Assembly: GCA_902786245.1 (NCBI GenBank)
Contig: CADABS010000012.1
Location: 1-44,446 of the forward strand
Reading direction: 5' to 3'
Length of the DNA stretch: 44,446 nt
Source of the DNA: an uncultured Erysipelotrichaceae bacterium
GTDB taxonomy: Bacteria; Bacillota_I; Bacilli_A; Erysipelotrichales; Erysipelotrichaceae
Position numbers and translations under genes: made by a program. The notes under the pieces are model-generated. The model searched no databases and was not told the DNA's origin. It saw nothing but the letters and a program-made list of their open reading frames with translations. This document shows, in pieces, positions 1 through 44,446 of this stretch; positions within the stretch are counted from its first letter, which is position 1, and the number at the start of each line of letters is the position of its first letter.

Positions 1-84
1 GGTATTAACCGTATCAATATTCAGACGGAAGTCTTTGGCACCGCAGGTGCCTTGGAAGCCCCGTCTATAGTGCATGGCACTTAG
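1..84 (+). CDS. TnpB (IS200/IS605 family) C-terminal fragment
   Basis: The first 27 codons read open from the window edge and end at TAG (82-84). They carry GTAGALEAPS followed by a short tail. An EAPS-plus-short-tail ending after a Gly/Ala-rich stretch is what I recall for TnpB proteins of Bacillota. TnpB is the RNA-guided nuclease of IS200/IS605-type elements. The stop codon lies inside a strong hairpin that fits the 3' end of an omegaRNA, which supports the call. The rest of the protein lies outside the window, so intactness cannot be judged. Confidence 0.6.
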   Translation, partial: GINRINIQTEVFGTAGALEAPSIVHGT

Positions 85-99
85 GCGGGGAGAGTTCAC
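51..99 (+). ncRNA. omegaRNA 3' end / IS605-type right end
   Basis: A two-tier hairpin overlaps the tnpB stop codon. The outer stem pairs CCCCGTCT (59-66) with AGGCGGGG (83-90), with one G-U pair. The inner stem pairs AGTGC (69-73) with GCACT (77-81). It is followed by AGAGTTCAC (91-99). GAAGCCCC...GGGG followed by TTCAC is the pattern I know from the right ends of IS200/IS605 elements, where the TnpB guide RNA scaffold ends and flanking DNA supplies the guide. On that reading the guide begins at about position 100. Boundaries are inferred. Confidence 0.55.
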
Positions 100-213
100 T
101 AATCAACGTATCGCTGCATACATAAAGAACAATTGCAGTTTTACAGGATTTGCGTTAGCATATCCGGGTGATATTCCTCTGTCAGAATGACAGGAAACAA
201 TTGTGAGGTAGCT

Positions 214-1155
214 ATGAACTCTCTGCTGAATTCTCTTTCTGCCGTATCCGTGATCCTGATCCTGACCGGATGCGGCTATGTGCTTTCAATGCTCGGATGG
301 ATCAGACCGGACGCAAAAACCTTTCTCAGCAAATATCTGATGCGCTTTGCTGTCCCTGTCATGTGCGTCTATTCGCTGCGCACGCAGCTGACCCTGGATC
401 TGCTGAAAAGTTCCTGGGTCCTGCTTCTGATCCCGGCGCTGTCGACCGCCTTCAGTTTCCTGCTTTCCATGGCCATCGGAAAATCGATGCGTCTGGGTCC
501 GAAGCAGGCAAGCGTCTTCGCGGTGATGTGTTCGGTATCCAATGCGATCTTCATCGGCTATTCCATGTGTCTGGAACTGTTCGGCAGCGAATGCACACCG
601 TACGCAATGATCTTCTATCTCTGCAATACTGCCTATGCCCAGCTCGTCGGTGTTGCCATGATCAAGCGCTCCGGCGGTCAGTCCGGCACTTCTTTCAGAG
701 ATTCGGTCATTTCTTTCTTCAGAACACCGTCGATCCTCGGGGTGCTGGCCGGTGTCTTCCTGATCCTGACCGGTCTGCAGCCGCCTGCTCTGTTCATGTC
801 CTGCGCAAAATACATCAATAATACGGTTACCCCGCTGGCACTGCTGATGGCCGGCCATATCATCTGGGAAATCGGTCTGCGCAATGTAAGGCTGAATAAG
901 CTGCTTATACTGACCATGGTCTTCCGGTTTCTCATATCGCCCGGCATTACACTGCTGCTGTGCATGCTGTTCAATGTCAGCGGACTGGCAAAAGATGTTC
1001 TGATCGTACTGAGCGCGATGCCGGTGCTGACCCAGACCGTCGTCGCATCTGCCGAATACGGTGCGGATGAACAGCTTGCTGCCCAGGGCATTGCCGTCAC
1101 GACACTGGCATGCTTCATCGTCATACCGGTGATCATGCTTCTGCTGCAGGCCTAA
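214..1155 (+). CDS. AEC (auxin efflux carrier) family transporter
   Basis: This 313-residue integral membrane protein has about ten hydrophobic segments in two halves and a central hydrophilic stretch (near RSGGQSGTSF), as expected for the AEC family. Bacterial members export or exchange malate, malonate and other small carboxylates; the substrate here is not shown by the sequence. An in-frame ATG exists at 187, but ATG 214 has GAGG (205-208) five bases upstream and gives a normal AEC N-terminus beginning with the first membrane helix. It is monocistronic: an IS remnant lies upstream and a strong terminator directly downstream. A malate role would fit the fumarase/malic enzyme operon at 39-42 kb, but that is inference. 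Confidence 0.85.
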   Translation: MNSLLNSLSAVSVILILTGCGYVLSMLGWIRPDAKTFLSKYLMRFAVPVMCVYSLRTQLTLDLLKSSWVLLLIPALSTAFSFLLSMAIGKSMRLGPKQASVFAVMCSVSNAIFIGYSMCLELFGSECTPYAMIFYLCNTAYAQLVGVAMIKRSGGQSGTSFRDSVISFFRTPSILGVLAGVFLILTGLQPPALFMSCAKYINNTVTPLALLMAGHIIWEIGLRNVRLNKLLILTMVFRFLISPGITLLLCMLFNVSGLAKDVLIVLSAMPVLTQTVVASAEYGADEQLAAQGIAVTTLACFIVIPVIMLLLQA

Positions 1156-1179
1156 CCTTCTGTTTCAGAAGGTTTTTTT
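1154..1179 (+). terminator. Rho-independent terminator after AEC gene
   Basis: AACCTTCTG (1154-1162) pairs perfectly with CAGAAGGTT (1166-1174) over a TTT loop, with a T-run (1173-1179). It overlaps the stop codon of the AEC gene. Confidence 0.9.
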
Positions 1180-1207
1180 GTACGTTCCGGTACATCGATG
1201 CTATTCT
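1178..1207 (+). promoter_or_regulatory. Candidate promoter of the Imm32/lipoprotein/dehydrogenase operon
   Basis: TTGTAC (1178-1183) and TATTCT (1202-1207) are separated by 18 bases and lie just after the preceding terminator, 28 bases before the first start codon of the operon. Confidence 0.45.
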
Positions 1208-1234
1208 GAATATGAAGAATTAAGGTGAACAGTG

Positions 1235-1462
1235 ATGATAATCAAATGGAAAGAAGGATCCGAGATCCTTGCAAAAACGGACGGCAGTGAAATCGTAATC
1301 TCCGCAAATGCCCAGGGTCTGCTTTCGCTGGCCGGTATACTGCAGAATCTTGCATCGGCAGAAAACGGAGATCATATACATCTGGATGCGTATAACGCAC
1401 TGGAAGAAGGATCGGCAGATCTGATCATTGAAAAGATTCCGTCGAAGGAGGATGCAGGATGA
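1235..1462 (+). CDS. Imm32-like small protein
   Basis: A 75-residue acidic protein with a central pattern ISANAQGLLSLA, then HIHLD, then LEEGS and LIIEK. This order matches my recollection of the Imm32 family of putative immunity proteins, though no search was run. ATG 1235 follows AAGGTG (1222-1227); a GTG lies one codon earlier. The 3' end overlaps the next gene by four bases (ATGA), so the two are probably translationally coupled. No toxin gene is recognisable next to it. An unrelated small cytosolic protein is the alternative. Confidence 0.5.
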   Translation: MIIKWKEGSEILAKTDGSEIVISANAQGLLSLAGILQNLASAENGDHIHLDAYNALEEGSADLIIEKIPSKEDAG

Positions 1463-2484
1463 AAGCTGCCGGTATTTTCGGTATCGCCGCGCTTCTGCTG
1501 GTGCCGTATGTATTCTCCGGCTGTACAGCGCAGCCGCAGGAAGAACCGGTCACCGGTAAAAACGAACATCACCAGGATGATGTTCCGGGCACCATTGCGT
1601 CAAAGGAAATCATTTCCCTGGATACATCCTTCTGTGTGCTGACCCGCTGGAATACAGAAGAAAGCAGTTTCTTTCATTTCGCGGTCGAAGAAGATGAGAC
1701 AGGCGTGCTGCAGGCAGCTGAAAAGAATCTCGGTATTCAGTATCCCGCAGATGAAGCGCTTCTGAAACAGCTGCAGGAAGTCATTGACAGAGAAAATCTG
1801 GTATCGCAGAACGGACTGTATGACGTGACCGCCGGTCTTGCGCCGGAATATCAGCCCTGCTCTTTTTCAGCGGTCTATGTCTCCGGTGAAAAACTGTATT
1901 TCAGACAGGACAATAATCCGTATGCCCTCTGGTCAGAATCCTTATATGATCTGTTTGCCGCATGGTTCAGCAGCCACGGCATTGAATCTCTGTATCCCAG
2001 ACCCGATGATTCGCTGATCACCCGCTTCGATTTCGGTTTCAGAGAAAACGGCAGTGCCGAAGATTTCTTCGACGTCAATGTCAGCGGAGAAGAGGCTTTC
2101 GGTGGGAAAACGCACCTGCTGCGCAGAGATACAGAGGATCCGGAACACGATGCGCAGACGGAATATGCGGCAGTTCCGGAAGATTACTATCAGAAAGTCA
2201 CCCGGATCATTGCGGACCATGACATACAAAGACGCTGTGATTTCAGTGAATACAATCATGCGTCCGGTTCCTATGACAATCATGAGCTCGGCTATTACGG
2301 TTTCGGGGATCAGACAGCGGCAGATGGTGAACCGGATGCGGAAGGACTGTATCTGGAAATCTATATCGAATATGAAAGCGGAAGAATCATCCATATCGAA
2401 ACCGGAAAGAGCAGTGAAATCGATGCAGTCAGAGATCTGATTCTCGAGCTGTCTGACTACCATCATTCACTTTTCACGCAATAA
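1459..2484 (+). CDS. Putative lipoprotein of unknown function
   Basis: A 341-residue protein with a signal sequence ending in a plausible lipobox (VFSGC, Cys21), so it is probably a membrane-anchored surface lipoprotein. The mature part is very acidic and rich in Asp, Glu, Tyr and Phe. I recognise no catalytic motif and no family. The start is supported by AAGGAGG (1445-1451) and by the four-base overlap with the Imm32-like gene. Fifteen bases separate it from the downstream dehydrogenase, so all three probably form one transcript. The pairing with an Imm32-like gene may reflect a polymorphic-toxin immunity context, but no toxin domain is visible. Confidence 0.6.
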   Translation: MKAAGIFGIAALLLVPYVFSGCTAQPQEEPVTGKNEHHQDDVPGTIASKEIISLDTSFCVLTRWNTEESSFFHFAVEEDETGVLQAAEKNLGIQYPADEALLKQLQEVIDRENLVSQNGLYDVTAGLAPEYQPCSFSAVYVSGEKLYFRQDNNPYALWSESLYDLFAAWFSSHGIESLYPRPDDSLITRFDFGFRENGSAEDFFDVNVSGEEAFGGKTHLLRRDTEDPEHDAQTEYAAVPEDYYQKVTRIIADHDIQRRCDFSEYNHASGSYDNHELGYYGFGDQTAADGEPDAEGLYLEIYIEYESGRIIHIETGKSSEIDAVRDLILELSDYHHSLFTQ

Positions 2485-2499
2485 GCAGAAAGGACGCAT

Positions 2500-3444
2500 A
2501 TGACAGTAAAGCTCATCGTAACAGGCAGTCACAGCGAAGAAACACGGCAGAAATTCCTGCGTCTGCCGGACTGTGAAACGGTTTTTGCCGCAGATGCCGG
2601 AGACATCCGTCCTGAAGATCTTCAGGAAACCGAACTGTTTGCCGGAAAGATCACGCCGGAACTCTATTCCAGGATGCCCCGGCTGCGCTTTGTCCAGCTG
2701 TTCAGTGCCGGCGCGAACGGCTATGAATGGCTGCCGGAAAGCGTCACGCTGGCAAATGCCTACGGTGCCTATGGCGATGCGATTGCCGAGCATATGCTTA
2801 CCGTGACCCTGATGGCAATGAAGCGGATGCCGGAATACCTGGAAATGCAGAAAGAAGAGAAATGGGAACTGCTGAAGGATATCACCCGCTTTGAAGGTTC
2901 GAATATCCTTTCCGTCGGCATGGGTGCGATCGGCACTGCATATCTGAAACGGGCCGATGCGCTCGGCGCATACTGCTATGGTGTCAGAAGAACCGTCCAT
3001 GATATCCCGCCGTTTGTCAGAAAGCTGGTGACTCCGGATGCGATGGATGCGCTGCTGCCGCAGATGGATGCCGTAGCCCTGAGTCTTCCCGGCACCCCGG
3101 AAGTCAGAGGAATGTTTGATGAAAGAAGACTGCGGCTGATGAAGAAGTCTGCCATCCTGATCAATACAGGCCGCGGCAATGCCGTTGTGACAGAGGATCT
3201 TCTGAAAGTCATGGCTGAAGGGCATCTCAAGGCAGCCTGTCTGGATGTCATGGATCCCGAGCCCCTGCCCCCTTCTCATCCCCTCTGGAAGGCAGAACGG
3301 GTATATATCACACCGCATATCTCCGGCGGATTCAGAGCCGGTGTCAACTATGAAAGAGTCATCGACACCGCCATCGCCAACCTGCAGCGGGTCCTGCGGG
3401 AAGAACCGCCGGTACATACTGTCGACAGGCATCTGGGATACTGA
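2500..3444 (+). CDS. D-isomer-specific 2-hydroxyacid dehydrogenase
   Basis: A 314-residue NAD(P)-dependent 2-hydroxyacid dehydrogenase. The nucleotide-binding glycine motif is VGMGAIG. The catalytic triad is recognisable as Arg in NTGRGNAV, Glu in MDPEPLP and His in TPHISGG. The divergent N-terminal substrate-binding half (LQLFSAGANGYEWL) resembles the phosphoglycerate/glyoxylate reductase-like branch rather than fermentative D-lactate dehydrogenase. The substrate is unknown. AAAGGACG lies just upstream of ATG 2500. It is the last gene of the operon starting at 1235 and is followed by a bidirectional terminator. Confidence 0.85.
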   Translation: MTVKLIVTGSHSEETRQKFLRLPDCETVFAADAGDIRPEDLQETELFAGKITPELYSRMPRLRFVQLFSAGANGYEWLPESVTLANAYGAYGDAIAEHMLTVTLMAMKRMPEYLEMQKEEKWELLKDITRFEGSNILSVGMGAIGTAYLKRADALGAYCYGVRRTVHDIPPFVRKLVTPDAMDALLPQMDAVALSLPGTPEVRGMFDERRLRLMKKSAILINTGRGNAVVTEDLLKVMAEGHLKAACLDVMDPEPLPPSHPLWKAERVYITPHISGGFRAGVNYERVIDTAIANLQRVLREEPPVHTVDRHLGY

Positions 3445-3496
3445 AAACACAGAGGATGCCGTGTCACAGGAATCCGTTCCATGCATATTCTGTATG

Positions 3497-3527
3497 AAAA
3501 AGAACTGCCGGCCGGCAGTTCTCTTTT
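3497..3527. terminator. Bidirectional terminator between dehydrogenase and carB
   Basis: AGAACTGCCGG/CCGGCAGTTCT (3501-3522) is a perfect palindrome. It is followed by TTTT (3524-3527) on the plus strand and flanked by AAAAA (3497-3501), which gives a U-run on the minus strand. It serves the convergent genes on both sides. Confidence 0.85.
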
Positions 3528-3533
3528 GTCTGA

Positions 3534-6500
3534 TCAGGCATCGATCGTTGAGATTTTCAGCGTGATTTCTTCGAGGACATCGAGCAGAGCTCTGACTGTA
3601 TCCAGCGAAGTGAATATTGTCGTATTGTTTTCAACAGCGCACATACGGATCAGCGCACCGTCATTTGCTTCATCAGCGGACTGGATATTCCGCGTATTGA
3701 CGACATAGGCGATATGGCCCTGGCGGATCGCACCCGGAATATCATCCGGATCTTCACTGATCTTTTTGCGGACATGTGTACGGATGCCGTTTTTCTTCAG
3801 GAATTCCGCGGTGCCTTCGGTCGCTTCGATATTGAATCCGAGATCATAGAAGCGGCGGATCAGCGGCAGTGCTTCTTCCTTGTCATCATCTGCGATCGTT
3901 GCGAATACCGTACCGTAGTTGCGCAGGCTCATGCTGGAAGCCTGCAGGGCTTTATACAGCGCACGGTTGAGTCTGTCATCATAGCCGATGGCTTCACCGG
4001 TGGATTTCATTTCCGGAGAAAGATATGCATCGAGTCCCTTGATCTTGCTGAAGGAGAAGACCGGAACCTTGACATAGTATCTCTTCTTTTCATCCGGATA
4101 CAGATCGAACAGACCCTGTTCCTTGAGTGTCTTGCCGAGGATCACCTCTGTCGCAATATCTGCCAGTGGGTAACCGGTTGCCTTGGAAAGGAACGGTACC
4201 GTGCGGGATGAACGGGGATTGACCTCGATGACATAGACATTTTCATCTTTATCGACAATGAACTGAATGTTGTAGATGCCGATGATCCCGATACCGAGAC
4301 CCAGCTTCTTCGTATACTGCAGGATCGTTCCCTTGACCTTGTTTGAAATCGAGAATGCCGGATAGACCGAAATCGAGTCGCCGGAATGGATACCGGTTCG
4401 CTCAACCAGTTCCATGATGCCCGGGATGAATACATCTCTGCCGTCGCATACCGCATCGACTTCGACTTCTTTGCCGCTGATGTACTTATCGACCAGAACC
4501 GGTTTTTCTTCATCGATTTCAACGGCAGTCTTCAGATAATGACGGAGCTGTTCTTCGTTTCCGACGATCTGCATGGCTCGGCCGCCGAGGACGAAGGAAG
4601 GACGGACAAGAACCGGATAGCCGATCTCGGCTGCCGCCGCGATGCCGTCTTCGATCTTTGTGACAGCTCTTCCGGGAGGCTGGGGAATTGCCAGCTCTTC
4701 CAGTACTTTTTCAAAACTGTCACGGTTCTCAGCGCGTTCGATTGCTTCGACGCTGGTGCCGATGATATTGACGCCGCGCTTCATGATCGGTTCCGCCAGA
4801 TTGATCGCTGTCTGGCCGCCCAGGGATGCGATGACACCGACCGGGTTTTCAAACAGAACGACATTCATGACATCTTCCGGTGTCAGCGGTTCAAAGTACA
4901 GCTTATCTGCCGTTGTATAGTCGGTGGAAACTGTTTCCGGGTTGGAATTGATGATGATTTCTTCATATCCCGCTTTGCCGATGGTCTGTACGGCATGTAC
5001 GGTGGAATAGTCGAATTCGACACCCTGGCCGATACGGATCGGACCGGCACCGAGCACGACGATCTTCTTTTTGTCGGAAAGACGGGATTCGTTTTCACCG
5101 GTATAGGAAGAATAATGGTAGGCAATATACTTGCCGGAGTGCAGGGTATCGACCATGCGGAATACCGGGAACAGGTTGTTCTCTTTCCGCATATTGAATA
5201 CACAGAGTTCATCCGTGTCCCACAGTCTTGCGATGAATGCATCGCAGAAGCCCATTTTCTTCGCTTCCTTCAGCACTTCAAAGGAATTCTTATTGGCCGC
5301 AAGCTTGCGTTCCATGGCAACGATCTTGGCGATGGATTCAAGGAACAGCATCGTGATCATCGTGATTTCATGGATTCTGCTGAGCGGTACGTCTCTGCGG
5401 ATCAGTTCGGTTACCGCGAAGATATTGTCGAAGCGGAATTCCGATACATACTGCAGCAGTTCATCGGTGGTGAAGGCATCGAATTTTGCGGAATACAGGT
5501 GATTGACACCGGTTTCCAGGGAACGTACGGATTTGAGCATGCATTCTTCCAGATTGGAGCCGATGCCCATAACCTCGCCGGTCGCCTTCATCTGGGTGCC
5601 GAGCTGATTCGGTGTATTCGGGAACTTATCAAACGGGAAGCGCGGGAACTTGGCAACGATATAATCCAGACTCGGTTCTTTGTCTGCCGTTGTTCCGGCA
5701 ACTTCGATTTCTTCCAGGCCCATGCCCATGGCGATCTTCGCACTGACTCTGGCGATCGGATAGCCGGAAGCCTTGGAAGCCAGGGCACTGGAACGGGAAA
5801 CTCTCGGGTTGACTTCGATCAGGAAGTATTCGCTTGTTTCAGGGTGGAGAGCGAACTGGACGTTGCAGCCGCCTTCGATCTTCAGTTCCCGGATGATCCG
5901 GATAGCACTGTCGTTGAGCATCTTCAGATCATGGTCATTCAGGGACAGGATCGGCGCAACAACGATCGAGTCGCCGGTATGCACACCGACCGGATCGACG
6001 TTCTCCATGCCGCAGATCGTGATCGTCTTGTCATTGGAATCGCGCATGACTTCAAATTCGATTTCCTTGAAGCCCTTGACGCTCTTCTCGATCAGAACCT
6101 GATGCACCGGAGAAAGCTGGAAGGCATTTGTACCGATTTCAATCAGTTCTTCTTCGTTATAGGCAAAGCCGCCGCCGGTGCCGCCCAGGGTGAAGGCAGG
6201 ACGCAGAACGACCGGATAGCCGATATGCTTCGCTGCTTCTTTTGCCTCTTCAAGACTGTATGTGATTTCACTGGGAATGACCGGCTCGCCGATCTTCTGG
6301 CACATTTCCTTGAACAGCTGACGGTCTTCAGCCCGCTCAATGCTTTCTCTCGGTGTTCCGAGCAGTTCGACGCCGCATTCCTTCAGAACGCCTTTCTTAT
6401 CCAGCTGTACGGCAAGATTCAGACCGGTCTGGCCGCCGATGCCCGGAACGATTGCGTCCGGTCTTTCGTAGCGGAGGATCTTCGCGATGTACTCCAGCGT

Positions 6501-6707
6501 CAGCGGTTCCATATAGACTTTGTCCGCCATCTGTGTATCTGTCATAATTGTCGCAGGATTGGAATTGCAGAGGATTACCTGGTATCCCTCTTCTCTTAAG
6601 GCGATACAAGCCTGTGTGCCCGCATAATCGAATTCAGCTGCCTGACCGATGACGATGGGACCGGATCCGATAATCAGTACTTTTTTGATGTCTGTTCGTT
6701 TAGCCAT
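3534..6707 (-). CDS. carB: Carbamoyl-phosphate synthase large subunit
   Basis: A full-length 1057-residue CarB that makes carbamoyl phosphate from glutamine-derived ammonia, bicarbonate and two ATP, for pyrimidines and arginine. Two homologous ATP-grasp synthetase halves are present: the first opens with IIGSGPIVIGQAAEFDYAG, the second with VLGAGPIRIGQGVEFDYS. A C-terminal MGS-like allosteric domain (about residues 930-1057) follows. The start is fixed by a strong GAGGAGGG site (about 6718-6725). carA is not adjacent, so the small subunit must be encoded elsewhere. The upstream leader holds a promoter, a short translated-looking frame and a terminator, suggesting attenuation control. Confidence 0.97.
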   Translation of the reverse strand: MAKRTDIKKVLIIGSGPIVIGQAAEFDYAGTQACIALREEGYQVILCNSNPATIMTDTQMADKVYMEPLTLEYIAKILRYERPDAIVPGIGGQTGLNLAVQLDKKGVLKECGVELLGTPRESIERAEDRQLFKEMCQKIGEPVIPSEITYSLEEAKEAAKHIGYPVVLRPAFTLGGTGGGFAYNEEELIEIGTNAFQLSPVHQVLIEKSVKGFKEIEFEVMRDSNDKTITICGMENVDPVGVHTGDSIVVAPILSLNDHDLKMLNDSAIRIIRELKIEGGCNVQFALHPETSEYFLIEVNPRVSRSSALASKASGYPIARVSAKIAMGMGLEEIEVAGTTADKEPSLDYIVAKFPRFPFDKFPNTPNQLGTQMKATGEVMGIGSNLEECMLKSVRSLETGVNHLYSAKFDAFTTDELLQYVSEFRFDNIFAVTELIRRDVPLSRIHEITMITMLFLESIAKIVAMERKLAANKNSFEVLKEAKKMGFCDAFIARLWDTDELCVFNMRKENNLFPVFRMVDTLHSGKYIAYHYSSYTGENESRLSDKKKIVVLGAGPIRIGQGVEFDYSTVHAVQTIGKAGYEEIIINSNPETVSTDYTTADKLYFEPLTPEDVMNVVLFENPVGVIASLGGQTAINLAEPIMKRGVNIIGTSVEAIERAENRDSFEKVLEELAIPQPPGRAVTKIEDGIAAAAEIGYPVLVRPSFVLGGRAMQIVGNEEQLRHYLKTAVEIDEEKPVLVDKYISGKEVEVDAVCDGRDVFIPGIMELVERTGIHSGDSISVYPAFSISNKVKGTILQYTKKLGLGIGIIGIYNIQFIVDKDENVYVIEVNPRSSRTVPFLSKATGYPLADIATEVILGKTLKEQGLFDLYPDEKKRYYVKVPVFSFSKIKGLDAYLSPEMKSTGEAIGYDDRLNRALYKALQASSMSLRNYGTVFATIADDDKEEALPLIRRFYDLGFNIEATEGTAEFLKKNGIRTHVRKKISEDPDDIPGAIRQGHIAYVVNTRNIQSADEANDGALIRMCAVENNTTIFTSLDTVRALLDVLEEITLKISTIDA

Positions 6708-6743
6708 TGCGTTATTCCCTCCTCTTTCTGTATTTGATTCCTT

Positions 6744-6783
6744 AAAAAAACCGGTTCCTAAATGATAAACATTGAGAAACCGG
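6744..6783 (-). terminator. Terminator in the carB leader (attenuator)
   Basis: On the minus strand CCGGTTTC (6783-6776) pairs with GGAACCGG (6758-6751), with one G-U pair, across a 17-base U-rich loop. TTTTTTT (6750-6744) follows. It sits downstream of a good promoter and only 36 bases before carB, so it would end the carB transcript early unless disrupted. The leader reading frame runs through its 5' arm and stops at the edge of the 3' arm. Confidence 0.8.
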
Positions 6784-6835
6784 CAACTATCTCACTGGCA
6801 GAAACATATTCGATTGTTCTTCCCGCAATCATCAT
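6758..6835 (-). CDS. Candidate carB leader peptide
   Basis: A 25-codon frame starts at ATG 6835 (a second ATG follows immediately) behind AGGAG (6845-6841) with good spacing. It ends at TAG (6760-6758). Its last codons encode GFSMFII and cover the 5' arm and loop of the attenuator hairpin. A ribosome translating to the end would keep the terminator from folding. There is no run of Arg codons (a single Arg), which argues against simple arginine sensing. The U-rich stretch in the loop recalls the pyrBI leader of enteric bacteria. The frame itself is seen directly; the function is inferred. Confidence 0.5.
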   Translation of the reverse strand: MMIAGRTIEYVSASEIVAGFSMFII

Positions 6836-6882
6836 AAGCTCTCCTGTAACTGTCGGAAGGCAGTGCCTTCATGACTGCGTAA

Positions 6883-6911
6883 AAGTTACCATTTTCGGTT
6901 TGGGTTGTCAA
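6883..6911 (-). promoter_or_regulatory. Promoter of carB
   Basis: On the minus strand a consensus -35 TTGACA (6911-6906) lies 17 bases upstream of a weaker -10 TAACTT (6888-6883). A transcript from here would have a leader of about 170 bases before carB, containing the GAAGG/CCTTC hairpin, the leader frame and the attenuator. Confidence 0.65.
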
Positions 6912-6962
6912 TCCAATATTACAGGATTTGCATACATACGGAACCGGACAGGAAGACAACGA

Positions 6963-6987
6963 CAAACCGGATCACTGTGTGACCCGG
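6963..6987 (-). terminator. Weak terminator after the PfkB kinase gene
   Basis: CCGGGTCAC (6987-6979) pairs with GTGATCCGG (6975-6967) on the minus strand across ACA, with one G-U pair, followed only by TTTG. It lies 15 bases after the kinase stop. Given the short U-run, some read-through into the carB leader is possible. Confidence 0.55.
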
Positions 6988-7001
6988 CTGTTTCTTCTGT
7001 A

Positions 7002-8099
<1,098 letters not shown>

Positions 8100-8141
8100 T
8101 CTTTTCTACCTCTGCTTTCTCATCAGCTGTATGCCGGCGTG

Positions 8142-8175
8142 CCGGATCATTGCATAGGAATAAAATGATATCCGG
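8142..8175 (-). promoter_or_regulatory. Stem-loop in the kdgK 5' leader
   Basis: CCGGATCATT (8142-8151) and AATGAT-AT-CCGG (8164-8175) form an inverted repeat with a two-base bulge and a 12-base loop, about 43 bases upstream of the kdgK start. An AT-rich stretch (8191-8207) just upstream may hold the promoter. The structure could be an operator or an RNA element; nothing decides between them. Confidence 0.35.
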
Positions 8176-8280
8176 TGCCGGTCTGCGTTGACTATATACT
8201 AATATATTCCTGCTTCAGTGACGATTGCCATTTTCAGTCAATGTATGGATGATTTCAACTTAACATATGTCAGCCTGCAG

Positions 8281-8341
8281 GCTCTGTCCTGTTCCTCATA
8301 TTCCATCTGTCTGAAAGAACAGACATGACTGCGGACAGAGC
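8281..8341. repeat. Nested inverted repeat in an intergenic region
   Basis: The 8100-8386 gap holds no gene. GCTCTGTCC (8281-8289) and GGACAGAGC (8333-8341) are perfect complements, enclosing a second hairpin TGTCTG/CAGACA (8308-8313 and 8320-8325). A 12-base palindrome AGCCTGCAGGCT (8272-8283) overlaps the left arm. No U-run follows on either strand, so it is not a simple terminator. It might be a structured RNA, a small repeat element or a protein site. Confidence 0.5.
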
Positions 8342-8386
8342 GGTTTAAGCAGGTGTATACTTTTTACAGAACACACAGGTATATCT

Positions 8387-8929
8387 ATGACCGCTTTCAG
8401 AGTGAAAATATTCATCTATACCGTGATTGCCGCAGCCGCTGCTGTTTTTCTGCATATCTTCGAGCATGAATGCGGCCATCTGCTCGTCATGCTGGGAGCC
8501 GGCTCCACGATCACCGAATTCAGCGTTCTGCATGCGCATGTCAGCGGGGTCGGAGGCAGTTTCACGCTCATGACGGAGCTGCTGTTCAATGTCAGCGGTG
8601 CGCTGCTGCCGTATCTGCTCGGACTCCTGACGATTGCTCTGTACAGAAGAAAAGCGAAGAATCATTTCTACCGGATCTTCGTCTTTCTGCGGACGCTCAT
8701 CGCTGCTTCTTCGCTCATGTCATGGGTCATTATTCCTGTGCAGTACATGCACAGCCGGGCTCCGCGCACGGATGATGTGACAAAGTTTCTCGATCTGACT
8801 GCAGATAAAATACATCCGCTGATCATTTCCAATACAGCTGTCTGTCTCATTCTGGTCATGATCATATGCATGTTCCTGCGGGACATCAGCAGGAATTATG
8901 TTCTGACAATTAAAAGTCTGCGCCTGTGA
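8387..8929 (+). CDS. Small membrane protein with HExxH motif (M50-like)
   Basis: A 180-residue hydrophobic protein with about four to five membrane segments. Near residues 26-32 the sequence EHECGHLL contains HExxH in a hydrophobic helix, the arrangement of intramembrane M50 metalloproteases. No NPDG-type third ligand is obvious, and the protein is shorter than typical site-2 proteases. It may be a non-catalytic or divergent M50-like protein. The ribosome site is only AGGT about seven bases upstream of ATG 8387. A TATACT (8356-8361) could be the -10 box. It is monocistronic, with a shared terminator downstream. Confidence 0.5.
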   Translation: MTAFRVKIFIYTVIAAAAAVFLHIFEHECGHLLVMLGAGSTITEFSVLHAHVSGVGGSFTLMTELLFNVSGALLPYLLGLLTIALYRRKAKNHFYRIFVFLRTLIAASSLMSWVIIPVQYMHSRAPRTDDVTKFLDLTADKIHPLIISNTAVCLILVMIICMFLRDISRNYVLTIKSLRL

Positions 8930-8930
8930 A

Positions 8931-8959
8931 AAACACCGGAATATCCCGGTGTTTATTTT
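8931..8959. terminator. Bidirectional terminator
   Basis: AAACACCGG (8931-8939) and CCGGTGTTT (8946-8954) pair perfectly across AATATC, with ATTTT after the plus-strand arm. It lies between the convergent HExxH protein and MFS genes. Confidence 0.8.
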
Positions 8960-8962
8960 GAA

Positions 8963-10210
8963 TCAGGCGGATGTTTCGATACCGCTGTGCCGTTCTTTCC
9001 GGCGGATCGATGTGGCGGCTGCGACACAGATGATCAACAGGATCTGCAGTCCCAGTGCCATCCAGAAATTGACTGCATAGGATCCGGTGATGTCATACAG
9101 GCTGCCGACCATGGTTGCGGCTGCCGCATTTGACAGACCGCCGATGAAACTCAGCACCGGATAGGCAGACGCATAGTTTTCCATTCCGAAGAGATATCCT
9201 GCCAGCATGGCATTGCCGACCGCGCCGATCGAGAATACACAGGCAAGAAGTCCGGAACCGAGATACATCACGATCTCCTGCGGGATGAACAGCAGCATCA
9301 GGATACCGGCAATGTTCAGAGAAGCCATGAAAATGATGGATCTGGACGGTCCGATCCGGTCATTCATGACCCCGAAGCAGAGCTTGGAAATGATATTGAA
9401 GGCCATGGATACCGAAAGCATCAGCGCTCCCACTGACGCTGCCTTGCCGATGGATACAGCATATCCCGGCAGATGCGAAGGCACTGCCGCTACGATACTT
9501 GCACAGCTGACAATGACGACTGCCAGCAGGAATTTGACACTGAAGAAATTGAAGCGGGATGTTGCGGATTCGATGGCATTGGTACGGCCTGCTTCTTTTG
9601 CCCGTATGAATTCTTCATAGCCGTACGGCCTGATCCCGGCGGTTTCCGGACGGATCGTCAGCGGCAGAAGAATTGCCGGCAGACAGCAGATCAATGTGCA
9701 TGCCGCCACCCAGATAAATGCCGTACGCCATCCGGACCGGTTGATGATATCCGAAAACACCGGCGACAGTATGACACCCGGAATACCGGAAGTCGACATG
9801 ACGATGGATGTGAACAGTCCCCTTTTCGCATAGAACCAGTAGTTGATGATCATGGTGACAAGGACAAAGTTGATCATACCGTCGCCGATGCCTCTGACAA
9901 CGCTGAGCAGATAGATCATCCACAGAGATGAACTCATGGAAATCAATACGGTCGACCCTGCCAGCATCACCGTTGCCGCAATGATCATGATTTTCAGATT
10001 GGATTCACTGATGAGTTTCGGAATGCCCATGCCGATTACCGAAGCAATGATCGAAGTGACTGTGACAGCCATGGCAGCACTTCCTCTGCCGACTCCCAGA
10101 CTTTCCGCAATCGGTGCATAGAAAACACCTGCGGTATTGATCGTAACACCGACCGAAGCAGCGGCCAGTCCGCACATTGCGATTAAAACAAATATATGTC
10201 TACTTTTCAT
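8963..10210 (-). CDS. MFS transporter
   Basis: A 415-residue protein with twelve predicted membrane helices in two six-helix halves, joined by a hydrophilic loop (around residues 200-225, RPYGYEEFIRAKEAGR). The organisation and the N-terminus (TINTAGVFYAPIAESLGVGRG) resemble the oxalate/formate antiporter and monocarboxylate carrier branch of the major facilitator superfamily. The substrate is unknown. AGAGG lies upstream of the start. It is divergent from the nitroreductase, and a perfect palindrome in the shared region may control both. Confidence 0.8.
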   Translation of the reverse strand: MKSRHIFVLIAMCGLAAASVGVTINTAGVFYAPIAESLGVGRGSAAMAVTVTSIIASVIGMGIPKLISESNLKIMIIAATVMLAGSTVLISMSSSLWMIYLLSVVRGIGDGMINFVLVTMIINYWFYAKRGLFTSIVMSTSGIPGVILSPVFSDIINRSGWRTAFIWVAACTLICCLPAILLPLTIRPETAGIRPYGYEEFIRAKEAGRTNAIESATSRFNFFSVKFLLAVVIVSCASIVAAVPSHLPGYAVSIGKAASVGALMLSVSMAFNIISKLCFGVMNDRIGPSRSIIFMASLNIAGILMLLFIPQEIVMYLGSGLLACVFSIGAVGNAMLAGYLFGMENYASAYPVLSFIGGLSNAAAATMVGSLYDITGSYAVNFWMALGLQILLIICVAAATSIRRKERHSGIETSA

Positions 10211-10257
10211 ATTGATTCCTCTTGCTCTGTATTCATCGTATCAGAATTCATTTGGTT

Positions 10258-10285
10258 TTGTGCTGTACATTCATTAATGTACAAT
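10258..10285 (+). promoter_or_regulatory. Promoter with palindromic operator (nitroreductase / MFS)
   Basis: TTGTGC (10258-10263) and TACAAT (10280-10285) are spaced by 16 bases. A perfect inverted repeat TGTACATT-CATT-AATGTACA (10264-10283) fills the spacer and overlaps the -10 box. A repressor of MarR or HxlR type bound here would block transcription. No such regulator is encoded in the immediate neighbourhood. Confidence 0.6.
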
Positions 10286-10311
10286 GAAAACTGTAGAAAC
10301 GGAGTCAGAAT

Positions 10312-10905
10312 ATGAATGCAATTGAAGCAATTATGAGCCGCAGAAGCACCCGTCAGTTTCTTGATGCAATGCCTGACGAAGAAATGATCCGGACCATTGT
10401 CGAAGCCGGCCGGGCAGCGCCTTCCGGAGGCAATTCACAGTCATCGCATTTCTTTGTCATCCGCGATCCGCAGGTACTTGATTCTCTTGCTTTGACGGTA
10501 CAGAACGCCTTTGCCCGGATGGAAGTAACGGAAGGAATGTACCGCTCCATCGCATCCTCCATCACCCGCTCCAAAGCCGGCGGCTACCGTTTTCACTACG
10601 ATGCGCCGGTGCTGATCGTCATCGCCAATCAGAAAGACTACGGAAACAATATCGCGGACTGCGCCTGTGCCCTGGAAAACATGATGATTGCCGGGAATGC
10701 ACTGAATCTTGGAACCTGCTGGATCAATCAGCTGAAATGGCTGAATGAGAATCCGGAAATCCTGGCAGTGTTCCGCGGATACGGTCTGCAGGAAAACGAA
10801 CGCATCTACGGTGCGCTTGCGGTAGGAATTCCTGCCTCCCCCGATCATCTTCCCGCCAGAACACCGCTGCCCCGTACCGGCAACGAAGTAACCTGTATCG
10901 GATGA
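10312..10905 (+). CDS. Nitroreductase family protein
   Basis: A 197-residue FMN-dependent oxidoreductase. The N-terminal SRRSTRQF motif binds the FMN phosphate. APSGGNSQ and the C-terminal half (GTCWINQL, then ALAVGIP) match the nitroreductase fold. Members reduce nitro compounds, quinones or other electrophiles with NAD(P)H; the true substrate is unknown. The start follows GGAG with good spacing. It is transcribed alone from a promoter covered by a palindrome, suggesting inducible control. Confidence 0.85.
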   Translation: MNAIEAIMSRRSTRQFLDAMPDEEMIRTIVEAGRAAPSGGNSQSSHFFVIRDPQVLDSLALTVQNAFARMEVTEGMYRSIASSITRSKAGGYRFHYDAPVLIVIANQKDYGNNIADCACALENMMIAGNALNLGTCWINQLKWLNENPEILAVFRGYGLQENERIYGALAVGIPASPDHLPARTPLPRTGNEVTCIG

Positions 10906-10926
10906 AGCCGTCCCGGCGGCTTTTTT
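10905..10926 (+). terminator. Terminator after nitroreductase gene
   Basis: AGCCG (10906-10910) pairs with CGGCT (10917-10921) around TCCCGG, followed by a T-run (10921-10926). Confidence 0.75.
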
Positions 10927-10991
10927 CTTTCAGATGAACAAGTGTGAACATGTTATCATTGTTATGTCAACAGCAATGAGGGGGTACCATT

Positions 10992-12434
10992 GTGAAGAAA
11001 GAAAACAAGGTCATACTGGCTGTCGCGGCCGGGGCTGCCCTGCTGTTCGGGTCCATCGTGCTCCTGAACAAATGGCAGGTGAATATCAGCCTGAACGGCG
11101 AAAAGGAGATTCATCTGGAATATGGGGATTCCTATGAAGAACCGGGAGCGGAAGCAGTATTTACAGGCAGTATACTGCGGCTGTTCCATAAAGATCTTGA
11201 AGTGAAAACCGACGGACAGCCGGACACGCAGAAACTCGGCACCTATACCGTGACCTACTCTGCCGCAAACGGCAGATATTCCGCCGAGGAAACAAGAACG
11301 GTCATCGTCGAAGATACGACACCGCCGGAAATCACGCTCGTCAGCGATCCGGACGGATATACACTGTACGGACATACCTATGAAGAAGAAGGCTATTCCG
11401 CATCCGACAGCTGCGACGGCGATCTGACGGACAAAGTCACCCGTGAGGAAAAGGACGGCAAGGTCATCTATACGGTCAAAGACGCTTCCGGCAACAGTGC
11501 CGAAAAAGAACGCACGATCGTCTATGATGACAGGACCGGTCCGGAAATATCGCTCGCAGGCGGCGATTACGTTACCGTCTATACCGGAAGCAGCTTCGAT
11601 GAAGGATACAGCGCTTCTGATGACTGCGACGGCGATGTGACGGGCAGTGTTTCCGTCAGCGGAACGGTCGATACCAATACACCCGGCGATTATGTACTGA
11701 CATATGAAGTCAGCGATGCCCATGGGAATGTATCGAGCATGCAGAGAACCGTGCATGTGGAAAACATGCCGGTCAATGTTCCGACGATCCAGGAAGGCGG
11801 CAATGTCATCTATCTGACATTCGACGACGGTCCGGGTCCCTATACGGATGCGCTCCTCGATATTCTTGACAGATACAATGTCAAGGCAACGTTCTTTACG
11901 ACATCCGCCTATCCCGGCTATGCCTACTGCATGGCAAGAGCAGCGGCTGCCGGACATACGGTGGCAGTGCATTCGGCAACGCATGATTACGGCTATATCT
12001 ATTCCAGTACGGATAACTACTGGTCAGACTTCAATACGCAGAATGCCGTCATTGCGGCGCAGACGGGTTCTTATTCCAATCTGTTCCGGTTCCCGGGCGG
12101 CAGTTCAAATACTGTCAGCATGTCCTACTGTTCCGGAATCATGACGACGCTGGCCCAGCAGGCTGCTTCGTACGGATACATCTATTTTGACTGGAATGTA
12201 TCGAGCGGCGACGCCGGGGCAACGACGGATACCAATCAGGTATATGCCAATGTCATCGGCGGCATCGCAGCCAACAGTGCCTACGGCACGCCTTCGGTCG
12301 TGCTGCAGCACGATGTCAAGGCTTACTCCGTCAATGCGGTCGAAAGCATTATCCAGTGGGGTCTGCAGAACGGATATTCCTTCCAGGCTCTTTCGGCAGG
12401 AAGCTATACAAGCCATCACGGCATCAATAATTAA
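10992..12434 (+). CDS. Polysaccharide deacetylase with Ig-like domains, membrane-anchored
   Basis: A 480-residue surface protein that begins with a short cytosolic stretch and one membrane anchor (residues about 7-25). Bacterial Ig-like/DUF5011-type domains follow. The repeated signatures GYSASDSCDGDLT and GYSASDDCDGDVT mark at least two repeats. The C-terminal NodB deacetylase domain has all five motifs: TFDDGPG, HSATH, RFPGG, FDWN and VLQHD. It probably removes acetyl groups from peptidoglycan or another wall glycan. The start is GTG 10992 behind GAGGGGG. It is followed nine bases later by a VOC gene, so the two are likely co-transcribed. Confidence 0.9.
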   Translation: MKKENKVILAVAAGAALLFGSIVLLNKWQVNISLNGEKEIHLEYGDSYEEPGAEAVFTGSILRLFHKDLEVKTDGQPDTQKLGTYTVTYSAANGRYSAEETRTVIVEDTTPPEITLVSDPDGYTLYGHTYEEEGYSASDSCDGDLTDKVTREEKDGKVIYTVKDASGNSAEKERTIVYDDRTGPEISLAGGDYVTVYTGSSFDEGYSASDDCDGDVTGSVSVSGTVDTNTPGDYVLTYEVSDAHGNVSSMQRTVHVENMPVNVPTIQEGGNVIYLTFDDGPGPYTDALLDILDRYNVKATFFTTSAYPGYAYCMARAAAAGHTVAVHSATHDYGYIYSSTDNYWSDFNTQNAVIAAQTGSYSNLFRFPGGSSNTVSMSYCSGIMTTLAQQAASYGYIYFDWNVSSGDAGATTDTNQVYANVIGGIAANSAYGTPSVVLQHDVKAYSVNAVESIIQWGLQNGYSFQALSAGSYTSHHGINN

Positions 12435-12443
12435 GGAGGCGCT

Positions 12444-12821
12444 ATGATCCGGGGTATCCACCATATTTCCATGAAATGCGATGATCCGCAGGCATTTGAC
12501 AGAGCAAAGAATTTCTACTGCAGCATTCTCGGCATGAAGACCGTACATGAATGGGATGCAGGCATCATGATCGATACCGGCAGCGGTCTTCTGGAAATAT
12601 TCAGTAACGGCAAGGGCAGCCTGCAGAAAGGTGCGCTCCGGCATATTGCACTGGATGTGGATGATACGGATCTGTATGCGGAAAAGATCCGGGCAGCCGG
12701 CTATGAGATATTCGAAGAACCGCATGACGTTGTCATTCCCTGCGATCCGCCCCTGCCTGCCCGTATCGCATTCTGCTATGGGCCGCTGCATGAGGAAATC
12801 GAACTCTTCCAGGAAAAATAA
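12444..12821 (+). CDS. VOC (glyoxalase) family protein
   Basis: A 125-residue single-domain vicinal oxygen chelate protein. It starts with IHHISMKC (a metal-ligand His) and has FYCSILGM, LEIF, LRHIALDV (second His) and EEIELFQ (C-terminal Glu), the usual ligand pattern of the glyoxalase I/dioxygenase fold. The substrate is not predictable. AAGGAGG lies immediately upstream of the start. It follows the deacetylase gene in the same transcript and ends at a bidirectional terminator. Confidence 0.8.
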   Translation: MIRGIHHISMKCDDPQAFDRAKNFYCSILGMKTVHEWDAGIMIDTGSGLLEIFSNGKGSLQKGALRHIALDVDDTDLYAEKIRAAGYEIFEEPHDVVIPCDPPLPARIAFCYGPLHEEIELFQEK

Positions 12822-12845
12822 AACTTCCCGACCGGGAAGTTTTTC
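12821..12845. terminator. Bidirectional terminator
   Basis: AAACTTCCC (12821-12829) pairs perfectly with GGGAAGTTT (12834-12842) across GACC, with T-rich ends on both strands. It separates the convergent VOC and MATE genes. Confidence 0.9.
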
Positions 12846-12847
12846 TT

Positions 12848-14218
12848 TTACAGGATCGCCTTCTTTTTCCAGGCTCCTTTCTGATAGACGATGAATGTGA
12901 CAAGTGCACCGATCGACCAGCTGATCAGCATCGATACATACATCATGGCACAGTTGCCCTGGGGCAGCTCCGGTGTTTTCGAGAGTGCCACCAGACCGTA
13001 TGCCAGCGGGATGCGGAGCACGACGGATGTCAGGATCGAGATCCACATCGGCGATACGGTATCGCCGGCACCGCGCATGACGCCGGAAAGACACTGGGTG
13101 ACTTCCATCAGAATGTATCCCACCGCAAGAATGCGCATCATCCGGTTGGAAAGATCGATCAGTTCCTGCGTATCCGTGAAGATGCCCATCAGATGGCGTC
13201 CGAACATGAGAATGATCATTGTCAGCACTGCCGAAATACCCATGGCCACAAAGGTTCCCCTTCTGGCACCGTCAACGACACGGTCCATTCTTCTGGCACC
13301 GATGTTCTGTCCGGCAAAGGTCGTCATGGCTGAGCCGAAGGAGAATGCCGGCAGCATGACAAATCCGTCAATGCGCATGACGATGACGTTGGCAGCGATG
13401 AACAGTTCGCCGAAGCTGTTTGTCAGCGACTGGACAACGATCATGGACATGGAGAAGATCGCCTGGGTGATGCCGGAGGGAAGACCGAGACGGACCAGAC
13501 GGGATGTATATTCCTTTGCCAGGATCAGATAGGCAGCTTTGAGATCGAATATCTCCTGCATGCGGGTCAGCTTCCACAGACACAGTCCGGCCGACAGGAA
13601 CTGGGCAAGGATCGTTGCCCAGGCAACACCGGCGACGCCCATGGAGAATTTTGCGACAAAGACATAGTCGAGAATGATATTCAGGAATGTCGCCGCAAGC
13701 AGATACAGCAGAGCGGATACGGAATCTCCGAGACCTCTGAGCACACCGCTCAGGATGTTATAGAGACCGCCGCCGGAAATACCCATGAAAATGATGAACA
13801 GATAGCTGTAGCACCAGTCAAGGATGGACTCCGGCGTATTCAGCAGATGCAGAAGCGGACGGGTGATCAGCGGTCCGACGATCATGATGAAGGCCGAAGC
13901 AGCCAGCGTCAGCGTAATGCATGCGCCGATCGTCCGGGAAAGTTCGTTTCTCTTCACTGCGCCGAAATACTGCGCAACCATGATCGAGGCACCGGTCGCG
14001 ATTCCCATGAAAAGGACCAGCATCAGGTTCAGGATGGGTCCGGCACTGCCGACGGCAGCAAGCGCATTATCGCCGACGAATCTGCCGACGATGATACTGT
14101 CGACGGTGTTGTACAGCTGCTGGGCAATATTGCCGATGAGCATCGGCACCGTAAACAGCAGGATCGATCTGACCGGATCGTCTTTTGTCATATCTACAGG
14201 TTTAAACAGATTTTTCAT
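12848..14218 (-). CDS. MATE family efflux transporter
   Basis: A 456-residue multidrug/toxin extrusion-type protein with twelve membrane helices in two MatE halves. Typical features are VPMLIGNIAQQLYNTVDSIIVGRF near the N-terminus, the LSGVLRGLGDS loop and, in the second half, SGVMRGAGDTVSP. It probably exports cationic compounds or metabolites using an ion gradient. A GGGGGAG site lies about seven bases upstream. It follows the EamA gene by 43 bases on the same strand and may share its transcript. Confidence 0.9.
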   Translation of the reverse strand: MKNLFKPVDMTKDDPVRSILLFTVPMLIGNIAQQLYNTVDSIIVGRFVGDNALAAVGSAGPILNLMLVLFMGIATGASIMVAQYFGAVKRNELSRTIGACITLTLAASAFIMIVGPLITRPLLHLLNTPESILDWCYSYLFIIFMGISGGGLYNILSGVLRGLGDSVSALLYLLAATFLNIILDYVFVAKFSMGVAGVAWATILAQFLSAGLCLWKLTRMQEIFDLKAAYLILAKEYTSRLVRLGLPSGITQAIFSMSMIVVQSLTNSFGELFIAANVIVMRIDGFVMLPAFSFGSAMTTFAGQNIGARRMDRVVDGARRGTFVAMGISAVLTMIILMFGRHLMGIFTDTQELIDLSNRMMRILAVGYILMEVTQCLSGVMRGAGDTVSPMWISILTSVVLRIPLAYGLVALSKTPELPQGNCAMMYVSMLISWSIGALVTFIVYQKGAWKKKAIL

Positions 14219-14261
14219 ATCGCTGACTCCCCCATTCGTACAGGCATTGTACAGTATTCAT

Positions 14262-15140
14262 TTATTGATTTCTATATCTTTGCGCGGAAAGCAGAACACC
14301 GCCGATAATGACAGCCGTTCCGAATACATGCCGCGCTGTAATTGTCTCGTGCAGGATCGCTGCGGAAAGCGCGATGCCGGCGACCGGCATCAGATTCATC
14401 AGCGATGCGGCAGTTGAAGCGCTTACCCGGCGCAGACCGTAATTGTACAGAAACAGTGCTGCCAGAGTGCAGAGAACCGAAAGAAACCCAACCGCTCCTG
14501 CAACGGCCGGTGTCAGAGGTCCGATCCGGATATCCTCCAGCATCAGCATCGGTATAAATCCCACGGTGCCGGTCAGTACCTGCAGAGCGGTCACCGTGAA
14601 GTTATCGGTATCGTGACTGATTTTCTGGGTCAGATAATTGTAGAATGCCCACAGAAACCCGTTGAAGATCATCATCATGTTTCCCAGAAAGGAACTGCCC
14701 TCCCGGCTGCCGGATACGGTCATGATCAGGACGCCGCACACCGCCATCAGAATGCCGGCGATTTCAAACCGGCGGGCCCGCAGATGATAGAAGAGGATGC
14801 CGACCGCGACGGTGATCACCGGATATGCCGCGCTGATGACGCTGGCATCGGAGGCGCTGGTCATCGATACGGCAATGTTTTCAATGGAATAGTAAATGGA
14901 AATGCCCAATATGCCGGAAAGAAAGATATATTTCAGATCCGTGCCGGAAGGTCTTTTGAATCTGCCGTGAAACAGGGCCATCACCGCCAGTACGCAGGAG
15001 GCGATGATAAACCGCAGCAGACAGAGAAAAACCGGAGAAAAAGCCTGCAGAGCTATCTTTGATCCGATGAAAGACGATCCCCACAGACAGACCGCCGCAA
15101 TCAGTGACAGGTGGTACTTCCAGTCTGTTCCCATAATCAT
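14262..15140 (-). CDS. EamA/DMT family transporter
   Basis: A 292-residue drug/metabolite transporter with ten membrane segments in two EamA repeats. The first repeat begins AAVCLWGSSFIGSKIAL; the second contains NGFLWAFYNYLTQK. The substrate is unknown. The start region is odd: no Shine-Dalgarno sequence precedes ATG 15140 or the in-frame ATG 15134. A TACAAT lies directly before the first ATG and six bases before the second. Translation from 15134 on a leaderless transcript is therefore possible. It is divergent from the serine hydrolase gene. Confidence 0.85.
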   Translation of the reverse strand: MIMGTDWKYHLSLIAAVCLWGSSFIGSKIALQAFSPVFLCLLRFIIASCVLAVMALFHGRFKRPSGTDLKYIFLSGILGISIYYSIENIAVSMTSASDASVISAAYPVITVAVGILFYHLRARRFEIAGILMAVCGVLIMTVSGSREGSSFLGNMMMIFNGFLWAFYNYLTQKISHDTDNFTVTALQVLTGTVGFIPMLMLEDIRIGPLTPAVAGAVGFLSVLCTLAALFLYNYGLRRVSASTAASLMNLMPVAGIALSAAILHETITARHVFGTAVIIGGVLLSAQRYRNQ

Positions 15141-15205
15141 ATTGTACGTTGTTTCCGCTCTGTTGCGCTACAATAAAGATAACTGTAATATCAGGAGGTA
15201 ACCCT

Positions 15206-16204
15206 ATGCATCTGCCTGCTGCTGCCCAAAAAGAAATCAATACTCTGTACCATGGACGGAAACACATCGATCTGACCATCGGCATTCTGAAGGACGGGAA
15301 AACGGAAACCGTTCATTTCGGACCGGACCACACGGTATGCAGCGGAGAGCCGCTGATCTATGCGGTCGGCTCGATCTGCAAGCCTTTTACCGCTTCGCTC
15401 ACCGCAAAGCTCGTATCGGAAGGAAAACTGGACCTGGATGCACCGCTGTCACAGTATATCAGCGGTCTGCCGGACCGCTTCTATCCGAGTCTGCGCAGCC
15501 TGGCCACGCACACCTCGGGCTATACCACGCAGCCATACAATCTGATCACGACCCTGCCCTTCTTTATCCGCATGAATCAGGAAGGAGGCCTGTTCCATAC
15601 CAATCCCTTCCGCGGCTATCCGGATGAAGAACTGTTCCTGAAAATACTGCGCGACACCAGGATCAAAGACCGGAAATATAAATTCAGCTATTCCAACATC
15701 GGCATGTCGATTCTCGGCTATATTGCCGGAAAGGAAGCGGGTTCGGATTTCTGGACCGCAATGAGCAGCTATATCCGCGATGATCTGCAGCTGTCTAATA
15801 CATTCCTGGGCAACATCGATCTGCCCGGATATGACCGGAAAGATCAGCCCTGCCGCTGCTGGCAGTGGGAAAAAGGCGATATCATCGCACCGGCCGGCGC
15901 ATTGAATGCAACAGCAGAGGATCTGCTCGCATTTGCGGCAAAGAACATGGACGGCTCCCTGCCCTATACGGAAATGTGCCATACCGTACAGGCAGACTGC
16001 GATAAGGATTCATACAGCGGTCTGGCCTGGCGGCTGGATAAAACGATGCCGATCAGCTGGCACGGCGGCAATGCCGGTGCCTTCTCCGCATTCCTCGGCT
16101 TCAACCGGGAAACAAAGACTGCTGCGGCAGTGGCAGTCAATTACGGACTGGTCAATGCGGAACAGATCGGCATGGCGATCCTGAGAAATGAAGCAGAACT
16201 GTAA
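15206..16204 (+). CDS. Serine hydrolase, class C beta-lactamase-like
   Basis: A 332-residue beta-lactamase/D-alanyl-D-alanine-peptidase-related protein. Catalytic motifs are SICK (SxxK, Ser56), YSN in FSYSNIG, and HGG near the C-terminus in place of KTG. No signal peptide is visible from this start, so it is probably cytosolic. Such proteins act as esterases, amidases or peptidases. The frame opens at 15149, but ATG 15206 has AGGAGGT (15193-15199) with ideal spacing. Fourteen bases separate it from the LUD gene, indicating one operon. Confidence 0.8.
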   Translation: MHLPAAAQKEINTLYHGRKHIDLTIGILKDGKTETVHFGPDHTVCSGEPLIYAVGSICKPFTASLTAKLVSEGKLDLDAPLSQYISGLPDRFYPSLRSLATHTSGYTTQPYNLITTLPFFIRMNQEGGLFHTNPFRGYPDEELFLKILRDTRIKDRKYKFSYSNIGMSILGYIAGKEAGSDFWTAMSSYIRDDLQLSNTFLGNIDLPGYDRKDQPCRCWQWEKGDIIAPAGALNATAEDLLAFAAKNMDGSLPYTEMCHTVQADCDKDSYSGLAWRLDKTMPISWHGGNAGAFSAFLGFNRETKTAAAVAVNYGLVNAEQIGMAILRNEAEL

Positions 16205-16218
16205 AACCGGAGGACACT

Positions 16219-16848
16219 ATGAACGAAAGCATCACTAAACGCAACACAGCTCTTGCCCAGACTGTCATCAAAGGGCTTGAGTCCAGAAACATGAGCGGCT
16301 ATTTCGTAAAGAATGCGGAAGAAGCCCTGCAGAAAGCACTGAGCCTGATCGAAGAAGGAAACACCGTCACGATGGGCGGCTGCCAGACCGCCCGTGACAT
16401 CGGCCTGGTCCAGGCCCTGAAAGAAGGTCCGTATAACTTTATCGACCGCGATGAATACGAAGACCGCAGAAAAGCCATGTTAATGGCCTATGACGCGGAT
16501 GTCTATCTCGCTTCCGCCAATGCGATCACCAGCGACGGTGTCATGGTCAATATCGACGGCAATGCCAACCGTGTCTCCGCCCTCGCCTGGGGACCGAAGA
16601 AAGTCATCATCATCGCCGGCATGAACAAGGTCTGCCCGGATCTTGACAGCGCCATGAAGAGAGCCAGAAACGTCGCAGCCCCGATCAATACGCAGCGCCT
16701 GAATCTGTCGGCTCCCTGCACAAAAGCAGGAAAATGCTTTGACTGCAAATCGCCGGATACGATCTGCTGTCAGTTCCTGATCACCCGGTTCTCCCGCCAT
16801 GCCGGAAGGATCCATGTCATTCTGGTGGATGAACCGCTCGGCTTCTGA
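16219..16848 (+). CDS. LUD domain protein (lactate utilization-like)
   Basis: A 209-residue single-domain LUD (formerly DUF162) protein related to LutC/YkgG. Recognisable elements are TVTMGGCQTARDIGL, YLASANAITSDGVMVNIDG and GMNKVCPDLDSAM. A cysteine-rich C-terminal stretch (CTKAGKCFDCKSPDTICC) is seen in the stand-alone LUD proteins of anaerobes and could bind metal. LutA and LutB are absent, so a role in lactate oxidation is not supported here. GGAGG lies upstream. It is the second gene after the serine hydrolase. Confidence 0.8.
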   Translation: MNESITKRNTALAQTVIKGLESRNMSGYFVKNAEEALQKALSLIEEGNTVTMGGCQTARDIGLVQALKEGPYNFIDRDEYEDRRKAMLMAYDADVYLASANAITSDGVMVNIDGNANRVSALAWGPKKVIIIAGMNKVCPDLDSAMKRARNVAAPINTQRLNLSAPCTKAGKCFDCKSPDTICCQFLITRFSRHAGRIHVILVDEPLGF

Positions 16849-16861
16849 TCAAAAACACAAA

Positions 16862-16885
16862 CGGACCCGCAAGGGGTCCGCTTTT
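16862..16885 (+). terminator. Terminator between LUD and SGNH genes
   Basis: CGGACCC and GGGTCCG (within 16863-16880) pair around GCAAG, followed by CTTTTC. The minus strand also has a T-rich stretch, so it may work in both directions. Confidence 0.75.
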
Positions 16886-16887
16886 CT

Positions 16888-17625
16888 TTATATGCGCCGC
16901 AGGAAATCTTCGATAAACACTGATTCATAGGCATGTGCTTCGTCGTTGGGATGAGTATTGGACGGATAATTGACCGCCTGTTTCAGCATGACCGCATGCT
17001 TGACTTCTTCGGCGATCGCAGGATTGCGGGAGCGGATCATGACCGGCGTGAATCTGTCGCCGTTGAGATCGATATAGGGAATGCCGTATTTCTCCGCCAT
17101 CCGGATCTGTACCGTTCTGTATTCATCGCGGTCGCAGCCGTTGCTGACAAGGATGCCGATATGGGCAAACGGACGGTTGACGATCAGCCAGGAAAGCACT
17201 TCATTCCATGCCCCGCAGTAGGTCGCGGTACCGGTATCCTCCGGGGTTCCGATCGGAATCGGTCCGGTCGGGTCTTCGCCGTCTTTTGCCTTGCCGTGTT
17301 CATGATGGGAATCATTGATGCCGAGATAAATCGTAATGTAATCGGCATCTTCCGGAATATTCCTGTAATAGCATTCCGCATCCGGATCGGTCAGGCTGTT
17401 ATGAAATGTATGATCGGCCGGATATGCCAGGGTCCTTCCTCCCTCAAAGAAAGAAACGATCTCCATGTGATTCCGGCGGGCAATGAAGTACGGGTATACC
17501 TTGTTTTTTCCCGCGTATTCACCGTCTTCAAATACATTGCCGCTGACGCCGGCAGTAAAGCTGTCGCCGCAGACAGCCCATTTTTTCCCATACAGTATAT
17601 TGCCGCTGTACTGTTCTTTTTCCAT
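16888..17625 (-). CDS. SGNH/GDSL-family hydrolase
   Basis: A 245-residue SGNH hydrolase. Block I is GDSFTAG with the nucleophilic Ser near residue 22, block III is GIND, and block V is THPNDEAH with the catalytic Asp and His. There is no signal peptide, so it is cytosolic. Family members are esterases, lipases or carbohydrate deacetylases, and no closer assignment is possible. AGGAGG lies a few bases upstream of the ATG. The gene is about 90 bases downstream of pgi on the same strand but behind a pgi terminator. Confidence 0.8.
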   Translation of the reverse strand: MEKEQYSGNILYGKKWAVCGDSFTAGVSGNVFEDGEYAGKNKVYPYFIARRNHMEIVSFFEGGRTLAYPADHTFHNSLTDPDAECYYRNIPEDADYITIYLGINDSHHEHGKAKDGEDPTGPIPIGTPEDTGTATYCGAWNEVLSWLIVNRPFAHIGILVSNGCDRDEYRTVQIRMAEKYGIPYIDLNGDRFTPVMIRSRNPAIAEEVKHAVMLKQAVNYPSNTHPNDEAHAYESVFIEDFLRRI

Positions 17626-17679
17626 GCGGTGATTCCTCCTGATTATGCATCAGGACTGTACCGCAACACCAGCCTGCCG

Positions 17680-17707
17680 CAACAGAAAACACGGCATTGC
17701 CGTGTTT
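17680..17707 (-). terminator. Terminator after pgi
   Basis: AAACACGGCA and TGCCGTGTTT (17687-17696 and 17698-17707) form a perfect hairpin. On the minus strand TTTTCTGTT follows. Confidence 0.75.
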
Positions 17708-17718
17708 CATGTGATGAT

Positions 17719-19299
17719 TCAGATATTGAGCAGGTCGCTGTAAACTGCCAGCGCACCGTCTGTATTGTGGGCCAGAACCTTCTTGGCAAGAACCTTGCCG
17801 AGCTGTACGCCTTCCTGGTCAAAGCTGTTGACGTTCCACAGGAATCCCTGGAACATGACTTTGTTTTCGAAATGCGCAAGCAGAGAACCGAGGGAAGCCG
17901 GTGTCAGCTGGTCGCCGATGATGATGCTGGAAGGACGTCCGCCGTCGAACTTCTTGTTCAGATTCTCATCTTCCTTGCCGCAGGCAAATGCGACGATCTG
18001 GGCTGCCACGTTGGCACAGAGTTTCTGCTGGGAAGTGCTTCCTTCGATATCGACATCGGTTCCGATCTGGGAATTTCTGAAGCCGATGAACTGCAGCGGG
18101 ATGATCGTCTTGCCCTGGTGCAGGAGCTGATAGAAGGAGTGCTGACCGTTCGTGCCCGGTTCACCGAAGATGACCGGTCCGGTCGGATAATCAACCGGCT
18201 CGCCGAAGCGGTTGACGGATTTGCCGTTGGATTCCATATCCAGCTGCTGCAGATGGGCCGGGAAGCGGCTCAGCGCCTGGGAATACGGAAGAACTGCTGT
18301 ATCCTGGAAGCCGAGTACATTGCGCTCATAGACACCGATCAGCGCATCGAGCATCGCTGCGTTCTTCAGCGGATCTGCTTCTGCCGCGAGCTTATCAGCC
18401 GCTGCCGCACCGTCGAGGAACTGTGCGAATACTTCCGGACCGAATGCCAGGGAGAGAACGCCGCAGCCGACAGCGGAGGAAGAGGAATAGCGTCCGCCGA
18501 TGTAGTCATCCATATAGAACGCATCCAGATAGCCTTCGTTCTTTGCCAGAGGCGATGTTTCACTGGTCACTGCGACCATATGCTTTGCCGGATCCAGTCC
18601 TGCTTCTTTCAGGGCGTTCTTGACAAATGCTTCATTGGTCAGTGTTTCCAGTGTTGTGCCGGATTTGGATACCAGAACAAACAGAGAATGTGCAACATCG
18701 ATGGAATTGAGAACCGCTGCCGCATCATCCGGGTCAACGTTGGAGATGAACTTCGCTTCCATCTTCAGCGTATTGTTCTTTCTTGCCCAGTTTTCCAGAG
18801 CGATATAGATTGCGCGGGGACCCAGGTCAGAACCGCCGATACCGATCTGTACGACCGTCGTGAACTTGTCGCCGTCCGCATTGGTGATTTCACCGTCATG
18901 TACTTTCTTTGCGAAGGCAGCGATTCTCTCCTGCTGCTTCACATAGAATTCGCGCTTATTGACACCGTCCGCGATTACATCGTTTCCGAGCTGTCCGCGG
19001 CAGAGCTGATGCAGGACCAGACGCTTTTCACCGGTATTGATGACTGCGCCGTTGTAGAGTTCTGCGAATTTTTCCGCCAGCTGCGCTTCTTCACCGAGTT
19101 TCTTCAGTCCGGCAAGGACCGTGTCATCGACTGCTTTTGCGCCGAAGTTGTAGGCAAGTCCTTCTGCCATCGGTACACAGTATTTCTTTACACGGTCTGC
19201 GCCGTTTTCCCCTGCCATGACTTCCGGCAGGCATACGCGGGGTGCCGCTTCCAGTTCCCTGTACGCATCGAGCGTATCAAGGTTCTTCCAGTTGATCAT
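17719..19299 (-). CDS. pgi: Glucose-6-phosphate isomerase
   Basis: A complete 526-residue phosphoglucose isomerase interconverting glucose-6-phosphate and fructose-6-phosphate. Signature stretches are VQIGIGGSDLGPRAIY, LVSKSGTTLETLTNE, GGRYSSSSAVG, the catalytic Glu in GEPGTNGQHSFYQ, and FDQEGVQLGK at the C-terminus. It is longer than the compact ~450-residue form of many Bacillota. GAAGGAGG (about 19308-19315) fixes the start. It is a housekeeping glycolytic gene, apparently monocistronic. Confidence 0.97.
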   Translation of the reverse strand: MINWKNLDTLDAYRELEAAPRVCLPEVMAGENGADRVKKYCVPMAEGLAYNFGAKAVDDTVLAGLKKLGEEAQLAEKFAELYNGAVINTGEKRLVLHQLCRGQLGNDVIADGVNKREFYVKQQERIAAFAKKVHDGEITNADGDKFTTVVQIGIGGSDLGPRAIYIALENWARKNNTLKMEAKFISNVDPDDAAAVLNSIDVAHSLFVLVSKSGTTLETLTNEAFVKNALKEAGLDPAKHMVAVTSETSPLAKNEGYLDAFYMDDYIGGRYSSSSAVGCGVLSLAFGPEVFAQFLDGAAAADKLAAEADPLKNAAMLDALIGVYERNVLGFQDTAVLPYSQALSRFPAHLQQLDMESNGKSVNRFGEPVDYPTGPVIFGEPGTNGQHSFYQLLHQGKTIIPLQFIGFRNSQIGTDVDIEGSTSQQKLCANVAAQIVAFACGKEDENLNKKFDGGRPSSIIIGDQLTPASLGSLLAHFENKVMFQGFLWNVNSFDQEGVQLGKVLAKKVLAHNTDGALAVYSDLLNI

Positions 19300-19396
19300 T
19301 ATAAGATTCCTCCTTCTTATTCCTCTCTATATTATGACACAGATTGCCGTTTATACTGCGATTATTTATCGTTTCATGCCTGCCTGTATGCACCGG

Positions 19397-19421
19397 AAAA
19401 AACACCGCATGGTCTGCGGTG
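19397..19421 (-). terminator. Terminator after metallophosphoesterase gene
   Basis: On the minus strand CACCGCA (19421-19415) pairs with TGCGGTG (19409-19403) around a five-base loop and is followed by TTTTTT (19402-19397). It lies four bases after the stop codon. Confidence 0.9.
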
Positions 19422-19424
19422 CAT

Positions 19425-20612
19425 TCATTTCAGTGCATTCAGCATATACAGATACCAGAATGAATCGCCTGCGTACTGCCGCCAGTATCCATAGGCAGGA
19501 TCGCTGCGCAGCTCATCAGGATCTGCTTCTGCGCCGGTATAGAAGATTTCGTTGAAGCGCACTGCGAAATCCGTCATCTGCTCGCGGATCTCCTGCGGGA
19601 TGTCAATTTCTTCCAGCGTCGGAACGGCCGTCCGCAGAATCGTTTCGTCAAAGCGCTCCCGCGATTCTTCCTGCAGGATGCCCAGTGATTTCTTTTCATA
19701 GGAGAAGTCCGTCTGTCCCGGTTTCAGGGTGATCACGCCATAGGACAGAGGCCATACACTGAGTGCTTCATTGCATATATCGGTCAGTCCCTCCGATACA
19801 GAGGTGTGCTGCAGATGGGAATGGCCGCTGAGATGCAGAAATACGCCGCCGTCCTTCAGGATCTGCTGTACTTCTTCATAGTCATTCATGACATAGCCCA
19901 TATACATCATGTCATTCTGCTTCAGGACATTCTGATGGGATATGGTCATCACGGTGATCTGTTTTTCCGCGGCCTCTGCCAGCTGCTTTTTCAGCCATTG
20001 CTTTGTGCTGTCCTGCAGTGCGCACGGGGCTGCTTCGGTATTGGCATCCAGTGTCAGGATCCACAGATCATCCCGCAGGGCATAGACATAGCTGCAGGAA
20101 TCCGGATCTTTCGCAATGCTTTCTCCATAGCCGAAATCCTGCATTTCCTGCCGGAACTGCACAGAGGTGACTGCCGGCACGGATTTGGCGATATCGCCGA
20201 AATAGGCATTCGCATAGGGGTAGGAAATATCATGGTTGCCCGGAATCACTATGACCGGCACACCGGCTTCTTCCATCCGCTGAAAGTACCCTTTCAGTTC
20301 CTGCAGGCTTTCCATCTCGCCGTTGAATGTCAGGTCGCCGAGCATGACAAATGCCTCCGGTTTTCCTTCGATCACCTGCTTTGTCATTTCTTCCATGATT
20401 TCCCGGTCATATTCAAACAGTTTTCCGTCATTGTTCTTCAGCAGGCGCTGGAATGCCTTTCCCCTGTCGTACAGTGTCTCTGACAGATAATGTATATCCG
20501 TCGCACACCAGATTACTGCCTCAGAATCACCGGACCGTCTGATTTCTGTCTGCTGCATACAGCCTCCGCATATCAATGCACTCATGATCAATGCATATAC
20601 TCTTTTCTTCAT
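19425..20612 (-). CDS. Metallophosphoesterase lipoprotein
   Basis: A surface lipoprotein of about 395 residues with a calcineurin-like phosphoesterase domain. The lipobox is CGGC near residue 18 (ALICGGC). Metal-binding motifs appear in order: DIHY, GDLTFNGE, GNHD, ISHQN and GHSHLQH. The substrate is unknown. The frame opens at 20672, but ATG 20612 begins a standard lipoprotein signal peptide. Only TACAAT precedes it, seven bases away, and no clear ribosome site is seen, so the transcript may be leaderless. The divergent neighbour is a decayed gene of the same family, so this looks like the surviving copy of a pair. Confidence 0.85.
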   Translation of the reverse strand: MKKRVYALIMSALICGGCMQQTEIRRSGDSEAVIWCATDIHYLSETLYDRGKAFQRLLKNNDGKLFEYDREIMEEMTKQVIEGKPEAFVMLGDLTFNGEMESLQELKGYFQRMEEAGVPVIVIPGNHDISYPYANAYFGDIAKSVPAVTSVQFRQEMQDFGYGESIAKDPDSCSYVYALRDDLWILTLDANTEAAPCALQDSTKQWLKKQLAEAAEKQITVMTISHQNVLKQNDMMYMGYVMNDYEEVQQILKDGGVFLHLSGHSHLQHTSVSEGLTDICNEALSVWPLSYGVITLKPGQTDFSYEKKSLGILQEESRERFDETILRTAVPTLEEIDIPQEIREQMTDFAVRFNEIFYTGAEADPDELRSDPAYGYWRQYAGDSFWYLYMLNALK

Positions 20613-20689
20613 GTATTCCATTGTAAAAGAATCGTCCGGCATTTGCGAATCCTTCGCATTTCGTACAGGCAATCGTGTATATTGAAACC

Positions 20690-21093
20690 ATGATCAGAAG
20701 TTGTTTTCTTTTCCTTCTCTGTATCTTTCTTGCGGCCTGCGGGGGAACGCCTGAACAGACATCTTTTTCTTCTGCGCCGCTGCAGGCAGCGGTCATCTCC
20801 GATCTGCATTATCAGCTTCCTGAGGGAGCTGTCAATACCATCATGCCTCTGTCTGCATACTGCGATGATTTCATGGATACCCTGACTGCCCAGATCATCG
20901 ATCTTCATCCGGATGTGCCGATCATGACCGGAGACAAGACCAATAACTGAAAGACCGCAGAAATGAAGAAATCACTGCAGATCCGTCCCTGGAAGCCCTG
21001 CTGGACGCATTGTCTTCAACCAATTACGGTCCCTGGATGCGCATGGCAGAGAAACCCGCGGATGCGTCTTATCTTCTGATCGGTTCTCCGTAA
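20690..21093 (+). pseudogene. Remnant of a second metallophosphoesterase lipoprotein
   Basis: ATG 20690 starts a lipoprotein signal peptide (FLAACGG lipobox), then AVISDLHY and MTGDKTNN, the first two metal motifs of the calcineurin-like fold. It then stops at 20948-20950. From about 20950 to TAA 21093 another frame encodes NYGPWMRMAEKPADASYLL, which resembles the C-terminus of the neighbouring intact gene (AYGYWRQYAGDSFWYLYML). The central catalytic part (roughly 250 codons) is missing and the two ends are joined out of frame. The 3' end overlaps the convergent c-di-GMP gene by 25 bases. Confidence 0.75.
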
Positions 21094-23297
21094 ATACGGC
21101 AGCCGCTGCTGTCTGACTGCTTCAGGGCGGCCAGGGCCGTATCGGCATCCTGGAAGATATCTCCCTGCGGGTTCTCACGGTCAAAGAAGGCAACGCCGAC
21201 GCGCAGTGAAACCGGGAAACCCTGTCCTTCCGGATCCTGCAGAACCCGGTTGATCGTCTCGACTTTTTCATAGACAAGATCCTGCATGGAACAGGTGATT
21301 CTGGTCAGGATGATGACAAATTCATCTTCTTTCAGACGGCAGATGCTGTCAACGGAACGGAAATTGTCCCGCAGTACTTCAGCGGTCCGTACGACCGCGC
21401 TGACGGCACCGTCTTTGCCGTACCTGCGCTGAATATCATCGTATCCGGCGATATCCGCAATCATAACAGCGATATGATCATGATCGGAATCATGGAAGAG
21501 AATATCAAAGGCGCTGTGATTGTACAGACCGGTCAGAGGGTCATGCATTGCATCATAGGTATATCTGTCGCGGGAAATGCGGGTGCCGGATTGACGGCTG
21601 ACTTCCTGCTTTTTTTCTTCTTCGTACCGGCTGCGCATATAGGCTTCGAATTCATCCGCCGGCAGCGGTCTGGAGAAGTAGTAGCCCTGTACATAATCGC
21701 AGCCCATGGTCTTCAGCGTGAACATCTGTTCGGCGGTTTCCACCCCCTCGGCGATCGTCGGCACAGACAGCGCTTCTGCCAGTCCGATCACGACTTCCAG
21801 AAGCCTCGTATCCTTGCGTTCTCTGAAGGCGCTGCGGATAAACTGCATATCGAGTTTCAGCGCGTCGATCGGCAGAGAAGAAAGCATGTTCAAGGATGAA
21901 TAGCCGGTACCGAAGTCATCCATTTCGATCCGGAATCCTTTCTGACGCAGACGGCTGACCATGTCAATCATCTGGCGGGAATTTTCCGTATAGGCGGATT
22001 CCGTGATTTCCAGGATCAGGTCGCTGTGGTCCAGGCCGTATTCCTGCACGATCTCTTCCAGATGTTCGCTCAGGTCTTCATCATACATGTCGATGCGCGA
22101 TACATTCACCGATACCGGCACGGATCTGCCTGCTGTCTGTTTCCATTCGCGGATCTGTTTTGCGGTCTGCCGCCAGACCCAGGAGTCCAGCTGACGGATC
22201 ATTCCGTTGTCTTCAAACAGCGGAATGAATACACCGGGACTGATCATTCCGAGTTCCGGGTGTTTCCAGCGCACCAGTGCCTCGGCACCGGCAAATACCG
22301 GTTCCGGCGGACGGACATCGAATTTGGGCTGATAGTATACCGTAAACTGGTTTTCGCGGATTGCCGTATTGAATCCTTCCAGCAGCTGCTCGGCATACAG
22401 TTCTTCCTGGTGCAGGGAATCGTCATACCAGGCAATGGACTTTCCATAATTGGAACGCAGCGTATCCGTCGCAGACTTGGCCCTGTCGAAGCGCCGTTCA
22501 ATATCAAGGGTTTTATCCGCGCAGGGATAGATACCCATCCGCAGCCGGATCCGCCTGTCGCTGCCGAAGGAGGCAGTGATATTCCCGAGGAGCGCCTCAT
22601 AGTCATCGCGGTGCGGGCAGTAGATCAGATAGGTATCTGCTTCCCGGCGGCAGATGATCGCATCTGACTCCTGCAGCGATTCCTTCAGTTTCTGGGCAAT
22701 GGACTTCAGCAGTTCATCGCCGTATGCCTTTCCATAGCGTTCATTGATGATATGGAAATGCGAGATGTCCACGACCACGGCATCTGTATCGGTATTTCTG
22801 TGATACTGATCGAACTGGGAAGCATACCGGTAGAAGTATTCCCGGTTGTACAGGCCGGTCAGTGTATCCCGCTCTGTCGAGAGGATGATATCCCTGTCCT
22901 CCGAGAGTTCAATCGTCCGCAGCACCCGGGCCAGAACGACCTTCTGGGGAGGATACGGCTTGGGAATAAAATCGATTGCTCCGGCTGTCAGGCATTCCAC
23001 TTCAGCCTCGCGGTCTGCGGTCATGACAATGACCGGTATGCCTGCGGTCTGTTCACTGGATTTGATCTGTTTCAGAAGTGCAAGACCGTGCATATCGGGC
23101 AGATTCAGATCGAGCAGGATCAGACTGACGGGTTCGCTGATCTTTTCCAGTGCCTGGCTGCCTGTTTCGGCAAACTCCACCTCATATGTCTCCGCCAGCA
23201 TCATCCGCAGAAGCTGCTGGTTCACTGCTTCGTCTTCGACGACCAGGATTCGTCTTCTGCCGTTTCCGGAATGAAATTTGAGATTTGTTTCCGCCAT
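21069..23297 (-). CDS. REC-GGDEF-EAL-GGDEF c-di-GMP phosphodiesterase
   Basis: A soluble 742-residue response regulator. The receiver domain (about 15-130) has phospho-acceptor Asp63 in LLDLNLPD and Lys113. GGDEF-1 (about 143-290) is degenerate: its signature reads RREAD. The EAL domain (about 300-555) keeps the expected catalytic residues: Glu339 (EAL), Asn398, Glu430, Asp460-Asp461 (DDFG), Lys481, Glu517 and Gln537. It should hydrolyse c-di-GMP. GGDEF-2 (about 585-735) is also degenerate (KEDEF). AAGGGTG precedes the start. It is the last gene of the permease-cyclase/kinase operon, 27 bases after the hybrid kinase, which is the obvious phosphodonor. No terminator is visible downstream. Confidence 0.9.
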   Translation of the reverse strand: MAETNLKFHSGNGRRRILVVEDEAVNQQLLRMMLAETYEVEFAETGSQALEKISEPVSLILLDLNLPDMHGLALLKQIKSSEQTAGIPVIVMTADREAEVECLTAGAIDFIPKPYPPQKVVLARVLRTIELSEDRDIILSTERDTLTGLYNREYFYRYASQFDQYHRNTDTDAVVVDISHFHIINERYGKAYGDELLKSIAQKLKESLQESDAIICRREADTYLIYCPHRDDYEALLGNITASFGSDRRIRLRMGIYPCADKTLDIERRFDRAKSATDTLRSNYGKSIAWYDDSLHQEELYAEQLLEGFNTAIRENQFTVYYQPKFDVRPPEPVFAGAEALVRWKHPELGMISPGVFIPLFEDNGMIRQLDSWVWRQTAKQIREWKQTAGRSVPVSVNVSRIDMYDEDLSEHLEEIVQEYGLDHSDLILEITESAYTENSRQMIDMVSRLRQKGFRIEMDDFGTGYSSLNMLSSLPIDALKLDMQFIRSAFRERKDTRLLEVVIGLAEALSVPTIAEGVETAEQMFTLKTMGCDYVQGYYFSRPLPADEFEAYMRSRYEEEKKQEVSRQSGTRISRDRYTYDAMHDPLTGLYNHSAFDILFHDSDHDHIAVMIADIAGYDDIQRRYGKDGAVSAVVRTAEVLRDNFRSVDSICRLKEDEFVIILTRITCSMQDLVYEKVETINRVLQDPEGQGFPVSLRVGVAFFDRENPQGDIFQDADTALAALKQSDSSGCRIYGEPIRR

Positions 23298-23324
23298 AGT
23301 TTCAACACCCTTCTGTTATGTATA

Positions 23325-26300
23325 TCAGTCATTGATCAGTTCCTGCAGTGTTCTGCAGAGCAGATCAGGATCGATCGGTTTGCTTAAATGCGCGTTCAGT
23401 CCGGCCTGCATGCTGCGCTGTACGTCTTCATCAAACGCATTGGCAGTCAGGGCTATGATGGGAACAGACAATGCGTCTTCCTTCCCGCATGCACGGATCT
23501 TTGCGGATGCCTCAAGGCCGTCCATGACCGGCATCCTCATATCCATCAGTATTGCATCATAGGTTCCCGGGGGATTGTTTACAAATGCATCGACGGCTTC
23601 TGCACCATTGACGGCAAGGTCTGTCTGCATGCCTTTTGCGCTCAACAGCATCCGCATGATTTCCGCATTGACAGCGATATCTTCCGCCAGAAGGATCCTT
23701 CTGCCGCTGAGTTCTGCTGTTTTCTGCGTGCGTTTATCAGGCCTGCGTCCGTATGCCTCTGCATATGCATCCATGACCCTGGCTGAATCCAGCGGTTTTG
23801 AGACAAATCCGTCCACGCCGGCTGTCCGGGCTGTTTCTTCGATTTCATCCCAGCTGTATGATGTCAGGATGATGATTGCGGATTCATCCCCGATGACCGA
23901 ACGGATCTGACGGGCTGTTTCCACGCCGTCCATCTCCGGCATCTTCCAGTCGGTCAGGATCAGATCATATGCTTCGCTTCTGGCTTTGTGCATACGGACC
24001 ATTTCCAGTCCTTCTTTTCCGGAAGCGGCGGTCTGGCAGGCGATGCCGGCATTTCCGAATATGATCTGCGCATGTTCGCAGGCGACCGGGTCATCATCGA
24101 TGACAAGCACGCTGAGATGGGAAGGCAGGCTGCTGTCTTCCTGTCTGTCTCTGCGGCCGCTGACTCCCAGTGTCACGGCAACCGTGAATACGGACCCCTT
24201 CCCCTTTTCGCTTTCCACTTCGATCGTACCGTTCATCAGTTCAACGATACTGCGGGTGATTGGCATGCCAAGACCCGTGCTTCCGTATCTGCTGGTGGAG
24301 GAAGAATGCTCCTGGGAGAAGGATTCAAAGATATGCGGCAGGAATTCACGGCTCATGCCGATGCCTGTATCCGCAATGACAAAGCGCAGCGTCGAGCGGC
24401 CCGAGAAGCGGTTGAGTTCTTCGATCGTAAAATCGATGTTTCCGCCGGACGGTGTGAACTTGACCGCATTGCCGAGAATATTGATCATGACCTGGCGCAG
24501 CTTCATTTCATCGCCGATGTAGTATTCGTCGATCCTTCCGGCTGTGCGGCAGGTATAGTGCAGTCCCTTTTCCTTACACTGACCGCCGATGATCGTATTG
24601 ACCTGTTCCAGCAGTCTGGTGAAGGAGAATTCCTCATTGCGGATGACCATCCTTCCGGATTCGATTCTCGACATATCCAGAATATCATTGATAATACTGA
24701 GAAGATGCCGGGCCGACGTTCCGATCCGCTCCAGATATCCTCTGGTTCTATCGGATATATCTTCTTCGCTGAGAGCGATGCTGTTGAGACCGATGATGGC
24801 ATTCATCGGTGTACGGATCTCATGGCTCATGTTCGAAAGGAACGCAGTCTTTGCGATATTGGCCTGTTCCGCTGCCTTCAGCGCATCCGTCAGAGCCTGG
24901 CTTTCGGCCAGATTCTTTCTTGTTTCGATATCGACATCGGTAATGCACGCACCGACGGAATGGACCAGATGATCGTCTCTGTCTTCCGGATGGCGGACCC
25001 CTGCGAACTTGATCATTTCATAGAATTCGCTGCCGTTGCGCCGGACCAGATACCGGTAGGAAACAACCAGTTCTGTACTCAGCTTGGTTCGCAGATTCTG
25101 CGGCTGAATGAATGACAGAAAGTCATCCAGATACTGTTCGGTAATATATTTGCGGCCGTATTCACTGAATTCATGCAGGTAGCGGAAATGTTCGCCTGTC
25201 CGCAATCCGTCCGCATCGGGCAGACACTGGTAACAGACGCCTTCATCGGTATCCAGATCGATATAGTATACGCTGCGGTAATCCGAGGCCAGAGCGGTGA
25301 TCAGCTTTGTCTGCTCTGCCTGTTCCCGTTCTTTCTGCAGCAGTTCTTCCTGCAGTGCGATCCGGTGTTCGAGTTCCTGCTGCTTGACTCTTGCCTCTGT
25401 TTCCGCGGCTTTTGCCCGGCTCATTTCCGTTACGTCCACGCACATGCCCAGTGTGCACAGCCGGCCGTTACTGTCGGTGAATTTCAGTTTGGTCGTCTGC
25501 AGATTCCGGATATGTCCTGCCGCATCCGGTACATCTTCAAAGAAGATATACGGTTCTTCCATCGCCAGTGCCTTCCGGTCATCTTCTGTAAAATGACGGG
25601 CGGTTTCCGGATCGAAAATATCAAAATCCGTCTTCCCGACGACGCCTTCCGGTGTTTCTTTGTGTGCGTATTCCGCAAATGCCTGGTTGCATGCCAGATA
25701 TCTGCCGGTCTCTGCGTCTTTGGAAAAACTCATCGCCGGCATATTCGAAAGCAGCGTCGCTACAGAACCCATCAGATCTGCCAGCTTGGCAGCGGATTCG
25801 ATCTGCTCGATCAGACGGCTGTTTTCTTCTTTCTGTTTCTTTGCGTCCCGCAGTGCCTGCTGCATCTTCTGCCCGGTCCGCACATCGTCATCGACGTCTT
25901 TGAAACCGCAGACGACACCCATTTTTCCGCCGGGCATGCTGACCCGGGCAAATTCAATGCGGAAATATCTCTCGCTGCCGTCTTCCATGATCCGCAGATA
26001 GTTGATATTGAACTGCGGTTTTTCCTGCAGGCGGCTGACGATGCGTCCGATGGCGAGTTCCTCCTGCAGGCGCTGTCTGTCTGCAGGTGCCACCATCGTC
26101 TGAATGTAATATTCCTTTGCCTGGGAATACTTCATGCGCTCGAGGGCGCTTCTGATCGGCGCCGCATGGATGGATGATCCGGCTATATCTCCCCGGTACA
26201 GAGAAAAACTCTCGCTTTCCACGTCATTGATCAGCCATACGGTATGATATGCCTTGCTCAGTGCTTCAATGACAGCCTGGCGGACTGCCATGTCCCTCTC

Positions 26301-26717
26301 CATCTGTTTCCGCTTATCTGTAATATCGGAAATAAATACGTAATAGATGCCGCCGTAGGCCTCTGTTTCCGTATAGTGGCCGTAGTCATCCACCCAGCGG
26401 ACGGCTCCGTCTTTGCGGATGATGCGGTATTCGACATAATCCACGCCTTCATCATCTGTACTGATCTGTTTGCCGATGGACTCCTTGACGGCATCATAAT
26501 CTTCAGGATGCACCATGCCTCTGAACGTCCAGCCGGTCAGACTGCGCAGTTCTTCGGTATCATGGCAGCCGAAGATCCCGGCCGCTGCCTGGTTGGCATA
26601 GATCAGTTCTTCCGGTTCTTCCGCTCTGTATATGAAGAAACCGCCCGGCATATGCCTGCCGAGTTCCTCAACGATTTCCATCGTTCTGTCATTGAGTTCA
26701 AACTTTTTTCCGAACAT
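23325..26717 (-). CDS. Soluble multi-PAS hybrid histidine kinase with two receiver domains
   Basis: An 1130-residue protein with no signal peptide or membrane helix. The N-terminal half holds PAS/PAC modules at about 20-135, 150-280 and 320-435, and a PAS-like stretch at about 475-600, with a coiled coil at about 435-470. HisKA carries His632 in NMSHEIRTP. The ATPase domain has N750 (NILGNAVKF), DTGIG and TGLGM. Two receivers follow, with Asp923 (LTDWKMPEMDG) and Asp1059 (LMDMRMPVMDG). No Hpt domain is present, so phosphotransfer beyond the receivers needs another protein, or direct transfer to the partner REC protein. AGGAG precedes the start, 14 bases after the permease-cyclase gene. Confidence 0.92.
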   Translation of the reverse strand: MFGKKFELNDRTMEIVEELGRHMPGGFFIYRAEEPEELIYANQAAAGIFGCHDTEELRSLTGWTFRGMVHPEDYDAVKESIGKQISTDDEGVDYVEYRIIRKDGAVRWVDDYGHYTETEAYGGIYYVFISDITDKRKQMERDMAVRQAVIEALSKAYHTVWLINDVESESFSLYRGDIAGSSIHAAPIRSALERMKYSQAKEYYIQTMVAPADRQRLQEELAIGRIVSRLQEKPQFNINYLRIMEDGSERYFRIEFARVSMPGGKMGVVCGFKDVDDDVRTGQKMQQALRDAKKQKEENSRLIEQIESAAKLADLMGSVATLLSNMPAMSFSKDAETGRYLACNQAFAEYAHKETPEGVVGKTDFDIFDPETARHFTEDDRKALAMEEPYIFFEDVPDAAGHIRNLQTTKLKFTDSNGRLCTLGMCVDVTEMSRAKAAETEARVKQQELEHRIALQEELLQKEREQAEQTKLITALASDYRSVYYIDLDTDEGVCYQCLPDADGLRTGEHFRYLHEFSEYGRKYITEQYLDDFLSFIQPQNLRTKLSTELVVSYRYLVRRNGSEFYEMIKFAGVRHPEDRDDHLVHSVGACITDVDIETRKNLAESQALTDALKAAEQANIAKTAFLSNMSHEIRTPMNAIIGLNSIALSEEDISDRTRGYLERIGTSARHLLSIINDILDMSRIESGRMVIRNEEFSFTRLLEQVNTIIGGQCKEKGLHYTCRTAGRIDEYYIGDEMKLRQVMINILGNAVKFTPSGGNIDFTIEELNRFSGRSTLRFVIADTGIGMSREFLPHIFESFSQEHSSSTSRYGSTGLGMPITRSIVELMNGTIEVESEKGKGSVFTVAVTLGVSGRRDRQEDSSLPSHLSVLVIDDDPVACEHAQIIFGNAGIACQTAASGKEGLEMVRMHKARSEAYDLILTDWKMPEMDGVETARQIRSVIGDESAIIILTSYSWDEIEETARTAGVDGFVSKPLDSARVMDAYAEAYGRRPDKRTQKTAELSGRRILLAEDIAVNAEIMRMLLSAKGMQTDLAVNGAEAVDAFVNNPPGTYDAILMDMRMPVMDGLEASAKIRACGKEDALSVPIIALTANAFDEDVQRSMQAGLNAHLSKPIDPDLLCRTLQELIND

Positions 26718-26731
26718 ACGGCGCTCCTGTT

Positions 26732-28930
26732 CTATCTGGTGATTGCTCCAGCATCCTTCAGCTGTTTTTTGGCTGCATACATTCCGCTGTCCGCCCGCTC
26801 AAATACACTGTGCCACTGTGTGTCTTTTCCCGGTATGTATTCGGCGATGCCGCAGGCTACGACAACCTGTCCGGACGCAATGTTCTGCAGCGAGATTTCC
26901 ATCAGCTGCTCTTTGATCTGTTCTCTGTTTTCATAGTCTCTGCCGCTGAGCACAACAGCGAATTCGTCTCCGCCGATGCGGTATACCGGGCTGTGCTGGA
27001 ACAGTTCGCAGATCATGCGGGCAGCTGCGCGGATATACTCATCTCCGGCTTTGTGTCCGTATGTATCGTTGATATGCTTCAGTCCGTTGAGATCGCATAC
27101 GGCAGCGGCCATCGCCGGTGCGCTTCCGGCAAGGATCATCGCGTTGATCTCGCTTTCTTTTTCCGTATATGCATGCTTGCTTTTGACACCCGTCAGAGGA
27201 TCTGTATTGGCCTTGTTTCTGACGATGCCGAGTTCTGTTTCGCTTTCTGCTGCCCGTCTGTTCATGATGGAGTAGTTGTTCAGCAGCACGCCGAGCGATA
27301 TGCCGAACATGGCAACGACAACAGCGATACTGCGGGCATTGGTCATCCTTAAGGTATCCAGTTCCTGCAGGATCAGTTTCTCGCCTTCCGCTGTAAAGCC
27401 GGCTTCTGCGTAATAGTCCTGGATATGATTCATCGCATCCGCGGTGACCCGCATGGTCGACTGGCTCATCCATACCAGTGAAACAAACAGCACCAGCGAC
27501 AGCAGCACGATCCATACGACGATGGATCTGCCGAACCGTCTGTCTTTGTCTTTCCGCAGAATGCTGTGAAAGAACAGAAATCCCAGGATCGACCATATGA
27601 CAAACAGGAAATAGGATTCCGATTCGAGCGATCCGCTGGTAAACAGATTCGGAACCAGAAGCCAGATACCGAACACAAGCATGATCACGATTCCTGCCGC
27701 AGCCGGGAAAACCTGATTTCTGTCGCCGTAAGTCCCTGCCTTTTTCAAAGCGCAGGCGCTGACATATCCGTAGATCAGTACCGCACCGAGCGTTGTCACA
27801 TCCACGATCCATCCGACGGCCGTTCTGCCAAGCAGCGGTACCGCACAGGACAGCAGGAAGATCAGCATGACTGCATTATGGGGTATTCTTCTGTCATTGA
27901 GTTCAGCGTACCGGTCCGGAATGATCCCATCTTCCGCAAGGGCATAGAACAGTCGGCTCAGTGCCGTGATATTGCCGATCAGGCTGGTGATGACCAGAGC
28001 CAGCAGCGCTGCCATCAGAATATTGACACCGAAGTTTCCCAGCCAGGTATAGGCGGCATAAAACGGCGGAAGCGCCTCAATGCCGCTGAGCTGGCTGAGA
28101 TTCCGAATGTACGAAAGCCAGCTGTCAAACTGTCCGGGATATGCACTGATGGAAAGCAGGATGATTGCCGCATACAGAACGGCTGAGGTCACTACCCCCG
28201 CAGCCAGGATCCTGCCTGTCTTTTTCCGGGGAAAGTCAAATTCCTCAACGGCATGGGAAATATTCTCGAATCCGATGAATGCCCATGGCGACATCATTGC
28301 GATCCGAACAACCTGTGAAATGACGGGTGTATCCGGTATGAAAGCAGGATCAAAAGCTCTGTCCGTACGGAAAAGAGCCGCTGCCGTACAGAACAGTATG
28401 GCTGCAGTAAAGAATGCACACATGGCTGTCATCATCCTGGCGGGCAGATGCCGGTGCCTTGCACACAGCAGTGTACTCAGCAGAATCGCCCCTGCCGTCA
28501 GCAGGACTTCGGCAAGATATACCGGGTAGCCGAATATCGTAAACAGGTATCCTGTTTCAAAGAAATCGCCGATGAAGTATCTGGCAAACAGCGGCAGAGA
28601 TGTCGCATTTGCCCACAGCATGGCCAGATATGTCAGAGTCAGAAACCATGCGGTCAGAAAGCCGTGGTCATGTCCGAAGGTTTCCTTTGAATACGCATAG
28701 ACACCGCCTGCGTCCGGGCAGCAATTGATCATATAGGCATAGCTGCGGCTGATGATCAGCATAATCACCGTTCCCGCCGCAAGACCGAGAAGGCATCCGC
28801 CCGGTCCTGCCTGGGAAAGATATGCACTGCTGGTAATGACCAGCGATCCCCAGCCGATACTTGTGCCCAGAGAAAGCGCCCATGCGCCGGCAGGTGTCAG
28901 ATATGGCTGCAGTTTTCTTTTATCACTCAT
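26732..28930 (-). CDS. APC amino-acid permease fused to GGDEF diguanylate cyclase
   Basis: One uninterrupted frame of 732 residues. Residues about 10-455 form an APC-superfamily permease with about twelve helices, including the helix-1 substrate loop (SIGWGSLV) and GFENISHAVEEFD. Two further helices (about 470-488 and 533-550) flank an outside loop of about 45 residues. A cytosolic GGDEF domain (about 573-725) follows with DPLTG, DLNGLKHIND and an intact RIGGDEF (653-657); no RxxD inhibitory site is visible. It should make c-di-GMP and may sense or transport amino acids. A frame extends to 28954, but ATG 28930 has AGGA seven bases upstream. It is the first gene of the operon. Confidence 0.9.
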   Translation of the reverse strand: MSDKRKLQPYLTPAGAWALSLGTSIGWGSLVITSSAYLSQAGPGGCLLGLAAGTVIMLIISRSYAYMINCCPDAGGVYAYSKETFGHDHGFLTAWFLTLTYLAMLWANATSLPLFARYFIGDFFETGYLFTIFGYPVYLAEVLLTAGAILLSTLLCARHRHLPARMMTAMCAFFTAAILFCTAAALFRTDRAFDPAFIPDTPVISQVVRIAMMSPWAFIGFENISHAVEEFDFPRKKTGRILAAGVVTSAVLYAAIILLSISAYPGQFDSWLSYIRNLSQLSGIEALPPFYAAYTWLGNFGVNILMAALLALVITSLIGNITALSRLFYALAEDGIIPDRYAELNDRRIPHNAVMLIFLLSCAVPLLGRTAVGWIVDVTTLGAVLIYGYVSACALKKAGTYGDRNQVFPAAAGIVIMLVFGIWLLVPNLFTSGSLESESYFLFVIWSILGFLFFHSILRKDKDRRFGRSIVVWIVLLSLVLFVSLVWMSQSTMRVTADAMNHIQDYYAEAGFTAEGEKLILQELDTLRMTNARSIAVVVAMFGISLGVLLNNYSIMNRRAAESETELGIVRNKANTDPLTGVKSKHAYTEKESEINAMILAGSAPAMAAAVCDLNGLKHINDTYGHKAGDEYIRAAARMICELFQHSPVYRIGGDEFAVVLSGRDYENREQIKEQLMEISLQNIASGQVVVACGIAEYIPGKDTQWHSVFERADSGMYAAKKQLKDAGAITR

Positions 28931-28970
28931 ACAATTATCCTGATAAATAATCATTCCGTCTGTTTCTTCT

Positions 28971-28976
28971 ATTGTA
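28971..28976 (-). promoter_or_regulatory. Candidate -10 box of the c-di-GMP operon
   Basis: TACAAT on the minus strand lies about 40 bases upstream of the permease-cyclase start. No good -35 box is visible at the usual distance, so a regulator or alternative sigma factor may be needed. Confidence 0.3.
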
Positions 28977-29067
28977 TCGTAAAACGCATCGGTTTTCCTT
29001 CCTGTATTTCATGCCTGCGCGTCATATATCATTCTGCAGTGCATGCCTTTTCAATACGGCAGCCGGT

Positions 29068-29099
29068 AAAAAAATGAGAGCCGGGTGATACCGGTTCTC
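29068..29099 (-). terminator. Terminator after C69 dipeptidase gene
   Basis: On the minus strand GAGAACCGG (29099-29091) pairs with CCGGCTCTC (29084-29076), with one mismatch, around a six-base loop, followed by a T-run (29074-29068). It overlaps the dipeptidase stop codon and insulates the c-di-GMP operon from upstream read-through. Confidence 0.8.
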
Positions 29100-30546
29100 A
29101 TGCATCGCTTCGGGCAAAGCCGTTTTTCATTTTCAGACTGACCGCAAGCAGTACTTTATCCAGCAGGTCATCTGTCTCTTTTCTGACAAAGGATATGATC
29201 TTTTCATTCACCGCAGCCGCATCAAAGCTGCCTGCATCTGTGAATGCTCTGTCTGCTTCTTTGATCATGCGGTGTGTTTCGCTCAGAACCCTGTCCTGAT
29301 AGCGCTCGATCATATTTGCACAAAGACCAAACTGACTGTCCGCAAGGGCTGCGATGATCCGGTTTGCCCAGTAGAAATTCTCCGTCGTCACCTGCGCGGT
29401 TGTATTTGAAATATATGCCGGAGATATACTGGTCTGCGCATAGAGCGGTACAAGCGTATTGAACACATTGGATCCGAAAGCTACCCATTCAACCGTTCTG
29501 ATTTCTTCCGGCAGATACGGACGGATCTGTACAAGCGAAAGGAAGTTGTTGCGGTTGATGCCGATGGGTCTGCAGGATCCTTTCAGCAGCGGATCGGCAT
29601 GTCTGCTGTAGGGATCATAATCCGTTCCCTGATAATGGCTGGAGAGTACATACTTCACATCTTCGACCGTGATCTTATGTTCCGGTCGGCGGCACCAGGG
29701 AATATCATCCGATTCCGGTATGTACCGGTTATCTGAAGGATTGAAATACTTCTGGATGAACCATGCCCGGGGCGTGTTGTATACATGATCGGCATCTGAA
29801 TGGGAACCGAATGCCCTTCTGGCATTGAATACGCCGTCCAGGGAAAGATCGAGACAATTGTCCCGGATGAATTCCCGCAGATCTTCGGAGCACATGTGCT
29901 CTTTCTGTACAGAGAACGCATCCTCGAGATCAAACGTATCAATGCCGAAGCTGTTTGGCGCTGCGACATAGCAGTCATCCGGTACGCGTCTTGCAATCCA
30001 GTGATGGCCGCCGATGGTTTCCAGCCACCATACTTCATCCACATCCTGAAAGGCAATGCCGTTCATTTCATAGGTACCGTATTCCTTTAAGAGAGAACCC
30101 AGGCGCTGTACGCCTTCTCTGGCAGAATGGATGTAGGGAAGGACAAGGGTGACCATATCTTCTTCACCGATGCCGCCGGGTATTTCATCTGTCTGCTTCA
30201 CCTGGGATACGGTTTTTGTCAGCGGATCTGCTGAGAGGACCCGGTCATTGGAAGTGATCGTCTCTGTCGCAGTCATTGAGACATTGCAGGCATTGACCCC
30301 GGCAGCGCCCCAGATGCCTTCGTCATCCACGGCATTGGGCATGGATGTATAGCGCATCGGGACCTGCGGCAGCGGGATGGTCTGCTTTGAGAGGACGGAT
30401 GTATACAGACGGGGCTGTTCATCCGGATGAACGACTCTGAATTTCTTGGCACAGAAACCGGTGGATCCGGAGTCTTCATTCCGGGCGGTCATCGTCGATC
30501 CGTCATAGGTAATATTCTTTCCTGCAAGCAATGTTGTACAAGGCAT
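29098..30546 (-). CDS. pepD: C69 family dipeptidase
   Basis: A 482-residue N-terminal nucleophile peptidase of family C69 (PepD). Cys3 in MPCTTLLAGK would become the N-terminal nucleophile after removal of the first residues. TARNEDSG and the later GGHHWIARRVPDD and NSFGI segments are typical. It cleaves dipeptides in the cytosol, releasing amino acids. AAGGG lies about 12 bases upstream, and no alternative in-frame start is available. It sits just upstream of, but is transcriptionally separated from, the amino-acid permease-cyclase operon. Confidence 0.88.
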   Translation of the reverse strand: MPCTTLLAGKNITYDGSTMTARNEDSGSTGFCAKKFRVVHPDEQPRLYTSVLSKQTIPLPQVPMRYTSMPNAVDDEGIWGAAGVNACNVSMTATETITSNDRVLSADPLTKTVSQVKQTDEIPGGIGEEDMVTLVLPYIHSAREGVQRLGSLLKEYGTYEMNGIAFQDVDEVWWLETIGGHHWIARRVPDDCYVAAPNSFGIDTFDLEDAFSVQKEHMCSEDLREFIRDNCLDLSLDGVFNARRAFGSHSDADHVYNTPRAWFIQKYFNPSDNRYIPESDDIPWCRRPEHKITVEDVKYVLSSHYQGTDYDPYSRHADPLLKGSCRPIGINRNNFLSLVQIRPYLPEEIRTVEWVAFGSNVFNTLVPLYAQTSISPAYISNTTAQVTTENFYWANRIIAALADSQFGLCANMIERYQDRVLSETHRMIKEADRAFTDAGSFDAAAVNEKIISFVRKETDDLLDKVLLAVSLKMKNGFARSDA

Positions 30547-30635
30547 ATTCTTTCATTCCCTTCTTTTTAGACACTGCATTATTGTATCACTGTCCGTGCT
30601 GTGCATTACGTTTTTTCAGATGCGTGTCCGCCGGC

Positions 30636-30669
30636 GTAATAAAAGGAGCAGATGTAATTTCTGCCCCTT
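30636..30669 (-). terminator. Terminator after the flavin reductase gene
   Basis: On the minus strand AAGGGGCAGA (30669-30660) pairs with TCTGCTCCTT (30652-30643), with one G-U pair, around a seven-base loop, followed by TTTTATT. Confidence 0.85.
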
Positions 30670-30690
30670 TCAATGCAATTCCTGTATGAA

Positions 30691-33204
30691 TTACTCTGCG
30701 TCTGCTGTAACAGCCTTGGCAGCTGTACGGCCGGATACGAAGATTTCGACAATTGCGTTTCCGCCCAGACGGTTGCCGCCGTGGATACCGCCGGTGACTT
30801 CGCCTGCCGCATACAGACCCGGGATGACATTTCCGTCTGTATCCAGTACATGACGGTCGACATCGACCTTCAGACCGCCCATTGTATGGTGGGTCGAAGG
30901 AGCCATCAGACGGACTCTGAGATCAACGCCATCCAGTGTGTATGTTTCCGGCTTATATTTGCCGTTTTCATCCTTTTCACAGTTTCCGATCGTTCTGGAA
31001 GCTGCTGTCTTCTTGACATCCGGATAATCCGCTGCAGCGGTACCGGCCATGACGGCCTGGTCATAATCCTCGATCGTCTGTCTGACCGTTGCAGGATCCG
31101 CTTCTACGCCGATTTCCTTGAACAGGTCGCCGAGCTTGTCGATCGTTGTTGTGTAGTATCTGCCTGCGAAGTCTTCATCACCCAGCTGCATCGGTGCCGG
31201 AAGCATCTGTTCCTTGTTGTAGATTTCAACGAAGACGCCCTTGGTGCCGTTGACTTCCATACCGTTTCTGAATTCTGCCAGAGACAGAACATCGCGTTCG
31301 GATGTTTCATCAACGAAACGCTTGCCGGTTGTCGGGTTGATCCATACAGCATAGTTGCCTGCACCGAATGCCAGGTTGCCGTTGTCGACCCAGGAGATCG
31401 GCATCAGCTGTGTGAAGTTCATGCCGGTTGTAGCCGCGCCTGCTTCTTCCGCCATCTTGATGCCGTCACCGACCAGAGAACTGCGGTTTGTCGTCTTGGT
31501 GCTCTTTGTCAGATATTCGCTGTCCCAGTACTGGTTGTATTCGAGAACTTTATCAATGTTTGCCGCAAATCCGCCGGTTGTCAGGATGACACCCTTGTTT
31601 GCATGCACCGTCACTTCTGTTCCGTCATACTGTACACCCTTGACGCCGGTAACTCTGCCGTCTTCCGTGATCAGAGATTCTGCCTTTGTTCTCAGCATGA
31701 TCTTATTCTGGTCTGCGGTGGAAGATGTCTTGAGCAGTGTGTTCTTCGGAGCCATGAAATATGTGCCCCATCTGCCGCCATATGTTTCGCCGTCGATCTC
31801 CGCACCGGCAAATTCGTTTTCTCTGTACCAGAGAGCGCCGATCAGCGTCTGCTGGTTTTCAACAAACTTGCCGCCCTGTTCTTCCAGCCAGGGTTTGAGA
31901 TCCTGACCGTCGGTGATGAACTGGGATACCAGATCATAGTCGCCGTACATCCATTCCGACATGTCTGCGGTCGGACGCAGTCCGCCGTAATATGTCTGGA
32001 AGATATGCAGGTTCAGCGTCGAGAACAGTGTTACTTCTGTAGCGCCTGCTTCGATCTTGGGTTCAGCCCATGCCAGATACGGAGCGATTTCCTTCTTCAG
32101 AGCCTGCAGAGTCGGCAGATATTCCGCATGGACACCGTGCTTCGCGAGTTCCGCTGTATCGCCGGCTACGAATTCATGATCCTTGTAGTATGCTTCATCA
32201 AACGGTTCTTCCGACCAGCCGGCAATGATCTTCAGTTCATCGACCGTGCTTGCCGGAGCCATCTGCTTGTCCCATTCGGTTCCGTCATACTTTGTGCCCT
32301 TTGTCGCATCCGGGTTGCTTTCTTCCCAGCACAGATACGGCATGACAGACTGATACTGTCCGCCGGATACCAGTGTATTTCCGCCGATTTCAGCGTTTTC
32401 TTCCATGACGAGAACGGTATTGCCGTCCTGGGCAGCCTGGGCTGCAGCAGCCATACCGGCACCGCCGGCACCGACGACGACAACATCATATGTCTCTTCG
32501 ATCGGATCGCCCGCTGTTACTTCAACAGTATTCTTCTTGAATGTATCCAGACTGGAAACAGATGCCTGTTCAGCAGCGTTGTTGACCGCCATCTTCAGCG
32601 CACCGGAAGAGAATGTCGCACCGGATACAGAGTCAACGCCTGTACCGTTTGCCGCAATGATCTGTTCCGGCAGGATTTCGAAGGCGACATCGCCGACATG
32701 TTCTGTTTCTGCCGAAGATGTAACTTCGATCTTTTCGATCTTGTCTTCTGCAAATGTGACATCGACTGTCACAGGTCCGTTATAGCCTTCACCCGTACCG
32801 GTATATGTACCGGCTGTGAATGTCAGCGGTCCTTCTTCTTCGGAAGCAGCGCCGGATGCCTTTGCCAGTGCGTCGTTGACTGCCTGGATCAGCGCGTCAG
32901 ATGTCTCGGTAGCGTTGGTGACTGTGTCGACTTCCGCCTTGTTCGCCGAGACCATCGCATCAGGCATCGAGTCGAACGGCTGGTCGTAGTCAAAGTTTTC
33001 TTCCACGATTTCAATCGTTTCGATCGCGTCCGCGGAAACTGTCACTTCAACCGTGACCTTGTGCCCGAGCTTTTCGGATGTTCCTGTGCCTGTGTAGGTG
33101 CCTGCGGTAAACTTGCCGCCTGCCGGAGCGGTTTCAGAGCTGCATCCGGCAGCAGAAAGGACCAGCACAAAGCAAAGAAACGCTTTCGCAAAATACTTCT
33201 GCAT
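30691..33204 (-). CDS. Secreted flavinylated FAD-dependent reductase with two FMN-binding domains
   Basis: An 837-residue lipoprotein (lipobox SAAGC, Cys21). Two FMN-binding domains follow, with flavinylation motifs DTVTNAT (93-99) and DSVSGAT (191-197), where ApbE would attach FMN to the Thr. The rest (about 238-837) is a fumarate reductase/flavocytochrome c-type FAD domain with VVVGAGGAGMAA and, near the end, THHTMGG and GGNRLGGNA, which carry substrate-site His and Arg residues. It probably reduces an external enoate-type acceptor (fumarate, urocanate or similar). No haem motif is present. ApbE and a membrane electron donor are not in the window. GAGGGGG precedes the start. Confidence 0.92.
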   Translation of the reverse strand: MQKYFAKAFLCFVLVLSAAGCSSETAPAGGKFTAGTYTGTGTSEKLGHKVTVEVTVSADAIETIEIVEENFDYDQPFDSMPDAMVSANKAEVDTVTNATETSDALIQAVNDALAKASGAASEEEGPLTFTAGTYTGTGEGYNGPVTVDVTFAEDKIEKIEVTSSAETEHVGDVAFEILPEQIIAANGTGVDSVSGATFSSGALKMAVNNAAEQASVSSLDTFKKNTVEVTAGDPIEETYDVVVVGAGGAGMAAAAQAAQDGNTVLVMEENAEIGGNTLVSGGQYQSVMPYLCWEESNPDATKGTKYDGTEWDKQMAPASTVDELKIIAGWSEEPFDEAYYKDHEFVAGDTAELAKHGVHAEYLPTLQALKKEIAPYLAWAEPKIEAGATEVTLFSTLNLHIFQTYYGGLRPTADMSEWMYGDYDLVSQFITDGQDLKPWLEEQGGKFVENQQTLIGALWYRENEFAGAEIDGETYGGRWGTYFMAPKNTLLKTSSTADQNKIMLRTKAESLITEDGRVTGVKGVQYDGTEVTVHANKGVILTTGGFAANIDKVLEYNQYWDSEYLTKSTKTTNRSSLVGDGIKMAEEAGAATTGMNFTQLMPISWVDNGNLAFGAGNYAVWINPTTGKRFVDETSERDVLSLAEFRNGMEVNGTKGVFVEIYNKEQMLPAPMQLGDEDFAGRYYTTTIDKLGDLFKEIGVEADPATVRQTIEDYDQAVMAGTAAADYPDVKKTAASRTIGNCEKDENGKYKPETYTLDGVDLRVRLMAPSTHHTMGGLKVDVDRHVLDTDGNVIPGLYAAGEVTGGIHGGNRLGGNAIVEIFVSGRTAAKAVTADAE

Positions 33205-33237
33205 GTTATGTTTTCCCCCTCATATTCCGCATTTCAG

Positions 33238-33265
33238 TTTATAACTCCGCTGTTTGTCCGGTCAA
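33238..33265 (-). promoter_or_regulatory. Promoter of the flavin reductase gene
   Basis: On the minus strand TTGACC (33265-33260) and TATAAA (33243-33238) are 16 bases apart, about 35 bases upstream of the start codon. This is one of the best promoters in the window. Confidence 0.7.
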
Positions 33266-33314
33266 TATAAATATGAGAAGTTCCACTGTTCCGGTCCGGT
33301 CAGAAGATGCATTC

Positions 33315-33343
33315 TTGAAGAAAGAAAACATTTGCAGGATAAT
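33315..33343 (+). promoter_or_regulatory. Promoter of the UbiA-family gene
   Basis: TTGAAG (33315-33320) and GATAAT (33338-33343) are separated by 17 bases. The ribosome site GGAGG begins 14 bases after the -10 box. Confidence 0.6.
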
Positions 33344-33369
33344 GAAGTATACATGTGGAGGATCGTATC

Positions 33370-34215
33370 TTGAAGTCATATCTGAAGCTTCTTCGTGTGA
33401 AGCATTACATAAAAAACTCTCTGGTTATGTTCCCGCTGTTCTTCGGACAGCAGTTTACAGATCCGGTAAAAATGAAAAGCGCACTGCTCGGTGTATTCGC
33501 ATTCTGTATGATTTCGTCAGTGATTTATATCATTAACGACATAAGAGACGTCGAGAAGGACCGCCAGCATCCGACCAAGAGATTCCGGCCGATTGCCAGC
33601 GGCGAAGTGCCTGTGCCCAATGCCCTGGGTGCAGCGGCTGTATGCTTTGTTCTCAGCATCATCTTTACCCTTCTGGCGGGAAGCAGTTCTGCCCTGCTTC
33701 TGCTTCTGCTGTATTTCGTTCTGAATCTCGGCTACAGCATGGGTCTGAAAAACGTACCGCTGGTCGACGTGGCGATCCTGACATCGGGATTTCTGATCCG
33801 GGTTCTCTACGGCGCCGCATTAACCGGTATCGAAGTTTCCAACTGGCTGTATATGACCGTTACCACCGGCGCGTTCTTTATGGGTCTGGGCAAGCGCAGA
33901 AATGAGTTCCAGCGGCAGAGCGGCAATGATACACGGGCAGTCCTGAAACTGTATTCCTATGATTTTCTCGACAAGAACATGTATGTATGCGTTGCCCTGT
34001 GCGATACGTTCTATTCGCTCTGGGCGATGTCCCATGCCAATGACCGGATGATCTGGACAGTGCCGGTATTCATTCTGATCCTGATGCGCTACAGTCTGGA
34101 TATTGAAGGAAATTCCGACGGCGATCCGGTCGAAGTCATTGAACACGATGTATTCCTGGTCGGGCTGGTACTGGTCTACGGACTGGTTCTGCTCGGACTG
34201 CTCTATCTGTTCTGA
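33370..34215 (+). CDS. UbiA-family prenyltransferase (decaprenyl-phosphate phosphoribosyltransferase-like)
   Basis: A 281-residue membrane protein with about eight to nine helices. The Asp-rich motif NDIRDVEKDRQHPTK binds Mg-diphosphate, and the N-terminus (LLRVKHYIKNSLVMFPLFF) is typical of the DPPR synthase branch of UbiA. That branch transfers phosphoribose to a polyprenyl phosphate. A longer frame with GTG 33355 lacks a ribosome site. TTG 33370 has GGAGG (33357-33361) at 8-base spacing and is preferred. The YfhO gene converges on it. Together they suggest lipid-linked sugar metabolism for cell-wall decoration, which is inference. Confidence 0.82.
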   Translation: MKSYLKLLRVKHYIKNSLVMFPLFFGQQFTDPVKMKSALLGVFAFCMISSVIYIINDIRDVEKDRQHPTKRFRPIASGEVPVPNALGAAAVCFVLSIIFTLLAGSSSALLLLLLYFVLNLGYSMGLKNVPLVDVAILTSGFLIRVLYGAALTGIEVSNWLYMTVTTGAFFMGLGKRRNEFQRQSGNDTRAVLKLYSYDFLDKNMYVCVALCDTFYSLWAMSHANDRMIWTVPVFILILMRYSLDIEGNSDGDPVEVIEHDVFLVGLVLVYGLVLLGLLYLF

Positions 34216-34219
34216 TTGA

Positions 34220-34252
34220 AAAAAACAGATCTGCTTATCAGATCTGTTTTCT
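34220..34252. terminator. Bidirectional terminator
   Basis: AAACAGATCTG (34223-34233) pairs perfectly with CAGATCTGTTT (34239-34249) across CTTAT, with T-runs on both strands. It is shared by the convergent UbiA and YfhO genes. Confidence 0.9.
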
Positions 34253-36988
34253 TTATGCCTTGTGACTGTTTCTGTGCAGCAGGGACTGCAGTGCGGAACG
34301 GTTTGTGTACAGGATGGCTGCTGTGATCATGACAGTCAGTACTGCCAGTACCGGACGGAAGCGGGCATTGGCAGGATAGATCAGGTAGACCGCACACAGC
34401 AAAAGAACGAAGAGGATCTTGGCTGCCTTCCAGGTACCCTGACATAAGGAGGCATGGCTCTCATAGAATCCCAATACGGTGCTTTCGATCTTTTCTGCGG
34501 CAAATGCCCATGCCAGCAGGCAGGCAATGCCGATCAGACTGATCACAGCTCCGGGTATGAATCCCGGTGTATGATACTGCATTTCCACGGTATGTTCGCC
34601 TTCGCTCAGCCGGATGCCCGTAAAGCCGTCATCCAGGTTGAAGCATTCCGCTGCTGTTCCGTCGACTTTGACCGACCAGCCTTTCTGATACGGCAGGGAC
34701 AGGAAGAGAACATTGTGCTGTGCATCCGCCGTGACGGTACCGCGGATATAGCCGGAATCTCTGACTTCAGCATCGCGCATCGCGTATGTCTGCATGGCGG
34801 CAGCCGCCTGCGTCAGTGCATCTTTCTGCATGGAATACAGCAGCGGATCGGCTTTCAGCACAGCTGTGCCGTTTGTCTCGATCCGGATCTTCGTTTCGCC
34901 CAGCGATGAAGGCAGACGGATATAGGTACAGATGCGCAGATATTCATAGGGATCATACTGGCGGATCAGCCGGTCATTCTGGTAGATCTGGATATCGAAA
35001 TCGCGCACCGTGCTCTCGAGCTGTACAAGAATGTAGTATTCCCCTTCCTGCCGGGCATTGTAGGTGAATTCATAATCGCTGTTTTTCTGCAGTGTTTCCT
35101 GTTTCAGAACGTCCTGATCGATACTGGATACCGCTTTGATCAGGCGGTTCTGATAATCCAGTGTGTTGTAGTCTGCCAGCGGCTGTACATCTGTATCCGT
35201 GCTCATGGTGCCCATGCCGAAGGTCAGCGGGTTTTTCATCAGCATCCGTTTTTCAGGCTCCCGCTTGGTTGCGGCGAAGCGGGTCGGATCATACGTATAG
35301 GTCCTGACCTGTTCATAGAGCGTATTGCTGTAGTTATGCGATACATAGCGGTGATTCAGGAAGATATCCGCAATCTCGCTGGTATCATCGGAATACCAGT
35401 ATGCATTGAATACCTGCGGATAGCCCAGGTTATATCCGATCTGCGGCATTTCGTTGGCTGTGCTGGACATGAACATGCCGCTGGTATTGAAATCCGCGAC
35501 CACGCCGCTCATCGGTGAAAATTCATGTCCGACCGCGGTCCGGTAGAAGCCGTCCGTATCATCCGTCCGGGTGTTTTCCGCCATCGTTTCTCCATACGAA
35601 TCGATATGCGACCAGATTTCCTTATCAAACGCACCGAGCACGACCCAGGCATTCGTAAACAGTTCGGCCATGGTAATGCATACGATCAGGATTTCTTTTT
35701 TCCGCAGCGGGATCTTTGAAGGCATGCACATGAAGAGATAGACGCAGCTCAGGATCAGAGTCACCGCAATCGGCAGCCGGCCCAGGAATTCCGGTCTGCG
35801 CAGGAAATGGAATGCACAGAACAGCAGTACGACGATGCCGGCGATCAGGATATCCTTCAGCTTTGTGCCTTCCCGTACCTCCAGGTATTCCCCGGCCAGA
35901 ACGGCACTGTAGAAGGACAGGATGAATGTAAACCGGCCGACGAAATCCGCCGGAATCGACAGGGCATGCCACAGCATGTATACCGGTGTGATGACAACCG
36001 ACAGGACCAGGAACAGCCACAGCAGGAAATACGGGATCTTTTCTCTGCGGTCTGCTTTTCTGTTCAGGAAATACAGCAGCGAGCAAAGAACCGAATAGAT
36101 GCCGCTGTAGAGATAGCAGTATGTCGAATTGAGTACTTTCGGATCGGATGCGCCCCAGAACAGTTTGGAATATGCCCGCAGTCCGCGGAATCCGAAGGTA
36201 ACGGCCAGGCTTTTAAGCATCCGGCTCGAAGTCATCGTTGTCAGTGCCGGAACCATCAGAATGAATGTCGCAAGACCTGCCCCGATGGTGATGATCCAGT
36301 ACTGCAGCCAGCTGCGTACCTGTGCGCTGCCTGCTTCTTTTTTTGCATGCACGCGGGCAGCAGTATAGAACAGCGAGAATGCACAGATCATGAATCCGAT
36401 ATAATAGCTGGTCAGTACCGAAAGGAAGAGGCTGACCGCATAGAGCCAGGGACTCTTTCCTTCAATCATGCGGTTGATGCCCAGGGTTACCAATGGCAGC
36501 AGATACATCGCATCCAGCCAGAGAATATTGAACAGATACCCGAGATACCATCCGCACAGGGCATAGGACATCGCCAGGGCTGCCAGAATGCCGAGACTGC
36601 GGCGGGGATGTTCATGCCGCAGCAGGATATATGTATTGAAATAGGCAAGCACGGCATTGAGAATGATGATCAGATGCATGCCGAGCTGCAGCTTTGATTC
36701 GGGAATCAGGAAGAACAGCAGATTCAGCGGACTGATCAGATAATACACCAGCATGCCGGTCGTGGAGGTTCCTCCCGCAAAAGAGAACGTAAAGAACAGC
36801 GACCGCTCCCCTGCCAGGACCTGACGGAACCATGCATAGATCTGATAATAGGATTCCGCACAGTCATTCAGAAGCAGAGAACGGTCATTCCAGGGCACCC
36901 CCTGGATCAGAAATACAGCCGATATAAATAAAAAACCAAAGAGCAGAACCGCTGCATATTCGCGGATCCGCCACTGTCTGTTTTTCAT
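34253..36988 (-). CDS. YfhO family membrane protein
   Basis: A 911-residue GT-C-like membrane protein. The first half (about 10-450) holds roughly a dozen helices. The motif LLNDCAESYYQIYAWFRQVL in the first outer loop and FSFAGGTSTTGMLVYYLISPLNLL are typical of YfhO. A large extracytosolic domain (about 450-840) and two or three C-terminal helices follow. YfhO proteins act in glycosylation of teichoic acids or are linked to it in other Bacillota. The frame starts at 37000, but ATG 36988 follows GGAGGT and is the likely start. No glycosyltransferase partner (CsbB/GtcA) is adjacent. Confidence 0.85.
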   Translation of the reverse strand: MKNRQWRIREYAAVLLFGFLFISAVFLIQGVPWNDRSLLLNDCAESYYQIYAWFRQVLAGERSLFFTFSFAGGTSTTGMLVYYLISPLNLLFFLIPESKLQLGMHLIIILNAVLAYFNTYILLRHEHPRRSLGILAALAMSYALCGWYLGYLFNILWLDAMYLLPLVTLGINRMIEGKSPWLYAVSLFLSVLTSYYIGFMICAFSLFYTAARVHAKKEAGSAQVRSWLQYWIITIGAGLATFILMVPALTTMTSSRMLKSLAVTFGFRGLRAYSKLFWGASDPKVLNSTYCYLYSGIYSVLCSLLYFLNRKADRREKIPYFLLWLFLVLSVVITPVYMLWHALSIPADFVGRFTFILSFYSAVLAGEYLEVREGTKLKDILIAGIVVLLFCAFHFLRRPEFLGRLPIAVTLILSCVYLFMCMPSKIPLRKKEILIVCITMAELFTNAWVVLGAFDKEIWSHIDSYGETMAENTRTDDTDGFYRTAVGHEFSPMSGVVADFNTSGMFMSSTANEMPQIGYNLGYPQVFNAYWYSDDTSEIADIFLNHRYVSHNYSNTLYEQVRTYTYDPTRFAATKREPEKRMLMKNPLTFGMGTMSTDTDVQPLADYNTLDYQNRLIKAVSSIDQDVLKQETLQKNSDYEFTYNARQEGEYYILVQLESTVRDFDIQIYQNDRLIRQYDPYEYLRICTYIRLPSSLGETKIRIETNGTAVLKADPLLYSMQKDALTQAAAAMQTYAMRDAEVRDSGYIRGTVTADAQHNVLFLSLPYQKGWSVKVDGTAAECFNLDDGFTGIRLSEGEHTVEMQYHTPGFIPGAVISLIGIACLLAWAFAAEKIESTVLGFYESHASLCQGTWKAAKILFVLLLCAVYLIYPANARFRPVLAVLTVMITAAILYTNRSALQSLLHRNSHKA

Positions 36989-37031
36989 AGGCACCTCCAT
37001 GAATCAATATGTAAATGATACGTCATCCCGC

Positions 37032-37060
37032 AAAAAAAGAGAATCATTTTACTGATTCTC
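37032..37060 (-). terminator. Terminator after the TetR operon
   Basis: On the minus strand GAGAATCA (37060-37053) pairs perfectly with TGATTCTC (37046-37039), followed by TTTTTTT (37038-37032). The stop codon of the preceding gene lies in its loop. Confidence 0.92.
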
Positions 37061-37360
37061 CTTCAGTGCAACCAGTTTTTCATTGAGCAGCTCAACGACC
37101 TTTTCCTTGGACCGGATCAGTTCAATGGCAGCCGCATCCGGTTCCGCTGTGCGTCCTTCGCTGATTGCCGCATAGCAGTCCCGGCCGAGCTTTTCATATG
37201 CTTTTGTGAGTTCGCGCTGGTTATGCCCGATTTCGGAACGGATCTGTGCCTTTTTCTGTTCTGCCTCCAGATGGTTCAGAACTTTTCTGCGTCTTTCGTG
37301 AACCGCATTGACAACCTTTTCCGTTACGTCAGAAATCGTCTTGTTGAAATCATCTCCCAT
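37049..37360 (-). CDS. Small coiled-coil protein of unknown function
   Basis: A 103-residue, highly charged, probably all-helical protein (EKVVNAVHERRRKVLNHLEAEQKKAQ, heptad-like). It has no Cys and no membrane segment. I do not recognise a family. The frame reaches 37387, but ATG 37360 has GGAAGGAG upstream and lies one base after the tetR stop, so the two genes are translationally coupled. Its close link to a TetR regulator suggests that it shares the regulator's signal or modulates it. Confidence 0.65.
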   Translation of the reverse strand: MGDDFNKTISDVTEKVVNAVHERRRKVLNHLEAEQKKAQIRSEIGHNQRELTKAYEKLGRDCYAAISEGRTAEPDAAAIELIRSKEKVVELLNEKLVALKENQ

Positions 37361-37361
37361 G

Positions 37362-37931
37362 TCAGTTCTCCTTCCCTGTTTTTTCAATCAGGTTCATGAT
37401 CAGCCGCTGAATATCCGCGTCTGTCGCTTCTTCCTGCCGGATCAGTTCAATGATACCGCTGATGATCAGACAGGCGCAGTAATTCGGGGCTTCCATATTC
37501 AGACTGCCGGTCCGGTTTCCCTCGTCCAGCAGATGCTGCAGTTTCATTGTAGCGGCTCTGCGTGCATCGACCATGGACCGCAGACTGAGTTCTGTCAGAT
37601 CCACGTCTTCGGCATCGCCTTTGAGTTTGCAGTTCAGTTCCCGGAAAGAACGGATCGAATTATTGATGAACTGCCGCAGACGGGCATCATAATCCCGCCC
37701 GTCCATGGAGTCATTCATCATCTCATTGAACACTTCATTATATTTTTCACTGATGGCTTCGATCACGTCATCCTTGGATTTGAAGTAATAGTAAAACAGG
37801 CCTTTTGCGACATCCATTTCCTTGACGATGGAACTGATCGTCGTGTCCACGATGCCGTTCTGCCGGAACAGTTTTTCAGCCGCGTCTACAAACTCGTTTC
37901 GGCGGATATCATTATCTCTGTTCTCCTGCAC
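37362..37931 (-). CDS. TetR family transcriptional regulator
   Basis: A 189-residue repressor-type protein. The N-terminal helix-turn-helix is clear: AAEKLFRQNGIVDTTISSIV, then DVAKGLFYYYFKSKDDV. The C-terminal ligand domain is divergent. GTG 37940 opens the frame, but it lies inside the AGGAGGT ribosome site; GTG 37931, seven bases after that site, is the likely start. The gene probably represses itself: a perfect palindrome fills its own promoter. No efflux pump is adjacent, so the target beyond its own operon is unknown. Confidence 0.88.
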   Translation of the reverse strand: MQENRDNDIRRNEFVDAAEKLFRQNGIVDTTISSIVKEMDVAKGLFYYYFKSKDDVIEAISEKYNEVFNEMMNDSMDGRDYDARLRQFINNSIRSFRELNCKLKGDAEDVDLTELSLRSMVDARRAATMKLQHLLDEGNRTGSLNMEAPNYCACLIISGIIELIRQEEATDADIQRLIMNLIEKTGKEN

Positions 37932-37951
37932 AGGTCTCACCTCCTGTCTTC

Positions 37952-37980
37952 ACTATACACAGCGACTGACCGTCAGTCAA
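37952..37980 (-). promoter_or_regulatory. tetR promoter with palindromic operator
   Basis: On the minus strand TTGACT (37980-37975) and TATAGT (37957-37952) are 17 bases apart. The palindrome GACTGAC-C-GTCAGTC (37964-37978) occupies the spacer and part of the -35 box. It resembles the GACTGAC/GTCAGTC operators known for AcrR-like TetR proteins. It also overlaps the stop codon of the upstream HD gene. Confidence 0.8.
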
Positions 37981-38473
37981 CAGAATCCGTTCCGTAGATC
38001 TGCTTCAGCAGTTCGCTGCCGTACCGGGTTGCGAAAAAAGCATTGCCGGCCTTTCTGATTTTATCTGTATCATCGCCGTGTTCATCCGCATTCACCAGAT
38101 AATCGGCTTCCAGAAGTATGCGATGGACAATGTCCGTGACACCGGTATAGGTATGATGGCGGCAGACAGTACGGATGATTCTTTCCAGCTGTTCTCCCTG
38201 TACATCCGTACCTGCGAAGAATTCTCTCAGCAGCGCTTCGCTTTCCGCTTCCTGGTGATATCCGGCAGTATTGCCGTATTTCTGACGGCACAGCGGACAT
38301 GCGATATCATGGACGATCGCGCACAGTTCCAGGGTATTCTGTGTCTGTGCATCCAGTCCTTCCGCTCTTCCGATCATTCCCGCATAGGCATATACTTTGA
38401 CGAAATGCGCAATGTCATGGCGGTTGTGTCCGGAGATGGAAATCATTCTCATCATTGCCTGTTCTGCATTCAT
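37973..38473 (-). CDS. HD domain protein
   Basis: A 166-residue single HD-domain phosphohydrolase-like protein. Metal ligands are visible as His in NRHDIAHF, His-Asp in IVHDIA, and later RHHTYTG and LEADYLVN. Related stand-alone HD proteins are phosphatases or nucleotidases of unknown substrate. The frame begins at 38482, but that ATG abuts the GGGGG site; ATG 38473, nine bases after it, is the better start. Its last codons overlap the tetR operator. Confidence 0.75.
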   Translation of the reverse strand: MNAEQAMMRMISISGHNRHDIAHFVKVYAYAGMIGRAEGLDAQTQNTLELCAIVHDIACPLCRQKYGNTAGYHQEAESEALLREFFAGTDVQGEQLERIIRTVCRHHTYTGVTDIVHRILLEADYLVNADEHGDDTDKIRKAGNAFFATRYGSELLKQIYGTDSVD

Positions 38474-38537
38474 AACGGTCATCCCCCTTTTCAGTATACA
38501 TGCCCGGTCCCGTCAGGATGATCTTTTTGATCTGTGC

Positions 38538-38543
38538 TATACT
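38538..38543 (+). promoter_or_regulatory. Extended -10 box of rlmA
   Basis: TGCTATACT carries TGn plus TATACT (38538-38543), six bases before the start codon at 38550. No ribosome site lies between, so the mRNA is probably leaderless. Confidence 0.45.
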
Positions 38544-38549
38544 GTTTTC

Positions 38550-39320
38550 ATGAGTCTGATCTGTCCTGTATGCGGAAAGAATCTGATCAAATCCGGCAGG
38601 AGCGCTGTCTGCGCTTCCGGCCATTCTTTTGATTATGCAAAAAGCGGCTATCTGAATCTGCTGCTGAACAGTCCCGGTATACATGGCGATGATAAAGATA
38701 TGGTCAAGGCCAGGACCCGTTTCCTGCAGAGCGGGGCCTATGCCTTCCTGCGGGAGCGGCTGCGGCAGCTCAGCGCCGGCTGTAATATTGCGGCAGATCT
38801 TGGCTGCGGAGAAGGATACTATACTTCTGCCCTGGAGGCAGAAGAACGGTACGGTTTCGATCTTTCCAAAGATGCGCTGAAACATGCCGCCAAGAACGAT
38901 CTGAGCGGACAGTATACAGTCGCCTCGATTTTTCATCTGCCCCTTGCTGATTCCAGCTGCGATATGGTACTGACCTGTTTTGCGCCTCTGGCCGCTGCGG
39001 AAATCCGGCGCATCCTGAAACCGGGCGGAAAATTCATCTTTGTGACACCGGGTCCCAGGCATCTCTATGAGATGAAGGAGATCCTGTATGAACACCCTTA
39101 TGAAAACACGGTGGAGCCGGCGGATACCGGCATGCCCTGCATTCATGAAGAAACAATAAGCGCAGAACAGACGGTTTCCAATCAGGCGCTGCTCGATCTC
39201 TTCATGATGACGCCCTATGCCTGGAAAACAGAAAAAACCGGCACAGACAGACTGTCTGAAGCCGGCGATATACGTATTACCTGTGAATTTGTGATCCGTA
39301 TCTATGCGGCAGATCATTGA
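38550..39320 (+). CDS. rlmA: 23S rRNA guanine-N1 methyltransferase
   Basis: A 256-residue RlmA-type enzyme, which methylates N1 of a guanine in helix 35 of 23S rRNA (G745/G748). An N-terminal zinc finger has Cys5, Cys8, Cys21 and His25 (CPVCGK...CASGH), followed by FDYAKSGYLNLL. The SAM-binding motif is AADLGCGEGYY (about 81-91), and LKPGGKFIFVTPGP is typical of the family. An open frame continues upstream to 38397, but ATG 38550 gives the canonical N-terminus. It ends in a hairpin and overlaps the 3' end of the convergent DUF1622 gene by seven bases. Confidence 0.9.
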   Translation: MSLICPVCGKNLIKSGRSAVCASGHSFDYAKSGYLNLLLNSPGIHGDDKDMVKARTRFLQSGAYAFLRERLRQLSAGCNIAADLGCGEGYYTSALEAEERYGFDLSKDALKHAAKNDLSGQYTVASIFHLPLADSSCDMVLTCFAPLAAAEIRRILKPGGKFIFVTPGPRHLYEMKEILYEHPYENTVEPADTGMPCIHEETISAEQTVSNQALLDLFMMTPYAWKTEKTGTDRLSEAGDIRITCEFVIRIYAADH

Positions 39321-39335
39321 TCTGCTTTTCTTTTT
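39309..39335 (+). terminator. Terminator of rlmA
   Basis: GCAGATC (39309-39315) and GATCTGC (39319-39325) pair across ATT, followed by TTTTCTTTTT. It lies within the coding end of both rlmA and the convergent DUF1622 gene. Confidence 0.8.
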
Positions 39336-39655
39336 CCGAGTTTTTCTTCCAGCTCCTTTTCTTCGTGGCTGATTTCAAACGTCAGGACCGCCCGGAAAAT
39401 AATGATTGCGCCGAGCACTATCAGTTCATGGTATTCTTCCGCGATGATCGTATGCAGAATTTCTCCTGCCATCAGGAACTCGAGGGCCAGGCAGATCTTC
39501 TTTGCGAATTCCAGGCGGACATGTTCAATACCGCTCATGTAATGCATCAGACTCTGGATGCTGGCAGCTACGATAATGCCCAGTCCGATCATTTCCAGAA
39601 TGATCTGCGAACCGTGAACGATCAGTTCTTTTGCGGCATCGAGAGACTCTAACAT
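39314..39655 (-). CDS. DUF1622 family membrane protein
   Basis: A 113-residue protein with three likely membrane helices (about 18-38, 53-70 and 76-93) and a charged C-terminal tail (EKELEEKLGKRK). The pattern RLEFAKKICLALEFLMAGEILHTII is characteristic of DUF1622, a family of unknown function. Its ATG follows the malic enzyme stop with no gap, so it is the last gene of the fumarase/malic enzyme operon. A role in membrane handling of C4 acids, or in coupling, would be a guess. Confidence 0.8.
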   Translation of the reverse strand: MLESLDAAKELIVHGSQIILEMIGLGIIVAASIQSLMHYMSGIEHVRLEFAKKICLALEFLMAGEILHTIIAEEYHELIVLGAIIIFRAVLTFEISHEEKELEEKLGKRKADQ

Positions 39656-40846
39656 TTACTTTCCCTCTCCTTTGCGGACATAGCCCTGCTTCTGCGCTGT
39701 TCCCCCGACTGCCTTTGCGACTGCTGGAACAACTCTGTCATCGAAGGCGGAGACGATGATGTGATCCGGACGGAGTTCTTCGTCGCTGACCAGTTCTGCC
39801 AGTGCCTTCGATGCGGCAATTTTCATTTCTTCGCTGATTCTGGTTGCCTTGTAATCCAGTGCACCCCGGAAGATGCCTGGGAATGCAAGGATGTTATTGA
39901 CCTGGTTGGGATTGTCCGAACGGCCTGTGCCGACGATATAGGCACCGGCTTCCACTGCTTCCTTATACGTGATCTCCGGTTCCGGGTTCGCCATCGGGAA
40001 TACGATGGCATGGTCATGCATGGAGCGGATCATGTCCTGGGTGACAAGCCGCGGTGCGCTGACACCGACAAAAATATCCGCGTCTTTCATCCCTTCGGCC
40101 AGCGAAGCATAGTGCATATGGTCTCTGTTGACATACTGCAGCAGTTCCTTTTTCAGATCGGTGTAGCCTTCCGCATGATCGGGATCCAGACAGCCGTCGA
40201 TATCGAATGCATAGATCCGCGTGAATCCGTAGCTGTACAGCATCCGGATAATGGACGATCCGGCGGCGCCGCTGCCGCTGATCACGACCTTCATTTCTTC
40301 CGGTTTCTTTTTCAGCAGACGCAGGCAGTTGATCAGGGCTGAGAGAACGACAATTGCCGTTCCGTGCTGGTCATCATGGAATACGGGAATGCTGCATTCC
40401 TCGATCAGTCTGCGCTCGATTTCCACGCAGCGCGGTGCGCTGATATCTTCCAGATTGATTGCACCGATACCGGGCGCAATGGCTTTGCAGATGGCGACGA
40501 TTTCATCGGGGTCTTTTGTATCCAGGCAGATCGGCCATGCGTCAAGATTGGCAAACCGCTTCATCAGCAGCGCTTTTCCTTCCATGACCGGCAGAGCTGC
40601 GGCCGGTCCGATATCGCCAAGACCCAATACGGCAGTGCCGTCCGTTACGACTGCGACGGTGTTGGCGCGGCCTGTATATACATATGATGTCTCCGGATCT
40701 TTCGCTATTTCGAGACACGGCTGGGCAACGCCCGGGGTATAGGCCAGGCTCAGGTCATGGGCATCCTGACAGGGTACTTTTGATTCGACCCTGAGTTTGC
40801 CGCCGTACTGTTCATGCAGTTTCAGTGCTTCTTCATACAGATTCAT
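39656..40846 (-). CDS. NAD(P)-dependent malic enzyme
   Basis: A 396-residue short-form malic enzyme that oxidatively decarboxylates malate to pyruvate. Characteristic stretches are LAYTPGVAQPC, TDGTAVLGLGDIGP, the metal site EDISAP and HDDQHGTA, the dinucleotide site ISGSGAAGSS, and FPMANPEPEI with GRSDNPNQVNN. GGAGG lies upstream of the start. The gene overlaps DUF523 by 14 bases, and the DUF1622 start abuts its stop. With fumarase in the same operon it would take fumarate through malate to pyruvate. Confidence 0.95.
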   Translation of the reverse strand: MNLYEEALKLHEQYGGKLRVESKVPCQDAHDLSLAYTPGVAQPCLEIAKDPETSYVYTGRANTVAVVTDGTAVLGLGDIGPAAALPVMEGKALLMKRFANLDAWPICLDTKDPDEIVAICKAIAPGIGAINLEDISAPRCVEIERRLIEECSIPVFHDDQHGTAIVVLSALINCLRLLKKKPEEMKVVISGSGAAGSSIIRMLYSYGFTRIYAFDIDGCLDPDHAEGYTDLKKELLQYVNRDHMHYASLAEGMKDADIFVGVSAPRLVTQDMIRSMHDHAIVFPMANPEPEITYKEAVEAGAYIVGTGRSDNPNQVNNILAFPGIFRGALDYKATRISEEMKIAASKALAELVSDEELRPDHIIVSAFDDRVVPAVAKAVGGTAQKQGYVRKGEGK

Positions 40847-41276
40847 TTTTCATCGCCTCCATAAATTCGTTTTCATTCAGGCATATCACGCCGCTGTTTT
40901 CCAGCATTGCGGCAAATATACCTTTTCCTTCAATTCTTTTTCCGCTGAATGTTCCGTCATAGACCGTATGCAGACCACAGGAAGGACTTCCTTCCTTGAG
41001 TACGGCTTTTGTACAGCGGGACTTCCGGGCTGCGGACAGGGCTGCTTCCGCTCCGCGCAGAAAGTTTTCCGTCACATCTTTACCCTGCTTATTATACACC
41101 CGGCCGTTTCTGATTTCCGAAGGCATGCGCGGCGTCGGCAGACCGCCCAGCTGCTCCGGGCAGACTGTGACTGCATCTCCCTTTTCCAGAAGATCAGCGA
41201 TTTCCCTGATCCGGCAGGTGCCTCCGTCATAGCGGCAGTGCTCACCGGTCAGACACGCACTGATCAGCCAGGTCAT
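40833..41276 (-). CDS. DUF523 family protein
   Basis: A 147-residue DUF523 protein. Conserved features are SACLTGEHCRYDGG, VCPEQLGGLPTPR and EGSPSCGLHTVYDG, with several conserved Cys that could bind metal or a cluster. The function is unknown. ATG 41276 starts at the conserved TWLISACL. An upstream in-frame ATG at 41309 would add unconserved residues. The gene overlaps the end of the fumarase beta gene by 35 bases and malic enzyme by 14 bases. Its position inside a fumarase operon may hint at a role with the oxygen-sensitive cluster. Confidence 0.8.
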   Translation of the reverse strand: MTWLISACLTGEHCRYDGGTCRIREIADLLEKGDAVTVCPEQLGGLPTPRMPSEIRNGRVYNKQGKDVTENFLRGAEAALSAARKSRCTKAVLKEGSPSCGLHTVYDGTFSGKRIEGKGIFAAMLENSGVICLNENEFMEAMKNESV

Positions 41277-41793
41277 AAATATCGTTTCCTTCGGTATCCA
41301 TGCCGACAAAGCACGGGAAGTCTTTCACCGTCAGACGGACGACTGCTTCGGAGAGCAGGTCTTCAAAGGCAACCGGCTCGGCTGCAGTAATTGCCTTGCT
41401 CAGCAGTGCTCCGGCACCGCCGACCGTGACAAAGTATACTGCACCATGCTTCATGACTGCCTGGCGGACTTCTTCGCTGCGTCTGCCCTTGCCGATCATA
41501 CCGGCCATGCCGTGTTCACACAGCAGCGGCACATACGGGTCCATCCTTGAGGATGTCGTCGGACCGGCGGAGCCGATGACCTGTCCCGGCCTGGCCGGTG
41601 TCGGACCGACGTAGTAGATCACTGCGTCCTGCAGATCAAACGGCAGCGGTTCTCCCTTTTCAATCAGCTCTTTCAGACGCTTATGCGCAGCGTCTCTGGC
41701 TGTATAGATCGTACCGGACAGAAGCACTTCTTCTCCTGCCCGCAGTTCTCTGAGTTCCTGCCTGGAAGCAGGCAGATGGATTCTTTTCATCAT
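41242..41793 (-). CDS. Class I fumarate hydratase, beta subunit
   Basis: A 183-residue C-terminal-type subunit of class I (4Fe-4S) fumarase or L-tartrate dehydratase. The substrate-binding stretch VIGSAGPTTSSRMD and GKGRRSEEV are conserved. The frame extends upstream to 41844, but ATG 41793 overlaps the alpha-subunit stop (ATGA) and is the natural start. It works as a complex with the alpha subunit. Fumarase and L-tartrate dehydratase cannot be told apart from sequence alone; malic enzyme in the operon favours fumarase. Confidence 0.9.
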   Translation of the reverse strand: MMKRIHLPASRQELRELRAGEEVLLSGTIYTARDAAHKRLKELIEKGEPLPFDLQDAVIYYVGPTPARPGQVIGSAGPTTSSRMDPYVPLLCEHGMAGMIGKGRRSEEVRQAVMKHGAVYFVTVGGAGALLSKAITAAEPVAFEDLLSEAVVRLTVKDFPCFVGMDTEGNDIYDLADQCVSDR

Positions 41794-42635
41794 ATCACCG
41801 CCTTTGCGTGCCGGCAGACATGGCAGCACATGTTCACTGCACATGGCATTCCGGCAATGTGTGTCGGTTCATATTCGATCTGGATCTTCAGGGCTGTCGT
41901 ACGTCCGTGCATTCCCATCGGACCGATATTCAGTTCATTGGCCTTCTGCAGCAGACGCCTTTCCAGATCGGCATAGCGGGGATCGCTGCTGTCTTCGTCC
42001 AGCGGCCGCATCAGTGCTTTTTTGGAAAGACGGGCACAGGAATCGAACGTGCCGCCGATGCCGACGCCGACGATGAACGGCGGACATGCATTGGGTCCGG
42101 CAGCCGCAATCGTATCAAGGACAAAGCGGATGATTCCTTCTTCCCCTTCTGCCGGCGTGCACATCCGGACCGCCGATTTGTTTTCCGATCCGAATCCCTT
42201 GGCCATCAGTTCGATTTCGACCTGATCGCCGCCGGTGATTTCCGTATGGATGACAGCCGGTGTATTATCCTTTGTATTCTTCCGGTCATACAGCGGATCA
42301 TCGACGACCGACGCCCGCAGATAGTTTTCCGTATATCCCCTGCGGACACCTTCCTGAATTGCGTCCGTCAGCAGTCCGCCGGTAAAATGGACATCCTGGC
42401 CGACCTTCAGAAAAACGATGACCATGCCGGTGTCCTGACAGATGGGAATACTCTCCTGCTCTGCAATTTCCGCATTTTTCACCAGCATGTTCAGAGCGCT
42501 CTGTGCTCTCGGCAGTGTCTCCGTTTCTGCAGCAGACCGGATCCTGCGGATAATATCGGCGGAATAGACCGTCGCCATCTGCCCGCATGCATCTTCGATT
42601 GCCTTGCCGATCCGGCTGACTTCGATTTCTCTCAT
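41790..42635 (-). CDS. Class I fumarate hydratase, alpha subunit
   Basis: A 281-residue N-terminal-type subunit carrying the oxygen-sensitive 4Fe-4S cluster that hydrates fumarate to malate. Conserved Cys occur in PICQDTGM, GPNACPPF and the C-terminal region (near PCAVNMC). GVGIGGTFD is typical. GAGGAAA lies upstream of ATG 42635. It is the first gene of the five-gene operon, preceded by a TATAAT box. Confidence 0.92.
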   Translation of the reverse strand: MREIEVSRIGKAIEDACGQMATVYSADIIRRIRSAAETETLPRAQSALNMLVKNAEIAEQESIPICQDTGMVIVFLKVGQDVHFTGGLLTDAIQEGVRRGYTENYLRASVVDDPLYDRKNTKDNTPAVIHTEITGGDQVEIELMAKGFGSENKSAVRMCTPAEGEEGIIRFVLDTIAAAGPNACPPFIVGVGIGGTFDSCARLSKKALMRPLDEDSSDPRYADLERRLLQKANELNIGPMGMHGRTTALKIQIEYEPTHIAGMPCAVNMCCHVCRHAKAVI

Positions 42636-42662
42636 AAGCAGTTTCCTCTTTTCAGCGCTTTC

Positions 42663-42668
42663 ATTATA
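42663..42668 (-). promoter_or_regulatory. -10 box of the fumarase operon
   Basis: A consensus TATAAT on the minus strand lies about 28 bases before the fumarase alpha start. A matching -35 is not evident, so activation by a regulator is possible. Confidence 0.5.
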
Positions 42669-42713
42669 AACAAATCATCCGGCAATACATATGACAATTA
42701 CATGCATTCCTCT

Positions 42714-42738
42714 AAAAAGACCGTACATCTCTGTACAG
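42714..42738 (-). terminator. Terminator after the SpoIIE-type phosphatase gene
   Basis: On the minus strand CTGTACA (42738-42732) pairs with TGTACGG (42727-42721), with one G-U pair, across GAGA, followed closely by TTTTT (42718-42714). Confidence 0.75.
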
Positions 42739-42744
42739 CCTGCT

Positions 42745-44367
42745 TCATGACTGCTGTTTTCCTCTGTATTCAAAACACATCATCGTCAGATCATCGAACT
42801 GATCTTCATCTCCGGCAAAGGCATCAACGGCTTCATGCATCTTTTCAAGAACACCGCGGGGATCCAGTGACAGACCGCTGTTGAGGGTCGTGATCATCCG
42901 TTCTTCCCCGAACAGCTGCCTATCCTTGTCTGTCGCCTCCGGCAGACCGTCGGTATAGATGAACAGGCGGGTGCCGGGTTCGAGCTGCAGCTCATAATCC
43001 CGGTAGACGGTATCTTCCATGGCACCGATGACCAGACCGTGTCTGTCTTTCAGGATTTCATACTGTCCGCCGGGTTTCCGGATGACCGGATACTCATGAC
43101 CGGCATTGGACGCTGTCATGCGGCCGCTGGATATTTCCAGAATGCCCAGCCATACCGTCACGAACATCTGTTCCGGATTGTCGGCGCAGATCGCGCGGTT
43201 GGCGGCTTCGAGGATGGCACTCGGCGAATGCATGATATGCGCGTTGTTGGCAATGATGATCTTGGAGGCCATCATAAACAGTGAAGCGGGAATTCCCTTG
43301 CCGCTGACATCTGCCATGACCAGGCACAGATGATCTTCATCCAGCAGGATGAAATCATAGAAATCGCCGCCGACTTCCGTGGCCGGATCCATGACTGCGT
43401 AGATATCGAATTCATTTCTGTCCGGAAAGGCCGGGAATCTGCTCGGCAGCATGCTCGACTGGATCTTTGCGGCAAGACTGAGCTCGGTTTCGATCCTTTC
43501 TTTCTCGGCGGTAATATTCTGGATATCATTGATATACATTTTCATGCGCTCGGTCAGCGAACTGAACGAGGCTGCGAGTTTCTGCGTTTCATCCTGTCCC
43601 GATTTCTCATCCCAGACAAAGTCGAGGTTATTCCCTTCGATCTCGGATACTTTCCGGGTAAGCTTGCGGATCGGTTCGACGATGCGGTTGGAGACTTTCA
43701 GGGATCTCTGCAGCACGAGGATGACGGTTGCGGCTAGTACCAGGAAAATGATGACGACAGCCGACCGCAGATTTGCGGCAGTGTCTTTCTCAGCGTCGGT
43801 ACTGATCTCATACAGAGACGTCCGCAGTTCATAGACGGCTTCTTCCACTTCTTCCTTGGACAGGAAAATCAGGAAAGACCAGCCTGCTTCCTTCATCGGT
43901 GCATATGCGGCATAGTACATGACACCGTCGATTTCAATGACGGCGATGTCCGATTCTCCGGCAGCTGCTTTTTCCAGGATCTGCGTCAGAACCCGGTTCT
44001 GTTCCGTGCCCAGTCCCGAGCCGGTGTCGCCGGATGCCAGGGTTCCGGAGGTGAACGTTGTGAAAATGACTTCCCCTTTTGCGTTGATGATGCACGCATC
44101 GCCGGTTTCACCGATATCTGCGCTCTTGACGAGATTCTCGATGTCATTCAGGTAGATGCCGCCGCCGGCAACACCCATCAGTTCTCCGTCTTTTCTGACC
44201 GGCACACCGCACATGATGCCGAGCAGCGATGTATGGATATCCTTTGTGACCGATGAGATATAGACATCGCCGGTCTCTTTTGCGCCGATGTACCATGGCC
44301 GTTTTTTCGCATCCAGCGGAATCAGGACGCCGTCTTTATCATATTTATTAAAGCCGTTTTTGCACAT
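42745..44367 (-). CDS. dCACHE-HAMP-SpoIIE (PP2C) phosphatase, 5'-truncated
   Basis: A 540-residue frame containing the distal part of a double-CACHE sensor (RPWYIGAKETG, then GVAGGGIYLNDIENLV), one membrane helix (about 200-222), a HAMP domain (about 223-275), a coiled linker and a SpoIIE/RsbU-type PP2C phosphatase (about 300-535: EVGGDFYDF, MADVSGKGIPASL, SNAGHEYP, TDGLPEA, DDLTMM). It would dephosphorylate an anti-sigma-factor antagonist or similar protein. The expected N-terminal helix and first CACHE half are missing. In-frame stops lie just upstream of ATG 44367 and there is no ribosome site, so the gene is truncated or disrupted. Confidence 0.8.
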   Translation of the reverse strand: MCKNGFNKYDKDGVLIPLDAKKRPWYIGAKETGDVYISSVTKDIHTSLLGIMCGVPVRKDGELMGVAGGGIYLNDIENLVKSADIGETGDACIINAKGEVIFTTFTSGTLASGDTGSGLGTEQNRVLTQILEKAAAGESDIAVIEIDGVMYYAAYAPMKEAGWSFLIFLSKEEVEEAVYELRTSLYEISTDAEKDTAANLRSAVVIIFLVLAATVILVLQRSLKVSNRIVEPIRKLTRKVSEIEGNNLDFVWDEKSGQDETQKLAASFSSLTERMKMYINDIQNITAEKERIETELSLAAKIQSSMLPSRFPAFPDRNEFDIYAVMDPATEVGGDFYDFILLDEDHLCLVMADVSGKGIPASLFMMASKIIIANNAHIMHSPSAILEAANRAICADNPEQMFVTVWLGILEISSGRMTASNAGHEYPVIRKPGGQYEILKDRHGLVIGAMEDTVYRDYELQLEPGTRLFIYTDGLPEATDKDRQLFGEERMITTLNSGLSLDPRGVLEKMHEAVDAFAGDEDQFDDLTMMCFEYRGKQQS

Positions 44368-44446
44368 GAGTGCTAATAACAGGCTTAATTCCCATTATTT
44401 CTGCTGAAGTATTCTCTATATTTCAGTGAAACTGCGGATTGAAATG
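44368..44446. other. Sequence upstream of the truncated phosphatase gene
   Basis: No coding match to the missing CACHE N-terminus is seen in any frame. The phosphatase frame contains TAG and TAA here. Next to the start codon the minus strand reads TTAGCACTC, identical to one half of the CIRCE heat-shock operator, but the second half is absent at the expected nine-base distance. This may mark a rearrangement or insertion junction. Confidence 0.4.

Follow-up and report, generated by a model that had tools for sequence, protein, structure and literature searches.

Can an amino acid permease serve as the receptor of a diguanylate cyclase? The question arises from a 44,446-nucleotide stretch of an uncultured Erysipelotrichaceae genome (contig CADABS010000012.1; the whole stretch analyzed is here called the window), in which a gene on the minus strand (positions 26732 to 28930) encodes an APC permease, a two-helix membrane hairpin, and a GGDEF domain in one uninterrupted frame of 732 amino acids. 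We estimate a probability of roughly two in three that its product is a membrane receptor derived from an APC permease, with the permease acting as the sensor of a transceptor that governs c-di-GMP turnover.

Permease, hairpin, and GGDEF domain in a single chain

The frame is open over 740 codons on the minus strand (26732 to 28954), and an alternative upstream ATG at 28954 would give a 740-amino-acid product; the ATG at 28930, with AGGA 7 bases upstream, is the better start. Residues 16 to 429 matched the Pfam model AA_permease_2 (E = 4.7e-31; 108.6 bits against a curated cutoff of 27, covering profile positions 6 to 404 of 427), and residues 574 to 724 matched GGDEF (E = 5.6e-23, far above its curated cutoff). 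The membrane part was matched by AA_permease models alone. An AlphaFold2 model built on a 67-row family alignment (mean pLDDT, 89.4) comprised an APC fold, two more long helices, and a GGDEF fold. An earlier note, made from the sequence alone, had described this frame as a whole APC permease with two extra helices and an intact GGDEF domain and had called for a search with the two domain models; both domains were found above their Pfam cutoffs, and frame and predicted fold agree with the reading.

The 12-helix permease core (27563 to 28894, minus strand; residues 13 to 456) superimposed on y+LAT1 with a Z score of 39.5 and on AdiC with 39.0 (~420 residues, 16% identity). Its modeled fold is LeuT type, with helix breaks at about residues 24 to 27 (TM1) and 217 to 221 (TM6). 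GkApcT (6f34), AdiC (5j4i), and the LAT/CAT permeases (8xyj) share this fold and the TM1/TM6 break at 14 to 20% identity to the fusion but have neither hairpin nor signaling domain. The TM13-outer loop-TM14 hairpin follows (27272 to 27535, minus strand; residues 466 to 553), its predicted helices spanning residues 469 to 510 and 515 to 575 around an outer loop some 43 residues long (~488 to 530). The second helix continues unbroken as far as the GGDEF domain, so that a cytoplasmic signaling helix (27212 to 27271, minus strand; residues 554 to 573) is continuous with TM14.

The putative binding pocket is well conserved. In the 67 rows, G26-W27-G28 at the TM1 break and W216...E222 in TM6 were invariant and P215-W216-A217-F218 at the TM6 break was conserved; almost every member kept GWG(S/A) and PWA(F/Y)xGFE, which resemble the motifs of stand-alone permeases. 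From the motif, we take the invariant glutamate E222 to occupy the position of AdiC E208. Retention of these motifs favors a working binding site. Mean column identity in the permease (0.67) and the GGDEF domain (0.66) exceeded that in the outer loop (0.36).

The GGDEF domain (26756 to 27211, minus strand; residues 574 to 725) contains CDLNGLKHIND and RIGGDEF, the GGDEF motif itself being residues 653 to 657. D613 and N621 were invariant and D630 was at least 90% conserved in the 67 rows; by correspondence to PleD, these are presumably the metal-binding Asp and substrate-binding Asn/Asp. GGDEF was kept in 82 of 84 family rows, and one of the two rows in which it was not read (L154) has a frame of 594 residues, possibly truncated. 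The product-binding RxxD motif occurred in none of the 82 rows with a readable motif, the position reading FQHS in the window protein, so that the lack of an RxxD site described in the earlier note is family-wide and the window protein falls outside the product-inhibited subtype of cyclase. These motifs bear on a reversed direction of signaling, in which the cytoplasmic domain would sense GTP or c-di-GMP and gate transport, as c-di-AMP does with KimA. KimA (8b70), an APC-type transporter bound to c-di-AMP, was indeed among the structural matches; however, with GGDEF intact, RxxD absent from 82 of 82 rows, and other members carrying a kinase or an HD-GYP enzyme, both of them outputs, we regard such reverse coupling as quite improbable.

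A putative receptor module with five outputs

Querying species genomes, one for each species, by means of the permease-plus-hairpin alignment returned 592 relatives; among the best 80 of the 592, nearly all were fused. No relatives were found in the viral contigs scanned. The closest relatives within the window's own genus, in genomes G026 and G031, carry the same fusion at 55 to 56% identity, and others in the genus extend beyond the GGDEF domain. By their titles, most of the records are bins from the ruminant gut, with assignments (the naming of bins being fallible) to Lachnospiraceae, Erysipelotrichaceae (including "Solobacterium"), Clostridia, Coriobacteria, Treponema, and Chloroflexi.

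A profile of the hairpin alone was found in 16 of 295 genomes of the window's order, in 14 of 299 genomes of the family of the isolate Lachnospiraceae AC2029, and in 1 of 392 genomes of a broad phylum sample, the one being the window's own genome. Among the matches listed in these three surveys, none had a hairpin lacking an output domain; all frames were at least 589 amino acids long, and the shortest (589) begins 110 bases from a contig end. The fusion had been called unusual beforehand, which describes its rarity in the order and the phylum sample but not its recurrence as a family in ruminant-gut lineages. Among the findings that the earlier note had named as speaking against a fusion were a frameshift in the read and absence of the architecture from all relatives. 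Most relatives are metagenome bins and one frame is split (at L106), so an assembly or frameshift artifact joining two genes might be suspected; against this, more than 70 independent loci are fused, including one on a 3.86-Mb contig of the sequenced isolate AC2029 (L056). We rejected a frameshift or chimeric contig on the number of independent intact frames, and the chance of such an artifact is negligible.

The same permease-plus-hairpin receptor was joined to five outputs: GGDEF, GGDEF-REC-GGDEF(degenerate)-EAL, histidine kinase-REC (REC single or double, PAS present or absent), HD-GYP, and PAS-GGDEF. The 110 rows of a tree built on the permease core only, leaving out hairpin and linker, divided into 51, 33, 23, 2, and 1, respectively. 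PAS-GGDEF is represented by L151 and HD-GYP by L063 (5959 to 8322) and by L109, which ends at a contig end and was assigned to its class from its sequence. All fused classes had the hairpin, which the aligned stand-alone permeases L040 and L041 lack. On this quick tree, 46 of whose 106 inner branches were open, output labels were strongly clustered and also required no fewer than 10 changes where 4 would be the minimum, which argues that the receptor recombined with outputs repeatedly. On this sequence evidence, the permease-plus-hairpin is an exchangeable module joined to different outputs again and again. The HD-GYP fusion at L063 suggests that the receptor may also drive c-di-GMP breakdown. 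At L106 (5914 to 10217), the long form reads as two overlapping frames past the hairpin, through either a read frameshift or a real split.

A receptor half common to enzymes for signaling, not uptake, might have given up transport altogether, leaving a permease fold that acts as a pure ligand sensor. Yeast Ssy1 is such a protein, and a stand-alone permease paralogue in the same genome (contig C6, about 5387 to 6820) could do the transport. This is a subcase of our main reading minus the transport step. The invariance of the unwound TM1/TM6 motifs and of the glutamate at the AdiC E208 position, with conservation extending over the whole permease, weighs against it, and we consider it possible but hold it tentatively.

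Linker phase and the proposed coupling

The linker was measured in a total of 84 proteins, from the last residue of TM14, in most cases Tyr or His, to the aspartate that comes first in the GGDEF domain; L049 and L107 were left out as not anchorable. By script, the distance was 24 residues in 54 proteins and 17 in 29, with no other value; in L154, whose motif the script missed, it was 24 as counted by eye. The two classes differ by exactly one heptad and require three changes on the permease-core tree. In the 24-residue helix, positions 0, 3, 7, 14, 17, and 21 are recurrently hydrophobic, a heptad or coiled-coil pattern, and heptad periodicity of linkers is known in other sensor kinases and cyclases. 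In directly fused kinases lacking PAS, the distance to the phospho-histidine motif was 32 in 17 of 17 measured. In contrast, the distance from the conserved W487 to the end of TM14 took 11 values between 59 and 71. A fixed linker beside a free outer loop points to selection on the helix phase between TM14 and the enzyme. At L049 (4017 to 6344), an additional stretch lies between the two halves of the hairpin.

A fixed phase is expected if the receptor turns or shifts the helix but would be needed by a constitutive dimer too, and is thus support rather than proof. A working permease might simply be tethered to a constitutive or otherwise regulated cyclase, the two being colocalized with no allosteric coupling. 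Local c-di-GMP pools are an accepted idea, and an effect of a ligand is a presumed part of our main reading. However, a linker held to 17 or 24 residues next to an outer loop that is free to differ in length, the predicted continuation of TM14 into the linker helix, and a dedicated hairpin always placed between permease and enzyme make mere tethering unlikely.

The receptor is our preferred reading, and the mechanism proposed for it builds on what the sequences and models show: the frame is fused, the folds are predicted, the motifs are intact, the sequence is conserved, outputs have been swapped, linkers keep fixed lengths, and the gene order fits. The permease pocket would bind a solute, either extracellular or in transit, that is probably an amino acid or an amine related to one, and the resulting conformational change would shift the TM13-TM14 hairpin. 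Since TM14 is predicted to continue as one helix into the signaling helix, the phase of the latter could decide whether two GGDEF domains meet and c-di-GMP is made; dimerization and the direction of the signal are presumed here. A transceptor had been suggested from the sequence beforehand, and one receptor with five outputs, a heptad-quantized linker, and retained TM1/TM6 pocket motifs lend that suggestion weight, with ligand binding, transport, and cyclase activity still its conjectural parts. In a more general form, to which we give even odds, the APC permease and TM13-TM14 hairpin constitute an undescribed, exchangeable nutrient-receptor module in which LeuT-fold alternating access would set the phase of the signaling helix and so control phosphorylation or the synthesis or breakdown of c-di-GMP, the cyclase and the phosphodiesterase sharing a single chain in some species.

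Transporter-kinase fusions such as CbrA, cited as precedent in the earlier note, do exist: CbrA and CrbS are SLC5-STAC histidine kinases, and CbrA takes up histidine (PMC7096432, PMC13022988, PMC5715377). Like the fusion, they hold a whole transporter and a signaling enzyme in one chain with a dedicated element between them, but they use SLC5, a soluble four-helix STAC domain, and a kinase output where the window protein has an APC permease, a membrane hairpin, and a diguanylate cyclase. Membership in the CbrA family was rejected, as there is no SLC5 domain and only ~20 residues, forming one helix and no STAC bundle, lie between TM14 and GGDEF. The ammonium sensor histidine kinase Ks-Amt5 (PMC5764959; reviewed in PMC10433425) likewise heads a signaling enzyme with a transporter fold as sensor, but differs in its Amt/Rh fold, kinase output, and ammonium ligand; the ammonium transporter domain PF00909 had no Pfam match in the window protein, which is thus not an Amt-type sensor. 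In PDB entries 8qj3, 8qj4, and 8qpf, named ammonium transporter by their depositors, chain residues 412 to 625 matched the TM14-GGDEF part of our family profile, with no match to its permease and TM13 part. These chains combine a transporter with a C-terminal GGDEF domain, as the fusion does, and so provide precedent for a carrier with GGDEF. The 5TMR, or S-component-fold, receptors recombine a transporter-like membrane fold with GGDEF, EAL, PAS, and kinase outputs (PMC11109136) but are not full permeases; we dropped this identity for the fusion, whose fold is that of a full APC/LeuT permease.

None of CbrA, Ks-Amt5, and the ammonium transporter-GGDEF proteins has an APC receptor, and we found no description of an APC-GGDEF fusion, or of an APC permease in a receptor-fusion role, in the open-licence literature. 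What distinguishes the family from known fusions is its use of a membrane hairpin as coupler, its variety of outputs, and the single-chain cyclase and phosphodiesterase. How a carrier reports ligand or turnover to its enzyme is open even for CbrA (PMC13022988), and the same carrier and hairpin on five outputs with fixed linkers makes that question experimentally tractable. The family is likely a nutrient input to c-di-GMP signaling in ruminant-gut bacteria.

Neighboring genes

Two signaling genes follow the fusion gene on the minus strand, each preceded by a ribosome-binding-site-like sequence: a PAS-PAS-HisKA-HATPase-REC-REC hybrid kinase 14 bases downstream (23325 to 26717) and, 27 bases after it, a REC-GGDEF(degenerate)-EAL-GGDEF(degenerate) protein (21069 to 23297). 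The PAS_4-kinase-REC-REC part of the kinase has the architecture of the module that L035 and L036 carry fused to this receptor, and the REC-GGDEF(degenerate)-EAL part of the second protein is fused in chain to receptor-GGDEF in 33 of 110 relatives. Fusion, kinase, and REC-EAL genes also occur together, in varying order, in L029/L064, L055, L059, L066, and L074. Because relatives fuse the same modules to the receptor, the gene arrangement suggests that the separate kinase and REC-EAL proteins act with the fusion protein. The EAL domain retains catalytic-looking EALVRW, NVSR, EITES, and DDFGTG motifs (read by eye) and both GGDEF copies are degenerate, so the REC-EAL protein is probably a phosphodiesterase opposing the fusion's cyclase. 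It would break c-di-GMP down and is probably a phosphorylation target of the neighboring hybrid kinase.

Upstream, a terminator-like hairpin with a T run (29067 to 29101, minus strand) follows a C69 dipeptidase gene and hints weakly that the fusion gene begins its own transcription unit, as 25 of 200 shuffles folded equally well. No metabolic gene consistently adjoined the fusion and no pathway was enriched among 86 neighbor genes surveyed, so the ligand is not indicated by gene context. The window's fusion has a C69 peptidase as its neighbor and that of L028 an M20 peptidase, which is suggestive at best as a ligand clue. The genome encodes further GGDEF and EAL proteins; no c-di-GMP effector of the PilZ or MshEN type was found in it, which, like the lack of a consistent metabolic neighbor, counts against the preferred reading. 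An Rfam search of the window gave no match, and in a c-di-GMP-I riboswitch search the controls themselves gave no signal.

Other features were seen near members of the family. Directly upstream of the APC-PAS-kinase fusion in L035 lies a gene for a 1,135-amino-acid SBP_bac_3 (extracellular solute-binding)-PAS-GGDEF protein (4228 to 7632), and the same pair occurs in L036. An EAL frame with an in-frame TAA (L160; genome G000, contig C33, 15326 to 16018) is perhaps a decaying phosphodiesterase gene. A SpoIIE protein with an ATPase domain is encoded just downstream of the cassette in L029 (12259 to 14370). Within the window, a dCache-HAMP-SpoIIE phosphatase (42745 to 44367) lies near fumarase and malic enzyme genes, and a flavoprotein (30691 to 33204) whose lipoprotein-like N terminus accompanies two FMN-binding domains and an FAD domain resembling that of fumarate reductase is possibly an extracellular reductase.
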